From: Nesterenkonia sp. Act20 | Lineage (GTDB): Bacteria; Actinomycetota; Actinomycetes; Actinomycetales; Micrococcaceae | Assembly (NCBI RefSeq): GCF_019173455.1 | Contig: NZ_JADPQH010000001.1 | Span: 62,001 to 126,000, forward strand | Length of the DNA: 64,000 bases | Direction of reading: 5' to 3' | In this document: one piece after another, positions 1-64,000 of the stretch | Numbering within the stretch: the first letter of the stretch is position 1 | Layout of the letters: each line of letters opens with the position of its first letter | The notes under the pieces: generated by a model | What the model was told of the DNA's origin: nothing | What the model saw: only the letters and a program-made list of their open reading frames with translations | Database searches by the model: none | Made by a program: the position numbers and the translations under genes

Positions 1-987
1 CTCCGTCTCAGCGAGCCGCTGTCGGCCCCGCTTACGTTTCAGCTGAGCGTGCCGGCCACCTCGGCAAACCTCGGTCCCGGCTACGACACCATGGGCCTCG
101 CGCTGGGACTCTACGACGAGATCACCGTCCAGGCCTCCCCGCGTGCGGGGGCCGAGGCCAGCATCGAGATCTCCGTGGAGGGCGAAGGATCCGCCACACT
201 TCCCCGCGACGCCTCGCACCTGGTGGTGACCCTGGTCGAGAAGATCCTGGCGGCCAAGGGCTACAGCCTGCCCGATCTGCAGGTCCGTGCGCAGAACAAC
301 ATCCCGCACAGCCGAGGACTCGGATCCTCGGCCTCCGCGGTGGCATCGGCCGTCATGACCGCCGATGCGCTGCTTCCAGAAGGACTCACCGAAGATGAGA
401 AGCTGCAGATCGGCTCGCGCATCGAGGGTCACCCGGACAACTACGTGCCCGCCCTGCGCGGAGGCGTAGCGATCTCCTGGCAGCAGCAGCCCGACGCAGC
501 GACCCCTGAAAGGCCGGGAGCCTTCAAGACCGCGCGGCTGGCTCCCCACGCTCAGCTGCGCACCGTCGTCGCCGTGCCCAACTTCGAGCAGTCCACCCAG
601 GTGGCCCGGGACCTCCTGCCCTCCCAATTGCCGCATGCCGCCGCGGCACGCAACTCGGCACGGGCAGCGCTGCTCGTGCACGCGCTGACCACCGCCCCGG
701 ACCTGCTCCTGGAGGCGACGGAGGACTCACTCCATCAGGAGCAGCGCCGCCCGGCCTTCCCCGGCTCTATGGCTCTGGTGGATTCGCTGCGCGCAGCCGG
801 GTTCGCGGCGGTCATCTCCGGGGCCGGCCCCTCGGTCCTGGTCCTCGCGGCGGGCGATGAACAGGCGGAGCGCGCAGCAGAACACATCGTCGCACGTGGC
901 GGGCCCGACTCGCGGGGCCACGTGTTCACGCCCTGGATCCTGCCCATCGCGGGGACAGGTGCTACAGTGGAATCACATTCGCAATGA
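1..987 (+). CDS. thrB: Homoserine kinase, 5' end outside window
   Basis: This GHMP-family kinase phosphorylates homoserine with ATP in the cytoplasm, the step before threonine synthase. The reading frame is open from base 1 and the conserved first strand (VPATSANLGPGYDTMG) begins at codon 17, so the true start lies upstream of the window. The GTG at 49 sits inside this conserved strand and is not the likely start. The glycine/serine-rich ATP loop GLGSSASAV is at bases 313-339, and the C-terminal GHMP motif ISGAGPSVLV is near bases 811-845. ThrC is expected upstream, which I cannot see. The last bases overlap a candidate promoter for rho. Confidence 0.93.
   Translation, partial: LRLSEPLSAPLTFQLSVPATSANLGPGYDTMGLALGLYDEITVQASPRAGAEASIEISVEGEGSATLPRDASHLVVTLVEKILAAKGYSLPDLQVRAQNNIPHSRGLGSSASAVASAVMTADALLPEGLTEDEKLQIGSRIEGHPDNYVPALRGGVAISWQQQPDAATPERPGAFKTARLAPHAQLRTVVAVPNFEQSTQVARDLLPSQLPHAAAARNSARAALLVHALTTAPDLLLEATEDSLHQEQRRPAFPGSMALVDSLRAAGFAAVISGAGPSVLVLAAGDEQAERAAEHIVARGGPDSRGHVFTPWILPIAGTGATVESHSQ
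960..968 (+). promoter_or_regulatory. Candidate extended -10 promoter for rho
   Basis: TGCTACAGT matches the extended -10 form TGN-TANNNT and lies inside the last codons of thrB. No good -35 hexamer is seen 17 bp upstream, as is common for extended -10 promoters. Transcription from here would give rho a leader of about 320 nt. This is inference from motif and position only. Confidence 0.35.
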
Positions 988-1295
988 CAGTATGCTCCGC
1001 ATGCTGAGCCTCCAGGACCACCATGATGGACCCAAGGCGATCATCGGAATGTTCTCCCGCGCGAGTTGCACTTTTTCCTGAGCGCGCTGGCTGCTGCCCT
1101 CTCCGCCGAGGGGGATCCAACAGAGCCCCGCGATGATCCCACTCCCCGCCGGGGACGCGGACCATGCAAGAAATCTCCCCAACGTTGTATGCGCGGAAGA
1201 AACAGAAATAAGCCAACGGACCTCTGACGCTCCGTTGAAGACACCGCAGGACGGCGCATCCGCCGGGCCTGCCTGACGAGGGGGAAGGAACCTTC
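988..1295 (+). other. Long leader/intergenic region upstream of rho
   Basis: This stretch of 308 bases holds no convincing gene. A seven-codon micro-ORF (MTVCSAC, 984-1007) overlaps the thrB stop as ATGA. The 3' end carries the rho ribosome binding site (GGGGAAGGAA, 1281-1290). Long rho leaders are known in other bacteria to host autoregulation by Rho-dependent attenuation. Whether that happens here is inference. Confidence 0.4.
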
Positions 1296-3539
1296 GTGAC
1301 AGAAACCACCGCTGAGACCACTGCGACTCAGACCGCCGAGACGGCCGAGTCCGCTGCACCCGAGGCCAAAAGCTCCGGGCTTGCCGGTCTGAAGCTCGCC
1401 CAGCTGCAGGCGCTTGCCTCCCAGCTCGGCATCACCGGAAGCTCCCGCATGCGTAAGTCCGCGCTGGTCGAGGCCATCTCCTCGCATCAGCGCGGCGGTG
1501 CAGTCGCCGAACGTGACAAGAAGCAGGACCAGACGGCCACCGAGGGTCGTGACGGACAGTCCGCCGCAGGCGGAGAGACCCAGGGGAAGGCCGCAGCCGA
1601 CGAGCCGGCCGCCCCGAAGCGCAACCGTCGCCGGGCCAAGGCCGACGCCGCGCCGCAGGAGGCCGAGCAGGCCGACACGACACAGAACGACGCCGGCGCT
1701 GAGAATGCCAAGAACGCCCGCACTGAGAAGAACGGTCGCTCGGAGCAGGCGGCAGCCGAGGACCGCAGCGCGGACCAGCAGGGTGCCCAGAACAACGGCT
1801 CCGAGGACTCCGGCGACGGTCAGCCCCGCGGACGCAATCGAAACCGCCGCAATCGCAATCGTGACGACAACGGTGGCCAGCAGCAGAACGGCCAGGAGTC
1901 CAGCTCCACGCAGTCCAACGGCGCGGATCAGGACAACGAGGGCGACGGTCGGGGTCGCCGCAATCGCGACAACAACCGCAATGACGGCAATCGCGAGAAC
2001 AACGGCGAGAACAACACCCGCGACAACAACCGCGATAGCCGCAACGACGGCGGCCGCGACAACAGCCGCGACAACCGCAATGACGACGGCGGTCGTGACA
2101 GCAGCCGCGACAATCGCAACGACGGCGGCGGTCGCAACAGCAGCCGCGACAACCGCAACGACGACGGCGGTCGCAACAGCCGCAATGACGGTGGTCGTGA
2201 CAACAACCGCGACAACAACCGCAACGACGGCGGCCGCGACGAGGAGCGGCGCAACCGTCGCAACCGGAACCGCAATGACCGCAACGATCGAAACGATCGC
2301 AATGACCGTAACGATCGCAATGATCGCGGAGACCGCAACAACCGCCGCCGCGGACGCGACCCCGAGGTGGATGACACCGAGATCACCGAGGATGACGTCC
2401 TGGTCCCCGTGGCTGGCATCCTGGACGTGCTCGACAACTACGCCTTCGTGCGCACCTCGGGCTACCTCTCCGGACCCAACGACGTCTACGTCTCGCTCGC
2501 CCAGGTCAAGCGGCACAACCTGCGCAAGGGCGACGCCGTCCACGGTCACATCCGCGCACCCCGCGAAGGCGAGAACCCCAATAAGCGGGCCAAGTTCAAC
2601 GCACTAGTGAAGCTCGACGCGGTGAACGGACGTCCCGCCGAGTCCAACACCGATCGTGTCGAGTTCAGCAAGCTGGTTCCGCTCTATCCGCAGGACCGTC
2701 TGCGCCTCGAAGGTGACCCGAAGAACATCGCGCCACGCGTGATCGACCTCATCGCCCCCATCGGCAAGGGCCAGCGCGGACTCATCGTCTCCCCGCCCAA
2801 GGCCGGCAAGACGATCATCCTGCAGGCCCTGGCCAGCGCGATCAAGATCAACAACCCTGAGGTTCACCTCATGATGGTCCTGGTCGACGAGCGTCCCGAG
2901 GAAGTCACCGACATGCAGCGCTCGGTCGACGGCGAGGTCATCGCTTCGACCTTCGACCGCCCCGCCGAGGACCACACCACGGTCGCCGAGCTGGCGATCG
3001 AACGCGCGAAGCGTCTCGTGGAGCTGGGCAAGGACGTCGTCGTGCTGCTGGACTCCATGACTCGACTCGGACGCGCCTACAACACTGCCGCCCCTGCCTC
3101 GGGCCGCATCCTCTCCGGCGGCGTGGACGCCAATGCGCTCTACCCGCCGAAGCGGTTCTTCGGTGCTGCGCGCAACATCGAGAACGGCGGCTCGCTGACC
3201 ATCCTCGCCACCGCACTGGTGGAGACCGGGTCCAAGATGGACGAGGTCATCTTCGAGGAGTTCAAGGGCACCGGCAACATGGAGCTGCGTCTGTCCCGCC
3301 GCCTGGCGGACAAGCGGATCTTCCCCGCCGTCAGCGTCAACGAGTCCTCCACCCGACGCGAGGAGAACCTGCTCTCGCCGGAGGAGGTCAAGATCATGTG
3401 GAAGCTGCGCCGCGTCCTGTCCGGACTCGAGCAGGAACAGGGCCTCGAGCTGCTGATCAACAAGCTCAAGGAGACCCAGTCCAATGCGGAGTTCCTGATG
3501 CGCGCCTCCAAGACAGCACTCGGAGACAAAGGCAACTAG
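1296..3539 (+). CDS. rho: Transcription termination factor Rho with large Asn/Arg/Asp insertion
   Basis: Rho is the hexameric RNA helicase that ends transcription. The GTG start is set by GGGGAAGGAA six bases upstream. Order of parts: acidic N-terminus, Rho_N helical domain (about residues 30-62, [13 protein letters not shown]), a disordered insertion of about 300 residues rich in N, R, D, G and Q (65-360), the cold-shock-like RNA-binding domain (from about 366), and the RecA-type motor with Walker A SPPKAGKT (499-506), Walker [11 protein letters not shown] (about 580-588) and the Q/R-loop region. At 747 residues it is far longer than the roughly 420-residue E. coli protein. Insertions are known in actinobacterial Rho, where they add RNA affinity; this one is at the long, highly repetitive end. 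A strong terminator follows. Confidence 0.97.
1960..2350 (+). repeat. Degenerate tandem repeats coding the Rho insertion
   Basis: Imperfect short repeats built on CGCAA(C/T)GACGG and CGA(C/T)CGCAATGAC run in frame and encode units such as [10 protein letters not shown] and RNDRND. The unit length and phase drift, so this is a slippage-prone low-complexity tract and not a fixed-period satellite. It creates long spurious antisense open frames. Confidence 0.8.
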
Positions 3540-3554
3540 CTGCTTCAACAGCGC

Positions 3555-3589
3555 AAGCCCGGGGTGAGCATGAGCTCGCCCCGGGCTTT
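3555..3589 (+). terminator. Intrinsic terminator after rho
   Basis: A stem of ten pairs (AAGCCCGGGG with CCCCGGGCTT), one T-G pair and then GAGC/GCTC closes on an ATGA loop, and TTT follows. It lies 16 bases after the rho stop and separates rho from prfA. Confidence 0.8.
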
Positions 3590-3658
3590 GCCTGTACCAT
3601 CACGGTTCGCACGCACCCCGCATGATCGGGGAGTCACGGAAACAGAGAGAACTCGCCC

Positions 3659-4765
3659 ATGAGTGCAGAGATCAATGCCCGGATGTTCGACTCCGTCTCG
3701 ACGCTGCTCGCTGAGCACGCTGAGCTCCAGGAGCAGCTTGCCGACCCCGAGGTCCATGCCGACCAGTCGCTGGCGCGCCGCCTGGGGCGCCGCTATGCCC
3801 AGCTCAACGGGGTCGCGGAGGCCCACAAGAACTGGAAGCGGATCAGCGAGGACCTCGCCACCACCCAGGAGCTCGCCGAGGAGGATGCGGAGTTCGCGGC
3901 GGAGATCCCGGCGCTGACCGAGCAGCTCGACGCCGCCGCCGCCAAGCTGCTGCGCATGCTGATTCCTCGCGATGAGAATGATGTGCGCAACGTGATCATC
4001 GAGGTCAAGGGCGGTGCCGGTGGTGACGAGGCGGCGCTCTTCGCCGGTGACCTGCTGCGCATGTACACCCGGTACGCCGAGTCCAAGGGCTGGAAGACCG
4101 AGATCCTCTCGGCCACCGCCTCGGACGCCGGCGGCTATAAGGATGTGCAGATGGCGATCAAGTCCTCCACCAATGATCCTGCCTTGGGCGTCTACGCCCA
4201 CCTGAAGTTCGAAGGTGGCGTGCACCGCGTGCAGCGCGTGCCCGAGACAGAATCGCAGGGACGAATCCACACCTCGGCTGCCGGCGTGCTCGTCCTTCCC
4301 GAGGTCGATGAGCCGGAGGAGATCGAACTCAGCCAGAATGATCTCAAGATCGACGTCTACCGCTCCTCAGGCCCGGGCGGGCAGTCCGTGAACACCACGG
4401 ACTCCGCGGTGCGCATCACCCACCTGCCCACCGGGATCGTGGTGGCCATGCAGAACGAGAAGTCGCAGCTGCAGAACAAGGATGCCGCGATGCGTGTGCT
4501 GCGCTCCCGGATCCTGGCCCACCAGCAGGAACAGATCGACGCCGACAACGCCCAGGTGCGCAAGTCCCAGGTCCGCACCATGGACCGCTCCGAACGGATC
4601 CGCACCTACAACTATCCGGAGAACCGGATCGCGGACCACCGCAGCGGGTACAAGGCCTACAACCTCGACACCGTGATCAACGGCGACCTCGAAGCAGTGA
4701 TCCAGTCCTGCGTCCAGCTCGATGAGCAGGAGCGACTCGCGGCGCTGAACGACACCGAGAGCTGA
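3659..4765 (+). CDS. prfA: Peptide chain release factor 1
   Basis: RF1 recognises UAA and UAG in the ribosomal A site and triggers peptide release. The catalytic GGQ is at residues 240-242 ([10 protein letters not shown]). The stop-codon-reading tripeptide position reads PET (195-197, [14 protein letters not shown]) where E. coli has PAT; PET is also found in Bacillus-type RF1. At 368 residues it is slightly longer than the usual 355-360. PrmC, which methylates the GGQ glutamine, is encoded five bases downstream, so the pair is a functional unit. No rpmE lies between rho and prfA, unlike the order in mycobacteria. Confidence 0.96.
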
Positions 4766-4770
4766 CGGCA

Positions 4771-5739
4771 GTGGTCCAGCACGATTCAGAGGTGGATCAC
4801 AGCGCCCAGGTGGACAACAACTCCGAGATGGACAACAGCGCCGAGGTGCTCCTGCGCGACGCGATCCAGCGGCTCAGCGCAGCCGGCGTGCCCAGCCCGC
4901 GCGTGGACGCCGAGGTGCTTGCCGCCCATGTGCTGGACGTCTCCCGCGGACGTCTCGCAGCGATGGCGATCGCCGGCAGGGTGCTGACTGCGGCGCAGGC
5001 CGCGCGCTTCACCGAGCTGGTGGGGGAGCGGGCCGATCGCGTGCCCCTGCAGCACCTGACCGGGCGTGCACCCTTCAGGCACCTCCAGCTTCGGGTGGGA
5101 CCCGGGGTGTTCATCCCACGACCCGAGACGGAGCAGGTGGTCCAGGTCGCACTCGACCAGCTGAGCTCCATGGCGCAGAGTCGGCCCGCTGGGTGGAGGC
5201 CACGAGTGGTGGACCTGGGAACCGGGTCCGGCGCCCTTGCCGCCGCCATCGCCGCCGAGCACCCGCAGGCCGAGGTCCACGCGGTGGAGCTCTCCGCGGC
5301 CGCAGCGGCCTGGGCCGAGCTGAACCTCGCCCCGCTCGGGGTGACGCTGCACCAGCGCGACCTGCGTGAGGTGCCGCCGGAGTGGGAGGCGAGCTTCGAC
5401 GTCGTCGTCTCCAATCCTCCCTATATCCCTGAGGGAATGGTTCCGCGCGAGGAGGAGGTCCGGGTCCATGATCCCGAACTGGCGCTCTATGGCGGCGGGG
5501 CGCACGGCCTTGCCATGCCCTTCGCCGTGATCGAGACCGCCAAACGGCTGCTGGTCCCGGGTGGATGGTTCATCCTCGAACATGCCGAGGTTCAGGCCCC
5601 GGCGCTGGCCGCGCGCTGCCGCACCGACGCGGCACTGAGCGCGGTGGCCACGCACCAGGACCTCACCGGACGTGACCGAGCCACAAGTGCCACCCTTGAC
5701 GAAGAACCCGCATCGCCCATGAAAGAATGGCCCGCGTGA
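4771..5739 (+). CDS. prmC: Release factor glutamine methyltransferase
   Basis: PrmC (HemK) transfers a methyl group from S-adenosylmethionine to the GGQ glutamine of RF1 and RF2. The SAM site VVDLGTGSGALA begins near residue 146 and the glutamine-binding NPPY is at 215-218. The GTG start at 4771 gives a 24-residue acidic N-terminus made of three near-repeats (VDHSAQ, VDNNSE, MDNSAE) before the helical domain. The ATG at 4828 is an alternative start that would remove most of it. It overlaps the next gene by 13 bases, so translation is probably coupled. Confidence 0.94.
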   Translation: MVQHDSEVDHSAQVDNNSEMDNSAEVLLRDAIQRLSAAGVPSPRVDAEVLAAHVLDVSRGRLAAMAIAGRVLTAAQAARFTELVGERADRVPLQHLTGRAPFRHLQLRVGPGVFIPRPETEQVVQVALDQLSSMAQSRPAGWRPRVVDLGTGSGALAAAIAAEHPQAEVHAVELSAAAAAWAELNLAPLGVTLHQRDLREVPPEWEASFDVVVSNPPYIPEGMVPREEEVRVHDPELALYGGGAHGLAMPFAVIETAKRLLVPGGWFILEHAEVQAPALAARCRTDAALSAVATHQDLTGRDRATSATLDEEPASPMKEWPA

Positions 5740-6419
5740 GCCGAACACTCGACTGCATGGACCCAGCCTCCCGCGCTGACGGGATCGCCCAGGCCCAGGA
5801 CGCACTCTCCCGCGGAGAGGTCGTCGTCCTGCCCACCGACACCGTCTACGGCATCGGCGCCGACGCCTTCTCCCCGCAGGCGGTCGCTGTGCTGCTCGCC
5901 GCCAAGGGTCGCAGCCGTGCGATGCCTCCGCCGGTCCTGATCGGCCGAGCAGAGGTCATGGATGCCCTGGCGGTGGACGTGCCGGAGGCGGCGCGCGCAC
6001 TCGCCGAGGCCTTCTGGCCCGGCGCGATGACTCTGATCCTGCAGGCTCAGCCCTCGCTGCACTGGGACCTGGGGGAGACCCACGGAACCGTGGCGCTGCG
6101 CATGCCCGCCGATGAGCTGGCGCTGGACCTGTTGAGCGCCACCGGTCCGCTCGCAGTCTCCTCGGCGAACCGGACGGGCATGGACGCCGCCACCAGTGTC
6201 GCGGAGGCTCAGCAGATGCTCGCAGAGTCCGTCTCGGTCTACCTCGACGGCGGCGACCGCAGCTCCAGCGCCGCCTCAACGATCATCGACGCGACGGTGA
6301 CACCTCCCCGCGTGGTGCGCCAGGGCGCGCTGCCCCTGGCAGAGATCCAGGCTATCGAGCCCTCGGTGCGCGGCCTCGAAGATGCAGCTGATGCAGAGGC
6401 CTCCGACTCTCCCTCATGA
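5727..6419 (+). CDS. L-threonylcarbamoyladenylate synthase (Sua5/YciO/YrdC family)
   Basis: This family makes threonylcarbamoyl-AMP from threonine, bicarbonate and ATP for the t6A modification of tRNAs reading ANN codons. Seen: the YrdC fold hallmarks PTDTVYGIGADAF, a KGR segment (AAKGRSRAMPPPVLIG), WPGAMTLIL, and the SSANRTGMDAATS block. At 230 residues it is of the short TsaC-like type, without the long Sua5 C-terminal domain. The ATG lies inside the prmC end and the stop overlaps the next start as ATGA. The same position holds the orthologue (Rv1301) in mycobacteria. Confidence 0.92.
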   Translation: MARVSRTLDCMDPASRADGIAQAQDALSRGEVVVLPTDTVYGIGADAFSPQAVAVLLAAKGRSRAMPPPVLIGRAEVMDALAVDVPEAARALAEAFWPGAMTLILQAQPSLHWDLGETHGTVALRMPADELALDLLSATGPLAVSSANRTGMDAATSVAEAQQMLAESVSVYLDGGDRSSSAASTIIDATVTPPRVVRQGALPLAEIQAIEPSVRGLEDAADAEASDSPS

Positions 6420-7645
6420 TCTACTTCCTTGCTGTCCTGGCCGTGTCGATGGTGGTCACGTATCTGCTGACGCCGCTGGTCCGCATGATCGCGTTGAAGC
6501 TGGGCATCTACACCCAGATCCGGGACCGCGACGTACACAGTCAGATCAAGCCGCGCTGGGGCGGGGTGGCGATGTTCTTAGGCATGATCGTGGGGCTCGC
6601 CGCCGCCTCCACCATCCCGTATCTGGAGGGAATCTTCGCCGACCTCACTCCGGTGCGCGGAGTCTTCGCCGCGATGGTGCTGATCCTCCTCGTCGGGATG
6701 GCCGACGACGCCTGGGACATCCCCTGGATGGTCAAACTCGCCGGACAGGTGGGATCCGCCGTCATCCTGGTGGTCCATGGCATCACGCTGGAGGTGATGC
6801 CGGTGGGCTGGCTGGGCGTCGGCGGGCCATGGGTGCAGGCCTTCCTGACGGTCTTCGTGGTGGTGCTCACGATCAACGCCTTCAACTTCATCGACGGGCT
6901 CGACGGGCTGGCCTCAGGCGTCGCGGCACTCGGTGCGGCCGCCTTCTTCATCTACAGCTACCTGCTCACGCTCTCGATCAACGCCTTCGACGCCTCCAAC
7001 CTGGTGACTCTGCTGATGGCGGTGCTGCTGGGATCCTGTCTCGGCTTCCTGCCGCACAACTTCTACCCCTCGCGGATCATCATGGGTGACACCGGGGCGA
7101 TGCTGCTGGGTCTGGTGATGGCAGCCGGCGCCCTCGCGGTGACCGCCGACGTCGGCCAGCTGACCGAAGGCTTCAGGTTCCGCAACATTCCGGCGTACAT
7201 GCCGATCCTGCTGCCGCTGGCTGTGACGTTGCTGCCGCTGTTGGATCTTGCGCTTGCCGTGGCCCGGCGCACCGCGCGCGGCGCCTCCCCGTTCAGCCCG
7301 GACCGCGGTCACCTGCACCACAAGCTGGTCGACGGCGGATACTCACATCCGCAGGCGGTGCTGCTGCTCTACTTCTGGTCCGCCCTGTTCGCCTTCGGCG
7401 CGGTGTCCCTGTACTTCGTCGAATGGTGGATCGTCACCCTGCTGATGATCCTCAGCCTCGGCGCCGCCGTGGTGTTCACCCTGGGACCCTGGCTGCGCCG
7501 CCGAGCCCGCCGGGTGAACCGCGCCGCCGCGGAACAGGCGCTGCGCGAGCGCCGCCTCCGACAGCGTCGCGGAGAGCCTGCACACTCTCCCTATGAACCA
7601 CCCCAGGAACCAGGCCCCGCTGCGGCCGAGGAAGGACAGCTGTGA
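6416..7645 (+). CDS. Undecaprenyl-phosphate glycosyl-1-phosphate transferase, WecA/Rfe type
   Basis: This polytopic membrane enzyme moves a sugar-1-phosphate (GlcNAc-1-P in WecA) from UDP-sugar to a polyprenyl phosphate, the first step in cell-wall linker or glycan synthesis. Motifs seen: DDAWDIPW (from residue 97), NAFNFIDGLDGLASG (from 154), MGDTGAM (from 223) and the cytoplasmic HLHH loop (about 298). About eleven membrane helices are followed by a basic C-terminal tail. Actinobacterial gene order (prfA-hemK-sua5-rfe-atpI-atpB) supports Rfe over MraY, which normally sits in the division cluster. It overlaps both neighbours by four bases. Confidence 0.9.
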   Translation: MIYFLAVLAVSMVVTYLLTPLVRMIALKLGIYTQIRDRDVHSQIKPRWGGVAMFLGMIVGLAAASTIPYLEGIFADLTPVRGVFAAMVLILLVGMADDAWDIPWMVKLAGQVGSAVILVVHGITLEVMPVGWLGVGGPWVQAFLTVFVVVLTINAFNFIDGLDGLASGVAALGAAAFFIYSYLLTLSINAFDASNLVTLLMAVLLGSCLGFLPHNFYPSRIIMGDTGAMLLGLVMAAGALAVTADVGQLTEGFRFRNIPAYMPILLPLAVTLLPLLDLALAVARRTARGASPFSPDRGHLHHKLVDGGYSHPQAVLLLYFWSALFAFGAVSLYFVEWWIVTLLMILSLGAAVVFTLGPWLRRRARRVNRAAAEQALRERRLRQRRGEPAHSPYEPPQEPGPAAAEEGQL

Positions 7646-8073
7646 GCCAGCCTTTCGCGGCCCCGGAGCCGGTCGAACGTTTCACCGGATGGCGGCGGGT
7701 GCTGATCGTCGCCTGCGCGGCAGGTCTGCTCGCCACCGCACTGGCCACAGGACTGGGCTGGGTGCTGGGGGGACCCGCGGCGGCCGGCAGTGCGGCAGGG
7801 GGTGGTATCGCGGTCGTGCTTCTCTCAGCGCTCACACTGCTCATCGTGGACCTCGCTGAGCGTCACGCCCCTGGACTGACGATCGTCGCGTTCATGCTGG
7901 GCTTCGTGGTCAAGATCGTGCTGCTCGGCATCGTGCTGAGCACGGTGCAGGCACCTGACTGGGTCAGCGCCGCATGGGCAGGGCTCACGGCCCTCGCAGT
8001 CGTGGTGGTCTGGCAGACGGCGGAGCTGCTGGCCTTCAGCAGGATGCGCTTCACCGTGACGCCGCACTCCTGA
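7642..8073 (+). CDS. AtpI-like small membrane protein upstream of ATP synthase
   Basis: This 143-residue protein has four predicted membrane helices (about 20-44, 48-72, 82-103 and 108-130) and a short acidic/proline N-terminus. It sits where AtpI-like proteins (Rv1303 in mycobacteria) precede atpB. Such proteins are thought to help c-ring assembly or the operon's ion handling, but the family is poorly conserved. The GTG start overlaps the previous stop as GTGA. Position supports the call more than sequence. Confidence 0.7.
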   Translation: MSQPFAAPEPVERFTGWRRVLIVACAAGLLATALATGLGWVLGGPAAAGSAAGGGIAVVLLSALTLLIVDLAERHAPGLTIVAFMLGFVVKIVLLGIVLSTVQAPDWVSAAWAGLTALAVVVVWQTAELLAFSRMRFTVTPHS

Positions 8074-8294
8074 CACGACGCCCCACGTCGGAGCCCGCTC
8101 GGCCACAGCCCGCGTCCGGTAAGTTCTACGCGATGTAGTAGACTGAGTGCAGAAATCGGCCATGCTCTGGATCACACAATGTGTTTGGTAGGCTTGCCGA
8201 GGGTCGCGTCAGGCTGACGAGCTTCACTCCACTCGCCGCCGCACCAATTGCTCATCCTTGTCAGGATCGAAAGACACCGCAGAGAGGACCAGCG
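8074..8294 (+). promoter_or_regulatory. Upstream region of the atp operon
   Basis: In these 221 bases two -10-like hexamers stand out, TAGACT (8139-8144) and TAGGCT (8189-8194), each without a good -35. A purine-rich AGAGAGG (8281-8287) precedes the atpB start. I see no small gene here. The operon promoter probably lies in this stretch, but I cannot choose between the hexamers. Confidence 0.35.
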
Positions 8295-9104
8295 TTGCAG
8301 TCGCTTGCGCTCATGGCCACCAATGAAGGTGGATTCACGCCGCCCACGATCAGTGATACCCACCTCCCAGAGATCTTCCCGTGGATGGCCGAATGGGGGA
8401 CAGGCTTCGGCAAGAACATGCTGATGGCGATCCTTTCAGTGATCATCATCTACCTGTTCTTCATGTGGGCCATCCGGAAGCGGTCGCTGGTCCCGTCACG
8501 ATTGCAGTGGGCCGCAGAGGCAGGCTACGGATTCGTCCGCAACACCATCGCGAAGGACATCCTCGGCGAGAAGCATTTCGCCAAATGGGTGCCCTTCCTC
8601 TTTGCGATCTTCTTCTTCGTGCTGGTCAACAACCTCTTCGGCGCCATCCCGCTCCTGCAGATGCCGACGTTCTCCCACGCCGGTCCTGCCTATCTGATGG
8701 CAGCCATCGTGTACTTCACCTGGATCGGTGTCGGCGTGCAGAAGTACGGGCCGCGCTACTTCAAGCTGGCAGTCGTTCCGGCCGGTGTCCCCAAGGCCGT
8801 GCTCCCGCTGCTGATCCCTCTGGAGATCATCTCGAACTTCATCGTCCGTCCGGTGACGCACTCGCTGCGACTCATGGCCGTGATGCTCGCCGGTCACATG
8901 ATCGTGATGCTCGCCGGTTCCGGCGCTGAATTCCTCATCGGCCAGCAGGAGTCGCTGCTGATGAACGCCACCGGCGTCCTGGTCCTGATCGGCTTCATCG
9001 CGCTGTACTTCCTCGAGCTGCTCATGATGGTGCTGCAGGCCTTCGTCTTCGCACTGCTGACGGCGATCTATCTGCAGGGCGCCATCGAAGCGGACGCCCA
9101 CTAG
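8295..9104 (+). CDS. atpB: ATP synthase Fo subunit a
   Basis: Subunit a forms the proton half-channels against the c-ring. The essential arginine is R192 in HSLRLMAVMLAGH. I chose the TTG at 8295 because AGAGAGG lies seven bases before it and the resulting start, MQSLALMATNEGGFTPP, resembles the N-terminus of related actinobacterial AtpB. The ATG at 8313 is the alternative, but its spacing to the binding site is poor. At 269 residues with about six membrane helices it has the family's usual size. Confidence 0.92.
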   Translation: MQSLALMATNEGGFTPPTISDTHLPEIFPWMAEWGTGFGKNMLMAILSVIIIYLFFMWAIRKRSLVPSRLQWAAEAGYGFVRNTIAKDILGEKHFAKWVPFLFAIFFFVLVNNLFGAIPLLQMPTFSHAGPAYLMAAIVYFTWIGVGVQKYGPRYFKLAVVPAGVPKAVLPLLIPLEIISNFIVRPVTHSLRLMAVMLAGHMIVMLAGSGAEFLIGQQESLLMNATGVLVLIGFIALYFLELLMMVLQAFVFALLTAIYLQGAIEADAH

Positions 9105-9233
9105 CCACAAGATTTTCAGGGCACACGCCCATGAGAAAAAACCTCCATGCCCGGCTCGACCGGGGGTGGGGATGCACCCAAGAATCTGTCGGTGTACCTG
9201 CCGGCATCCTTATCAGAAAGAGAGCACAAGGAC

Positions 9234-9437
9234 ATGGATGGTTCCCTTAACCTGATCGGCTACGGCCTGGCATCCATCGGTTCCGCCATCGGTGTGGGTC
9301 TGATCTTCTCGGCCTACATCAACGGTGTTGCCCGCCAGCCCGAGGCACAGCGCATCCTGCAGCCCATCGCACTGCTCGGCTTCGCACTCGCCGAGGCGCT
9401 TGCGATTCTGGCTCTGGTCTTCGCCTTCGTCCTCTAG
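9234..9437 (+). CDS. atpE: ATP synthase Fo subunit c
   Basis: This 67-residue helical hairpin forms the rotor ring. The loop motif ARQPE joins the two helices, and the ion-carrying carboxylate is E54 ([10 protein letters not shown]). The surrounding residues lack the Gln and Glu-Ser/Thr ligands typical of sodium-driven rings, so proton coupling is inferred. The ATG at 9234 gives the standard N-terminus [11 protein letters not shown]; the frame stays open upstream, but a longer form would add a non-conserved tail. Confidence 0.94.
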
Positions 9438-9505
9438 AGGTCGCAACATGATGCCGTGGACGTTGGCGCAGGAGCGCAGAACCACGGTCATAGGACCGTC
9501 AGACT

Positions 9506-10093
9506 ATGGAAATGGGTGAACGCATGATCAGGGCACAATTGCTCCAGGCCGCGGCCGAGGACGCAAACCCCCTTGTTCCCAATCCCTGGGAGATTCTCGC
9601 CAGCGCAGTCGGCTTCGCCGCGCTGCTCTTCGTCGTGGTGAAGTTCATCGCCCCGGCGTTCGAGAAGGCTTACCAGGACCGCAGACAGGCCATCGAAGGT
9701 GGCCTGCACGAAGCTGAGAAGGCTCAGGCCGAGGCCGAGGCCATGAAGGCTGAGTACGAGAAGAACCTGAGCGAGGCACGCGCTGAGGCGAGCCGTCTCC
9801 GTGAGGAGGCTCGCGCCGAGGGCGCCGAGATCGTTGCCGAGCACAAGGAGAAGGCGGCCGCCGAGGCCGCTCGCATCACCGAGCAGGCTCAGCAGCACAT
9901 CGCCGCCGAGCGGGCTTCGGCTGCGCATTCCCTGCAGGCAGAGGTGGGCACGTTGGCCACCCAGCTCGCAAGTCGCATCGTCGGGGAAGCCCTCGAAGAC
10001 GACACCCGCTCCCAGCGAGTGGTGGACCGCTTCCTGGCCGATCTCGACGCTGATCAGTCAGCACAGGCCGGCCAGACGGGGGCGGCGCAGTAA
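9506..10093 (+). CDS. atpF: ATP synthase Fo subunit b
   Basis: The peripheral-stalk subunit has one N-terminal membrane helix (about residues 29-50, WEILASAVGFAALLFVVVKF) followed by a long charged, alanine-rich coiled coil. Start is uncertain: ATG at 9506, 9512 or 9524. The third (MIRAQLLQAAAED) best matches the length of related proteins, while 9506 has a weak AGGA ten bases upstream. The stop TAA shares a base with the atpH ATG, so the two are translationally coupled. Confidence 0.92.
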   Translation: MEMGERMIRAQLLQAAAEDANPLVPNPWEILASAVGFAALLFVVVKFIAPAFEKAYQDRRQAIEGGLHEAEKAQAEAEAMKAEYEKNLSEARAEASRLREEARAEGAEIVAEHKEKAAAEAARITEQAQQHIAAERASAAHSLQAEVGTLATQLASRIVGEALEDDTRSQRVVDRFLADLDADQSAQAGQTGAAQ

Positions 10094-10902
10094 TGGCAGC
10101 GGTGACCACCGAATCTCTCGCAACGGTGCAGCGCGAGCTCGCTCCGGTGATCTCGCAGGCTGATCTCGAGGTTGCCGAAGAGCTCTTCGCCGCACTGGAC
10201 GTGCTCGACTCCTCGGCGGGGCTGCGTCGCAGCCTCACCGATCCTTCGCGCGAGCCGCTGGCCCGAGCAGCGATGGTCCGGAGCCTCTTCGGCGGCAAGG
10301 TCACCTCCGCTGCCGCGTCGATCCTCGAGGCTCTGGTCTCACGACGCTGGAGCCGTGAGCGTGACCTGGGCGACGCCGTGGAGATCATGGCGGTCATCGT
10401 GGTGACGCGACAGGCCGAGCGCGATGGCTTGAAGGGACTCGAGAACCTCGAGACGACCCTGCTGGACTTCCGTCGGACCGTGGCGTCCTCGCATGAGGTG
10501 CAGCGCGCGCTGACGGATGCGCAGGCTCGTCCCGAGGCGAAGAAGCAGCTCGCCGAGCGTCTCTCGCCCGGCGTCAGCTCCGAAGCGCGGCTGTTGATCG
10601 ACCGTGCAGTCACGAAGCCGCGGGGACTGCGTCCCACGCAGCTTCTGGAATCCTTCTCGGAGCAGATCGCAGAGCGTCAGCAGCGTTGGATCGCGCAGGT
10701 CACCGTCGCCAAAGAGCTGGACTCGGCCTATGTGCAGCGACTCGGGGCCAGCCTCGACCGCTACTTCGGCCGTGAGCTGCAACTCGACGTCGTCGTCGAC
10801 CCAGCTGTGGTCGGTGGCATTCGTGTACAGGTCGGTGATGAGGTGGTCGACAGCACTGTCGCCACCAAGCTCAATGAACTGCACCGGAAGCTGGCCAGCT
10901 AG
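10093..10902 (+). CDS. atpH: ATP synthase F1 subunit delta
   Basis: Delta clamps the peripheral stalk to the top of F1. The protein is 269 residues, about 90 longer than E. coli delta, which is normal for Actinobacteria. The conserved C-terminal block (VVVDPAVVGGIRVQVGDEVVD followed by a short helix ending in KLAS) is intact. It begins one base into the atpF stop codon. About 90 bases separate it from atpA. Confidence 0.93.
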   Translation: MAAVTTESLATVQRELAPVISQADLEVAEELFAALDVLDSSAGLRRSLTDPSREPLARAAMVRSLFGGKVTSAAASILEALVSRRWSRERDLGDAVEIMAVIVVTRQAERDGLKGLENLETTLLDFRRTVASSHEVQRALTDAQARPEAKKQLAERLSPGVSSEARLLIDRAVTKPRGLRPTQLLESFSEQIAERQQRWIAQVTVAKELDSAYVQRLGASLDRYFGRELQLDVVVDPAVVGGIRVQVGDEVVDSTVATKLNELHRKLAS

Positions 10903-10992
10903 TCTTCTAGAAGACATAGCTCATATACACGTGAATCTTTGAACCACCCGGCCGCACACTGCGGCCATGACTGAGGAGAGCAGGGACTGCAG

Positions 10993-12621
10993 ATGGCCGA
11001 CTTGACCATCAACGCCGACGACGTCCGCAACGCCTTGAACGAGTTCGCAGCGTCCTACGATCCCGGCAGCGCTGAGCGCGTCGAGGTCGGACGTGTGATC
11101 TCCGCGGCTGACGGCATCGCTCGAGTCGAGGGACTTCCCTCGACCATGGCAAACGAACTTCTTCGCTTCGAAGACGGCACCCTGGGCCTGGCCCAGAACC
11201 TCGACACCCGCGAGATCGGCGTCGTGGTCCTCGGTGAGTTCTCCGGCATCGAGGAGGGCCAGGAGGTCACTCGCACCGGCGAGGTCCTCTCCGTCCCGGT
11301 GGGTGACGAATTCCTGGGTCGCGTGGTCGACCCGCTCGGCAAGCCCATCGATGACAAGGGCGAGATCACTCCGGAGGGTCGCCGTCCGATGGAGCTGCAG
11401 GCGCCTTCGGTGGTGCAGCGCAAGTCGGTGCACGAGCCGCTGCAGACCGGCATCAAGGCGATCGACGCCATGATCCCGATCGGCCGCGGACAGCGTCAGC
11501 TGATCATCGGTGACCGCCAGACCGGCAAGACCGCCATCGCGATCGACGCGATCCTGAACCAGAAGGCCAACTGGGAGTCCGGCGACGTCGACAAGCAGGT
11601 GCGCTGCGTCTACGTGGCGGTGGGCCAGAAGGCCTCCACCATCGCAGCGGTGCGGCAGACTCTCGAGGAGCGCGGCGCGCTGGAATACACCACCATCGTG
11701 GCGTCCCCGGCTTCCGACCCAGCAGGCTATAAGTACCTCGCCCCGTTCGCAGGGTCGGCCATCGGCCAGCACTGGATGTACGGCGGCAAGCACGTGCTCA
11801 TCGTCTTTGATGATCTCTCCAAGCAGGCCGAGGCCTACCGTGCAGTGTCGCTGCTGCTGCGTCGTCCGCCAGGGCGCGAAGCGTTCCCCGGCGACGTGTT
11901 CTACCTCCACTCCCGTCTGCTCGAGCGCTGTGCCAAGCTCTCCGACGAGCTGGGTGCAGGTTCGATGACCGGTCTTCCGCTCATCGAGACCAAGGCCAAC
12001 GACGTCTCGGCCTATATCCCGACCAACGTCATCTCGATCACCGATGGTCAGATCTTCCTGCAGTCGGACCTCTTCAACGCCAACCAGCGGCCCGCCGTCG
12101 ATGTGGGTATCTCGGTCTCCCGTGTGGGTGGTGCGGCTCAGATGAAGGCCATGAAGAAGGTCTCCGGCACGCTGAAGCTGGACCTGGCGCAGTACCGCGA
12201 CATGCAGGCCTTCGCGATGTTCGCCTCGGATCTGGATCCGGCTACACGCCAGCAGCTCGTGCGCGGTGAGCGTCAGACCGAGCTGCTCAAGCAGGCGCAG
12301 TACACGCCATACCCGGTCGAGGACCAGGTCGCATCGATCTGGACCGGCGCCCAGGGCCACCTGGACGATGTCGAGACCGCAGACATCAAGCGCTTCGAGA
12401 CCGACTGGCTGGACTACCTGCGTCGCAAGACCAATGTGCTGACCAACATCGCCTCCTCGGGCAAGCTCGAGGACGACACCGTCAGCGCGCTCAAGGAAGC
12501 CATGGTCGCGTTCAAGAAGGAGTTCCACGCCGAGGGTTCGGAGTCCCTCGTGGGCAACGAGCAGACCGAAGCGATGTCCGCCGACGAGATCAGCCAGGAA
12601 GAGATTCCAGCCAAGAGCTGA
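10993..12621 (+). CDS. atpA: ATP synthase F1 subunit alpha
   Basis: Alpha is the regulatory nucleotide-binding subunit of the alpha3beta3 hexamer. The P-loop GDRQTGKT is at residues 173-180, and the family block [17 protein letters not shown] is present near 365-381. The 542-residue length includes an acidic C-terminal extension ([15 protein letters not shown]) of the kind seen in actinobacterial alpha subunits, where mycobacterial versions are known to restrain ATP hydrolysis; that role here is inference. GAGGAGAGCAGG upstream is the ribosome binding site. Confidence 0.97.
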
Positions 12622-12676
12622 GCCACCACTCAGCCCTGCAGAATCACCGACTGGAAGACATCAGGGAAGGACAAGC

Positions 12677-13570
12677 ATGGGAGCCCAGATCCGGGTCTAC
12701 CGCCAGAAGATCGCATCGACCTCGTCGATGAAGAAGATCTTCAAGGCGATGGAGCTGATCGCGACGTCGCGCATCGGCAAAGCACGCAGCCGTGCGCGTG
12801 CGGCCTTGCCATACGCGGAAGCCATCACGCGTGCGGTCTCCGCCGTGGCCTCGCAGAACGACATCGATCACGTGCTGACCACAAAGGTGGAGAACCCCAC
12901 CCGTGCGGCAGTGCTGGTCCTCACCAGCGACCGCGGTCTTGCCGGTGCCTACTCCACCAATGTGCTCAAGCAGGGCGATGCCCTGACGAAGCGGCTGCGT
13001 GAAGACGGCAAGGAAGTCCGCCCCTACCTCTACGGACGCAAGGCACAGGCGTTCTATGACTTCCGCGAGCGGGAGTACGACCAGGTATGGACCGGCAACA
13101 CGGACGCTCCCCAGGTGGAACGTGCTCAGGAGATCGGTCGCACCTTGGTGGACCGCTTCCTGCAGCCCACCGAGGAGGGTGGCGTGGATGAGCTGTACCT
13201 CGTCTACACCGAGTTCCAGTCCATGGTGAAGCAGGAGCCTGTGGCGCGACGTCTGCTGCCGCTGGCCTTCGTGGAGAGCGACGCCGAGGACGAGCACGAG
13301 CCCAATCCGCTCTATGACTTCGAGCCGAACGCCGAGGAGGTGCTCGATGCGCTGCTTCCGCGGTACATCGAGTCCAAGATCTTCGCGGCGATGCTCGAAG
13401 CCTCGGCCTCCGAGCTCGCGGCCCGCCAGCGGGCGATGAAGTCGGCTGCCGATAACGCAGATGACCTCATCAAGAAGTACACCCTGTTGCGCAACAACGC
13501 TCGCCAGGCGGAGATCACCCAGGAGCTCAGCGAGCTCATCGCGGGTGCCGACGCCTTGGCCGCGAGCTAG
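12677..13570 (+). CDS. atpG: ATP synthase F1 subunit gamma
   Basis: Gamma is the central rotor shaft. N-terminal ([20 protein letters not shown]) and C-terminal ([19 protein letters not shown]) coiled-coil helices are typical. The 297-residue length is ordinary and the ATG is preceded by CAGGGAAGGA. It lies between atpA and atpD as in all F-type operons. Confidence 0.96.
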
Positions 13571-13607
13571 CCCACGGGGTACTCCCGCAGGCCTATAGAC
13601 GTTTTGA

Positions 13608-15098
<1,491 letters not shown>

Positions 15099-15100
15099 TC

Positions 15101-15367
15101 ATGGCTGAACTCGACGTGCAGGTGGTCGCCAGCGACCACGCGGTCTGGTCCGGCGCTGCCAAGTCCGTCCGAGGGCGCACAGTGGAGGGCGACATGGGCA
15201 TTCTTCCCGGTCACACTCCGGTGCTGTCGCTGCTGGCGGAGGGTGAACTGCTCATCGATCCCGTCGAGGGTGGCCCGATCAAGGCCAAGGTCAATGGCGG
15301 GTTCTTCTCGGTCGATTCGGACCGCGTGACCATCGTCGCCGATGATGCCGAACTGATCGAGGGCTGA
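15101..15367 (+). CDS. atpC: ATP synthase F1 subunit epsilon, short form
   Basis: Epsilon caps the rotor foot. Only the N-terminal beta-sandwich is present (88 residues, GDMGILPGHTPVLSLLAEGE); the C-terminal helical hairpin that inhibits ATP hydrolysis in E. coli and Bacillus epsilon (about 130-140 residues) is missing. Short epsilons are known in Micrococcaceae, so this is probably native and not a truncation. The operon ends with a strong terminator 27 bases later. Confidence 0.94.
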   Translation: MAELDVQVVASDHAVWSGAAKSVRGRTVEGDMGILPGHTPVLSLLAEGELLIDPVEGGPIKAKVNGGFFSVDSDRVTIVADDAELIEG

Positions 15368-15394
15368 GCCAGTCCTCTGAAAAGTTCAGCAGTG

Positions 15395-15440
15395 AAGAGC
15401 GGGCCCGGTCTCCATCATGGAGACCGGGCCCGCTCTTTCT
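15395..15440 (+). terminator. Strong terminator closing the atp operon
   Basis: Two perfectly complementary 21-base arms (15395-15415 and 15417-15437) are separated by one base, giving about an 18-pair stem with core GAGCGGGCCCGGTC, followed by TTCT. It lies between convergent atpC and nucS and can work in both directions. Confidence 0.85.
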
Positions 15441-15464
15441 CTATGCTGCTGGAGCTGGAGCGGT

Positions 15465-16157
15465 TCAGAAGAGGCGGGAGTCGGCGTCGTCGACGCCGCG
15501 CATCGCATCGTAGTCCAGGACAAGGCAGCGGATGCCGCGGTCCTCGGCGAGCGTGCGAGCCTGCGGCTTGATCTGCTGGGCGGCGAAGATTCCCTGCACC
15601 GGCGCCAGCAGCGGATCTCGATTGAGCAGCTCCAGGTAGCGGGTCAGCTGCTCCACGCCGTCGATGTCGCCTCGTCGCTTGAGCTCCACCGCCACGTGGC
15701 CCTGGGGACCGCGTGCCAGCAGGTCCACGGGGCCGATCGGGGTGGGGTGTTCTCGGCGAATGAGCCGGTGCCCCGCCCCGAGAAGCTCGATCTGTTCCGC
15801 GAGGAGTCGCTGCAGATCGGATTCCACGCCGTCTTTGACCAGCCCTGGGTCTGCGCCGAGGTCGTGGGAGATGTCCTCATGGATCTCGCTGATGAGGATG
15901 CTCAGCGTGTCATCGCTCTTGGTGGCGGAGACCGTCCAGACCTCGGAGATCCCGGCCTCGAGCTGCTGAGCATCGGGTGCGCTGATCCGCAGGGTGGCTG
16001 GGGGCGACATCCAGTTCAGCGGCTTATAGGAGCCTCCGTCGGAGTGGATGAGAACCCCGCCGTCGGCCTTGACCATCAGCAGGCGCGTGGCCTGGGCCAG
16101 ATGGGCATTGAGCCGGCCGGAATATGACACTGAACAGGTCGCTATCACCAATCGCAC
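15465..16157 (-). CDS. nucS: Mismatch-specific endonuclease NucS/EndoMS
   Basis: NucS is the actinobacterial/archaeal nuclease of non-canonical mismatch repair; it cuts both strands at mismatches and replaces MutS/MutL. The C-terminal RecB-like nuclease domain shows the catalytic set D145 (PVDLLARG), E158 and K160 (AVELKRRG) plus the Q170-Y174 helix. The C-terminus ends in RLF, the known sliding-clamp-binding tail. At 230 residues it has the family length. The GTG start lies eight bases after TAGTAT, a possible leaderless promoter. Its place directly after the atp operon is conserved in Actinobacteria. Confidence 0.95.
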
Positions 16158-16237
16158 GGTGACTGATACTACCCGCTCCGACTGCCGCCCGGTGCATCGC
16201 GCCCACGCTCGAGGTGAGCACCTGGAACAATAGAGGC

Positions 16238-16549
16238 ATGGCGAAGTCAGCGAAGGGGTCAGGGCGCCGCGGGTCGAAGTGGCAGCGGGAGCACCGGCCG
16301 CTCTCCGCGGGAGTCTTCGGGCAGGGAGCCTTCTCCTCCGGCACCGTGCGCCGCCGCGACGGCGAGTATCACGTTCGCCACATCTCGGCCTCCGCCGCTC
16401 AGAAGCAGTACACCTGCCCCGGCTGCCACCTTCCGGTCTCCGCCGGCACCGCTCATGTGGTGGCCTGGCGAGCGGACTCCATCTTCGGCGACGAGCACGC
16501 GGCGGCCGATCGGCGGCACTGGCACACCCATTGCTGGCGGATCGGCTGA
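16238..16549 (+). CDS. Small conserved actinobacterial protein with putative zinc ligands
   Basis: A basic 103-residue protein. The N-terminus is Lys/Arg/Ser-rich ([15 protein letters not shown]); the C-terminal half holds CPGC ([17 protein letters not shown]) and HWHTHC, which together could bind one zinc ion. Similar proteins, sometimes labelled ATP/GTP-binding protein without proof, are widespread in Micrococcales. Function is unknown. It diverges from nucS. The ATG at 16238 is six bases after AACAAT and has GAGG only one base away, so a leaderless start is likely. Confidence 0.75.
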
Positions 16550-16563
16550 GTTCGGCTTGACCG

Positions 16564-17763
16564 CTATCGCGCGTCTTGGCGGCGGATCAGCACCTCGCGG
16601 GTCAGCAGCATCATCGCGGCCGCGGTGGGAATCGCCATGAGTGCGCCGAGGACGCCGAGCAGGGTGCCGCCGGCGAGCACCGAGATCACGACGACGGCGG
16701 CCGGGATCCGGACGGCGTGCGCCATGATGCGCGGAGAGACCAGATAGGCCTCGACCTGCAGGTAGACGAAGTAGATCGCCGCGAAGGTCGCCGCGGTCTG
16801 CCAGTCCACGGTCAGCGCCACGAGCGTCACCAGCGTGCCGCCGGTGACCGGGCCCACCAGCGGAATGAAGGCCAGAACCCCCGCCACGACGGCGAAGAGC
16901 ACCCCGAACGGGACACCGGCGATGCTGATCGCGATGAAGGCGACCATCCCGTTGAGCACAGCGACGAATGCCTGGCCCATGACATAGTGCCCGACCCCGT
17001 CAAGGATTCGATCGCCCAAATGCTGGACCCGTTCACGTGAGGAGCGCGGCGCCAGCCGATAGCCCCAGGCGGTCATCACCGGAAGCGAGGACAGGAAGTA
17101 GATCGCCAGCACGAAGACCACCAGCGTGCCGAGTGCCGTGGTGAGGATGGCGGTTCCCACGCCGAAGAGCCCGCCCAGCGCGTTGGTGACGTTGCCGGGG
17201 TTCGAGATGAACCGGTTGACCTCGGTGTCGATGATCTGCTGGATCTGAAAGTCCTCATCGACGCGTGCGAACCAGTCGGACCGCGAGATGCCCTCGACGA
17301 GTCGAGGAAGCGATCCGAGGAAGGTGGTGGTCTGTTCGGTGACCATGGGTGCCAGGGCGGCGAGGACCGTGGAGACCACACCGAGAAAGACGGTGATGGT
17401 GACCGCGACCCCGGCTGGGCGGGGAAAGCCCGCACGCTCCAGGCTGCGCACCACCGGATCCAGGCCGATGGCGATGAACAGCGCCGCGGCGATCCAGACC
17501 AGCAGCTGCGTGTTGGCCTGCGCGACGTAGAAGACCAGCAGTGCCAGGCCGACGCCCACGGCGAGCATGAACCCGGTGTAGACCGGCCGGGAGGCATAGG
17601 TGGCGGCCTTCTCCATCGTTCCCACGGCGACCGGCGGCAATCCATACTGATCCAGCTCCGCGACCGGACGCCGCGGGGCACGCTTAGGGCGGCGCAGCCG
17701 GTAGCGGCGGGCCAGGCCCCGAAGCCGGGCCGTGGGCTGGGAATTCCGCTCGGAGTCTGTCAC
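16564..17763 (-). CDS. AI-2E family transporter (PerM/YdiK-like)
   Basis: This 399-residue inner-membrane protein has about eight helices. After a basic N-terminus ([13 protein letters not shown]) come paired helices near 60-110, a central amphipathic region, and the conserved block [15 protein letters not shown] near residue 300. The family was named from autoinducer-2 export by TqsA; other members have sodium/proton antiport or unknown roles, so the substrate is not known. The GTG start follows TAGGCT by six bases (complement of 17770-17775), a leaderless signature. It converges on the small zinc-ligand gene. Confidence 0.88.
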
Positions 17764-17909
17764 GCGTTCAGCCTATCCATCCGCCAGGCAGGGGTCAGCA
17801 TTGACGCGCATCTGACCATCCAGCGGATACCCAGACTGTGATCTTATCGTTATCTTCGGTATCCTAGACTGCTGGACCCTCGTCTCTTCCAATCAAGGAC
17901 TTCTCACCC

Positions 17910-20018
17910 GTGCGCTTTCCCGCTTCCATCATCACTTTCATTCTGGGCCTGCTGCTGGCAGGGATCGGAGTGGGCCTGCTGACCGTCTGGGCCTCCGACG
18001 TGGTCCCCACTGCGCAGACACGGGAGGTGGACGAGGCGCCGCTCACGGTGATCAGCGATGATCTGATCGACGAAGAAGCTCAGCGCGAAGAGTTCACGAT
18101 CTCTGCTGAGGGGGAGTACACCCTTGCTCTCGCACGCACCCAGGACATCGAAGCCTGGGTCGGCGATGCCGCCCACGTCACCATCGGTGGCGTCCAGGAG
18201 GGCCAAGATGATGCTGAGGACACCATCGAGACGCAGTTCGTCGAGGGTGAGGCCACCGTGCCGGATCCCGCGGATTCGGACCTGTGGGTGGCAAGCGAGA
18301 CCACCGAGGGTGACCTGCGCTATGCCTGGAGCGCGCCGGACGACAGCGGGGACTGGAGCCTGCTGATGTTCCGTGATGGCGAGCAGCCGGCTCCCACCAG
18401 TGTCAGCGTCGAGTTGGAGGAAGAGCCCGACTATCTTCTCGGCACCGTGCTGATCGTGCTCGGCGCACTGCTGGTTCTGCTGGCGCTCTTCCTGTTCCTG
18501 CGCTCACGCAAGTCCGCCGAGGCGACGCGCGGTGAGAAGCTCAACCGCCGTCAGGACAGGGAGCGCGCGGCCGGCGGCAGCGGGCTCGGTTCTGCAACCA
18601 CCGTTGGCACCGCAGGCACCGCCTCCAGCGGAACTGCTCAGGGCATTGCCGGGGTCGCCCTCGGCACCGCCACGGTGAGCACCAACGACACTGCGGATGA
18701 TGACACTGCGCATGACGACACTGCGCATGACGACACTGCGCATGACGACACCGGAACAGCGGCCACATCCACGGAGGACGAGATGACGCACCAGCCGCAC
18801 CGCGGGGACGCGGACCGCACGGACCGGACCGAGGCCCACCCCCAGGTCCCCGCCGAGGGCCGGCGGGGATCGTCCGAGGATCCCGACGCGACCGGCATCA
18901 TCGAGCCCATCGACTCGGATCCGGCCGATGCCGAGACCCTCGACTCGGACAAGCCGGACACCGAGAACCTCGAGGATGGCCCTGACGGCACCGAGGGGCG
19001 CACGTGGCGCAGCCGATCGGTCGCCACCGCCGCGGCACTGTCCCTTGCGCTGAGCCCCGCCGTGCTGGTCTCCGAGGCTGAACCCACGCCCGGCGAGAGC
19101 GAGCAGACCGAAGATGTCGAAGCGGAGGAGGTGGAGACCGACGACGACGGCTATTCCGTGCTGCTGGAATCACAGCTGCAGGGCATCATCGACGACATCG
19201 CCGAGCACACCGCCGCCGCAGACGAGGCCTTCGACGCCGAGCTGCTGGCTCCGCGGGTCTCCGGCAACGCCGAGACGGTCCGTGAGCTGACCTACCGCAA
19301 CCACGAAATCGACGAGGATGTCATGCCGGATGCCATCGGCACCGAGATCCTCAGCGCCGCCGTCACCTCCGGCAGCGACTTCCCGCGCCAGGCTGTGGTC
19401 ATCACCCAGGATGCCGAGGCCGAGATCCCTCAGGTGCTGGTCATCGAGCAGGCCTCCCCGCGGGAGAACTACAAGCTCATCCAATCGGTGCTCATGGTCC
19501 CGGGCACCGAGTTCCCCGCCATCTCCGCCGAGGACGGCGGCGTGGAAGCTGTGGATCCCACGGAGGAGGAGGCCCTGTTCGCCGCCAACCACGCTATGGA
19601 GCGTACGGCCGTCTTCCTGAACAACAGCGAGTACTACTTCGGCATGCACGTGGAGGAGAACGCCTACATCGAGGATCTCCAGGCGTATCAGGACGAGCTG
19701 CGCGAGAGCGCCGAGGACCTCGAGATCTCCTACACCCGCCCACTCATCGGTGAGGGCTCAACGGCGATGCGTCTTCCGGATGGCTCTGTGCTGGCCGTGG
19801 GAAGCTTCGACTCGACCACTCAGCTTCGCCCCGAGGAGGGTGCTTCCATCAACTTCTCCGGCGTGAGCGCCGAGCTGGCCGAGACCGAGTCCACCACCGC
19901 CGATGCAGACATCATCAACCGCGAGTCGATGATCCTGCATATCCCGGCCGAGAATGATGAGAAGGTCGTGGTCCTGGGAGTCCACGATATTGTGAACGAG
20001 GTCAATATCCTCGACTGA
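17910..20018 (+). CDS. Large acidic membrane protein of unknown function
   Basis: I do not recognise this 702-residue protein. Seen: an N-terminal membrane anchor (residues 7-28), an extracytoplasmic domain of about 145 residues (VYTLALA- and DSGDWSLLMF-like strands suggesting a beta-sandwich), a second membrane helix (174-196) ended by RSRK, a Ser/Thr/Asp-rich cytoplasmic linker with four DDDTA/HDDTA units (263-282), a third hydrophobic stretch (370-387, ATAAALSLALSPAVLV) and an acidic C-terminal domain of about 300 residues that would lie outside the cell. The GTG has CAAGGAC nine bases upstream. It is probably co-transcribed with the YbbN-like gene 59 bases downstream. A cell-envelope role is inference only. 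Confidence 0.7.
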   Translation: MRFPASIITFILGLLLAGIGVGLLTVWASDVVPTAQTREVDEAPLTVISDDLIDEEAQREEFTISAEGEYTLALARTQDIEAWVGDAAHVTIGGVQEGQDDAEDTIETQFVEGEATVPDPADSDLWVASETTEGDLRYAWSAPDDSGDWSLLMFRDGEQPAPTSVSVELEEEPDYLLGTVLIVLGALLVLLALFLFLRSRKSAEATRGEKLNRRQDRERAAGGSGLGSATTVGTAGTASSGTAQGIAGVALGTATVSTNDTADDDTAHDDTAHDDTAHDDTGTAATSTEDEMTHQPHRGDADRTDRTEAHPQVPAEGRRGSSEDPDATGIIEPIDSDPADAETLDSDKPDTENLEDGPDGTEGRTWRSRSVATAAALSLALSPAVLVSEAEPTPGESEQTEDVEAEEVETDDDGYSVLLESQLQGIIDDIAEHTAAADEAFDAELLAPRVSGNAETVRELTYRNHEIDEDVMPDAIGTEILSAAVTSGSDFPRQAVVITQDAEAEIPQVLVIEQASPRENYKLIQSVLMVPGTEFPAISAEDGGVEAVDPTEEEALFAANHAMERTAVFLNNSEYYFGMHVEENAYIEDLQAYQDELRESAEDLEISYTRPLIGEGSTAMRLPDGSVLAVGSFDSTTQLRPEEGASINFSGVSAELAETESTTADADIINRESMILHIPAENDEKVVVLGVHDIVNEVNILD
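18696..18755 (+). repeat. Four in-frame 15-bp tandem repeats
   Basis: Unit CATGACGACACTGCG occurs twice perfectly (18711-18740), with a variant on each side (18696-18710 begins GATGATGAC; 18741-18755 ends CCGGA). They encode DDDTA-HDDTA-HDDTA-HDDTG in the linker of the unknown membrane protein. The 15-bp unit keeps the frame, so copy number could vary between strains without breaking the gene. Confidence 0.85.
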
Positions 20019-20077
20019 TCTCCGCTCCAGGAGATTCGTCCCAGATCCGCCACGATCCACGCGCAAGGAGAGCTGCA

Positions 20078-21046
20078 GTGACAGATTCCGCTCATCAGCC
20101 ACAGACTCGACGAGTCGACACCAGGGGAGCGGTGGATCTCTCCGCCGTCGCCTCCTCCGCGTCCTCGGCGCAGGCTGCGCCGCAGGGCGCCGGGGCAACA
20201 CCGGCGGGGTCTTCGGCTGACAGCTGGGCTGTGGCGGTGCAGCCGCAGCAGCTTCAGCAGGTGGTGGAGCTCTCCTCACAGGCGCCGGTGATCGTGCTGA
20301 TCATTGGGGCCGACGCCGCCTCTGCGACGATGAAGACCACCCTCGAGGATCTCGTCGACGCCCAGCAGGGCCGCATACTGCTTGCCGAGATCGACGCTTC
20401 CGCCCATCCTGAACTGGCCCAGAGCGCTGACCAGGTCCCAGTGGCGACAGCCTTCATCGGCGGCCGTTCCGTGGGGGAGTTCGACTCATCGGTGCCCAGC
20501 GAGCAGCTGGGTCAGCTGGTGACCCAGATGGTCCAGATGGCCACCCAGAACGGCATGACACAGAAGCTCCCACCGCAGTCCACGCGAGCTGCCCAGGGTG
20601 CGGAGGGGTCCGAGGCGCCTGCGGAGCCAGAGCTGCCCCCGCTGCATCAGGAGGCGCAGGATGCCTTGGAGGCGGGGGACTACACGAAAGCCGCCGCGGC
20701 CTACGAGCGTGCGATCAAGGAGAAGCCCGACGACGAGGACGCGAAGATCGGTCTTGCGCAGGTGAAGCTGCTGCAGCGCACCGCAGGGGTCGACATCGCA
20801 CAGACTCGTCAGCTCGGAGCCGATCAGCCAGATGACGTCCAGGCGCAGATCGCAGTGGCCGACGTCGATATCCTCGGCGGCCATGTCGAGGACGGTCTGT
20901 CCCGGCTCGTCCGGTTCATCCAGACCCACTTCGGTGATGACCGAGAAGCTGCGCGTGCTCACCTGGTGGAGCTGTATTCCATCGTCGGCGACAGCGATCC
21001 CCGCGTGTCGACCTCACGCAAGCAGCTCGCCCGGGCACTCTTCTAA
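20078..21046 (+). CDS. YbbN/CnoX-like thioredoxin-fold protein with TPR region
   Basis: 322 residues: an Ala/Ser-rich N-terminus (1-45), a thioredoxin fold (about 50-155; APVIVLIIGADAASATMKTTL, DQVPVATAFIGGRSVGEFDS) with no CxxC, and a helical C-terminus with at least one clear TPR (EAQDALEAGDYTKAAAAYERAIKEKPDDEDAKIGLA, about 190-225). E. coli YbbN/CnoX is a chlorine-activated holdase partnering DnaK and GroEL. The loss of the cysteine pair argues against redox catalysis, so a chaperone or scaffold role is inferred. GTG start with CAAGGAGAG upstream. Confidence 0.82.
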   Translation: MTDSAHQPQTRRVDTRGAVDLSAVASSASSAQAAPQGAGATPAGSSADSWAVAVQPQQLQQVVELSSQAPVIVLIIGADAASATMKTTLEDLVDAQQGRILLAEIDASAHPELAQSADQVPVATAFIGGRSVGEFDSSVPSEQLGQLVTQMVQMATQNGMTQKLPPQSTRAAQGAEGSEAPAEPELPPLHQEAQDALEAGDYTKAAAAYERAIKEKPDDEDAKIGLAQVKLLQRTAGVDIAQTRQLGADQPDDVQAQIAVADVDILGGHVEDGLSRLVRFIQTHFGDDREAARAHLVELYSIVGDSDPRVSTSRKQLARALF

Positions 21047-21126
21047 ACCGGTCCCCAGGCGGATATCGCCTGGCGTGCGTAGAAAAGTACCTCTCAAGGC
21101 TGAGGCCCGGTCTGACCTGGGCTGTG

Positions 21127-21132
21127 TAGGCT
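21127..21132 (+). promoter_or_regulatory. -10 hexamer for a leaderless ABC operon transcript
   Basis: TAGGCT stands exactly seven bases before the ATG at 21140, with no ribosome binding site between. This is the standard geometry for a transcript that starts at the A of ATG. Confidence 0.6.
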
Positions 21133-21139
21133 CAGCTGC

Positions 21140-21910
21140 ATGGATTCCCCGAGCCTGACTACGCCCGCCCTGCGGTTGAGCGGACTGTCCAAACGATTCG
21201 GACAGACACCCGCCGTGGAGGACCTGCACCTGGATGTCCCGCGCGGATCGTTCTACGGGTTCGTCGGACCCAACGGAGCGGGCAAGACCACCACGCTCTC
21301 CATGGCCACCGGCCTGCTGCGCCCTGATGCCGGCATCGCCGAGGTGGTCGGAATCGACGTCTGGGCCCGGCCCAGTGAGGCCAAGCGCAGCATGGGGGTC
21401 CTTGCTGACGGAGTCCTGCTCTTCAACAAGCTGACCGGGGCCCAGCTCGTGACCTATGCAGGTCTGCTCCGCGGCATGGACCGGGAGACGGTGCAGGAAC
21501 GCACCACCGATCTGCTGCGCGTGCTCGGCCTGGAAGAGGCGGCCGGGAAGCTGGTTCAGGACTACTCGGCAGGCATGACCAAGAAGATCGCGCTGGCCTC
21601 GGCCATGGTGCATGCCCCAGAGCTGCTGGTGCTCGATGAGCCCTTTGAGGCGGTGGACCCGGTCTCCGCCCGCACCATCCGTGGCCTGCTGGAGTCCTAT
21701 GTCGCCTCCGGCGGCACGGTCATCCTCTCGAGCCACGTGATGGACCTCGTGCAGCGCATGTGCTCCCATGTGGGGATCATCTCGGAGGGACGGCTGCTGG
21801 CCTCGGGGACGCTGCAGCAGGTCCAGGGCGACGTCGACCTCGAGACACGGTTCGTCGAACTGGTCGGTCTCGAAGGCGGAGATCAGGAGCTCTCGTGGTT
21901 GCGGCTCTGA
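21140..21910 (+). CDS. ABC transporter ATP-binding protein
   Basis: A 256-residue nucleotide-binding domain of the ABC-2/drug-export type: Walker A GPNGAGKTT (43-51), signature YSAGMTKK (142-149, with AG in place of SGG, as in many exporters of this class), Walker B LLVLDEPFEAVDP (162-174) and an H-loop in ILSSHVMDLVQ. It partners the permease whose GTG lies inside its last codons. The substrate cannot be told; antibiotic or lipid export is typical of the class. Confidence 0.92.
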   Translation: MDSPSLTTPALRLSGLSKRFGQTPAVEDLHLDVPRGSFYGFVGPNGAGKTTTLSMATGLLRPDAGIAEVVGIDVWARPSEAKRSMGVLADGVLLFNKLTGAQLVTYAGLLRGMDRETVQERTTDLLRVLGLEEAAGKLVQDYSAGMTKKIALASAMVHAPELLVLDEPFEAVDPVSARTIRGLLESYVASGGTVILSSHVMDLVQRMCSHVGIISEGRLLASGTLQQVQGDVDLETRFVELVGLEGGDQELSWLRL

Positions 21911-23475
21911 TCCGACTCAAGAAGGATCTCACGCTCAACAGCTTCAACCAGTCCGCCTGGCACATCCTCGGCACGGTCTTCGCCGGGCTCTATGGTCTCG
22001 GCATCGTCGTGACGATCTTCGTGGTGCAGGTCAGCGCGGGCAGCCCCGCGGAAGTGGACCCCGAGACGGTCCGCACCGCCAGCGTGATCATGGGTGCTGC
22101 GGTGTTCCTGGTGTGGCTGATCGTCCCGGTGTTCATCTCGGGCGCCGACACGACGATGAATCCGCGTCAGTTCGTGACCTTCGGGATCCCCCGCAGGTCA
22201 CTGGTCCTCGGGATGGCGTTGACCGGGCTAATCTCCATCGGCGCCGCGCTGACGTTCATCTGGCTGATCGGACAGGTCGTGCATTGGCGCTGGGACCCCG
22301 CCGCGGCGCTCACCGCGGCCCTGACCCTTCCGCTGCTGCTGATCAGCTTCAGCCTGGTCTCGCAGGCAGTGACCACCGCGATCAGCGCCTGGCTCAGCGG
22401 ACGTCGCGCACGTGATGCCCTCGCGATCCTCGCACTGACCGTGATGGTGCTGGCCTACCCGATCATCATCGGGCTCGAGACTGCCTTCGCCTCATTCGAG
22501 GAGGCACTGCCAGCCGTGGTTGACTTCCTCGCGCTCACCCCGCTGGGCGCAGGAGCCGCCCTTCCCGCGGATGCCGCCGCCGGGAATTGGGCGGCGCTGG
22601 GTCTGCGCCTGCTCATCATGGCGGCCACGCTCGGAGTGGCCGTGCTCGTCATCAGGGCGGGACTGGTGAAGATCACCGAGCAGCCCTCCGCGCGCGGCTC
22701 CTCGGCTCCGAAGAACGCCACCGGTGTCGGCCTGTTCGAGCGCTTCCCCGCCACCCCGTGGGGGGCAGTGGCGGCGCGTGCCACCACCTATTGGCTCAAG
22801 GACACCCGGTACGGCGGCACGCTCGTGGTCCTCCCGGCACTCGCAGTGCTGGCGGTGGTGATGTACCTCCAGCTCGACCAGTCCTGGGTGCTGCTCGCGC
22901 TCGGACCCTTCTTCGGGCTCACTCTGGGCTTCGCGATCTCGGCGGACATCTCCTATGACAATTCCGCCTTCGCGATGCATGTGACCACCGGCGTGAGCGG
23001 AGTCGCCGATCGGCTGGGGCGGCTGGTGGGCCTGATGACCTTCGCCCTTCCGTCCACCGCGGTTGCGGCTCTGGTGCCGGCGCTGATGTTCACGGAGCCC
23101 AGTGTCACCGTGGCCCTGCTCGGGGTCAGCCTCGGCATGCTCTTCAGTGCCGCGGGGCTCTCCTGCCTGGTCTCAGCGCGCTTCACCTATCCGGTGCCCA
23201 AGCCCGGCGACGGCCCGTTGAGTCAGCCCTCAGGGTCGACCGGCCGGCTGATGGCGGTCCAGTTTGGGACCATGATCGCCTCCCTGCTGCTGATGCTGCC
23301 GGAGCTTGCGCTGCTGGCCGTCTGGCTGCTCGGTGACGTCTCCTGGTTGGTCTGGGTGCTCGCCCTGGGGTCTGTGCTCAAGGGACTGGCGCTGTGCTGG
23401 GCCGGGGTGCGTCTGGGAGCCCGTGTCTATGAGCGCTCCGAGCCGGAGCTCTTCCAGCAGGTCATCCAGTATTAG
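21895..23475 (+). CDS. ABC transporter permease (exporter type)
   Basis: 526 residues with about ten to twelve predicted membrane helices in two halves, separated by a cytoplasmic stretch around residues 275-300 (ITEQPSARGSSAPKNATG). No solute-binding protein is nearby, which fits export. I place the start at the GTG 21895 because AGGAG lies five bases upstream and the protein then begins MVAALIRLKKDLTLNSF; this overlaps the ATPase gene by 16 bases in another frame, so the two are translationally coupled. The substrate is unknown. Confidence 0.85.
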   Translation: MVAALIRLKKDLTLNSFNQSAWHILGTVFAGLYGLGIVVTIFVVQVSAGSPAEVDPETVRTASVIMGAAVFLVWLIVPVFISGADTTMNPRQFVTFGIPRRSLVLGMALTGLISIGAALTFIWLIGQVVHWRWDPAAALTAALTLPLLLISFSLVSQAVTTAISAWLSGRRARDALAILALTVMVLAYPIIIGLETAFASFEEALPAVVDFLALTPLGAGAALPADAAAGNWAALGLRLLIMAATLGVAVLVIRAGLVKITEQPSARGSSAPKNATGVGLFERFPATPWGAVAARATTYWLKDTRYGGTLVVLPALAVLAVVMYLQLDQSWVLLALGPFFGLTLGFAISADISYDNSAFAMHVTTGVSGVADRLGRLVGLMTFALPSTAVAALVPALMFTEPSVTVALLGVSLGMLFSAAGLSCLVSARFTYPVPKPGDGPLSQPSGSTGRLMAVQFGTMIASLLLMLPELALLAVWLLGDVSWLVWVLALGSVLKGLALCWAGVRLGARVYERSEPELFQQVIQY

Positions 23476-23534
23476 ACCGACGGCTGATGGCCTGGTGGAT
23501 GATCTGGAGGCCGAGGCTCGGTAGAATGGACCCC

Positions 23535-23954
23535 ATGATGGTCAATGAGAATGGATTCCTCCCCGCTGACGTCCACCCCAGCCTGCGGAGTTCACGCCTG
23601 GACCGGCCCGTCCGCATGCATACCGCGGATCCCGACGCCGCTCCGGCCCCCGGCGGTGCCGCCACGATCGAGCGCGAGCACCAGGAGCAGCTCTCGGAGC
23701 CCGGTGACCACGAGCGCTTCGCCCACTACGTGAACAAGAACCGCATCATGGAGTCGGCCCTGGAGGGCGGCGCCGTGGTGGCGCTCTGCGGCAAGGTCTG
23801 GACCCCCTCGCGCGACCCGCAGAAGTTCCCAGTCTGCCCCGAGTGCAAAGAGATCTACGAGGAGATGCAGGGAGGCGGCGACGGCGACGGTGACGGGAAG
23901 TCCGGCGGCGACTCCGGTGGCAAGCGTGGCTTCTTCGGCTTCGGCCGCAGCTGA
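23535..23954 (+). CDS. DUF3039 family protein
   Basis: 139 residues. The conserved DUF3039 core is TIEREHQEQL...HERFAHYVNKNRIMESAL...VVALCGKVWTPSRDPQKFPVCPECKEIY, with a cysteine near LCGKVW and CPEC that may bind zinc. A Gly/Asp/Lys low-complexity tail ends in GFFGFGRS. TAGAAT (23522-23527) stands seven bases before the ATG at 23535, so a leaderless start there is preferred over the ATG at 23526, which overlaps the hexamer. The helicase gene follows after 21 bases. The family is common in Micrococcales and has no assigned function. Confidence 0.85.
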   Translation: MMVNENGFLPADVHPSLRSSRLDRPVRMHTADPDAAPAPGGAATIEREHQEQLSEPGDHERFAHYVNKNRIMESALEGGAVVALCGKVWTPSRDPQKFPVCPECKEIYEEMQGGGDGDGDGKSGGDSGGKRGFFGFGRS

Positions 23955-23975
23955 TCCCCGCTGATCTACGACACT

Positions 23976-25763
23976 GTGGAGCAGTCTGAGACGCTGTTCG
24001 ACGTCGGCACCGACGTCGGCAGATCCCTTCCTCCGGTCTATCCGCACCGCGCCGCGCACGGCACCGCCGGGACCCTGCGGCAATGGCAGCAGGAGGCCCT
24101 GGATCGCTATATCCAGAAGCGGCACAAGGACTTCCTCGCGGTCGCGACCCCGGGAGCCGGCAAGACCACCTTCGCCCTGCGCGTGGCAAAGCTGCTCGTG
24201 GAGTCCGGTGAGGTCAACCGAATCTACGTGGTCGCCCCCACCGAACACCTCAAGCGCCAGTGGGCAGACGCCGCAGGGCGAGTGGGCCTTGCCCTGGACC
24301 CCAACTTCAAGAACTCCGACGGTCGGCACGGACGCCAGTACATGGGCGTCGTCGTCACCTACGCGCAGGTGGCGAACAAGCCGGCGCTGCACCGGAACAA
24401 GACCGAGGCCGGCCGCACGCTGGTCATCTTTGATGAGATCCACCACGCCGGTGACGCGCTGTCCTGGGGCGATGGGGTGCGTGAGGCCTTCGACCCGGCG
24501 GTGCGCCGGCTCGCTCTCACGGGAACCCCGTTCCGCTCCGACACCTCTCCGATCCCGTTCGTGGAGTATGTGGAGGACGCCAGCGGGGTGCGCCGGTCCA
24601 AGGCGGACTACGCCTACAGCTATGGCCCCGCGCTCAAGGACCGGGTGGTCCGCCCGGTGGTCTTCATGGCGTATTCGGGGAATATGCGCTGGCGCACCTC
24701 CAGCGGCGAGGAGATGGAGGCCCAGCTCGGCGCCGCAGCCACCAAGGACATCACGAACCACGCCTGGCGCACGGCGCTGAATCCTGAGGGGGAGTGGATC
24801 CCTTCGGTGCTCAAGGCCGCGCATCAGCGACTGCTCAAGGTCCGCGACAAGATCGACGACGCCGGCGGCCTGGTCATCGCCACCGACCATGAGGCCGCGC
24901 GCGCCTACGCCGCTCAGCTCGACGAGCTCACCGGCCAGAAGACCACGGTGGTGCTCTCCGATGACAAGGACGCCTCGAACCGGATCGAGGAGTTCTCTTC
25001 AGACAGCTCCAAACTGTGGATGGTCGCGGTCCGCATGGTCTCGGAGGGGGTCGACGTCCCGCGGCTCTGCGTGGGCGTCTATGCGACCTCCACCTCCACC
25101 CCGCTGTTCTTCGCACAGGCCGTGGGGCGCTTCGTGCGACTGCGCAAGAAGGCGGAGGTGGCCTCGGTCTTCCTGCCCTCGGTTCCGGTGCTCACGGACC
25201 TGGCCAATGAGATGGAGCAGGAGCGCGATCACGCCCTGGAGGTGCCTCGCACCGCGGCAGAGGATGCCGAGGAGAACCTCGATGATGACCTGCTCGAGGA
25301 GGCGAACCGAGAGGAGCGCGGCTCCGAGGCGATGGACCGCGGAGAGTTCGCCGCGCTGCACTCCAACGCCGCCTTCGACAAGGTCCTCTTCGACGGCAAC
25401 GAGTTCGGCCTCGGCGGCGCCATGGGATCTGAGGAGGAGATGGACTTCCTCGGCATCCCCGGGCTGCTGGAGCCGGAGCAGGTCTCCACGCTGCTGCGCC
25501 AGCACCAGGCCGATCAGCTCCGCCGCAAGCCGCAGGACAGCGCAGCCGCCGAACCGGTGGTCGATCACCGTCAGCTCAAGTCGCTGCGCGCGACGCTGAA
25601 CAAGTCGGTATCGGCCTATGCGGCGAAGACCGGGATGCACCAGGGCAGCATCCACACGAAGCTCCGCGATGTCTGCGGCGGCCCGGCGGTGGGTCAGGCC
25701 ACGCAGACTCAGCTCGAGCAGCGGCTGAAGAAGATCCAGATGTGGTTCGTGGGTCGGAAATGA
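23976..25763 (+). CDS. DEAD/DEAH-box superfamily 2 helicase
   Basis: 595 residues with two RecA-like domains: motif I ATPGAGKT (57-64), motif II DEIHH (153-157), motif III LTGTPFR (about 181-187), motif IV/V ATDHEAARAYAAQL and MVSEGVDVPRL, motif VI QAVGRFVRLRK (381-391). The C-terminal third is acidic and ends in a helical region of about 60 residues (SLRATLNKSVSAYAAKTG). It resembles XPB/RadD-like DNA helicases more than RNA helicases, but the substrate is unproven. It sits directly after DUF3039, and I see no ribosome binding site at the GTG, so coupling to that gene is likely. Confidence 0.88.
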   Translation: MEQSETLFDVGTDVGRSLPPVYPHRAAHGTAGTLRQWQQEALDRYIQKRHKDFLAVATPGAGKTTFALRVAKLLVESGEVNRIYVVAPTEHLKRQWADAAGRVGLALDPNFKNSDGRHGRQYMGVVVTYAQVANKPALHRNKTEAGRTLVIFDEIHHAGDALSWGDGVREAFDPAVRRLALTGTPFRSDTSPIPFVEYVEDASGVRRSKADYAYSYGPALKDRVVRPVVFMAYSGNMRWRTSSGEEMEAQLGAAATKDITNHAWRTALNPEGEWIPSVLKAAHQRLLKVRDKIDDAGGLVIATDHEAARAYAAQLDELTGQKTTVVLSDDKDASNRIEEFSSDSSKLWMVAVRMVSEGVDVPRLCVGVYATSTSTPLFFAQAVGRFVRLRKKAEVASVFLPSVPVLTDLANEMEQERDHALEVPRTAAEDAEENLDDDLLEEANREERGSEAMDRGEFAALHSNAAFDKVLFDGNEFGLGGAMGSEEEMDFLGIPGLLEPEQVSTLLRQHQADQLRRKPQDSAAAEPVVDHRQLKSLRATLNKSVSAYAAKTGMHQGSIHTKLRDVCGGPAVGQATQTQLEQRLKKIQMWFVGRK

Positions 25764-25780
25764 CCCGGCCCGACCGGGTC
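25762..25780. terminator. Hairpin between convergent genes
   Basis: GACCCGG and CCGGGTC form a perfect seven-pair stem around CCCGA, starting within the helicase stop codon. There is no T-run. It may act as a weak terminator for the helicase or, read from the other side, for pncA. Confidence 0.35.
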
Positions 25781-25800
25781 TGGGTCGCAGGTCCTCGGAG

Positions 25801-26445
25801 TTAGAGGTCTTCGAGGCTGAGGACCTCGACGTCGGCGGCGCTGAACTCGCGGTAGGTCTCCTCCACGGAGTCCTCGCTGACCCCCACTGTGAGTTCACGG
25901 ATGACGCGCACCCGGTAGTCGTTCTCCACGGCGTCCAGGACTGTCGCGCGTACGCAGTGGTCGGTGGCGATGCCCACGATGGTCACGGCATCGATGTCCT
26001 GGGTGTCGAGCCAGGCATGCAGATCCAGTGAGGATTCGGAGACGGCTGCCGCAGGTGCCACCTTCGTGCCGTTCTCGCCCTCCAGGCTGCCGACCTTCTC
26101 CGGATCGCCCTGCAGCCCCTCGAACCCGGAGTACCCATCCGAGTACAGGCCCTTGAGGAAATGGGCGTCCACATGCTCGGTGTCCAGGTTGGGGTGCAGT
26201 TCGGCACCGGGGGTTCCTGCGACGCAGTGCACGGGCCAGCTCGTGGAGAAGTCGGGGGTCTCGGAGAAGTGCCGGCCGGGCTCGATGTGCCAGTCCTGGG
26301 TGGTGAGGATCGCGTCGTACTCGGCGTAGCTGTTCTCGAGGAATTCGCTGATCTCACTGGCCACGCGGGCTCCGCCCTCGACTGCCAGGGCGCCGCCCTC
26401 GCAGAAGTCCTGCTGCACGTCGACGATGATCAGTGCGTGGGCCAC
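25801..26445 (-). CDS. pncA: Nicotinamidase
   Basis: The enzyme hydrolyses nicotinamide to nicotinate and ammonia in NAD salvage; members also activate pyrazinamide. Seen: catalytic Asp in IIVDVQQDF, metal ligands around TQDWHIEPGRHF, the catalytic Lys region FLKGLYSDGYSGFEG and the nucleophile Cys in VGIATDHCVRATVLDA. The GTG start has AGGAGG seven bases upstream and gives 214 residues, a normal length; an upstream open frame is not coding. PncB, the next enzyme in the same pathway, is encoded 1.7 kb away on the same strand. Confidence 0.93.
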   Translation of the reverse strand: MAHALIIVDVQQDFCEGGALAVEGGARVASEISEFLENSYAEYDAILTTQDWHIEPGRHFSETPDFSTSWPVHCVAGTPGAELHPNLDTEHVDAHFLKGLYSDGYSGFEGLQGDPEKVGSLEGENGTKVAPAAAVSESSLDLHAWLDTQDIDAVTIVGIATDHCVRATVLDAVENDYRVRVIRELTVGVSEDSVEETYREFSAADVEVLSLEDL

Positions 26446-26521
26446 TGTGTGTCCTCCTGCTGGGGCGATTCGTGAACTGTCCTGTGCGGCGAGGTTTTTC
26501 CCACGCCGCACAGGCACCACG

Positions 26522-27487
26522 TTACTTGTTCTGCCCCGCCTCAGCGAGATCGAACTCCTCCGTGACCAGGGCCGAGTTCGCCGCTGCACCCGCGAAGCTC
26601 CCCATCGCCATGGACATCGGAACGGTGGCCATCGGGTTCGCGACATTTCCCGCCGCCCAGATGCGGTCATGGGAGGTCGTGCCCATCGCATCCACCTTCA
26701 GGAAGCTGCCCACGGGGGTCTCTTCGCGGTCGAGATCCAGACCTCGCAGGTAGTGGTCGCGGGGAATGTGCGCGCCGGCGGTGAAGATCGCATCCACCGC
26801 GACCGAGCGACCGTCTTCGAGCACCACGGCGTTGACAGCGCCAGGCTCTCCGGTCACCTCCACCACCGGAGTGGGATCGACGACGACGCCCCGGGACTCC
26901 AGACGCTGGATCGATTCGGCGGAGAGCTCTCCCGCGTCGGCGCAGAAGAACGTGAGTCGATCGCTCCACTGGCGGATCAGCTGCGCCTGATGCAGCTGCA
27001 TCGGAGTCGTGGCGAGGACCGCCAGGCGCTGTCCGCGGACCTCCCAGCCGTGGCAATACGGGCAGTGCAGGACGCTGCGCCCCCAGCGTTCGGCCAGCCC
27101 TGGGACGGCGGGGAGCTCGTCGGTCAGGCCCGAGGCGGCGATGATGCTGCGGGCGAAGAGCTATGTCCCCGTGTCCAGGGTCACCACCAGCTCGCGCGGA
27201 CCGGAGCTGCGAGTCGACTCACTGACCCGATGCACCCCGGCCTGCACGCGTTCGACGCCGTAGTGGGCGGCTTCTTCGAGCCCGAGGCGAATCAGCTCCG
27301 CCGGAGACGTGCCGTCGTGACCGAGCACATTGTGCATCTCTGCGGCGAATCGATTTCTCGGTGTGCCGGTGTCGAGGATCAAGGTCCGGCGCAGGGCGCG
27401 CCCCAGCGACTGTGCGGCGCTGAGACCCGCCGCACCGGAACCGATGATGATGGCGTCATACACTTCTGCTTCTGCTGTGCTGTTCAT
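26522..27487 (-). pseudogene. NAD(P)/FAD-dependent oxidoreductase interrupted by a TAG stop
   Basis: The frame encodes a thioredoxin-reductase-like flavoprotein of about 321 residues: FAD motif AIIIGSGAAGLSAAQ (about 13-27), CPYCHGWE, a second dinucleotide region and the C-terminal FAD-binding ATG-like element IWAAGNVANPMATV. Codon 109 is TAG (complement of 27161-27163) inside the sequence TLDTGT-stop-LFARSIIAASGL. No frameshift is needed: the same frame is intact on both sides. So a single nonsense change or a sequencing error breaks an otherwise complete gene. It diverges from an XRE-cupin regulator, a common pairing for this family. Confidence 0.85.
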
Positions 27488-27564
27488 GACTCCAGCATGC
27501 TCCGCGCACCGCACCCCTGAAAGACGCTTTGCCGAAATAGCAAGAAGTTGCGATGATGAGCCGC

Positions 27565-28176
27565 ATGGAAGAACTTGCCCAGCTGGGCCTCCGGCTGCGA
27601 TCAGCGCGCACCGCCCGTGGATGGACCCTTGACCGACTGGCCCGCGGCGCCGGAATCTCGCCGAGCACGCTGTCCCGGCTGGAATCCGGGAAACGGCAGG
27701 CGAGCCTGGAGCTGCTGCTGCCGATCACCCGCTGTCTGGGCATCACCGTGGATGAGCTGCTGGTGGCCTCGAGCCCGGATCCGCGAGTGCAGCGCGACGC
27801 CTGGGAGCGCAATGGGATGCTGGTGCAGCCGCTGTCACCGGAGACCTCTCCGGTGCACACCTACAAGATCAGGTATGTGCCGCGCCCGCCGATCACCGAG
27901 CTGGGCAGCCACGACGGATACGAGTGGCTCTACGTGCTCTCCGGCAGACTGCGGCTGCAGCTCGGTGAGGAGGAGATCCTGCTGCGGGCCGGTGAGGCCG
28001 CTGAGTTCGACACCCTGCGACCGCATGGTCTCAGCGCCGTCGGGCCGGAGGACGCCGAAGTGATCTGCATCCTGAACGACGCCGCGGTGAACACGCACGC
28101 GGAGGACCACGCGGCAGTCCACACGGCGGCCCGCGCAGAAGAGGACCCCGCACAGTCCCGAGGGGAGCTCAGCTGA
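27565..28176 (+). CDS. XRE-family regulator with cupin domain
   Basis: 203 residues: an N-terminal helix-turn-helix (LGLRLRSARTARGWTLDRLA, ISPSTLSRLESGKR; about 5-60) and a C-terminal cupin sensor (about 105-165; HDGYEWLYVLSGRLRLQLGE, LRAGEAAEFDTLRPHGL). GATGAT is seven bases before the ATG at 27565, which favours that start over 27553. It diverges from the broken FAD oxidoreductase, which it probably regulates. Its last eight bases overlap the end of pncB on the other strand. Confidence 0.88.
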   Translation: MEELAQLGLRLRSARTARGWTLDRLARGAGISPSTLSRLESGKRQASLELLLPITRCLGITVDELLVASSPDPRVQRDAWERNGMLVQPLSPETSPVHTYKIRYVPRPPITELGSHDGYEWLYVLSGRLRLQLGEEEILLRAGEAAEFDTLRPHGLSAVGPEDAEVICILNDAAVNTHAEDHAAVHTAARAEEDPAQSRGELS

Positions 28177-29491
28177 AGATCGTGGGAAGCACCGGGTCGC
28201 CGTCCTGCAGGCGTTTAGCCGCAGCAGGAAGTTCGGCCAGGGAGTCCGCATGCCGCTGTGCGGCCCTGCGCACACACCCCGCCCCCAGGTGCTCCTGCTG
28301 GATCTCACCGCCGAGCACCAGCGGCACCATGAGCTCTCGGGTGGAGGCCCCGTGGGTCTCAGGGGACGCGCCGACCCCGATCAGTTCGGCCTCGGCGCGT
28401 CCGGCCTCGTCAAAGCTGCGCAGCGGGTGCTTGACGCCGCCGAGGCTTGCCTTGCCCGGAGCGTTCTTCGCCACGGAGACGGGGGCGCCGTCGTCGTCGG
28501 TGCGCTGGACCAGCTTGTACACCATCGCGGCAGTGGGGAAGCCGCCGCCGGTGACCAGTTTCGTGCCCACGCCATAGGAGTCCACCGGAGCTGCCTGCAG
28601 CCGCGCGATGGCATGCTCGTCCAAGTCCGAAGAGACGATGATCTTGGTGTCGGTGTTGCCCAGAGAGTCCAGCAGCGCCCTGACCTCCCCGGCCTGCTCC
28701 ACCAGGTCCCCGGAGTCAAGCCGCACCGCACCGAGCTCGGGACCCGCGATACGCGCCGCTCGGCGCACCGCCTCAAAAACATCGTAGGTGTCCACCAGCA
28801 GCGTGGTCCCTGGGCCGAAGGCCTCCACCTGCGCCGCGAAGGCCTCTTCCTCGGAGTCGTGGAGCAGCGTGAACGAGTGAGCAGCTGTTCCGATCGTGGG
28901 CAGCCCCCAGCGTCGGCCGGCCTCCAGGTTGGAGGTGGCCGTGAAACCGGCGACGGCGGCAGCTCGGGCTGAGGCCACGGCGCTGAGCTCGTGGGTGCGC
29001 CGAGATCCCATCTCCACACACGGTCGGTCGCCGGCGGCGAGGCTCATGCGCGAGGCCGCCGAGGCGATCGCGGAATCGTGATTGAGCACCGAGAGCACGA
29101 AGGTCTCGAGCAGACACGCCTCGGCGAAGCTGGCCTCGACGCGCAGCACCGGGGAGTCGGGCATGAACACCTCGCCCTCGGCATAGCCGTGGATGTCACC
29201 GCTGAACCGGTAGTCGGCGAGGTAGTCCAAGGTGCGCCCGTCGACGATCCCCTGCTCCGCCAGCCAGTCGATCTCCGCGGTGCCGAACTGGAACTGTTCC
29301 AGGCCTTCGAGCATCCGACCGGTGCCGGCCACCACGCCATAGCGTCGACCGGCCGGGAGATGCCGCGTGAAGACCTCAAAGACGCATCGACGCTCGGCGG
29401 CGCCCGAGGCGAGGGCTGCCTGCACCATGGTCAGTTCGTACTGATCGGTGAGCAGGGCGGTGGACTGGGTGGCGGCGGGTTCACGGGTCAC
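28169..29491 (-). CDS. pncB: Nicotinate phosphoribosyltransferase
   Basis: PncB joins nicotinate and PRPP with ATP use to give nicotinate mononucleotide in NAD salvage, using the product of PncA. Family blocks: LLTDQYELTMVQAAL at the N-terminus, the central EMGSRRTHE and FTATSNLEAGRRWGLPTIGTAAHSF, and RLDSGDL with SSDLDEHAI and GVGTKLVTG forming the phosphate-binding barrel. 440 residues is normal. The GTG start directly follows GGGGAG. Its promoter region overlaps that of clpS. Confidence 0.95.
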   Translation of the reverse strand: MTREPAATQSTALLTDQYELTMVQAALASGAAERRCVFEVFTRHLPAGRRYGVVAGTGRMLEGLEQFQFGTAEIDWLAEQGIVDGRTLDYLADYRFSGDIHGYAEGEVFMPDSPVLRVEASFAEACLLETFVLSVLNHDSAIASAASRMSLAAGDRPCVEMGSRRTHELSAVASARAAAVAGFTATSNLEAGRRWGLPTIGTAAHSFTLLHDSEEEAFAAQVEAFGPGTTLLVDTYDVFEAVRRAARIAGPELGAVRLDSGDLVEQAGEVRALLDSLGNTDTKIIVSSDLDEHAIARLQAAPVDSYGVGTKLVTGGGFPTAAMVYKLVQRTDDDGAPVSVAKNAPGKASLGGVKHPLRSFDEAGRAEAELIGVGASPETHGASTRELMVPLVLGGEIQQEHLGAGCVRRAAQRHADSLAELPAAAKRLQDGDPVLPTIFS

Positions 29492-29501
29492 CTCCCCAGC
29501 G

Positions 29502-29508
29502 TAGAATA
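29502..29508. promoter_or_regulatory. Overlapping divergent -10 elements (clpS / pncB)
   Basis: TAGAATA reads TAGAAT on the plus strand, seven bases before the clpS ATG, and TATTCT on the minus strand, upstream of pncB. The same base pairs may serve both promoters. This symmetrical type of -10 is known from bidirectional bacterial promoters. Seen as sequence; function inferred. Confidence 0.5.
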
Positions 29509-29514
29509 CGGAGC

Positions 29515-29826
29515 ATGAGTTCAGCGCAAGGATCCACGCTCAGCCGCGAGGAGACTGACCTCGATTCCGAGTTCTCCCGGCTTCTCTCCGCCCAACGGCC
29601 GTACCAGGTGGTGGTCTGGAATGACCCCGTGAACCTGATGACCTACGTCAGCTGGGTCTTCCGCAGCTACTTCGGCCACTCCAAGGCACGCGCCAAGGAG
29701 CTCATGCTCCAGGTTCATCACCAGGGCCGCGCCGTGGTCTCCCATGGTCCGCGGGAGAAGGCCGAGCAGGACGTCACGGCGATGCATCAGTTCGGCCTCC
29801 AGGCGACCCTGGAAGAGGCCGAGTAG
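29515..29826 (+). CDS. clpS: ATP-dependent Clp protease adaptor ClpS
   Basis: ClpS delivers N-degron substrates to the Clp ATPase. The core YQVVVWNDPVNLMTYVSWVF contains the DPVN motif for N-degron binding, followed by HHQGRAVVSHGPREKAE for contact with the ATPase N-domain. 103 residues is typical. TAGAAT is seven bases upstream of the ATG, so the mRNA is probably leaderless. DUF2017 follows after three bases, the usual actinobacterial order. Confidence 0.95.
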   Translation: MSSAQGSTLSREETDLDSEFSRLLSAQRPYQVVVWNDPVNLMTYVSWVFRSYFGHSKARAKELMLQVHHQGRAVVSHGPREKAEQDVTAMHQFGLQATLEEAE

Positions 29827-29829
29827 TCC

Positions 29830-30462
29830 GTGGCCACTGCTTTCCGCGCCACGACCAAGGGATACCGCGCCGATCTGGAGCCGCACGAACGCCGTCTGCT
29901 CAGCTCGCTGTGCGCCGATGTCATCACGCTGCTTCAAAATCGTGAGAAGGAGACGACGGATACACCAGACAGCGCCTCCGAGGACCCCGAGTTCGCGCAT
30001 TTCCGGGCGGAGATGGCCGGACTGGGAGGGGACGAGCCGCTGGCCGCGCCGACGGACGAGGTGCTGCGCCGGCTGCTTCCCGATGCGCTGGACGATGAGG
30101 AAGAGGCAGGACATTTTCGTCGGCTGAGTGAGAGCTCGCTGCGCGGTGCCAAGCTGGCGGACCTGCGCACAGCGCGGATGCTCCTGGAGAGCTCCCCGGT
30201 CAGCATCCAGGAGGAAGTGGCTCCGATGTTCGGGCGTGCCCTCAACGACCTCCGGCTGACGCTGGCCAGCCGGCTGAACCTGGAGACCGAGGAGGACGCC
30301 GAGCGCGTGCATGAGCTGGCCCTCGCCTCCCGGTCCAAGGACTCCGAGGCCTTCATGGCGGAGATCTACACCTTCATCACCTGGCTGCAGGAGTCTCTGT
30401 TCAGCGCCATGACCGAGTTCCTCCCGGAGGAGGAGACCGACGAGGACATGGGCTCCGCATGA
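29830..30462 (+). CDS. DUF2017 family protein
   Basis: 210 residues, acidic and mainly helical; opens with [31 protein letters not shown] and has the conserved [14 protein letters not shown] near the C-terminus. It is encoded next to clpS and overlaps murI by four bases, a fixed arrangement across Actinobacteria. Function is not known; linkage to ClpS suggests proteolysis, but that is inference. GTG start. Confidence 0.88.
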
Positions 30463-31358
30463 ACGCATCCGCTCCGGTGGGCATCTTCGATTCCGGAGTC
30501 GGCGGCCTCACCGTCGCCCGCGCCGTGCTGGATCAGCTGCCGGGGGAGTCCATCACCTACCTCGGTGACACCGCTCATGGCCCCTACGGTCCCCTGCCGA
30601 TCGCCCGAGTGCGGGCTCATGCCCTGGGCGTCATGGACGAGCTCGTCGACTCCGGAGTCAAGGCGCTTGTCATCGCGTGCAACTCCGCCTCGGCGGCGGT
30701 GCTGCGCGATGCGCGCGAACGCTATACCGACCGGCATGGGATACCGGTCATCGAGGTCATCCAGCCAGCCGTGCGCCGAGCGGCCTCTGCCACCCGCAAT
30801 GGGCGCATCGGCGTGATCGGCACCAGCGCCACCGTGGGCTCGGGCGCCTACGAGGACAGCTTCGCCGCCGCCCCGCAGCTGAAGATCACCGCGGCAGCCT
30901 GTCCGCGATTCGTGGAGTTCGTCGAACGCGGCGTGACCGCCGGTGACGACCTGCTCCAGGCGGCCCGGGAGTATCTCGACCCGCTCAAGGCGGCGGAGGT
31001 CGACACCCTGGTCCTTGGCTGCACCCACTACCCGCTGCTCACCGGCGTCATCTCCTATGTGATGGGGGAGCAGGTCACGCTGGTCTCCTCGGCCGAGGAG
31101 ACCGCCAAGGACCTCTACCGTGCGCTCACCCGGCACGGGCTCCAGCGTCCGATCGACTTGCAGGACCGCCCCGGTCCGGCTGCGGTGCACACCTTTCTCT
31201 CCACCGGAGACGCGGAGGCATTCCGGGCGCTGGCACGTCGCTTCCTCGGCCCCGAGGTGCGCAGAGTGCAGCAGGTGGACCATGTGCGCGAGGCCTATCC
31301 CACCGGTGTGATTCAGCGGATCACTCCCGCTATGCTGGCCGGAGCGCAGGATGACTGA
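30459..31358 (+). CDS. murI: Glutamate racemase
   Basis: MurI makes D-glutamate for peptidoglycan. Catalytic cysteines are C74 (IACNSASAA) and C188 (LGCTHYPLL), with the N-terminal [15 protein letters not shown] and GDTAHGPYG. 299 residues is slightly longer than the usual 265-285. It overlaps the DUF2017 stop as ATGA and precedes the metallo-hydrolase by 18 bases. Confidence 0.96.
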
Positions 31359-31376
31359 AGGGGAGCAACGCACCAT

Positions 31377-32210
31377 ATGAAACTCACCATCATCGGGTGC
31401 AGCGGGTCTTTCCCCGGCCCGGAGTCCCCGGCGTCGTGCTATCTGCTGACCGCCGACTACCAGGGCCGCACCTGGCGGGTGGTCGTGGATCTGGGCAATG
31501 GAGCGCTGGGAAAGCTGCAGCAGCACCTGGCGCTGGAAGACATCGACGCCGTCTGTCTCTCACACCTGCACCCGGACCACTACATGGACCTGTGCGGGCT
31601 GCACGTCGCCATCCGATGGCGTCCAGGCGGCTGGCCCGGGAAGCATGTGCCGGTCTACGGGCCCTCGACCACGGACCAGCGCATCGCCAGTGCCTATGGC
31701 ATGGACCCCAATCCCGGGATGCACCCGGACTTCGACTTCAAGACCTGGCGCCCCCGGCAGGCCGAGACGATCGGGCCGTTCACCATCACCCCGGTCCCCG
31801 CGCGCCATCCGATCGAGGAGGCCTACGCGCTGCGCATCGATGTCGTGCCCGAGGCCTCGGCGGACGGTCTGCCGCACACACTGACCTACTCAGGGGACAC
31901 CGACGCCTGCGACGGGCTGGTCGAGGCAGCCCGGAACGCAGATCTGTTCCTCTGCGAAGCAGCCTTCGAGGACGGCCGGGACGATCACATCGAGGGCGTC
32001 CACCTCAACGGGCACCGAGCCGGCATCAGCGCACGCGAGGCAGGCGTGGGCCGCCTGCTGCTCACCCACATCCCCGTGTGGACCTCACAGCGTGTGCTGC
32101 TCGCCCGCGCCAGAGAGCAGTACAGCGGTGACCTCGCCGTCGCCGTCGCCGGTGTCAGCTATGAGATCGGCGGAACCAGAACCACACCACACGAAGAGAG
32201 CGAGAAGTGA
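31377..32210 (+). CDS. Metallo-beta-lactamase-fold hydrolase
   Basis: 277 residues with the zinc motif HLHPDH (63-68, [10 protein letters not shown]), further ligands in PARHPIEEA and [10 protein letters not shown], and a C-terminal LLLTHIPVW. Closest to RNase Z-like/cyclic phosphodiesterase members that lie between murI and rph in many Actinobacteria (Rv1339 type in mycobacteria, reported to act on cyclic nucleotides). The true substrate is unknown. GGGGAG precedes the ATG. It overlaps rph by four bases. Confidence 0.88.
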
Positions 32211-32947
32211 CCATCACTAATCAGCGGACCGACGGACGAGCAGCCGATGAGCTTCGTCCGGTCACCATCACCCGCCATTGGAGCGCCCATGCCGAAGGTT
32301 CGGCGCTGATCGAGTTCGGGGGCACCCGGGTGCTGTGCACCGCCTCCTTCGAGTCCAATGTGCCGCGCTGGCTCAAGGGACAGGGAGCCGGCTGGGTCAC
32401 GGCCGAGTATTCGATGCTGCCGCGCGCCACGAACACCCGATCCGCCCGTGAGGCCGTCAAGGGGAAGATCGGTGGTCGCACCCACGAGATCTCGCGACTC
32501 ATCGGACGCTCGCTGCGTGCCGTGGTGGACACCAAGGCGCTGGGCGAGAACATGATCACCCTGGACTGCGACGTGCTCCAGGCCGACGGCGGCACCCGCA
32601 CCGCCGCGATCACCGGGGCCTTCGTGGCCCTGGCCGATGCAGTGGAGTGGGCGCGCAGCGAAGGCCACGTGGCCAAGCGCGCTGAGGTCCTGAAGGATTC
32701 GGTCTCCGCCATCTCCGTGGGAGTGCTGCCCGGGGGACAGGCGGTGCTGGACCTGCCCTACGCCGAGGACTCGACCGCAGAGACCGATATGAACGTGGTG
32801 GTGACCGGCTCCGGAGACTTCGTCGAGGTGCAGGGCACCGCTGAAGGGGCCCCCTTCAACCGCGCGGAGCTGGACGCTCTGCTGGACCTTGCCCTGGGCG
32901 GCACCCAGAGTCTGGCCACCATGCAGCGGGAGGCGCTCGCGCAGTGA
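32207..32947 (+). CDS. rph: Ribonuclease PH
   Basis: Rph is a phosphate-dependent 3'-exoribonuclease trimming tRNA precursors. Typical blocks: [48 protein letters not shown] and [20 protein letters not shown]. 246 residues is normal. The GTG overlaps the previous stop as GTGA, and its own stop overlaps rdgB in the same way. Confidence 0.95.
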
Positions 32948-33609
32948 ACGCCCGGATCGTCCTGGCCACCCGAAACCCCGGCAAGCTGCGGGAGTTCCGG
33001 GCGCTGCTCGGTTCCCACACAGAGTCGGGCCCGCTCCATTCCAGCAAGGCGCTGGGCGAGCTCGATCTCGAGCACGCAGTGATCGACGCCGCCACGGCCG
33101 GCTGTGCGGAGATCCCCGAGACGGGAACCACCTTCACGGAGAACTCTCTGCTCAAGGCGCGCGCAGTGGCTGCCGAGACCGGCCTGCCCGCCGTGGCGGA
33201 TGACTCCGGACTGGCAGTGGACGTGCTCGGCGGTGCACCGGGGATCTTCTCGGCGCGCTGGGCGGGCGCGCAGGCCTCGGATGAGAACAACCTGCGGCTG
33301 CTGCTGGAGCAGCTCGCGGACATCGCCCCGGAACACCGCGGGGCAGCGTTCGTCTGCGTGGCCGCGCTGGTCATCCCCGAGTCGCCGGAGGCCCCGGCGA
33401 AGGAGTTCACCACTACCGGGACGCTGCGCGGCAGCCTGCTGTTCGCACCCCAGGGTGCTGGGGGATTCGGCTATGACCCGATCCTGCAGCCTTCCGGTCA
33501 GACCCGCAGTGCTGCTGAGCTCTCCATGGAAGAGAAGAACGCGATCTCACACCGCGGCGAGGCGTTCGCCGCCCTTCGCCCGCACATCCTCGAAGCACTG
33601 ACGCGGTGA
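32944..33609 (+). CDS. rdgB: RdgB/HAM1 non-canonical purine NTP pyrophosphatase
   Basis: It cleaves dITP, ITP and XTP to monophosphates, keeping deaminated purines out of DNA. Seen: substrate loop [27 protein letters not shown], the metal site [16 protein letters not shown] and the C-terminal [10 protein letters not shown]. 221 residues includes a slightly long variable loop ([12 protein letters not shown]). Translationally coupled to rph and to the exonuclease downstream. Confidence 0.95.
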
Positions 33610-34691
33610 AGGGGCTCGACTTCACCGCGGTCGACTTCGAGACCGCCAACGGATTCCGCGGATCCCCCTGCGCGATCGGAATGGTCAAGGTCCGCGAGGG
33701 GAAGGAAGTGGACACCTACTATTCGGCCATGCGCCCCCCGGAGGGCTTTGACCGCTTCGACCCCCACAATGTGGCGATCCACGGGATCACCGCCGAAGCC
33801 GTGGCGCAGGCACCCCGCTTCGGGGAGCTCTTCGAGGAGATCAGCGCCTTCATCGCCGGAGACGTGCTGGTGGCACACAACGCAGCCTTCGACATCGAGG
33901 TCTTCGAATCCGCACTCGAGGTCAGCGGCCTGGACTCCCCGGGGCTGAGCTGCCTGTGCTCGGTGCGACTGTCCCGTGCGAACTACACGCTTCCCTCGCA
34001 CGCCCTGCCCAAGGCCGCCGCGGAGGCCGGCTATGAGCTCACCGCCCATCACTACGCACTGGAGGACGCCCGGGCCAGCGCCGCCGTGGTCTGCGACATC
34101 GCCCAGAGACGAGCGGTGGGCCCGATCCACCGGCTCTTCCAGGAAAGTGGCGTCTCGGCTCGGTCGATGGAGGCCTGGCAGGGTCCGCGCGCACGAGAAT
34201 CCCGGGCGACCCGCCAGGTGCGCACTATGGCACACCTCTTCGATGCGCGCCTGCCGGCACCCGCCCCGCGGCACATGCCGGATCTGATGCGGTGGCAGGA
34301 CGAGGGAAAGAACCTCCCGCCCTCTGCGGTGGCAGACCCGGGCCACGCACTGTTCGGTCAGCAGCTGAGCTTCACCGGCAGCCTCTCCATCCCGCGTGCC
34401 GAGGCGAAGGAGATAGTTGCCGGTCTCGGCGCAGGGACCTCATCCCGGGTCACGGCAGCCACCTCGCTGCTGGTCGTAGGTGACGGCTTCGAACCTTGGG
34501 AGCTCGCCGCACCCGACGATTCCTTTCCGCTGCGCAGCAGCAAGGCCCGGGATGCGCTGCGCCGTCGGTCAGAGGGTCAATCGATCCGGCTCATCGCCGA
34601 AGAGGAGTTCCGTGCGCTGCTCGGGGCGGCGTGGCCGGTCCCGGGGCAGACCGAGGAGAGCGCGCCGGCGGAGGTCACTGCGCGCGAGTGA
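33606..34691 (+). CDS. DnaQ-type 3'-5' exonuclease with BRCT-like C-terminus
   Basis: 361 residues. The N-terminal DEDDh exonuclease has motif I DFE (D10, E12), motif II around VAHNAAFDIEVFE and motif III HHYALEDARASA. A linker (about 190-235) is followed by a BRCT-like region (LSFTGSLSIPRAEAKEIVAGLG, SLLVVGDGF; about 250-300), as in actinobacterial exonucleases related to the polymerase III epsilon subunit. Roles in repair or proofreading are inferred; the main replicative exonuclease may be elsewhere. GTG start overlaps rdgB. Its 3' end overlaps the convergent gene by 17 bases. Confidence 0.87.
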   Translation: MKGLDFTAVDFETANGFRGSPCAIGMVKVREGKEVDTYYSAMRPPEGFDRFDPHNVAIHGITAEAVAQAPRFGELFEEISAFIAGDVLVAHNAAFDIEVFESALEVSGLDSPGLSCLCSVRLSRANYTLPSHALPKAAAEAGYELTAHHYALEDARASAAVVCDIAQRRAVGPIHRLFQESGVSARSMEAWQGPRARESRATRQVRTMAHLFDARLPAPAPRHMPDLMRWQDEGKNLPPSAVADPGHALFGQQLSFTGSLSIPRAEAKEIVAGLGAGTSSRVTAATSLLVVGDGFEPWELAAPDDSFPLRSSKARDALRRRSEGQSIRLIAEEEFRALLGAAWPVPGQTEESAPAEVTARE

Positions 34692-35460
34692 CCTCCGCCC
34701 ACTGCTGGGCGAGCTGATCGATCACCGCGAGCAGTCCTGCATCCATGCCCCGATCAGCCGGGATCGTCCGGCCGCGGGAGCGATCTGGGCCGTGTGCCGC
34801 GTCGAGCTGCCGCTCCAGGATCTCCCGGACCGGGGCATCCTGGATGGACTCGGTGATCTCGCGGCGTACCTTCGCGGTGCCCTCTGATACCGGCGCCGAG
34901 GAGGTGGCGAGCTCATGGACCAAGACTGCAAGCTCCTCCGCGCGGCGCAGCAGCGCGGGATGCCCATGCGTGAGAGCCACGGTCTGTCGCGCCCAGGCGC
35001 GGCGCATCGGCTCGTCGATGTAGGGCACGAGTCCCACGGGCACCGCGCGCAGCAGCGCCTGGGGATCTTGGGACTCCGGCTGAGCGGGCGCACTGGGGTA
35101 GGCCATCTGTCCGTCCGCGAGCGCAACCAGGCTGCCAGCTGCGGAATCTGGCTGCAGCGTCAGCGCCCCCTCGCCGAGAAGTCTCGCCAGCTGAGCATCG
35201 ACCGTGCGACGGGGAGGCTGCGGGGCGCCGGGCGGATAGGACCCCGTGACCACGCGATACCAACGCAGGGACCCGAGCCACATGCAGGCGAGGGGATCGG
35301 CACCGAGCCCCTGCCTGGTCCAGTCCAGGAGCTCCAGCAGACCATCGGCCGTGCAGAGCTGATGCAGCAGCTCTGCATGATGAGCAGGGGAGTCACTTTG
35401 GCGGGCACCCGCTGCAAGCACCGGATAGAAGCGGCTGATCAGTTTCTCGGCGGAATCCAC
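34675..35460 (-). CDS. ADP-ribosylglycohydrolase-like protein lacking the metal-site motifs
   Basis: 261 residues, all helical. Segments such as LLELLDWTRQGLGADPLACMWLGSLRWYR, LLRAVPVGLVPYIDE and VALTHGHPALLRRAEELAVLVHEL resemble the middle of actinobacterial ADP-ribosylglycohydrolases (ARH fold). Missing are the N-terminal GxxxGDALG segment, the TDDT motif and the C-terminal GDxDT magnesium ligands, so it is a trimmed or inactive relative, if related at all. The GTG at 35460 is six bases after TATTCT (complement of 35467-35472), a leaderless signature; longer upstream frames are not coding. It diverges from sbcD. Confidence 0.6.
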   Translation of the reverse strand: MDSAEKLISRFYPVLAAGARQSDSPAHHAELLHQLCTADGLLELLDWTRQGLGADPLACMWLGSLRWYRVVTGSYPPGAPQPPRRTVDAQLARLLGEGALTLQPDSAAGSLVALADGQMAYPSAPAQPESQDPQALLRAVPVGLVPYIDEPMRRAWARQTVALTHGHPALLRRAEELAVLVHELATSSAPVSEGTAKVRREITESIQDAPVREILERQLDAAHGPDRSRGRTIPADRGMDAGLLAVIDQLAQQWAEVTRAQ

Positions 35461-35515
35461 GCTCCCAGAATAGTCTGAGCCGGGGTGGTGCTCCGGCCAT
35501 GTCCGTGGCAGCCGA

Positions 35516-35521
35516 TAGCGT
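35516..35521 (+). promoter_or_regulatory. -10 hexamer for leaderless sbcD
   Basis: TAGCGT is six bases before the sbcD ATG at 35528. The GGAG between them is too close to the ATG to serve as a normal ribosome binding site. Confidence 0.45.
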
Positions 35522-35527
35522 GGAGCC

Positions 35528-36742
35528 ATGCGCTGGCTACACACCTCCGACTGGCACCTGGGCCGTGGCTTCCACGGCCATTCCCTGCGCGAGGAGCAGG
35601 AACAGATGCTCGAGGCCCTCTGCACAGCTGTGGCGGAGCACGCAGTGGACGTCGTGCTCATTGCGGGAGACGTCTATGACCGTGCATTGCCGCCTGAGTG
35701 GGCAGTGGCCGCCCTGGAGGGCTGCCTGCAGCGCCTGGTGGACGCCGGCGTCCAGGTCATCATCACGCCGGGCAATCACGACTCGGCGGCCCGGCTGGGG
35801 TTCGGGCGCGGACTCATGCGCCGCTCGGGGGTGCACATCCGCAGCTCGCTCGAGGACGCCTGGATCCCTGTGGAGTTCACCGAGCCCACGGGAGGCACCA
35901 CGCTGGTCTACGGAGTGCCATATCTGGAGCCGCAGCTCTTCGCGCCCGCACTGGGACTGGAGCGTGCCCACCACACCGGTGTCACCGCCGAGGTCATCCG
36001 GCGCATCTGGGCCGATGCCGAGGCGCGACGAGCGGCGGCTGAGACGGCGGCGGCTGAGACGGTGAAGGGACCGCTGACGGTGATCCTGATGGCGCACCTG
36101 TTCGCCGCCCACGGTGCGGCGAGCGATTCCGAGCGCAACATCGGTGTGGACGTCGCCGCCGGTGACGCGCCAGCACACCACGAGGACACCATCGGAGGAC
36201 TGACAGTGGTGCCGCTGGAGCTCTTCGCTGGTTTCGACTATGTCGCACTCGGCCACCTCCACGGACGGCAGCGACTCTCCACGACGGTGCGCTACAGCGG
36301 ATCGCCGCTTCGCTACTCCTTCTCAGAGACCCATCAGGCCAAGGGCGCCTGGCTGTGGGACTCAGGGACCCGAGATTCCGCCCAACCGCTGGACTGGAGC
36401 ATCGGCCGTCCGTTGGCGCAGCTGGAGGGCACGCTGGAGGAGCTGCTCGGGGAGGAGCCGGTGCTCACTCATCGGGACTCCTTCGTCCAGGTGAAGCTCA
36501 CCGACAGCGTGCGCCCGGAGCGTGCGTTCCAGCGTGTGCAGGAAAGCTATCCTCACCTGGCCTCCTTCACCCACACCGGCCGTCAAGACGCGTCCCACCG
36601 CACCTACTCGGCAAAGGTGGAGCAGGCACGCACCGATACCGAGGTCATCGAAGGCTTCTTGGAGCATGTGCGCGGCGGTCGCGGGCCCAGCCCCGAGGAA
36701 CGAGAACTGATCGACCAAGGTCTCCAGGCGGTGCGCCCATGA
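35528..36742 (+). CDS. sbcD: SbcD exonuclease subunit
   Basis: SbcD is the Mre11-type nuclease of the SbcCD complex, which opens DNA hairpins and clears protein-blocked ends. Phosphoesterase motifs: TSDWHLG (D8, H10), AGDVYD, PGNHDS, MAHLFAAHG and GHLHG. 404 residues with a normal capping domain. A short tandem duplication AAAETAAAETV lies near residue 172. The stop overlaps the sbcC start as ATGA. Confidence 0.95.
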   Translation: MRWLHTSDWHLGRGFHGHSLREEQEQMLEALCTAVAEHAVDVVLIAGDVYDRALPPEWAVAALEGCLQRLVDAGVQVIITPGNHDSAARLGFGRGLMRRSGVHIRSSLEDAWIPVEFTEPTGGTTLVYGVPYLEPQLFAPALGLERAHHTGVTAEVIRRIWADAEARRAAAETAAAETVKGPLTVILMAHLFAAHGAASDSERNIGVDVAAGDAPAHHEDTIGGLTVVPLELFAGFDYVALGHLHGRQRLSTTVRYSGSPLRYSFSETHQAKGAWLWDSGTRDSAQPLDWSIGRPLAQLEGTLEELLGEEPVLTHRDSFVQVKLTDSVRPERAFQRVQESYPHLASFTHTGRQDASHRTYSAKVEQARTDTEVIEGFLEHVRGGRGPSPEERELIDQGLQAVRP

Positions 36743-39700
36743 AGCTGCATCACCTGACCCTGCATGCCTTCGGTCCGTTCGCCGGCACCGAGCGAGTCGA
36801 TTTCGATCGACTCGGGGCCGACGGTCTCTTCCTGCTGCGTGGCCGCACCGGTGCGGGGAAGACCTCGATCCTCGACGCCGTAACCTTCGCGCTCTACGGG
36901 GACGTCCCGGGTCAGCGTGACAGGATGCGGCTGAAGAGCACCCACGCCGCTGCACAGAGCGAGCCTTTCGTAGAGCTCGAATTCACCCAGGCCGGCCAAC
37001 GTTGTCGGATCTGGCGGTCCCCGCAGCATGGGCGTCCCCAGAGGCGGGATCCCAGCAGAGTGCGCGAGGTCGGCCAGCGGGTCACGCTGCATCTGGACCA
37101 GGCGGGGGAGTGGCAGCCGTACTCCTCGGGGATCCAGGCGGCCAATGACGAGATCCAGCGACTGCTCGGGCTGGATCTCCACCAGTTCACCAAGGTGATC
37201 CTCCTGCCTCAGGGATCCTTCGCCCAGTTCCTCCATGCCAGCAGCAAGGACAAGCAGGAGCTCCTGGAGCGCCTCTTCGACACGGAGCGGTTCACCCTGC
37301 TGGAGAGACATCTGCGCGAACGCGCCCGGGAGTCAGAGCAGCAGCTCAAGGAGACCCGTGCCAAGATCGACCTGCACACGGAGAACCTCCGTCACGCAGC
37401 TCAGGCGATGCTTCCGGAGGGGTCCGAGGAGTCGGACACCGCCGAGCTGGCCGACATGCCCCAGGACGAGCTGCCCGGGTGGGTGAGCGAGGCGGTGCGT
37501 CGTCGTCGTCTTCTGCTCGTGGACACCGCCGAGGCGAGCACCGAGGCCGCGCAGCAGACCCAGGATCAGGACAACGAGCTGCGCGAACGCGACGAAGCGC
37601 TGCGCCGCTATGCCGAGCACACGGCGCGCCACGCCGAGCATCAGCATCAGGCAGCCTCGATCGCCGAGAAGCGCGGGGAGCTGAAGCGTCACGAGGCTGC
37701 GAAACAGGTGCTGGAGTGGTTTGCCGCAGCGCAGGAGGCGATGCGGGAGCACGCCGGTGCCGTGGAGCGAGCCTCAGCGGGAGCTCGCTCGGCGGGGCGC
37801 GAGCTGCAGGAGTTCGCGGAGCTGCAGCCCGACGACATCACCACTGCGGAGCTCGTGGACGCCCAGGGCCACCCACGTCCGGAGCTGGCCGCCGCTGCGA
37901 CCGAAGAGCTTCTCACCCTGCGCGCACGGTTGACCGGACGGGAGGCCGCCGAACACGAGCGCCGGCATGGGCTGCTGCTTGCCCAGCAGGCAGAGTCGCA
38001 GCGCGCCGCCGATCAGGCCCGGACCGAGGCCGAGGAGCACGCCCGGGAGCTGGAACGCCTGGCGGCCACCCGCCAAGAGAAGCAGAGCCGACTGAGGGAC
38101 CCCGACGCCCTGGAAGCCGCCCGAGACGAGGCGCGGGCCACGTGCGATGAGCTGGTCGCGCAGGAGGAGGCACAACGCTCCCGCGATCGGCTGCAGGGCC
38201 GTGTCGAACTCTGGGGCTCCCGCGTGGCGGAGCGGGAGGATGAGCACCAACGTCTCGAGTCCGCGCATCGCGAGCGGCTCCAGCACTACCTGCGCAACGT
38301 CGCGGTGCAGCTCGCAGGGGAGCTCGAGCCAGGGCAGCCCTGCCTGGTCTGCGGATCCACCTCGCATCCCGACCCGGCCACTGACAGTGACACCTCCGTG
38401 ACCCGGGAACACGTCGAGCAGAGCCAGGCGGAACTGCAGACCGGCCGAGACGCGGTGAACGAGGCCCGGATCGAACAGCGCACCATCACCGAACAGCATC
38501 AGGACCTGCTCGCCGGGCTCGGCGAACAGGCGCAGGTCAGCGTCGCAGAGACGCAGCGCCGTCTCGAACATGCCCGGCTCGCCCTCCAAGAAGTCGAGGA
38601 GCAGCGCAGGCTCCAGCGCTCGCTGCGCGAGCAGCTCGAGGAGGACACTGCCCGGGAGCACGAGCTGCGCCAGCGGCACGCCCAGGCGCTGCACACCTCG
38701 CAGCGCAGCGGCGAAGCGGCGGCCCAGCACGCAGCTGAGATCACCGAGCTCGAGTCGACCCTGAACAAGCTGCGCGGAAGCTACGAATCCGTCGCCCTGC
38801 GCCTGGCGGCGCTGGAGAAGACACAGCTCGCGGTGAAAGCGGCGCAGAGGCAGATCGAGGAAGCTCAGCTCCAACAGGCGCACCGGGACCGCTCACAACA
38901 GGCCGCCGAGCAGCAGCTTCACGCCTCTGCCTTCGCCGATTCCGCTGAGCTCGACGCCGCCCGACTCAGCACCGAGGAGCTCCATGATCACGGCGCCTCC
39001 GTCGACGCCTGGGATGAGCTTGAGCGGGAGTTGGAGTATGAGTCTGCGCAGGAGATCATTCAGGCCGGCGGCCGCCGGCACAAGGCCGGGGAACAACGCC
39101 CGGATGCTGAGCAGCTCGCCGCCGCGGCGCAGCGGAGGCAGACCGCCGCAGCCCAGGCACAGACGGCAGCTGCGGCGCTGGTGCGCTTCGATGCCCAACG
39201 CGAGGCCCTCGAGGAGCATGCGGACAAGCTCGGGCAGGCTCAACTCCACCGGGACACCGTCCTGGTGGAGCAGCGACGTCGAGCCGACCTCGCAGCGACG
39301 ATCAACGGGGCGGGCGCCGAGAACAGGCTGAAGATGACCTTGACCACCTACGTGCTCGCCGCGCGGCTGGAGCGCGTGGCGGAGGCCGCCACGCGACATC
39401 TGGCGACGATGTCGGAGCAGCGTTACCGGCTGATGCACAGCGACGACGCCGCAGGGCGGGGTCTGCAGGGCCTGGATCTCAAGGTCCACGATGAACACAG
39501 CGACGTCGAGCGTTCCACCTCCTCTCTCTCGGGCGGGGAGACCTTCATGGCATCACTGGCCATGGCTCTGGGACTTGCCGAGGTGGTCCAGGCAGAGTCG
39601 GGCGGAATCGGCATGGAGTCGCTGTTCATCGATGAGGGATTCGGCTCCTTGGACGAGGACAGCCTCGAGCATGTGATGAGCGCTCTGCATAGGCTCCAAG

Positions 39701-39819
39701 GAGAGGGGCGCCGGGTGGGCCTGGTCAGCCACGTCAGCGAGATGCACCGCGCCATCCCCACCCAGCTGCGGGTGCTGCGGCACAGAAATGGCTCCACCAC
39801 CGAGATGGTGATCCCGTGA
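36739..39819 (+). CDS. sbcC: SbcC ATPase subunit
   Basis: SbcC is the SMC/Rad50-like ATPase of SbcCD. 1026 residues: Walker A GRTGAGKTS (35-43), long coiled coils, a zinc hook CLVC (C535, C538) at the apex, signature LSGGE (930-934) and Walker B/D-loop FIDEGFGSLDED (about 962-973). The frame is open upstream into sbcD, but the ATG at 36739 (MKLHHLTLHAFGPFAGTE) is the family start. Coupled to sbcD and, through GTGA, to the MFS gene. Confidence 0.95.
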   Translation: MKLHHLTLHAFGPFAGTERVDFDRLGADGLFLLRGRTGAGKTSILDAVTFALYGDVPGQRDRMRLKSTHAAAQSEPFVELEFTQAGQRCRIWRSPQHGRPQRRDPSRVREVGQRVTLHLDQAGEWQPYSSGIQAANDEIQRLLGLDLHQFTKVILLPQGSFAQFLHASSKDKQELLERLFDTERFTLLERHLRERARESEQQLKETRAKIDLHTENLRHAAQAMLPEGSEESDTAELADMPQDELPGWVSEAVRRRRLLLVDTAEASTEAAQQTQDQDNELRERDEALRRYAEHTARHAEHQHQAASIAEKRGELKRHEAAKQVLEWFAAAQEAMREHAGAVERASAGARSAGRELQEFAELQPDDITTAELVDAQGHPRPELAAAATEELLTLRARLTGREAAEHERRHGLLLAQQAESQRAADQARTEAEEHARELERLAATRQEKQSRLRDPDALEAARDEARATCDELVAQEEAQRSRDRLQGRVELWGSRVAEREDEHQRLESAHRERLQHYLRNVAVQLAGELEPGQPCLVCGSTSHPDPATDSDTSVTREHVEQSQAELQTGRDAVNEARIEQRTITEQHQDLLAGLGEQAQVSVAETQRRLEHARLALQEVEEQRRLQRSLREQLEEDTAREHELRQRHAQALHTSQRSGEAAAQHAAEITELESTLNKLRGSYESVALRLAALEKTQLAVKAAQRQIEEAQLQQAHRDRSQQAAEQQLHASAFADSAELDAARLSTEELHDHGASVDAWDELERELEYESAQEIIQAGGRRHKAGEQRPDAEQLAAAAQRRQTAAAQAQTAAAALVRFDAQREALEEHADKLGQAQLHRDTVLVEQRRRADLAATINGAGAENRLKMTLTTYVLAARLERVAEAATRHLATMSEQRYRLMHSDDAAGRGLQGLDLKVHDEHSDVERSTSSLSGGETFMASLAMALGLAEVVQAESGGIGMESLFIDEGFGSLDEDSLEHVMSALHRLQGEGRRVGLVSHVSEMHRAIPTQLRVLRHRNGSTTEMVIP

Positions 39820-41231
39820 GCTGGCTGCGCGGCTACGGGACCGGGATCTCCTTTGCCGCGCGCCTGCCGGGGCCGCTTCTTCCCATAGGGGTGATGGCGG
39901 CGACGGCTGCGGGCACCGGGTCGATGTTCACCACCGCCACCCTGGTCGCCGCCGCCCTGGTGGGCATGTCTGTGGGCGGACCTGCGGCCAGCCTGCTGGC
40001 CTCACGAGTCGGTGCGCGCAACGTCCTCCTGGTCAGTGCCATCGTTCACGTGCTGATGCTGGTGCTGATGGTCAGCAGCATCGACCGGCTCACCCGCCAG
40101 GACACCTTGACCTCCGACGCGGTGATCTATGTGCTGCTTCTGGTCTTCGCCGCCGTCGCCGGCCTGAGTGCGCCCGCCACCGCCACCTTCAGCCGTGCGC
40201 AACGCTGGGTCCCCGCGACGCCGCCGATGCAGGCGGATCATGGCGTGCGGGCGGGGCTCCGTCACGAAGTTCGCCTGGATGACGCCGCGCTGATCGCCGC
40301 ACCTCTCCTGGTGGCGGCACTGAGCTTCGGCGTCGGACCGACCGCCGGGCTCCTGACTTCGGCAGTGCTGACGGCGTCCGCCGTTCCGCTCTTCGCCGTG
40401 GATCGCGCGCTGCCAGACATGACCCCTGTCGAACCGGCCCGGTTCCCGCTCGGCGGAGTCGAGCACGCTCAGCAGCTGCTGCTCGAACACCGCGGGCTCG
40501 CCCCGGAGGAACTTCCCCACCGGGCGTATCTTCCCGCCGAGTTGGAGGAAGAGATCCTGGCTGAAGATCCTCGCCCGGGAGAAGGCTCCGACGCGGCGGA
40601 AACGGGAGGGGCGCGGGGGCTCGTGGCAGCGACTCTCTTGGCGGCCGCGTTGGGCGGGGTGCTGGGTGCGCTGTGGATGACCGTCCTGGGATCGGCCCAG
40701 ACGCTGCCGCGACCGAGTCTGTTCACAGTACCGATGGCACTCGTCGCTGCAGCATCGGTGCTGGCGGGACGGGCGAACTCCCAAGCCTTCGGCAGCCCGC
40801 TCCTGCTGCGACGGCGGCGACTTCACGCGGCGGTGTTGCTGGTGCTCACCCTGGTGCTTCTCGCCGTGGCGACTCTCGGGCCGACAGCGGGATCGTTCCT
40901 GGTGCTCAGTGGGCTCTGCGTGCTCAGTGCAGTCATGCTCGGGCGATTGAGCATCGCGCTCTACGCGAGTCTAGGCATGGGGGCGTCGGTCGGGCGGCTG
41001 CCGAACGCGATGTCGGCGGTCTCCGGGGGACTGCTCCTGGGGCTTGCCCTGGGGCTCACACTTGCCGGGATAGCCGCCGACGAGCTCGGCTACGGCTGGT
41101 CCACGCTGGTCGCCGCCTCCGGAAGCCTCGTGGCCGTGGTCGTGGTGCTCGGGGGCCAGCTCTGGGGAACTCCCCAGTCTGGTGGCCCTAAGACGTCGTC
41201 ACTCCGGGAGTCCGGCGAGGGCTCGGCCTGA
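39816..41231 (+). CDS. MFS transporter
   Basis: 471 residues with about twelve predicted membrane helices and a hydrophilic central loop (about 195-265) rich in Glu and Pro. The loop after the second helix (SVGGPAASLLASRVGARNVLL) matches the MFS motif A region weakly. The substrate is unknown; efflux is likely for this type. The GTG overlaps the sbcC stop, an unusual neighbour for a transporter, so co-transcription may be incidental. Confidence 0.8.
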   Translation: MSWLRGYGTGISFAARLPGPLLPIGVMAATAAGTGSMFTTATLVAAALVGMSVGGPAASLLASRVGARNVLLVSAIVHVLMLVLMVSSIDRLTRQDTLTSDAVIYVLLLVFAAVAGLSAPATATFSRAQRWVPATPPMQADHGVRAGLRHEVRLDDAALIAAPLLVAALSFGVGPTAGLLTSAVLTASAVPLFAVDRALPDMTPVEPARFPLGGVEHAQQLLLEHRGLAPEELPHRAYLPAELEEEILAEDPRPGEGSDAAETGGARGLVAATLLAAALGGVLGALWMTVLGSAQTLPRPSLFTVPMALVAAASVLAGRANSQAFGSPLLLRRRRLHAAVLLVLTLVLLAVATLGPTAGSFLVLSGLCVLSAVMLGRLSIALYASLGMGASVGRLPNAMSAVSGGLLLGLALGLTLAGIAADELGYGWSTLVAASGSLVAVVVVLGGQLWGTPQSGGPKTSSLRESGEGSA

Positions 41232-41267
41232 CTGAGAGACGGGGCCCGGTGGTTCGGCAGAACGCTC

Positions 41268-42056
41268 TCAGGAGGTCTGCAGGAACTCGACCACTGCCGA
41301 CTTATAGTCACGCGAGGTCACCGCATTGACGTGATCCCGGTTCGGGATCTGGACGAAGGCCCCGACGGCACCTGCCTTGGTGATCAACGGCACCAGAGAC
41401 GCTGCCTCAGAAGCGATCTCGTCCTGCGAGCCTGCCACCACCAGAGTCGGAGCCGCGGGCACAGCTGCTGCGGGATCGTAGGGATCCACCGAGAGGCTGA
41501 GCAGAAGCTCCACCACATGCGGCACGTTGGCCCCGGGCAGCTTGCCCGCCATGGTCACGACGTTTCGCGTGAGGTCATCGAGCGGTCGGACGCCCTCCTG
41601 CACCCAGAGGCGAGCCTGCTTTGGTTCCAGGGCCCCCAGCCGATCATCCGTGGGGGAGCCACCCATGACCAGATGGGTCACCATCTCCGGGTGAGCCGCG
41701 CTGAACTCCCACGCCAGTCGTGAACCGAGCGAGTAGCCATGAACGGCCACCGCGTCGTGCCCCTGGTCCGTCAGATGGGTCCTGAGGTCCCGGAGAATGT
41801 CGCCGACCCGGACGCCCTGGGGATTCGTCTCCTTGGAGTCACCATGACCGGGAAGATCCGCGGCGATGATGGTGCGGCCAGTGCTCGCCAGCGGGTCGAG
41901 CCATCCAGTCTTCACCCAGTTGTAGAGCGTGCTGCTCGCAAATCCGTGGATCAGCAGGACAGGTGGGCCCGTGGGCTGCTCATGGGTCCAGGTGTGCAGA
42001 GTGAGACCAGCCGGGGTGCGGACGGTGTCGGGTGCTGGAAACTCGAGGCGGGCCAT
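41268..42056 (-). CDS. Alpha/beta hydrolase
   Basis: 262 residues with oxyanion motif HGFASSTLYNW, nucleophile elbow GYSLGS, a likely acid in AGSQDEIASE and the catalytic histidine in NRDHVNAVTS. Related to esterases and proline-iminopeptidase-like enzymes; the substrate is unknown. It starts three bases after the mqo stop (TGATCCATG), so the two form an operon with mqo first. Confidence 0.88.
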   Translation of the reverse strand: MARLEFPAPDTVRTPAGLTLHTWTHEQPTGPPVLLIHGFASSTLYNWVKTGWLDPLASTGRTIIAADLPGHGDSKETNPQGVRVGDILRDLRTHLTDQGHDAVAVHGYSLGSRLAWEFSAAHPEMVTHLVMGGSPTDDRLGALEPKQARLWVQEGVRPLDDLTRNVVTMAGKLPGANVPHVVELLLSLSVDPYDPAAAVPAAPTLVVAGSQDEIASEAASLVPLITKAGAVGAFVQIPNRDHVNAVTSRDYKSAVVEFLQTS

Positions 42057-42059
42057 GGA

Positions 42060-43571
42060 TCAGGGGTCCAGCTGCAGGGTCTTGGCCGTCTCGGCGGTGA
42101 CCTCGGAGAGCAACGCCGGATCGTCATTGAGCGCACGCCCGAAGGAGGGCACCATCTGTTCAAGCTTCGGACGCCACCGGTCCATCTGCGCCCCGAAGCA
42201 GCGTTCCAGCAGGGAGAACATGATGGACGGTGCGGTGGAGGCGCCGGGGGAAGCGCCCAGCAGACCGGCGATGGAACCATCCCGGGCTGAGATGAGCTCG
42301 GTGCCGAACTGCAGCACACCCTTGCCCTTCTCGTCCTTCTTCATCACCTGCACGCGCTGGCCGGCGGTGATCATCTCCCACGCATCGGACCCCGCGTCGG
42401 GGAAGAAGCTGTGCAGCTCGTCGAACTTCTCGCTCGAGGACTTCGTGACCTCCTTGATCAGGTAGGTCACCAGGTCGGTGTTGTCCTTGCCGACCTGCAG
42501 CATCGGGATCAGGTTGTGCGGACGGACCGAGAGCGGCAGGTCCATGAAGGAGCCGCTCTTGAGGAAGTTGGTGGAGAAGCCGGCGTAGGGGCCGAACATC
42601 AGGGTGCGGCGTCCTTCCACGAAGCGGGTGTCCAGGTGGGGGACCGACATCGGCGGAGCGCCCACCGAGGCAAGGCCGTAGACCTTGGCGTGGTGACGTT
42701 CAGCCACCGCCGGGTCTGTGCTGCGCAGAAACTTCCCGGAGACGGGAAATCCGCCGAAGCCCTTGATCTCATCGATCCCGGCTCCCTGCAGGAGTCCCAA
42801 TGCACCGCCGCCGGCGCCCACGAAGACGAAGCGAGCACTGGAGGTGCTGCGTTCACCGGTGGCCTTGTCCTTGACCTTGACGTCCCATCGGCCGTCGGCG
42901 CCGCGCTTGACGGACTGGACTTCGTGTCCGTAGCGCACCTCCACGCCGCTGCTGTCCAGGTGGGTGGCGAGCTGCCGGGTGAGTGAGCCGTAGTCCACGT
43001 CAGTTCCGGTGTCGAACTTCGAGGCTGCCACCCGCTGTGAGGGGTCGCGCCCTTCGATCAGCAGCGGAGCCCACTCGGCGATCTCGGCATGGTCCTCGGT
43101 GTGCACGATGTCGGAGAACAGCGGCTGGGCCTTCATGGCCTCATAGCGCTCCTGTAGGTACTCCGCGTTCTTGTCGCCCCAGACGAAGCTGATGTGCGGC
43201 AGGCCGTTGATGAAGGTTCGCGGGGAACCGATCGTTCCGGCCTTGACCCAGTGGGAGTAGAGCTGCTTGGAGACGGTGAACTGCTCGTTGATTCCCCGGG
43301 CCTTGGCAGTCGAGACCTTGCCGTCTGCTCCGCGGGGCGTGTAGTTGAGCTCACACAGCGCGGCGTGGCCCGTCCCGGCGTTGTTCCACGGGTCGGAGGA
43401 TTCCTGCCCGGCCTGGTCCAGGGATTCGAACATGCCGATGGTCCAGTCAGGCTCCAGCTCCTTGAGCATCGAGCCGAGCGTGGTGGACATGATTCCGGCG
43501 CCGATGAGCACGACGTCGAACTTCTGCCCTGCGCTGGGCGCATGAGCGCTTGTCGACGATGACTTGGCCAC
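42060..43571 (-). CDS. mqo: Malate:quinone oxidoreductase
   Basis: This FAD-dependent, membrane-associated enzyme oxidises malate to oxaloacetate and passes electrons to quinone, feeding the respiratory chain. The FAD motif VVLIGAGIMSTTLGSMLKEL is at about 20-39, and the family block QESSDPWNNAGTGHAALCELNYTP follows. 503 residues is normal. GTG start with AAGGAG seven bases upstream. No other TCA genes are near. Confidence 0.95.
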   Translation of the reverse strand: MAKSSSTSAHAPSAGQKFDVVLIGAGIMSTTLGSMLKELEPDWTIGMFESLDQAGQESSDPWNNAGTGHAALCELNYTPRGADGKVSTAKARGINEQFTVSKQLYSHWVKAGTIGSPRTFINGLPHISFVWGDKNAEYLQERYEAMKAQPLFSDIVHTEDHAEIAEWAPLLIEGRDPSQRVAASKFDTGTDVDYGSLTRQLATHLDSSGVEVRYGHEVQSVKRGADGRWDVKVKDKATGERSTSSARFVFVGAGGGALGLLQGAGIDEIKGFGGFPVSGKFLRSTDPAVAERHHAKVYGLASVGAPPMSVPHLDTRFVEGRRTLMFGPYAGFSTNFLKSGSFMDLPLSVRPHNLIPMLQVGKDNTDLVTYLIKEVTKSSSEKFDELHSFFPDAGSDAWEMITAGQRVQVMKKDEKGKGVLQFGTELISARDGSIAGLLGASPGASTAPSIMFSLLERCFGAQMDRWRPKLEQMVPSFGRALNDDPALLSEVTAETAKTLQLDP

Positions 43572-43688
43572 AGAATTCTCCTTGAGTGTTCCCCCTGACG
43601 AGACCCGGGGGTGGTGCGGGTATCCGATCAGCGACTCTACCCGCGCGGAGCCGAGCGAATGAAATTCTTTACGCGGGCAAGGGGGCGA

Positions 43689-45329
43689 CTATTCGGCCGG
43701 AATGATGTTCTTGAAAAGTTCGTGCAGCACCGGAGACATGGGGTAGTCGGTGACTCCCTGCCCCAGCGCAACGCCCGAGATCGGGTGCACCAGTGGAAGG
43801 GCCGGCAGGTCCTCAGCCACGAGATCCGAGACGTCCCGGTAGATGTCGTTGCGACGCTGTTCCTCAGCCACGCTGCGGGCGGTGTTGATGAGTTCCCGGA
43901 CCTGCTCCGAATCGTAGTTGAACTCCGGTGTCTGCTGGGAGAACAGTGGGCCGAAGAACGAATGGGGAGAGCGGTATCCGCCGTTGCGGCCCAGCAGGTG
44001 CATCGCCCGCTTCTCGTCGTCGAGCAGCGACTGCACGTATCCGCCGTCCCAGGAGACCGGCTGCGGCTTGATGTTGAAGCCCACCGCGGTGAGGTCTCGT
44101 GCCACCGAGGCGAAGACCGCCTCAGGTCGCGGGAAGTAGCTGCGGGTGGCGTTCATCGGATAGTAGAAGGGCAGCGGCTCGCCGTCGTACCCGGTGTCCT
44201 CGAGCAGCGCCTGCGCCTCCTCGGCATTGAAGCCGTACCGGGACGCCTCCTCTGACTGGACCTCCAGGGCCGCAGGAGTGAAGTGGTAGGCCGGACGCGT
44301 GCCCTCGAGGAAATAGGACTCGACCAGGGCGTTGAGGTCGATGGCACGAGCGGCGGCCTCCCGAACGTCCCGGTCGCCCATGATCGGGTGGTCGAGGTTG
44401 AAACCCAGGTACAGGACAGAGAACGGGTCGCGCTGCAGAATCAGCCGTCCTGCCTGCACCAGGGACCGGAGATTGTCCGCGGTGATGTAGTCGTAGACGT
44501 CGATCTCTCCGCGCTGAAGCTCGCGCAGCCTGTCGAAGGAGCGAGGCAGCGTGCGGACCGCTACGCGCGGAGCCGGGGGGACACCGTCCCAGTAGTCGGT
44601 GAAGGCCTCGAGGACGACCTCATCCTCGCCCACGTTGACGATCCGGTACGCCCCGGTGCCCATGGGCTCCCGAGCCAGCCGCTCGGGGTCGGAGTCCGAG
44701 AGCACCTCCGCCGAGGCGATGCCGAAGGGTGGCATGGCCAGAGCCTCGGGCAGGAACACCAGCCGCTCCTTGAGCGTCAGCTCCACGGTGAGGTCATCGG
44801 GAGCTTCGACCGACTCCAACAGGCAGGCCTCCTCATCCATGAACCCGCCGAAGAGCGACTCGAAGGCCAGTGTGGTCCGCGCTGGACCGTCATCTGGGAG
44901 CAGCTGATTCATCTGGCCCCAGCGTCGAAAATTCGCGACGACGACGTCGGCCGTGAGCTCGCTGCCGTCGTGGAAGGCCACGCCCTCGCGAAGGGTGAAG
45001 GTGTAACGCAGCCCATTGCCGCTGGCCTCCCATTCCGTGGCGAGCAGCGGCGCAGTGGCACCGGTGTCCCCGTCGATCCCCACCAGGGTCTCGAAGACCT
45101 GACGACAGACCCGCTCGGTCTCCGTGTCGACAGCGAGGGCGGGATCCATGGAGACCACTGAGGAGACGGCGGAGAGCACGATGCCCTCCGGCTCGGTGTC
45201 GGGTGCTCCCGTGGCCGAGGTGGGGATGGGTGCGGCGTTCGCGACCGAGCCGGGACTCTGCAGCACGCCGGCGACTCCGGCCACGCCGAAGGCGCCGAGG
45301 AAACGACGTCGTTCGATGGCTGAGAGCAT
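43689..45329 (-). CDS. ABC transporter substrate-binding protein (peptide/nickel family 5), Tat-type signal
   Basis: 546 residues. A twin-arginine-like signal (ERRRFLGAFGVAGVAGVL, residues 6-23) is followed by an SBP_bac_5 domain: ALAVDTETERVCRQVFETLVG, FTLREGVAFHDGSELTA, and NLDHPIMGDRDVREAAARAID. Peptide, opine or nickel uptake are the usual roles. No permease or ATPase is beside it, so it must use a system elsewhere or have another role. It lies 33 bases downstream of tRNA-Leu on the same strand. Confidence 0.87.
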   Translation of the reverse strand: MLSAIERRRFLGAFGVAGVAGVLQSPGSVANAAPIPTSATGAPDTEPEGIVLSAVSSVVSMDPALAVDTETERVCRQVFETLVGIDGDTGATAPLLATEWEASGNGLRYTFTLREGVAFHDGSELTADVVVANFRRWGQMNQLLPDDGPARTTLAFESLFGGFMDEEACLLESVEAPDDLTVELTLKERLVFLPEALAMPPFGIASAEVLSDSDPERLAREPMGTGAYRIVNVGEDEVVLEAFTDYWDGVPPAPRVAVRTLPRSFDRLRELQRGEIDVYDYITADNLRSLVQAGRLILQRDPFSVLYLGFNLDHPIMGDRDVREAAARAIDLNALVESYFLEGTRPAYHFTPAALEVQSEEASRYGFNAEEAQALLEDTGYDGEPLPFYYPMNATRSYFPRPEAVFASVARDLTAVGFNIKPQPVSWDGGYVQSLLDDEKRAMHLLGRNGGYRSPHSFFGPLFSQQTPEFNYDSEQVRELINTARSVAEEQRRNDIYRDVSDLVAEDLPALPLVHPISGVALGQGVTDYPMSPVLHELFKNIIPAE

Positions 45330-45362
45330 CTCTCGTCCTTATGCTCGGGGGAGGTGCGCTGG

Positions 45363-45446
<84 letters not shown>

Positions 45447-45505
45447 TTAGGGTCGCTGGGAGGCTGCCTGGAGGGCCATCCAGCGACCGCTCATTCTACA
45501 GGAGA

Positions 45506-45973
45506 TCAGACCACGAGCTTCTCGCGCAGACGGGCCACGTGGCCCGTGGCCTTCACGTTGTACTGTGCCAGAGTCACGATTCCGGTCTCGTCCAAGACGA
45601 TGGTGGAGCGGATCAGACCCTCGCTCACGCGACCATAGTTCGTCTTCTCGCCCCACGCACCGAAGGACTCCGCCACCGCATGGTCTTCGTCTGAGAGCAG
45701 CGGGAAGCTCAGTGACTGCTCCGCGGTGAATTTCTCCAGGTCTGACATGGGGTCGGGGGAGATGCCCAGCACCCTGTAGCCGCCGGCGGCGAGCGAGGAC
45801 AGCGAATCCCGGAAGTCACAGGCCTGCGTGGTGCACCCCGGGGTGGAAGCCTTCGGGTAGAAGTACAGGACCGCCTTCTGGCCCTGCAGCTCCTTGAGGC
45901 TCACCGTGTCACCGCCGGTGCTGGGGAGGGTGAAGTTCGGAGCCGAATCACCAGGTTCAAGTCGGTTGCTCAT
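45506..45973 (-). CDS. bcp: Thioredoxin-dependent thiol peroxidase (Bcp/PrxQ)
   Basis: Reduces hydroperoxides using thioredoxin. The motif STPGCTTQAC gives the peroxidatic C47 and the resolving C52 five residues later, as in the BCP/PrxQ class. The 155-residue length is standard. It is transcribed toward tRNA-Leu and diverges from the unknown gene at 46063. Confidence 0.95.
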   Translation of the reverse strand: MSNRLEPGDSAPNFTLPSTGGDTVSLKELQGQKAVLYFYPKASTPGCTTQACDFRDSLSSLAAGGYRVLGISPDPMSDLEKFTAEQSLSFPLLSDEDHAVAESFGAWGEKTNYGRVSEGLIRSTIVLDETGIVTLAQYNVKATGHVARLREKLVV

Positions 45974-46062
45974 CGGGGTCCTTTCAACGAGGTGGCTGAT
46001 GCGTCCTTGTCAGCCTATCCGTAGACTGGACCCACGACGCCCCCGTGAGAGTCGAGGCACCC

Positions 46063-46617
46063 ATGGTCATCACCACCGAGCGCAGCAGGCCGGAACAGCA
46101 CCTGGTGAACGCCCTGCGTGCCACATTCGACGCCTCCGTGATGAACTTCGGGTCTTACAACATCCTGTGCACCACCGACCTGAGGGCCCTCCCGGATGAG
46201 GCCGAGCCCTCAGGGGGAAGAGATTCCTCGGAATCGACTCGGGTGTCGAGTGAGAGGTCCGAGACCCTGCTCCTCGTCGGCTATCGGCGCCAGCCCGTGG
46301 AGATCGTGCTCTGCCCGGTGGACCTGCAAGAGGCGCTGGACCGCGTGGAGGTGCTGCGTCGCGCTGAGCTGCCCGGGGCAGCCACGGCGCTGATCCCCAC
46401 ACTGGTGAACCTGACGAACCTTGCGGGGATGGCCACCCGGGACAATCTTGTGGAGCTGGCCCTGTCGACGGGAAGACGGGTGACGTTGGATCTGCACGGT
46501 CAGGTCCGTCTCGAGAAGTTCCCGGACATCGTGCTGCACCAGCGCAAGGACGTGGACGACTTCTTCGAGTTCATCGACTACTTCATGGACACCGTGGAGG
46601 AGATGGACGCGGCCTGA
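46063..46617 (+). CDS. Conserved hypothetical protein
   Basis: I do not recognise this 184-residue cytoplasmic protein. The N-terminal part (HLVNALRATFDASVMNFGSYNILCTTD) is followed by a polar Ser/Arg/Glu-rich linker (about 48-66) and an alpha/beta part (LLLVGYRRQPVEIVLCPVDLQEAL, ATALIPTLVNLTNLAGMA) ending in an acidic helix (DFFEFIDYFMDTVEEMDAA). No signal or membrane segment. The ATG at 46063 is preferred over the GTG at 46045 because GAGG lies about eight bases upstream. TAGACT (46022-46027) is a possible -10. Confidence 0.65.
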   Translation: MVITTERSRPEQHLVNALRATFDASVMNFGSYNILCTTDLRALPDEAEPSGGRDSSESTRVSSERSETLLLVGYRRQPVEIVLCPVDLQEALDRVEVLRRAELPGAATALIPTLVNLTNLAGMATRDNLVELALSTGRRVTLDLHGQVRLEKFPDIVLHQRKDVDDFFEFIDYFMDTVEEMDAA

Positions 46618-46684
46618 GGCAGCAGTGCTCAGGCGCCGTACGGGCATTCGAGCCCCTCGGCCACGTCCGATGCCGCCGGACACG

Positions 46685-46729
46685 AAAAAGACCGCCGAAC
46701 CACGAGATGAACTCGCGAACCGACGGTCT
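46685..46729 (-). terminator. Intrinsic terminator of tRNA-Lys
   Basis: Read on the minus strand, AGACCGTCG pairs with CGGCGGTCT (one T-G pair), with an inner CGAG/CTCG helix, and TTTTT follows. It begins 32 bases after the tRNA-Lys 3' end. Confidence 0.75.
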
Positions 46730-46761
46730 GATCCTGAAAACAACGTCTGCGTGGTGCACAG

Positions 46762-46834
46762 TGGGCCCCTCGGGACTTGAACCCGAAACCTGCAGATTAA
46801 GAGTCTGATGCTCTACCAATTGAGCTAGAGGCCC
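46762..46834 (-). tRNA. tRNA-Lys (anticodon CTT)
   Basis: 73 nt: acceptor GGGCCTC with GGGGCCC (one G-T pair), D-arm CTAGCTCAATTGGTAGAGC, anticodon loop CTCTTAA giving CTT, T-arm TCGGG-TTCAAGT-CCCGA and discriminator A. CCA is not encoded. The outermost anticodon-stem pair is a T/C mismatch. Confidence 0.93.
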
Positions 46835-46894
46835 TGAATCGCATCCGTTGTCTTCATTTCGCCGCCCGCCTCATCAGCAGGGCAACGACATAAA

Positions 46895-46924
46895 ACTCTA
46901 GCACCCGGTCAGCGGGCACGCCAA
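46895..46924 (-). promoter_or_regulatory. Candidate tRNA-Lys promoter
   Basis: On the minus strand TTGGCG (complement of 46919-46924) and TAGAGT (complement of 46895-46900) are 18 bases apart, placing transcription start about 54 bases before the tRNA. Confidence 0.4.
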
Positions 46925-47146
46925 TCGATATTCAGTGATCGTGGTCTCACGGTGAATCCCGTGCTTCTCGCGCGGAATCCACCAGCCAGGAGAGCTCCGT
47001 CACGGAGTGTGCCGTGAGGATTCACCTCCAGGACGTGTGAGGATTCGTCGCCCTGGACAGGAGCACGGTACTGTATACCGGTCCGCCATTGTCCCTGCAG
47101 AAGCGTGCCGTGCGAACGGCACGTCGAAGCGCAATGGTCCGGAGAT
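46925..47146 (+). other. Intergenic region upstream of tRNA-Pro and tig
   Basis: No gene is visible. TATACC (47074-47079), with a TGGACA 14 bases before it, is a weak promoter candidate. A perfect hairpin, CGTGCCGT-GCGA-ACGGCACG (47104-47123), with a GNRA-type tetraloop lies 23 bases before the tRNA-Pro 5' end and could be part of its precursor. Confidence 0.4.
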
Positions 47147-47220
47147 CGGGGTGTAGCTCAGCTTGGTAGAGCGCGCGCTTTGGGAGCGTGAGGCCGCAGG
47201 TTCAAATCCTGTCACCCCGA
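47147..47220 (+). tRNA. tRNA-Pro (anticodon TGG)
   Basis: 74 nt: acceptor CGGGGTG with CACCCCG, D-arm TAGCTCAGCTTGGTAGAGC, anticodon stem CGCGC/GCGTG around TTTGGGA giving TGG, T-arm GCAGG-TTCAAAT-CCTGT and discriminator A. CCA is not encoded. It lies 40 bases before tig and may be co-transcribed with it. Confidence 0.95.
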
Positions 47221-47260
47221 CAGCAGACGATCCACCAGTCATCGATCAGGAGCCCCACAC

Positions 47261-48655
47261 GTGGTCAAGAGCACCGTAGAAAATCTGAACCCGACCCGCG
47301 TCAAGCTCACCGTAGAGGTGACTTCCGAAGAGCTTGAGCCAAAGATCAAGGCTGCCTATAAGAGCATCGCCGAGCAGGTTCAGGTCCCGGGCTTCCGCAA
47401 GGGCAAGGTCCCCGCGGCAATCATCGACCAGCGCGTCGGTCGCGAGTATGTGATGCAGCAGGCCATCAACGACGGTCTGAACGACTTCTACCAGCAGGGT
47501 CTCGCCGAAGCGGAGATCACCCCGCTGTCCCGCCCCGAGGTGGAGATCGACGAGATCCCCGACGTCAAGACCAATGAGGGCACGCTGAAGTTCAGCGGCG
47601 AGCTGGACGTCAAGCCGGCCATCGAGCTGCCGGACTACTCCGGCCTCGAGGTCGAGGTGGAGACACGCTCCGCCGATGACGCCGCCGTCCAGGAGCAGCT
47701 CGACGAGCTGCGTGGCCGCTTCGGCACGCTCAAGGACGTCGATCGCCCCGCCGCGCACGACGACTTCGTGACCATCGACCTGGTCGCCAAGGTCGGAGAG
47801 GAAGAGGTGGACACCGCCTCCGGACTCTCCTACCAGGTCGGCGCCGGCACCATGCTTGAAGGCATCGACGAGGCCCTCGAGGGTCTCTCGGCCGGCGAGG
47901 ACGCCACCTTCGAGACCACCCTTGCCGGCGGCGACCACTCCGGTGAGACCGCATCGGTCAAGGTCACCCTCCAGGCGGTCAAGGAGCGCGAGCTTCCCGA
48001 GGCTGACGACGAGTTCGCCCAGATGGCGTCGGAGTTCGACACCATCGAGGAGCTGCGCGCCGATCTGACCTCCAAGGCCGAGGAGAACCTCGTCGTGGAA
48101 CAGGGCGTCGAGGCCCGTGACAAGGTCCTGGAGAAGCTCATGGAGCTCATCGAGGTCCCGGTGCCAGAGTCCGTGGTCGCCGAGCAGGTGGACCAGCACT
48201 TCACTTCGCAGGGTCACGAGTCCGGTGACGACCACGACACCGAGGAGCACCGCGAGGAGATCTCCAAGCAGACTGCAGACGCCTTCCGCAATGAGCTCGT
48301 TCTGGACGAGATCGCGCAGAAGGAAGAGATCGGCGTCGAACAGAGCGAGGTCATCGAGTACATCGTCTCGACCGCCTCGCAGTACGGCATGGAGCCGAAC
48401 CAGTTCGCGCAGATGCTCGACCAGGCCGGCCAGGTGCCGATGATCATGGGCGAGGTTCGCCGCCGCAAGGCTCTGGCCAAGGTGCTCGAGCTCGCCGTGG
48501 TCAAGGACACCGAGGGCAACACCGTCGATCTGACCGACTTCGTCACCCCCGCCGGTGATGAGGACGAGTCCGGCGAGGCCGAAGCAACGGAGACCGAAGT
48601 GGCCGAGACCGAGGCTCCTGAGGCTGAGGCTGCCGAGGACACCAAGCAGAACTGA
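47261..48655 (+). CDS. tig: Trigger factor
   Basis: Ribosome-bound chaperone and prolyl isomerase. The ribosome-binding signature is [10 protein letters not shown] (about residues 44-53, GFRK), followed by the FKBP-type domain (about 155-240; [29 protein letters not shown]) and the helical C-terminal cradle. A long acidic tail (about 425-464; [17 protein letters not shown]) is typical of actinobacterial Tig. GTG start with ATCAGGAG eight bases upstream. Confidence 0.96.
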
Positions 48656-48670
48656 CACTGAGCTGTCACA

Positions 48671-48707
48671 GAAGAAGGGCTTCACCGTTGAGGTGGAGCC
48701 CTTCTTC
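48671..48707 (+). terminator. Hairpin terminator after tig
   Basis: GAAGAAGGGCTTCACC pairs with GGTGGAGCCCTTCTTC (one T-G pair) around GTTGA. No T-run follows, so it may terminate weakly or work as an mRNA 3' stabiliser. Confidence 0.6.
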
Positions 48708-48740
48708 GCGTGGTGGACTTCGCTGGCAGTTGAACGCGTG

Positions 48741-48755
48741 TGCCAACAGCGAACA
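48741..48755. promoter_or_regulatory. Degenerate ClgR-like site upstream of clpP1
   Basis: The complement reads TGTTCGCTGTTGGCA, which keeps the TNNTCGC half of the ClgR operator but only part of the second GCG half. It lies about 40 bases before a TAATGT -10 candidate (48794-48799). ClgR activates clpP1P2 in Streptomyces, Corynebacterium and Mycobacterium. Weak match; inference. Confidence 0.25.
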
Positions 48756-48858
48756 GTCCCGCGCCGAGGGCTCGCCAGCCCCCGCACAACCAGTAATGTT
48801 CTTGGCGAGGGCACTGCCAGTGCCGACCCAGCTTGACCCACCAGTGGAGGATGAGTCC

Positions 48859-49467
48859 ATGACCCAGAACCTGCCGAGCATGTCCACCGTGGACCCCGCG
48901 TCCCGCGACGACTACATCTACAACCGTCTGCTCAAAGAGCGGATCATCTGGCTCGGTTCAGAGGTCCGCGACGACAACGCCAACACCATCTGCTCGCAGA
49001 TGCTGCTGCTCTCCGCCGAGGATCCGGAGCGCGACATCACGCTCTACATCAATTCCCCGGGCGGCTCCGTGACCGCGGGCATGGCCATCTACGACACGAT
49101 GAAGTTCATCCCGAACGACGTCGTCACCGTGGCCACCGGCCTGGCCGCGTCGATGGGACAGTTCCTGCTCTCCTCGGGCACCCCCGGCAAGCGATTCGCC
49201 ACTCCGCACGCACGCATCCTGATGCACCAGCCCTCGGGCGGCATCGGGGGCACCGAGTCGGACGTCCGGATCCAGGCGCAGCTGATCCAGCACATGAAGC
49301 AGGTCATGGCCGAGCTGACTGCAGAGCAGACCGGCCAGAGCCTCGAGACCATCCTTCGGGACAATGCCCGTGACAAGTGGTTCACCGCTGAAGACGGCCT
49401 CGCCTACGGCTTCTTCGACAAGATCGCCAAGCGGTCTTCCACCGTCTCCGGCGGCGGGGGCATCTGA
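48859..49467 (+). CDS. clpP1: ATP-dependent Clp protease proteolytic subunit 1
   Basis: ClpP serine protease subunit: S98 (GLAASMGQF) and H123 (ILMHQPSGG), with the aspartate further on. 202 residues from the ATG at 48859, which has GGAGG eight bases upstream; the open frame before it is not coding. Actinobacteria build a mixed ClpP1P2 tetradecamer, so this and the next gene work together, with ClpX encoded after them. Confidence 0.95.
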
Positions 49468-49532
49468 TCCCGCACGGGAGAAGATCACCGTCTGCCAGCG
49501 TTTCGCACCAGGACCACAGGAGCACATCTGAC

Positions 49533-50201
49533 ATGAACCTCTTTGACAACTCGGCACCCGGCCTCCCCGCTGCCCAGCCCAGCGCGCCGACCATGCCCGA
49601 TTCCCGCTACATCCTGCCCTCCTTCGAGGAGCGCACCCCCTACGGCTTCAAGCGTCAGGACCCCTACGCGAAGCTCTTCGAGGACCGCATCGTGTTCCTG
49701 GGCAGCCAGGTCGACGACGCCTCGGCGGATGACATCATGGCGCAGCTGCTGGTGCTGGAGTCCATGGACTCGGAGCGGGACATCACGCTCTACATCAACT
49801 CCCCGGGCGGTTCCTTCACGGCGATGACCGCCATCTACGACACCATGCAGTTCGTGCGACCGCATATCCAGACGGTCTGCCTGGGTCAGGCGGCCTCCGC
49901 CGCGGCGGTCCTGCTCGCCGCGGGCACCCCCGGCAAGCGCCTCGCGCTGCCCAACGCGCGCGTGCTGATCCACCAACCAGCAGTGGGTGGCACTCAGGGC
50001 ACCGCCACGGACCTGCAGATCCAGGCCGATGAGGTGCGCCGCATCCGTGACTGGATGGAAGAGGTGCTGGCCGATCTGACCAAGAAGTCCAAGGATGAGG
50101 TCGCCGAGGACATCGACCGCGACAAGTTCCTCTCGGCCGCCGGTGCCAAGGAATACGGCCTGGTCGATGAGGTCCTCGCCTCACGCAAGCTGCCGGTCTG
50201 A
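49533..50201 (+). CDS. clpP2: ATP-dependent Clp protease proteolytic subunit 2
   Basis: Second ClpP: S122 ([12 protein letters not shown]) and H147 (LIHQPAVGG). The N-terminal extension (residues 1-35, Pro/Ala-rich, [18 protein letters not shown]) before the conserved strand is typical of actinobacterial ClpP2. It lies 65 bases after clpP1. An AGGAGCACATCTGAC stretch precedes the ATG. Confidence 0.95.
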
Positions 50202-50258
50202 TCCAGGGCCTCGGCGCATGAGACCGTTGCCGGATCATGCTCCGCTTCACATATGACT

Positions 50259-50293
50259 CGATCGGGGACGTTCTTCACGGACGTCCCCGATCG
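50259..50293 (+). terminator. Inverted repeat between clpP2 and clpX
   Basis: CGATCGGGGACGT and ACGTCCCCGATCG are perfect 13-base arms around a nine-base loop. TGTCAGGG follows, so there is no T-run. It could partly end the clpP1P2 mRNA, be a processing site, or be an operator for clpX. Confidence 0.5.
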
Positions 50294-50357
50294 TGTCAGG
50301 GCCCTGAAGTACCCTAGATACGAATCACACATCAGGTCTTGAGGGGATTGCACATCC

Positions 50358-51650
50358 ATGGCACGCATAGGTGAGAGCGCAGATCTGCTCAAGTGCTCAT
50401 TCTGCGGAAAGAGCCAGAAGCAGGTCCGGTACAAGCTGATCGCTGGACCGGGCGTCTACATCTGTGACGAGTGCATAGAACTGTGCAACGAAATCATCGA
50501 GGAGTACCTCAATGAGGTGCAGGAGCCCGATGACTTTGAGCTGCCCAAACCGCGCGAGATCTACGATTTCCTCGACGAGTACGTGATCGGCCAGGACAAG
50601 GCCAAACGGTCGCTCTCCGTGGCGGTGCACAATCACTACAAGCGGATCCAGGCCACCGGCTCGGCGAAGAAGACCACATCCCTGGAGAAGGGCCCCCTGG
50701 ACGATGTCGAGATCGGCAAGTCCAACATTCTCATGGTCGGCCCCACCGGTTCCGGCAAGACCTATCTTGCTCAGTCGCTCGCCCGAAAGCTGCAGGTTCC
50801 CTTCATCGTCGCCGACGCGACCAGCCTCACCGAGGCTGGCTATGTCGGTGAAGACGTGGAGAATATCCTGCTCAAGCTCATCCAGGCGGCCGACGGCGAT
50901 GTGAAGAAGGCCGAACAGGGCATCATCTACATCGACGAGATCGACAAGATCTCCCGCAAATCCGAGAACCCATCCATCACTCGTGATGTATCCGGTGAGG
51001 GGGTCCAGCAGGCTCTGCTGAAGATCCTCGAGGGAACCGTGGCCTCGGTGGCTCCGCAGGGCGGGCGCAAGCATCCGCAGCAGGAGTTCATCCAGATCGA
51101 CACCTCCAACATCCTGTTCATCGTCGCCGGTGCGTTCGCCGGGCTCGAGGAGATGATCGAGTCCCGCGCCGGTCGCAAGGGGATCGGCTTCGGCGCGCCG
51201 CTGTCGACCATCACCCGCGGTGAGGCCAGCTACGCGGACGTCGAGCCCGAGGACCTGCACAAGTTCGGCCTGATTCCCGAGCTCATCGGCCGTCTTCCGG
51301 TCATCGCGACGGTGGAACAGCTCGACGCTGCCGCGCTCACCGATATCCTCACCAAACCCCGCAATGCCCTGGTGAAGCAGTACCAGAAGATCTTCGCGAT
51401 CGACGGAGTTGAACTGGAGTTCACCCCCGAGTCACTCGGGGCAGTGGTGGAACAGGCCGAACTGCGCGGCACCGGTGCCCGCGGTCTGCGCTCCATCCTG
51501 GAGAACGTGCTCGGCCCGGTGATGTTCGAGCTTCCCTCCCGGGATGACATCGCCACTGTGACCATCACCGAAGCGGTGGTCCGGGAGGGTGCCGAGGCGG
51601 AGCTTGTGACCCTGACTGAAGCCAAGAAATTCCGCAAGAAATCGGCCTGA
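50358..51650 (+). CDS. clpX: ATP-dependent Clp protease ATP-binding subunit ClpX
   Basis: AAA+ unfoldase for ClpP. Zinc-binding domain C13, C16, C36, C39 ([21 protein letters not shown]); Walker A GPTGSGKT (128-135); Walker [11 protein letters not shown]; an [19 protein letters not shown] sensor/arginine region; and the IGF-type loop for ClpP docking ([10 protein letters not shown]). 430 residues is normal. TTGAGGGG precedes the ATG. Confidence 0.97.
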
Positions 51651-51683
51651 CCTGGATTTTCCCTCCTTGAGATGTCTGGCTAT

Positions 51684-51711
51684 TTGCTGGGCGTCAGCTG
51701 AGGTGTAGTCT
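51684..51711 (+). promoter_or_regulatory. Candidate promoter of the LpqY-SugABC operon
   Basis: TTGCTG (51684-51689) and TAGTCT (51706-51711) are 16 bases apart. Transcription would start near 51718, leaving a leader of about 65 bases with GAGGCGG before the ATG. Confidence 0.45.
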
Positions 51712-51784
51712 CTCTCTCACGTAGTGGCTCAGGTCACATTCAGTGGCCCGGCACCGTCGCCGGGTGACGAGAGGCGGCAGATTC

Positions 51785-53095
51785 ATGGGTGGTTCAGTTG
51801 GCACCCCGCACAGAGGGCGCCCAGCTCGAGTGGTGGGTGCCGCACTCGCGGCAGGCATCCTGCTGAGCGGATGCTCTGGGGGAGAGGACGTGCCGGTCCT
51901 CACCTGGTACATCAATCCCGACGACGGCGGTCAGGCCACCCTCGCACAGCAGTGCACCGATGAGGCCGAAGGCGCCTACGAGATCCAGACCTCGCTGCTC
52001 CCTGCGGATGCGCCCTCCCAGCGCGAACAGCTGGCGCGGCGCCTCGCGGCCAATGACGCCTCTCTCGACATCATGTCGCTGGATCCTCCCTTCATCCCTG
52101 AACTGGCAGAACCAGGATTCCTGGCACCGGTCCCAGATGACGTCGCCGAACGCACCACCGAAGACACCCTCGAGGGCGCACTGGCCGGAGCGATGTGGAA
52201 CGAGGAACTCGTCGCCGTCCCGTTCTGGGCCAACACCCAGCTGCTCTGGTACCGGGAATCGGTGACGGAAGCGGCTGGACTCAATATGGACGAACCGGTC
52301 ACCTGGGACCAGATCATCGAAGCCGCCATGGAACAGGACAAGCTGCTGGGCGTGCAGGGCACGCGTGCGGAGTCCATGACGGTCTGGCTCAACGCTCTGG
52401 TGGAGTCGCAGGACACCTCGATCCTCGTCGATCCCGAAGCGCGGGCCGTGGACCTGGAGACCAACTTCGACACCGCAGAAGGCGAGAAGGCCGCCGAGAT
52501 CATCGGGACAATCGGCACCGAGGGTCTCGCCGGCCCCGGGGTTGCCTCCATGGACGAGAACCAGTCGATGCTGCTCTTCCAGGGAGACAACGGCTCCTTC
52601 ATGGTGAACTGGCCGTTCGTCTGGGCCGCGACCAAGGCCGCCGTCGAGGAGGGGGTGCTGGAGCAAGACCTCCTCGAGGACATAGGCTGGTCACAGTACC
52701 CCCGGGTGGACGAAGACACCGCCTCCGCGCCGCCGCTGGGCGGGATCAACCTTGGCGTCGGCGCCGATTCGGAGAACCAGGACCTCGCCTTCGACGCGAT
52801 CGAATGCATCGTGCAGCCAGAGAACCAGACCGAGTACTTCATCACCAACGGAAACCCGCCCTCCTCGGAATCGGCCTACGAGGATGAAACCCTCGAAGAG
52901 GACTATCCGATGGCAGACGCCATCCGCGAGGCCCTCGCCAATGCGGCACCCCGACCCCAGACTCCGTTCTACAACGAGATCTCCACGGCCATCCAGCAGG
53001 AGTTCACGCCCATCTCAGGGGTGCGCGGAGACAGCACGCCGGCGGAGACCGACTCCTTCATCCTTGAAGTCCTCAGAGGGGAGCGTCTCCTGTGA
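51785..53095 (+). CDS. lpqY: Trehalose-type ABC importer lipoprotein LpqY
   Basis: Extracytoplasmic solute-binding lipoprotein, 436 residues. Signal peptide with lipobox LLSGC (lipidated C30). The mature part follows mycobacterial LpqY closely in pattern: REQLARRLAANDASLDIMSLD, NTQLLWYRESV, VWLNALV, FMVNWPFVWA and GGINLGVGA. LpqY-SugABC recycles trehalose released from cell-envelope glycolipids in mycobacteria; here uptake of trehalose or a related disaccharide is inferred. The ATG at 51785 is preferred to an upstream GTG because GAGG lies ten bases before it. Confidence 0.87.
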   Translation: MGGSVGTPHRGRPARVVGAALAAGILLSGCSGGEDVPVLTWYINPDDGGQATLAQQCTDEAEGAYEIQTSLLPADAPSQREQLARRLAANDASLDIMSLDPPFIPELAEPGFLAPVPDDVAERTTEDTLEGALAGAMWNEELVAVPFWANTQLLWYRESVTEAAGLNMDEPVTWDQIIEAAMEQDKLLGVQGTRAESMTVWLNALVESQDTSILVDPEARAVDLETNFDTAEGEKAAEIIGTIGTEGLAGPGVASMDENQSMLLFQGDNGSFMVNWPFVWAATKAAVEEGVLEQDLLEDIGWSQYPRVDEDTASAPPLGGINLGVGADSENQDLAFDAIECIVQPENQTEYFITNGNPPSSESAYEDETLEEDYPMADAIREALANAAPRPQTPFYNEISTAIQQEFTPISGVRGDSTPAETDSFILEVLRGERLL

Positions 53096-54084
53096 CTACC
53101 GCACCAGAAACATCTCGGCGGCAGAAGCGCGAGAGCAGCGGATCGTCCCAGCCGAAGGGCGGGACCAAGAAGAAGAGCAATCGAGCGAAGTCCGAGGCCC
53201 GGCTGGGCTGGCTGATCGCAGGCCCGGCATTCTTCATCATGCTCTCGGTGACCGCCTACCCGATCGTCCAGGCCGTCTACGACTCACTGTTCTCCTTCCG
53301 GCTCACCGCACCGGATGATCGATCCTTCGTGTTCCTGCAGAACTACCTCACCATCTTCTCCGACGTCGAAGTCTTCTGGCAGGCATTGGGTGTGACGCTC
53401 TTCGTCACCGTGGTGACCGTGGCGGTGGAGCTGATCCTCGGCTTCGGACTGGCGCTGGTGATGCATAAGGCGCTCAAGCGGATCCGCGGTGCGCTGCGTA
53501 CGGCGATCCTCGTGCCCTACGGCATCATCACCGTGGTCTCGGCCTTCGCCTGGTACTACATGTTCGACATCAACTCCGGGTTCGTGAACAACTGGTTCGG
53601 CTGGGTGCCGGGCATCGACAGTGATCTCGACTGGTTCGCCAACTTCGGCACTGCCATCACCATCATCATGGCCTCCGAGATATGGAAGACCACGCCCTTC
53701 ATCGCGCTGTTGCTGCTGGCCGGACTGGCCCAGGTGCCTGATGAGCTCGTCGAGGCCGCGAAGGTCGATGGAGCCAGCTGGCGCCAGCAGATGACACGGG
53801 TGATCCTGCCGAACATGAAGGCGGCCATCATGGTGGCGGTGCTGTTCCGGGCCCTGGATGCCTTCCGCATCTTCGACAACGTCTTCATCATGACCAATGG
53901 GTCGGCCAATACCGAAGTGCTCTCCCTGCTGGCGTACCGGACCTCGATCGGCCGGCTGGAGATCGGTCTGGGCTCTGCCGTCTCGGTCATTCTGTTCATC
54001 TGCGTGCTGTTGATCTGCTTCATCGCCATCAAGTTCTTCAAGGTCGATCTGGCCAGCGGCACCGATGCCAAGGGAGGGAAGTGA
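53092..54084 (+). CDS. sugA: Sugar ABC transporter permease (SugA-like)
   Basis: 330 residues: a basic, Ser/Lys-rich cytoplasmic N-terminus (1-38), then six membrane helices. The EAA loop that docks the ATPase reads ELVEAAKVDGASWRQQMTRVILP (about residues 218-240). GTG start overlapping the lpqY stop as GTGA. It forms a heterodimer with the next permease. Confidence 0.9.
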   Translation: MTTAPETSRRQKRESSGSSQPKGGTKKKSNRAKSEARLGWLIAGPAFFIMLSVTAYPIVQAVYDSLFSFRLTAPDDRSFVFLQNYLTIFSDVEVFWQALGVTLFVTVVTVAVELILGFGLALVMHKALKRIRGALRTAILVPYGIITVVSAFAWYYMFDINSGFVNNWFGWVPGIDSDLDWFANFGTAITIIMASEIWKTTPFIALLLLAGLAQVPDELVEAAKVDGASWRQQMTRVILPNMKAAIMVAVLFRALDAFRIFDNVFIMTNGSANTEVLSLLAYRTSIGRLEIGLGSAVSVILFICVLLICFIAIKFFKVDLASGTDAKGGK

Positions 54085-54938
54085 TCATGGCCTCCAATGG
54101 AAAGCTCACCGGCAGGCAGCGGCTCGGGTGGACGGTGCTGACCGTCGTCGTTCTGCTCTACGCGCTGTTCCCCGTGGCCGCCATCCTGGCCACCAGCTTC
54201 AAGACCCAGGCGGATCTCGGCAATGCGTCCTTCCTGCCCTCCAGCTGGACCTGGGAGAACTATCAGATGATCCTCGTGGGCGATGCCCAGGGGCTGTTCC
54301 TCACAGCGCTGCGCAACTCGATCGGCATCACCCTGATCGCCACGTTCATCGCAGTCGTGCTGGCCACCCTCTGCGCCTACGCCATCGCTCGGCTGGACTT
54401 TCCGGGCAAGAAGATCATCCTCGGCTCCGCGCTGGCGGTCTCGATCTTCCCCGTGATCTCAGTGGTCACCCCGCTGTTCAACCTCTGGCGAAACATCGGG
54501 CTCTACGACACCTGGCCCGGTCTGATCATTCCGTATCTCTCACTGACGCTTCCGATCTCCATCTGGACCCTGGCCGCGTTCTTCCGACAGATCCCCTGGG
54601 ACCTGGAGCAGGCGGCGCAGGTCGACGGCGCGACCCAGTGGCAGGCCTTCCGACGCGCGATCGTCCCGCTGGCCATGCCCGGAGTCTTCACCACTGCGAT
54701 CATCGCGTTCTTCATCGCTTGGAACGACTTCGTCTATGGAATATCGCTGACCTCCACCGAAGCCGCCCGACCGGTGCCAGCGGCCCTGGCGTTCTTCACA
54801 GGTGCCTCCCAATTCGAGGAGCCCACCGGCGCGATCTCGGCCGCCGCCATCGTCGTGACCATTCCCGTCGTCGTGCTGGTGCTGCTCTTCCAGCGACAGA
54901 TCGTCTCCGGACTGACCCAGGGCGCCGTCAAGGGCTGA
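54081..54938 (+). CDS. sugB: Sugar ABC transporter permease (SugB-like)
   Basis: 285 residues, six membrane helices, EAA loop LEQAAQVDGATQWQAFRRAIVP (about 175-196). The GTG at 54081 overlaps the sugA stop; an ATG two codons later is an equally good start. Second half of the membrane channel. Confidence 0.9.
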   Translation: MIMASNGKLTGRQRLGWTVLTVVVLLYALFPVAAILATSFKTQADLGNASFLPSSWTWENYQMILVGDAQGLFLTALRNSIGITLIATFIAVVLATLCAYAIARLDFPGKKIILGSALAVSIFPVISVVTPLFNLWRNIGLYDTWPGLIIPYLSLTLPISIWTLAAFFRQIPWDLEQAAQVDGATQWQAFRRAIVPLAMPGVFTTAIIAFFIAWNDFVYGISLTSTEAARPVPAALAFFTGASQFEEPTGAISAAAIVVTIPVVVLVLLFQRQIVSGLTQGAVKG

Positions 54939-54959
54939 GTAGAAAAGGACTCCACTTCC

Positions 54960-56210
54960 ATGTCATCCATCACGCTTCAGAACCTCGTCAAGAAGTACGA
55001 CGACGGCTTTCCCGCCGTCAACGACATCTCCATCGACATCGAGGACGGCGAGTTCATCATCCTGGTGGGACCCTCGGGCTGCGGCAAGTCCACGCTGCTG
55101 CGCATGATCGTCGGCCTCGAGGACATCACCGAGGGCGACCTGCTCATCGGAGGAGAGCGCGTCAACGAGAAGGCCCCCAGGGAGCGCAACCTCGCCATGG
55201 TCTTCCAGAGCTACGCGCTGTACCCCCACCTGACCGTCTACGAGAACATCGCCTTCCCGATGCGGCTGACCAAGGGGCAGTTCACCAAGGAGCAGATCGA
55301 CGAGAAGGTCCAATACGCCGCAACGATGCTCGAGCTGACCGAGCATCTGGACCGCAAGCCGGCGAACCTCTCCGGCGGTCAGCGGCAGCGGGTGGCGATG
55401 GGCCGCGCGATCGTGCGCGACGCCGACGCCTTCCTCTTCGACGAGCCGCTCTCGAACCTGGATGCCAAGCTCCGTGGCCAGATGCGGGCCGAGATCGCCC
55501 GCCTCCAGCGCGAGCTCAACACCACGAGCGTCTATGTCACCCACGATCAGACCGAGGCCATGACGCTGGGCGACCGGGTGGCGGTGCTCAAGAAGGGTCT
55601 GCTCCAGCAGATCGCCTCCCCGCGTGAGCTCTACGAACAGCCCGCGAACCTGTTCGTGGCAGGGTTCATCGGCTCGCCCTCCATGAACTTCCTGCCCGGC
55701 ACGGTGGAGGGCAACGTGTTTTCGACTCCGTTGGGCAAGATCGAGATCCCTGATCGCGCCGCGAAGGCCGGAGCGGGACGAGACATCGTGCTCGCCGGCA
55801 TCCGTCCGGAGTTCTTCGAGGACGCCACTCAGCTCAGTGACGTGCAGTTGTCCAAAGGCACCACCTTCACTGCTGAGATCAGCCACAGCGAGTGGCTGGG
55901 CAATGAGCAGTACGCGTACGTCGGCTACGAGACCGACGAGCGGGTGGCAGACGCGCTGCAGAATCTGGCGGAGGAGATGGATGCCGATGAGCTGCGCACC
56001 CAGCTGGTGGTGGAAGTGGATGCCACCTCGCGGTTCCGCGGGGGAGACAGCGCCGAGCTGTGGCTCGACACGCGGAGGATGCACCTCTTCGACCCGGTCT
56101 CCGGAGAGAACCTGACCCGCGACGAAGAGGCAGGCGCGGAGCTGACGCGGGAGGCTCGGGAAGACCGACGACGCGACGCCGAGCGATTCGCCGCTGCCAA
56201 GAAGGACTGA
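54960..56210 (+). CDS. sugC: Sugar ABC transporter ATPase (SugC/UgpC/MsmK-like)
   Basis: 416 residues: Walker A GPSGCGKST (37-45), signature LSGGQRQRVAMG (137-148), Walker B FLFDEPLSNLDAKLR (158-172), and a C-terminal regulatory/TOBE domain (from about 240, FIGSPSMNFLPGTVEG). The last 40 residues are charged and basic-acidic (AREDRRRDAERFAAAKKD), longer than in typical members. It lies 21 bases after sugB. Such ATPases may be shared with other sugar importers. Confidence 0.92.
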   Translation: MSSITLQNLVKKYDDGFPAVNDISIDIEDGEFIILVGPSGCGKSTLLRMIVGLEDITEGDLLIGGERVNEKAPRERNLAMVFQSYALYPHLTVYENIAFPMRLTKGQFTKEQIDEKVQYAATMLELTEHLDRKPANLSGGQRQRVAMGRAIVRDADAFLFDEPLSNLDAKLRGQMRAEIARLQRELNTTSVYVTHDQTEAMTLGDRVAVLKKGLLQQIASPRELYEQPANLFVAGFIGSPSMNFLPGTVEGNVFSTPLGKIEIPDRAAKAGAGRDIVLAGIRPEFFEDATQLSDVQLSKGTTFTAEISHSEWLGNEQYAYVGYETDERVADALQNLAEEMDADELRTQLVVEVDATSRFRGGDSAELWLDTRRMHLFDPVSGENLTRDEEAGAELTREAREDRRRDAERFAAAKKD

Positions 56211-56387
56211 GCTTCGCGGCGGCGCGGTGTCGGGTGATGTGCGCGGAACTGGTGACCGAAGGGCATACCCCCAGGCCAGCCTGGGGTGCTAAGTTGTTCG
56301 CAGACAAACGAACTGGTCAGCAGGGCACCGACGTCGTCGGCTGCTTTCTGCCCCCGTGACCGCGAGGTCGAGAGTGGAGCCGAAGCT

Positions 56388-56774
56388 ATGAGCACCGTCC
56401 CGGATGAGCTGCAGTACAGCGCCGAACACGAATGGATCGCAACGACCGCAGATCCCAGCGTGGTCCGCATCGGAATCACCGACTTCGCCCAGGACGCCCT
56501 GGGGGAGGTCGTCTACGTGGAACATCCCGAGGTGGGGGCCACTGTGGCAGCCGGTGACGTGGTCGGAGAGGTCGAATCCACCAAGTCCGTCTCCGACATC
56601 TACGCGCCGGTCGCCGGTGAGATCGTGAGCGTGAACTCCGAGCTCGACGCGAACCCCGGCTCGGTGAACACCGATCCCTACGCCGCCGGATGGCTGTTCG
56701 AGGTGAGACTGGCAGAGTCCTCAGGGTTGGACGCCCTGCTCACTGCCGAGGACTACAGAAACCAAGTAGGCTGA
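56388..56774 (+). CDS. gcvH: Glycine cleavage system H protein
   Basis: Lipoyl carrier of the glycine cleavage system. The lipoylated lysine is K66 (EVESTKSVSDIYAP). 128 residues. The other glycine cleavage genes (gcvT, gcvP) are not in the window. In Actinobacteria gcvH regularly heads the cluster gcvH-garA-ftsR-nuclease-merR, seen here in full. Confidence 0.95.
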   Translation: MSTVPDELQYSAEHEWIATTADPSVVRIGITDFAQDALGEVVYVEHPEVGATVAAGDVVGEVESTKSVSDIYAPVAGEIVSVNSELDANPGSVNTDPYAAGWLFEVRLAESSGLDALLTAEDYRNQVG

Positions 56775-56810
56775 AGGCCCCGGATGGACCGCCCCAGGAG
56801 AGGAGGCGAC

Positions 56811-57254
56811 GTGGAGACTACACGTGGTAATGACAACGTTCAGAGTGCAGCGGAGACGACCAGTATCTCCCTGCCTCCAGTTGAAGCGCAGGCAGGAGAG
56901 CCGCACCTCTCCGAGGACGATCAGCAGGCGATCGCGGCCCTGCCCAAGAACTCGGCGCTGCTGATCGCCCACACAGGGGCGAACCAGGGAGCACGCTTCC
57001 TGCTCGACCAGGACCTGACCAGCGTCGGACGCCACCCGGAGGCCGGCATCTTCCTCGACGACGTCACGGTCTCCCGCCGTCACGTGGAGCTGCTCCGAGA
57101 GGGCAGCGCATTCCAGGTCAAGGACCTCGGCAGCCTCAACGGCACCTACGTCAATCACGACCGGGTGGACGAGTACCGGCTCAAGCCCGGTGACGAGGTC
57201 CAGATCGGTAAGTTCCGTCTGACCTTCTATGCCGGGTCCAGAGATTCCGACTGA
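56811..57254 (+). CDS. garA: FHA-domain regulator GarA/OdhI
   Basis: 147 residues: an N-terminal tail with the phosphorylation motif ETTS (15-18) and an FHA domain (about 60-147; TSVGRHPEAGIFLDDVTVSRRHVEL, DLGSLNGTYVNHDRV). In mycobacteria and corynebacteria the unphosphorylated protein inhibits 2-oxoglutarate dehydrogenase and affects glutamate enzymes; a PknG/PknB-type kinase phosphorylates the ETTS threonine and the FHA domain then binds it. GTG chosen because AGGAGG is four bases upstream. Note a second ETT at residues 2-4. Confidence 0.92.
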   Translation: METTRGNDNVQSAAETTSISLPPVEAQAGEPHLSEDDQQAIAALPKNSALLIAHTGANQGARFLLDQDLTSVGRHPEAGIFLDDVTVSRRHVELLREGSAFQVKDLGSLNGTYVNHDRVDEYRLKPGDEVQIGKFRLTFYAGSRDSD

Positions 57255-57345
57255 CCGGTGAATCAAAATGCGCGGGCGAGGAAGACCTTCACGTTATCCT
57301 GAGGCTGATTTCGTTCCTTCCCCACAGCCCGAAAGAGGACACGCA

Positions 57346-58104
57346 GTGAGTGCTTCCCCAGCGCCGAGGCCTAAACCGGCCCCGACCTCGCCCGAACCTG
57401 CCACCTCACATGTCTTCACGATCTCCGAAGTGCTGCGCGAGCTGCAGAACGAGTTCCCCGATCTGACCGCGTCGAAGCTGCGCTTCCTGGAGGAGCGCGA
57501 TCTGGTCGAACCGGCCCGCACCGCATCCGGATATCGCAAGTATTGTGCGGCAGACGTGGAGCGGCTGCGATTCATCCTCGCGCTGCAGCGGGATCGTTAT
57601 ATGCCCCTGGACGTCATCAAGCAGACGATGGACGCGATCGATTCGGGGGAGACCCCCGAGGCGCTGCCGCAGGCGGCCCCGGTGGGTCCGCGTGAGGTCA
57701 CCGATGAGATGGCGGCGCAGATCACCGGGCGAATTCGTCCGATGTCCCGCAAGGAGCTGAGGGCGCACTCCGGCGCCACCCGAGGCATGTTGGACACGCT
57801 GGAGAAGTTCCGCATCATCCAGGCCGACGCCGAGGGCAATTACAGCCACCACGACCTCAAAGCGGTCAAGGCCGTGCGAGTCCTGGCGCGCTACGGGCTG
57901 GAGCCCAAGCACCTTGCGAACATCCGGCGTTCGGCGGACAACGAGCTGGACCTGATCGCCCGCGCGATGGCTCCGCATGCCGCCCGCAAAGACACCGCCG
58001 CGCGCGCCCGGGTCGCCGAGTCCTCCAAAGAGATGCTCCAGTGCCTCAAGGACCTGCGCGCCTCCATCATGGACACCTCAGTGGAGCAGCTGGACAAGAA
58101 CTGA
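57346..58104 (+). CDS. ftsR: MerR-family regulator FtsR
   Basis: 252 residues: a Pro/Ala/Ser-rich N-terminus (1-24), a MerR winged helix (FTISEVLRELQNEFPDLTASKLRFLEERDLVEP; about 25-95) and a helical C-terminal part with a second winged-helix-like segment (DTLEKFRIIQADAEGNYSHHD). The orthologue FtsR in Corynebacterium regulates ftsZ. The GTG at 57346 has GAAAGAGGA six bases upstream; frames further upstream are not coding. Confidence 0.9.
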   Translation: MSASPAPRPKPAPTSPEPATSHVFTISEVLRELQNEFPDLTASKLRFLEERDLVEPARTASGYRKYCAADVERLRFILALQRDRYMPLDVIKQTMDAIDSGETPEALPQAAPVGPREVTDEMAAQITGRIRPMSRKELRAHSGATRGMLDTLEKFRIIQADAEGNYSHHDLKAVKAVRVLARYGLEPKHLANIRRSADNELDLIARAMAPHAARKDTAARARVAESSKEMLQCLKDLRASIMDTSVEQLDKN

Positions 58105-58106
58105 CT

Positions 58107-58112
58107 TAGAAT
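58107..58112 (+). promoter_or_regulatory. -10 hexamer for the leaderless nuclease gene
   Basis: TAGAAT lies six bases before the ATG at 58119 and overlaps the first bases after the ftsR stop, so the nuclease gene probably has its own leaderless transcript. Confidence 0.5.
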
Positions 58113-58118
58113 TGACCC

Positions 58119-58622
58119 ATGGAGAGCCAGCTGGTTCCGCTGGATGTCGTGGGTGTTCGGATCGAACTCCCATCCAAACAGCCTGTGGTCGTGCTCCGCG
58201 GGGCGGAACCCGGTCTGGAGAACCTCCACGTGGCGGTCCTGGTGGGCCCGGCGGAGGCCAACGCCGTCGCCATGGCCATGGAGAAGAAGATCCCTCCGCG
58301 TCCGATGACCCACGATCTGCTCGCCGAGGTGATGACCCGGCTGGGCTCCGGGGTGCGTTCCGTGGAGATCAGCATGCTCGACTCCTCCACCTATCGCGGG
58401 ACCATCACCCTGGGCAGCGGTCGCAGCTTCGACGCACGCGCCTCCGACGCCATAGCAGTGGCGGTGCGTGTGCAATGTCTGGTCACCATGGACCGCGAGA
58501 CGCTGAACCGGGTGGGCATCACCCCGCGCACCGCCGCGACCGGCCAGCGACCCATCTCCGAGGACGAGATCAAGGAGTTTCGGCGCTTCCTCGAGGACGC
58601 AGAGCCCGAGGACTTCGAGTGA
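58119..58622 (+). CDS. Bifunctional nuclease family protein (DUF151)
   Basis: 167 residues; DUF151 hallmarks MESQLVPLDVVGVRIELPSKQPVVVLRG, RPMTHDLLAEVMTRLG and SFDARASDAIAVAVR. Plant homologues have combined DNase and RNase activity; the bacterial role is not settled. Part of the conserved gcvH-garA-ftsR cluster (Rv1829 in mycobacteria). Confidence 0.9.
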   Translation: MESQLVPLDVVGVRIELPSKQPVVVLRGAEPGLENLHVAVLVGPAEANAVAMAMEKKIPPRPMTHDLLAEVMTRLGSGVRSVEISMLDSSTYRGTITLGSGRSFDARASDAIAVAVRVQCLVTMDRETLNRVGITPRTAATGQRPISEDEIKEFRRFLEDAEPEDFE

Positions 58623-58805
58623 GTCTGTCGACGCTGACTAGTGCAATTCGGCGACACGCCGTAGAGTAAATTCGAATGTCTTTGACCCCCGGCGGCTGTC
58701 GCCATACCGTCAAGGGACAAGGTTTCCGCATGCATCACCCGGGTGGCTCGATCAATCCAGGGTTGAGCTAACCCAGCGGGTTCCAGCACTTCAGGAAGGT
58801 ACCAG

Positions 58806-59414
58806 GTGGGTCCAGAATCGCACGCGGACGCTGAACGCATACGGCCGGGGCAGGCAGCTGCCCAGCAGCCGCTGTTCAGCGACGGCCTGCCCGAGCTGGA
58901 CGAGGAACTTGGATACCGTGGACCCGTGGCCTGCGCCGCGGCCGGCATCACGTACCGTCAGCTGGACTACTGGGCCCGGACCAAACTGGTGCAGCCCTCC
59001 ATGCGCAACGCCGCCGGATCCGGCTCGGCGCGCCTCTACTCTTTCCGCGATGTGCTGGTGCTCAAGGTGGTCAAGCGCCTCCTCGACACCGGCGTCTCGC
59101 TGCAGCAGATCCGTACCGCCATCGAGCACCTTCGAGAGCGCGGCGTGGATGACTTGGCACAGATCACTCTGATGTCCGACGGCGCCTCGGTGTACGAATG
59201 CACCTCCGCCGACGAGGTCATCGACCTCGTGCAGGGCGGTCAGGGCGTGTTCGGCATCGCGGTGGGCCGCGTCTGGCGCGAGGTCGAAGGAAGCCTGGCC
59301 GAGCTCCCGCGTGAGCGGACCGAGCCGGAGCCGTCGGCGCTGACCGGCGAAGCGGCCGTGGCAGAGGACGAGCTCGCGCAGCTGCGCGCCCGCCGTCGCT
59401 CACAAGCCTCCTGA
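58806..59414 (+). CDS. MerR-family transcriptional regulator
   Basis: 202 residues with a MerR DNA-binding domain from about residue 36 (ACAAAGITYRQLDYWARTKLVQPS, YSFRDVLVLKVVKRLLDTGVSLQQIRTAIEHL). The C-terminal half (DDLAQITLMSDGASVYECTSADEVIDLV) has no recognised ligand domain. GTG start after AGGAAGG. The 183-bp upstream region contains TAGAGT (58662-58667) and an inverted repeat GGGTT-N5-AACCC (58760-58774) that could be its operator. Last gene of the garA cluster. Confidence 0.9.
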   Translation: MGPESHADAERIRPGQAAAQQPLFSDGLPELDEELGYRGPVACAAAGITYRQLDYWARTKLVQPSMRNAAGSGSARLYSFRDVLVLKVVKRLLDTGVSLQQIRTAIEHLRERGVDDLAQITLMSDGASVYECTSADEVIDLVQGGQGVFGIAVGRVWREVEGSLAELPRERTEPEPSALTGEAAVAEDELAQLRARRRSQAS

Positions 59415-59423
59415 GCAGCCTCA

Positions 59424-59535
59424 CCCACCTACACCGCGAGGGGTGAACCCTCCCACCTACGCGTTGAGGGGCGGATTCTCCGGGCATCTGAGGCCGAAGT
59501 AGCCCCAGAATACTCGTAGAATCCGCCCCTCAACG
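59424..59535. repeat. Palindromic intergenic element with three related motif copies
   Basis: Two perfect 18-base arms (CGTTGAGGGGCGGATTCT at 59462-59479 and its complement at 59518-59535) flank a 38-base spacer. Upstream, CCCACCTACACCGCGAGGGG (from 59424) resembles the sequence leading into the left arm (CCCACCTACGCGTTGAGGGG, from 59452). The element fills the gap between convergent merR and parA-like genes and may act as a bidirectional terminator. Its internal copies suggest a dispersed repeat family. Confidence 0.75.
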
Positions 59536-59552
59536 GGTGTGGGGTGGGGGAG

Positions 59553-60338
59553 TCAGAGCAGCTGTTTGAGCAGCTGGTCGAAGGACTTCGCGAGATCCCT
59601 GACCTGATCGCCGGGCCACTGGTGCGCCGGATACGCTGCCCCCTGGATCTGCTGCCAGAACGGGTTCTCCTCCAGCACCGGGAGCATGAGCTTCTCCTTA
59701 TAGAGCCGCTCCATCTCCAGCAGCCGATACTCGTGCTCGGTGGAGTCCGCGCGAGCGCGGTTGACCACGACGCCGGCGGACTTCAGCTGCGGAGCGTACT
59801 CGTTGGAGAACATCCGGATGGCGCGCATGGTCCGCTCGGTTCCGGCCACCGAGAACAGGCTCGGTTCGGCCACCAGCAGCACACCGTTCGACGCCGCCCA
59901 GCCGATCCGAGTCAGCCCGGCCAGAGAGGGCGGGCAGTCCACGAGGATCAGGTCGTAGCCGGTCACTCCATCGAGCAGGGTGCGCAGCCGGCGCATGTCC
60001 CGCGGACGAATGTCTGGGCGGTCGAAGGTGGCGGAGAGTGCGGAGCCCACGACCACGTCGAGCTTCGCCGTGGAGCGCCGCTCCTCGGGCAGCAGGTCCA
60101 CCCAGCCGGAGCGCACCACGTGCTCGCTGAGCGTGGCGCGCTTGGCGTCACGCAGCAGCTGCCCCGCCTCGGTGCCGCTGCCGCGCTTCACCGCCAGACC
60201 CGTGGTGGAGTCCGCATGGGGGTCAAGGTCGACGACGAGGGTCCGCACCCCCTGTTGGAGGGCGGCCGAAGCCAGGCCCATGGTGACCGAGGTCTTACCG
60301 ACCCCGCCTTTCAGGCTGGAAACGCTCAAGATCTGCAC
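59553..60338 (-). CDS. ParA/MinD-like ATPase
   Basis: 261 residues: deviant Walker A SLKGGVGKTSV (about 7-17), switch I DLDPHADSTTGL, switch II LILVDCPPSLAGL. Orphan ParA-type ATPases position chromosomes, protein clusters or polar complexes; no parB is beside it, so the cargo is unknown. The start is placed at the GTG 60338 because TATGAT (complement of 60346-60351) is exactly seven bases upstream and the protein then begins MQILSVSSLKGG. Confidence 0.85.
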   Translation of the reverse strand: MQILSVSSLKGGVGKTSVTMGLASAALQQGVRTLVVDLDPHADSTTGLAVKRGSGTEAGQLLRDAKRATLSEHVVRSGWVDLLPEERRSTAKLDVVVGSALSATFDRPDIRPRDMRRLRTLLDGVTGYDLILVDCPPSLAGLTRIGWAASNGVLLVAEPSLFSVAGTERTMRAIRMFSNEYAPQLKSAGVVVNRARADSTEHEYRLLEMERLYKEKLMLPVLEENPFWQQIQGAAYPAHQWPGDQVRDLAKSFDQLLKQLL

Positions 60339-60398
60339 GGTACCCATCATAGGGATGATCGGCACAGGAACTCATTCCGGCGCTCCGCGCGGCGAGGC

Positions 60399-60728
60399 TC
60401 AGTCGATCTTCATCTCACCCATCTCGTCCCATCCCTCACCCTCGACCTGGCGAGAGATGATCTTCGGCGTGGAGACCAGAGCCTGAGCCATGGCGCCCTC
60501 GGAGCTCGTGGCCTGCTGGAAGTGCTCGGACTCGACGTGGGGACCCGCGGCGTCGTCGTCGAAGGCCTCGATCAGCACGTACTCGTTGGGGTCCTCCAGG
60601 CTGCGCGACCAGTCGAACCACTTATTGCCCGGTTCGGCCCGGGTGGCCTCGGTGAACGAGCGGGTGATCTCGGGCCACTGCTCGGCGAACTCGGGCTTGA
60701 CCTGGAACTTCACGACTATGAGGATCAT
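60399..60728 (-). CDS. Antibiotic biosynthesis monooxygenase-type quinol monooxygenase
   Basis: 109 residues of the dimeric alpha/beta ABM fold: ILIVVKFQVKPEFAEQWPEITRSF, NKWFDWSRSLEDPNEYVLIEAF and ESEHFQQA. Family members oxidise quinols or act as haem-degrading or detoxifying enzymes; the substrate is unknown. AAGGAGAG precedes the ATG at 60728. It diverges from mtr. Confidence 0.85.
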   Translation of the reverse strand: MILIVVKFQVKPEFAEQWPEITRSFTEATRAEPGNKWFDWSRSLEDPNEYVLIEAFDDDAAGPHVESEHFQQATSSEGAMAQALVSTPKIISRQVEGEGWDEMGEMKID

Positions 60729-60841
60729 GTTCTCTCCTTGGGAGACAGAGGGATTCGGGCGGGGAAGCGCAGGGCGCAACGCTTGTGACAACCCTGCCAT
60801 GGGCTGAGGGATTCCCGTGGGTGAGCCGCCCGGCCGGCCCG

Positions 60842-60847
60842 TAGGAT
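60842..60847 (+). promoter_or_regulatory. -10 hexamer for leaderless mtr
   Basis: TAGGAT stands six bases before the mtr ATG, with no normally spaced ribosome binding site. Confidence 0.5.
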
Positions 60848-60853
60848 TGAGCC

Positions 60854-62299
60854 ATGGCCCACTACGACCTCTCCATCATCGGCTCCGGCTCCGGAAATTC
60901 CCTCATCACACCCTTCTGGGACGATAAACGCGTCGTCCTGGCGGATAAGGGTTCGGGCGGGACAGGCGCCTTCGGCGGCACCTGCCTGAATGTGGGCTGC
61001 ATTCCCACGAAGATGTTCGTCCGGCCCGCCGCGCTGGCTCGCGGACCGGAGGAGGCCGCCCGACTCAACGTCACCCAGGAGACCACCGACGTGGACTGGC
61101 CGGGGATGCGGGACCGGATCTTCTCGCGCATCGACGCGATCTCCTCGGGGGGCCACCGGTACCGCGAGGAGCTCGATCATGTGGACCTCGTGGAGGAGAA
61201 GGTCACGCTCAGCGGAGACTTCAGCCAGGCGCCCTTCGCGTTCGTCTCTGAGTCGGGGGTTCGGGCCCAGGCTGATCGCATGGTCATCGCAGCCGGATCA
61301 CGCCCGGTGCTGCCCCAGGTCCCCGGCATGGACCTCCCCGGCGTGCACACCTCCGACACCGTCATGCGTATCGAGGATCGGCCGGAGAAGATCCTCATCA
61401 TCGGCGGAGGCTATATCGCCTGTGAGTTCGCCGGGGTGTTCTCGGCATTCGGCACCGAGGTCATTCAGGTCAATCGCAGTCGAGGGTTGATGAACGCAAT
61501 GGACGCGGACATCTCCGCGGCGTTCTCCGCCGAGGCCGAGCAGAACTGGACCGTGCGCTATGAACGCACCGTCACCAGCATCACCGAGCAGGGCCAGGGA
61601 CTCCGAGTGGAACTGGTCACCTCCGATGGTCGGATCGAAGACCATGACGTCGACCTGGTCCTGGTGGCCATAGGACGCACCCCGAACACCGATCTTCTCG
61701 GCGCTGCCGAGGTGGGACTGGACGTGCACCCGGACGGTCGATTGGCGGTGGACGAGTACCAGCGGGTCCTGATGCAGGGGGAGCCCGTGGAGGGTCTCTA
61801 CGCGCTGGGAGACATCAGCTCCCCGGCCATGCTCAAGCATGTGGCGAATCAGGAGGCCCGCGTGGTCGCGCACAACCTGGAGCACCCGGACGCGATTCGC
61901 CGCTCCCGCCAACAGGCCATTCCCGCAGCGGTCTTCTCCTTCCCGGAGATCGCCCAGGTCGGGCTCACCGAAGCTCAGGCCGAAGAGGCCGTAGGCGCCG
62001 AGAACCTGACCACCAAGATCCAGAACTACGGCGACACCGCCTACGGGTGGGCCATGGAGGACAGTCACGGCATCTTCAAGGTCATCGCTGATCGTCGCAG
62101 CGGGCAGATCCTCGGGGCACACGTCCTGGGACATCAGGCCTCGAACCTCATCCAGCCGGTCATCCAGGCGATGAGCTTCGGCCAGGACGCCTATACCGCG
62201 GCACGCGGCCAGTACTGGATCCACCCGGCGCTGATGGAGGTCACCGAGAACGCGCTCCTCGGTCTCGAGGTCCCGATCCCCGAGGACGCACCGCTCTGA
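60854..62299 (+). CDS. mtr: Mycothione reductase
   Basis: Flavin disulfide reductase that regenerates mycothiol with NADPH. 481 residues: FAD motif IIGSGSGNS, redox pair C44/C49 (GGTCLNVGCIPTKMF), NAD(P) motif IIGGGYIACEFAG (about 180-192), FAD motif 2 LYALGDI and the C-terminal catalytic histidine in IHPALMEVTENALLGL. The SGSGN variant and VGCIPTKMF favour mycothione over glutathione reductase, in line with an actinobacterial host. Confidence 0.92.
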   Translation: MAHYDLSIIGSGSGNSLITPFWDDKRVVLADKGSGGTGAFGGTCLNVGCIPTKMFVRPAALARGPEEAARLNVTQETTDVDWPGMRDRIFSRIDAISSGGHRYREELDHVDLVEEKVTLSGDFSQAPFAFVSESGVRAQADRMVIAAGSRPVLPQVPGMDLPGVHTSDTVMRIEDRPEKILIIGGGYIACEFAGVFSAFGTEVIQVNRSRGLMNAMDADISAAFSAEAEQNWTVRYERTVTSITEQGQGLRVELVTSDGRIEDHDVDLVLVAIGRTPNTDLLGAAEVGLDVHPDGRLAVDEYQRVLMQGEPVEGLYALGDISSPAMLKHVANQEARVVAHNLEHPDAIRRSRQQAIPAAVFSFPEIAQVGLTEAQAEEAVGAENLTTKIQNYGDTAYGWAMEDSHGIFKVIADRRSGQILGAHVLGHQASNLIQPVIQAMSFGQDAYTAARGQYWIHPALMEVTENALLGLEVPIPEDAPL

Positions 62300-62484
62300 G
62301 CGCCTCCCGCTGACCGTCCGGTCTACCCATGCGCTCTGACTGCCCGGCGATCGGGGCGCCGCCGAGTTCTCAGGAATGGAATGCGAACAGTGCCAGTTGT
62401 TGGGAGTGAAGCACCACAACGAACACGCGATACGACTGATCCGACGCCGGGGGCATGCCGCTCCCGTCCCGAAAGGAGCCTGAT

Positions 62485-63087
62485 ATGGCTGAACGCGTAG
62501 ATTTCTGGTTTGACCCGCTGTGCCCCTTCGCCTGGGCCACCTCCCGCTGGATTCTCGAAGTGGAGCAGGTCCGTGACATCGAAGTGCACTGGAACGTGAT
62601 GAGCCTCGGTGTGCTCAACGAGGACAAGAATCCCTCACCTGCAGAGGATGCCGAACAGCTTGCTCGCTGGATCCCCGCCCGGGCAGCGACCGCCGTCGCG
62701 TTGAAGCACGGCGAGGAGAAGGTCGGCGAGTTCTACACCGCGGCCGGCACCGAGATCCACAACAACGGCAACAAGGACTTCGAGTCCGCCACGCTCAAAG
62801 CGCTGCGCGCCGTGGGCCTTGACGAGGGTCTCCTGGCCGTGGCCAAGACCGACACCAACGACGACGAGATGCGCGCCTCGCACAACCGGGGCATCTCCCA
62901 GGTGGGTCAGGACGTCGGCACCCCGATCGTGGCGTTCCAGGGGACGGCATTCTTCGGCCCGGTGATCACCCGCATCCCGCGCGGCGAGGACGCCGGAAAG
63001 ATCTTCGACGGCGCAGTGGCGCTGGCGGAGTACCCGTACTTCTTCGAGCTCAAGCGCTCGCGCACGGAGTCCCCGGTCTTCGACTGA
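62485..63087 (+). CDS. DsbA-family, Rv2466c/Mrx2-like oxidoreductase
   Basis: 200 residues; pattern RVDFWFDPLCPFAWATSRWILEVEQVRDIEVHWNVMSLGVLN matches the mycothiol-dependent reductase Rv2466c. That protein has CPWC at the active site; here it is CPFA, leaving one cysteine (C13). So it may act as a monothiol or a mycothiol-binding enzyme. GAAAGGAG six bases before the ATG fixes the start. It follows mtr by 185 bases, a functional fit. Confidence 0.87.
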   Translation: MAERVDFWFDPLCPFAWATSRWILEVEQVRDIEVHWNVMSLGVLNEDKNPSPAEDAEQLARWIPARAATAVALKHGEEKVGEFYTAAGTEIHNNGNKDFESATLKALRAVGLDEGLLAVAKTDTNDDEMRASHNRGISQVGQDVGTPIVAFQGTAFFGPVITRIPRGEDAGKIFDGAVALAEYPYFFELKRSRTESPVFD

Positions 63088-63101
63088 TCGAGACTGCTGG
63101 G

Positions 63102-63148
63102 GCATGAGAACGCCGGTGGGGGCAATGCCCTCACCGGCGTTCTCATGC
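63102..63148. terminator. Bidirectional terminator between convergent genes
   Basis: Two 22-base arms (63102-63123 and 63127-63148, one G-T pair, core GAGAACGCCGGTG) close on AAT. It lies between the DsbA-fold gene and the SDR gene and can serve both. Confidence 0.8.
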
Positions 63149-63153
63149 GCTGC

Positions 63154-63918
63154 TCAGTCTTCGCGGATCACTTTGTGCTGCGCCGCCTGTGCCACGGGGC
63201 GCACGACCACCTGATCCAGATTCACGTGGTGGGGCAGCGTGACAGCGGTGGCGATGATCTCCGCGATGTCCTCGGCCATGAGGGGCTTCTTCACCCCGCG
63301 GTAGACGGCCTCCGCGGCCGCAGCGTCTCCGCGCAGCCGCTTGGCGCTGAACTCCTCGGTGTGCACCATGCCGGGGAGCACCTCGATGACGCGGATGTTG
63401 TGCTCTGCCTCCTCCAGGCGCAGCGCCCCGGTCAGCGCATGCTCACCGAACTTTGCCGCGTTGTAGCCGGCCCCACCTTCATAGGCGTCGAGTGCAGCGG
63501 TCGAGGTCACATTGAGGATGGTGCCTTCACCGTGGGCACGCAGCATCGGGATGAAGGCGCGGATCATGTTGAGCGGGCCCAGAACATTGACCTCGTACAT
63601 CCAGCGCCAGTCCTCGGCATGTCCTTCGGCCACCGAGTCCATGCCCAGAGCGCCGCCGGCGTTGTTGATCAGCGTGTCGATCCCGCCCGCGGCCGTGACC
63701 TCGGCCAGCGCAGCGTCCACCTGTTCCGGGTCGGTCACATCACAGATGAGCGGAATGATCCCCTCCTGCTCGGCCAGGCTCTCGAGCTTCTCCGCTCGTC
63801 GAGCCACGGCGAAGACGCGCCAACCCTCCGTGGTGAGTCGGTGTGCGGTGGCCGCGCCGATTCCGGAGGAGGCGCCGGTCACCAGCGCGCTGCGGGTGGA
63901 GATATCAGTCTGAATCAT
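63154..63918 (-). CDS. Short-chain dehydrogenase/reductase
   Basis: 254 residues, classical SDR: cofactor motif TGASSGIG (14-21), NNAGG, catalytic Ser in NVTSTAALD and YxxxK in YNAAKFGEHAL. ARRAEKLE after the second strand suggests NADP preference. Resembles YdfG-type serine/3-hydroxy acid dehydrogenases; the substrate is unproven. TAGGCT (complement of 63925-63930) is six bases before the ATG, a leaderless signature. Confidence 0.9.
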   Translation of the reverse strand: MIQTDISTRSALVTGASSGIGAATAHRLTTEGWRVFAVARRAEKLESLAEQEGIIPLICDVTDPEQVDAALAEVTAAGGIDTLINNAGGALGMDSVAEGHAEDWRWMYEVNVLGPLNMIRAFIPMLRAHGEGTILNVTSTAALDAYEGGAGYNAAKFGEHALTGALRLEEAEHNIRVIEVLPGMVHTEEFSAKRLRGDAAAAEAVYRGVKKPLMAEDIAEIIATAVTLPHHVNLDQVVVRPVAQAAQHKVIRED

Positions 63919-64000
63919 GAGGACAGCCTAGTGAGGCCGAGAGGCAGTCACCATGTGAGGGTCGAATGGTGAGACGACGCCGACTCAGGACTTGGAGGAC

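Follow-up and report, generated by a model that had tools for sequence, protein, structure and literature searches.

The window analysed here is a 64,000-nt stretch of the genome of Nesterenkonia sp. Act20, and near its right end a perfect inverted repeat lies between two genes that, according to an ad hoc gene caller, converge on it. One is a MerR-like gene (58806-59414, + strand) that ends 47 nt before the element; the other is a gene for a ParA/Soj-like ATPase (59553-60365, - strand) that ends 17 nt from it and has a match at E <= 1e-60 in 29 of 30 genomes of the genus. Both were named by eye. The first-pass annotation correctly described arms of 18 nt without mismatch (59462-59479 and 59518-59535), a gap of 38 nt and convergent neighbours. 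It overlooked that the 38-nt interior is itself quasi-symmetric, which makes the unit a 74-bp dyad of two 37-nt halves (59462-59535). From an alignment of the copies (A1) and the divergence of orthologs, we delimited a left half-site of ~23 nt (59462-59484, + strand; family consensus CGTTGAGSGGCGGATTCTCCGAG) and an inverted right half-site (59513-59535, - strand). Between the two lies a spacer (59485-59512) whose length is nearly constant and whose sequence, judged by the divergence of positions 22-37, is approximately neutral. The third related copy previously noted upstream of the left arm is indeed there, as a degenerate extra half-site unit of 28 nt (59424-59451, + strand) with 71% identity to 59452-59479, and partial units of this kind were seen by eye beside several other copies. 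On the other side, a G-rich flank (59536-59550, + strand) is partly complementary to the C-rich left flank at 59448-59461 (inverted pair I1).

The window copy is the sole 18/18 dyad with a spacer of 8-60 nt in the 64 kb, and five dyads in the window reach 16/18, compared with 0, 0, 1, 0 and 1 in five 6-mer-block shuffles. The RNA of positions 59424-59555 has a folding energy of -79.5 kcal/mol, where shuffled sequences average -52.3 (z -6.8). Searching both strands of 59300-59750 for an intrinsic terminator (a GC-rich stem, a short loop and a T-run) identified no site, and an Rfam search with the element returned sub-threshold matches only, nearly all of them to microRNA hairpins. The element may nevertheless affect transcript ends. 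Elsewhere in the window, three compact palindromes with 9-nt loops (15394-15438, 50254-50298 and 63103-63147) resemble ordinary bidirectional terminators.

We compared the interval between the parA-like and merR-like genes (59415-59552 in the window) across 29 loci, of which one could not be parsed, leaving 28 genomes. By eye, the element is present in the window's own genome (G000), G016 and G023, half of it is left in G019, and it has apparently been deleted in G011. An ordinary-looking palindromic terminator occupies the interval in 11 of the 28 genomes, among them G021, G022, G012 and G018, which carry the family elsewhere (by eye; L129-L157).

Dispersal of the element and constraint on its half-sites

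Searching the whole of G000 with CGTTGAGGGGCGGATTCT, and allowing up to three mismatches, produced 48 matches, compared with 3 when the sequence was reversed as a control. From the 48 we derived 25 copies in which both arms are recognisable about 38 nt apart; isolated single arms (L014, L021 and L022) and satellites (L010 2120 and L024 2083) were left out of the copy counts. The first-pass annotation had proposed a dispersed, intergenic, palindromic repeat family, and had named a single genomic copy or the absence of the arms from relatives as evidence to the contrary. With 25 copies in this genome and relatives that carry the family, the proposal is borne out. Its description of the family as REP-like is useful as an analogy only, since the unit is 74 bp rather than 20-50 nt, has no unpaired GTAG or CGTC tag (its CGTT end sits within the stem), and is associated with a gene that is no RAYT. 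A position between convergent genes applies to 10 of the 25 copies, the remainder lying between tandem (12) or divergent (3) genes by the ad hoc gene caller, which also places the start of many copies 10-50 nt 3' of a stop codon. The neighbouring genes appear, by eye, to be mostly ordinary housekeeping genes. One copy (L030 2043-2116; G000 C2:673142) lies between genes named by eye as those for ribosomal proteins L1 and L10, as do copies in G016 and G023; in other bacteria this interval is a place of leader regulation. The length of the core is 74 in 77 of 84 sites scored with a position weight matrix in four genomes, one of the 84 being a low-scoring satellite that was later dropped.

Copies of the element occupy orthologous positions in related species. 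All 25 copies in G000 could be paired with a copy in G016 (24 via both flanking genes), 16 with a copy in G021 (11 via both flanking genes), and 13 with a copy in G023 (11 via both flanking genes), 13 of the 16 G023 places having entered the test. Divergence from G000 was measured on ortholog pairs without a length difference (23 pairs for G016, 15 for G021 and 10 for G023). Positions 5-21 of the half-sites differ by 4.9%, 13.5% and 11.8% in the three species, the looser positions 1-3 by 13.8%, 21.1% and 31.7%, and the inner positions 22-37 of each half by 20.0%, 38.8% and 41.2%, compared with 22.6%, 39.8% and 33.8% at four-fold sites of the flanking genes; the corresponding figures for the flanks of the element are inflated by indels. 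Relative to four-fold synonymous sites, divergence at the half-sites is thus slower by a factor of three to five. Together with the core length, these values indicate that the half-sites are constrained and that the inner part, although almost invariant in length, changes in sequence at about the neutral rate. Among the element copies we found neither recent insertions nor target duplications, and no clean empty site; the one G016-specific copy that could be aligned looks like a loss in G000. The half of the chromosome nearer dnaA holds few of the copies in G021 (3 of 18 on C1) and G023 (3 of 16 on C1), with distances taken by hand and counts that are not independent, since many of the positions are orthologous.

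Constraint on two inverted half-sites could reflect either a hairpin or a dyad bound by protein. In alignment A1, taken in the correct register, 68.4% of arm cells pair, compared with 69.5% in shuffled arms, and within each of G000, G016, G021 and G023 taken singly, the halves of a given copy resemble each other no more closely than halves drawn from separate copies do. Double changes in ortholog pairs are at most slightly above independence, as judged from the counts with no statistical test (for example, in the half-sites of G000 and G016, 6 against an expected 4.6; in the inner part of G000 and G021, 45 against an expected 36.9). Lack of arm co-variation in the single group I genomes suggests that each half-site is maintained rather than the hairpin, as would be the case for a protein-bound dyad. 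We therefore reject selection on the hairpin as the main constraint in the group I lineage, a rejection that applies to this lineage and is provisional. When the four group I genomes are pooled, the outer 21 positions co-vary (z 3.4), a value that the mixing of genomes can cause. In G003 the arms co-vary with z about 5, and in G042 they do so partly, with z about 3 for the outer 21. Given these values the hairpin may matter too, and in G003 either pairing or arm-to-arm correction is at work as well.

A strict pattern scan of GTDB genomes returned 10 loci, all in Nesterenkonia records. Model R1 gave 32-54 strand matches in each of 9 of the 30 genus genomes and weak full-length matches in G009 and G024, and model R2 brought out copies built alike but with different half-sites in G003, G008, G024 and G042, with relics in G009. 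By the two models combined, 14 of the 30 genus genomes carry the family and 16 have no multi-copy family. One or two weak R2 matches occur in each of 7 of these 16 (E 8e-4 to 4e-3) and in each of 12 genomes outside the genus, the E range with the genus ones included being 8e-4 to 0.0093. We had considered a species-restricted family (9 of 39 relatives by BLAST; 9 of 30 by R1), which proved too narrow a description once R2 had found the diverged subfamilies, several of which start with CGTC or CATC. Of 40 copies from other lineages, 10 have, no more than two genes away, a gene that flanks a group I site as well, mostly around the yyaL/S9-peptidase region, and the other 30 have no gene at that distance in common with the group I sites compared. 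So few common places across subfamilies suggest that the sets were mostly placed after the lineages parted, or were differently lost.

A family-wide pattern built on the CRTCGANTGG end has matches in 26 of 395 genomes, and its reversed control has matches in 23, with one or two in each; single and double matches are accordingly at control level. Three to 20 matches occur in 11 genomes, the maximum in any control genome being two. Four genomes (G002, G095, G180 and G196, the last three outside Nesterenkonia) each have three or four palindromes with CRTCGANTGG ends and inner sequences of their own.

A nuclease-like gene bracketed by the palindromes

Two copies of the element enclose a gene of roughly 290-340 aa in lineages I-IV. 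PADLOC AbiEi profiles matched all three of the encoded proteins tested (E 1.2e-10, 1.5e-5 and 1.2e-8), and Pfam AbiEi_1 matched one of five bracketed proteins below its cut-off (E 0.088). All five matched PF18741 (MTES_1575) at E 2.3e-6 to 0.0088, under the curated cut-off, and three of the five matched PF04480 (DUF559), likewise under the cut-off (best 19.7 bits against 20.6). MTES_1575_REase is a nuclease domain of the Vsr fold, according to the account of the family in PMC3710099. NCBIfam gave no match for the bracketed proteins, and the five tested against Pfam matched neither a Y1 transposase family nor any other transposase family. No AbiEii toxin gene was found between the brackets, which enclose a single predicted gene in L015, L088, L111, L208, L219, L228 and L159. 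A single-sequence AlphaFold2 model of the partner protein had a pLDDT of 31, and a PDB sequence search with it returned nothing credible.

Of 147 genomes searched with profile A4, 10 have a match at E <= 3.6e-107, and each of these is among the 14 element carriers; the 16 other genus genomes have weaker paralogs only (best 4.8e-88) or nothing, and a match of any strength to the gene type was found in 126 of the 147. The linked gene is full-length in 9 of the 14 carriers and gone, truncated or fragmentary in the other 5: in G021 (L111; C1:1796762) the bracketed gene is without the stretch bearing the conserved C-terminal nuclease motifs, in G019 it is a fragment, in G023 two element copies 281 bp apart have an apparent gene remnant between them, and in G022 and G009 profile A4 found no linked gene. 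Half-sites still diverge more slowly than four-fold sites in comparisons with two of these five. Arm complementarity does not clearly decay after gene loss (means of 19.0-21.0 against 19.4-21.9), the G022 mean being biased upward because it covers 9 of about 17 copies, chosen from the better matches.

To assess bracketing we examined 450-nt flanks and required a dyad of at least 15/18 on both sides of the gene. The loci comprised the linked genes, 40 further Micrococcaceae paralog loci (20 picked by hand from profile matches and 20 as returned) and 29 of 30 loci from a second bacterial family, L356 having been left out. Dyads of this strength bracket 10 of 10 linked genes, 21 of the 40 further Micrococcaceae loci and 25 of the 29 loci of the second family, making 56 of 79 in all; none of the 64 control genes is bracketed in this way. 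Lowering the cut to 14/18 gave 10, 29 and 26 loci, respectively, and 6 of 64 controls, and a left-right flank similarity of at least 18 was reached by 9, 26 and 26 loci and by no control. A previous run on 350-nt flanks, which the 450-nt test supersedes, had found bracketing at 26 of 50 loci and at none of 50 controls. The palindromes that bracket paralogs differ in sequence from the element of the linked gene. Two paralogs of the nuclease-family gene are present in G000 itself, L269 (C1:1563306) and L270 (C2:155500), the latter with similar flanks (similarity 36.5) and a different palindrome.

Solo copies resemble the bracketing copies of their own lineage. Of 109 solo copies, 103 are nearest to a bracketing copy of the same lineage (77 of 77 in lineage I, 8 of 10 in II, 6 of 10 in III and 12 of 12 in IV). 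Protein and palindrome distances are correlated (Mantel r 0.207, with 0 of 2000 permutations as high), but part of this correlation is trivially expected, the bracketing copies being inherited along with the gene. We compared 16 palindromes with CRTCGANTGG ends with the palindromes that bracket paralogs. Six score at least 38 with a bracket from their own genome (three from G009, two from G042 and one from G003), and for two others the score with a G023 bracket is 35.5. Every one of the 16 lies above the highest score in shuffles, 13.0, which is a weak control here since the searched end is common to all of them by selection.

Six plasmid or phage records have a match to P0001, and we read five of these (four plasmid records and one phage-labelled fragment), leaving out Tsukamurella. 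Dyads of 14/18 or better stand on either side of two Arthrobacter genes. Another Arthrobacter gene and the phage-labelled fragment each have similar flanks and a single strong dyad, and the Nonomuraea record has neither similar flanks nor strong dyads. The five plasmid relatives are unannotated or are labelled hypothetical or DUF559. No relative was found in viral contigs. In a record labelled Bacteriophage sp., from human faeces (L369; MT837503.1), a relative of the gene adjoins an 18/18 palindrome whose end is of the TCGAGTGG type.

A proposed two-part system and its rivals

We propose, with a probability of roughly 0.6, that the window feature is a solo copy belonging to a two-part system, which consists of an AbiEi-like/Vsr-like gene bracketed by palindromes and of dispersed solo palindromes. 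That gene and palindrome are true partners we hold with considerable confidence. Proteins of the AbiEi type bind 23-bp inverted repeats, as reported in the part of the AbiE literature drawn on here (PMC7319586), and from the sequences we think it fairly probable that the AbiEi-like part of the partner protein binds the half-sites. Each ~23-bp half-site would be bound by one AbiEi-like part, with two monomers on the inverted half-sites, and the nuclease parts would then meet over a spacer whose length is fixed and whose sequence is immaterial. Such an arrangement fits the pattern of divergence, in which the half-sites and the length of the spacer are kept and its sequence is free. We further infer that cutting or nicking at the spacer, together with host repair, might lead to the spread or renewal of copies, and that recombination between the two bracketing copies might delete the gene and leave a solo scar. 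Spread of the copies by nuclease action is the more tentative part of this proposal, and we put it at somewhat less than an even chance. More broadly, the odds seem to us even that there is a class of such units in Micrococcales, selfish or domesticated, in which an AbiEi-Vsr-like gene sits inside its own ~70-bp palindromes and its protein would bind these via two inverted ~23-bp half-sites, with the spacing of a FokI-type dimer, and disperse them along the chromosome, protein and half-site co-diverging.

Several observations weigh against the two-part system. Neither a recent insertion nor an empty site was found, the half-sites remain constrained in comparisons with species that have lost the gene, arm complementarity shows no clear decay, and the nuclease-domain matches of the five proteins tested stay under the Pfam cut-offs. 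The 25 targets in the genome would call for a safeguard against the host's own active nuclease, and in lineage III the nearest bracketing copy is of the same lineage for only 6 of 10 solo copies.

We weighed three other explanations. The element could be a bidirectional terminator or an mRNA 3'-end hairpin, alike among copies through shared ancestry, with bracketing that merely insulates the nuclease gene. This reading would account for the 22 of 25 copies with at least one neighbour ending towards them, for the great stability of the hairpin, for the ordinary-looking terminators that replace the element in the parA/merR interval of 11 genomes, and for the arm co-variation in G003. We nonetheless consider it unlikely: the region is without a T-run site, no single group I genome shows arm co-variation, a fixed spacer length combined with lineage-specific half-site sequences is unexpected for a stem, and at least one copy (C1 678k, right flank) adjoins what by eye is an ordinary-looking terminator.

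A chromosome-organisation site following a logic like that of matS, or a site for some other host DNA-binding protein, carried by the nuclease gene but independent of it, would explain why positions are fixed over the group I species, why half-sites still evolve slowly in comparisons with species that lost the gene and why few copies in G021 and G023 are origin-proximal. It leaves unexplained the bracketing of a gene family over two bacterial families and the change of the whole set of half-sites, together with the bracketing copies, between lineages; with 30 of 40 copies in other lineages lying away from the group I places compared, and 16 of 30 genus genomes without a multi-copy family by R1 and R2, we regard it as distinctly unlikely. 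An ordinary MITE or REP moved by a conventional transposase encoded elsewhere, its copies alike through recent ancestry, would likewise be dispersed, intergenic and palindromic, with several lineage-specific families in mostly different places. We judge this highly improbable, given that group I copies are orthologous across species with a four-fold-site divergence of 23-40%, that by eye no target duplication lies beside the 25 aligned copies, that the gene between two copies matches no transposase family, and that G000 contains no isolated arm pair (arms within 3 mismatches) enclosing a longer element.

We know of no system that pairs a protein of this AbiEi/Vsr-like type with dispersed palindromes, and we found no description of palindrome-bracketed nuclease genes in the open PubMed Central literature. 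Free-standing Vsr-like homing endonucleases resemble the two-part system in that a Vsr-like nuclease gene is tied to a specific long site. In the present case the gene is bracketed by two sites instead of lying inside one, and cutting and homing are putative. Like the AbiE type IV toxin-antitoxin system, whose AbiEi proteins recognise 23-bp inverted repeats in the account cited above (PMC7319586), the partner protein has an AbiEi-like N-terminal part; unlike it, there is no AbiEii gene between the brackets, a putative Vsr-like nuclease domain takes its place, and the sites are dispersed rather than confined to the gene's own promoter. Elements of the IS200/IS605 group and the PATEs of Haloquadratum also have palindromes near their ends and gene-less derivatives; PATE palindromes resemble those of the IS605 type and some PATEs are transposons minus the transposase, as set out in the relevant part of PMC3119063. 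Between the brackets that we read there is, in contrast, no IS605-type transposase gene.

REPs, as characterised in the portions of PMC8266576 and PMC3733652 that concern them, are palindromes of 20-50 nt with a GTAG tag, served by an HUH tyrosine transposase that acts on single-stranded REP. The organisation described here is like that of REPtrons in those accounts (PMC8266576, PMC3733652): a gene is bordered by palindromes, cognate palindromes lie scattered between genes and at 3' ends, the repeats vary in step with the gene from group to group, and movement of the gene itself is not observed. It is unlike them in that the element is 73-74 bp long, with two ~23-nt half-sites around a fixed spacer and no unpaired GTAG in the 25-copy alignment, and in that the repeats enclose no RAYT (HUH Y1); the bracketed proteins are AbiEi-like, with below-cut-off matches to MTES_1575/DUF559 for the Vsr-like part. 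CGTC-tagged REPs (Di Nocera 2013), which the corresponding part of PMC3733652 reports without a dedicated transposase, share a CGTC-like end with our palindromes. They have stems of 8-9 bp with an unpaired tag and occur mostly in Alphaproteobacteria, whereas the CRTC/CGTT end of the present element, from Actinomycetota, lies inside a long stem, the perfect 18-nt stem including the end motif. The system would be new in its enzyme and, if organisation is weighed over enzyme, would count as a variant of the REPtron; the unit class to which we give even odds would, if real, amount to an analogue of the REPtron with an unrelated enzyme.

The gene type is common in relatives, and the matched palindromes that flank many of its members, in some cases with dispersed copies as well, give each protein a predicted DNA target legible from its flanks. 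If the proposal is true, orphan genes now labelled AbiEi or DUF559 would gain such a target, and pairs of binding domain and half-site would be available from nature for studies of specificity. The two-part system would also add a nuclease-based counterpart to REP/RAYT, for which the mechanism of dispersal is still described as open in the part of PMC8266576 that addresses it.
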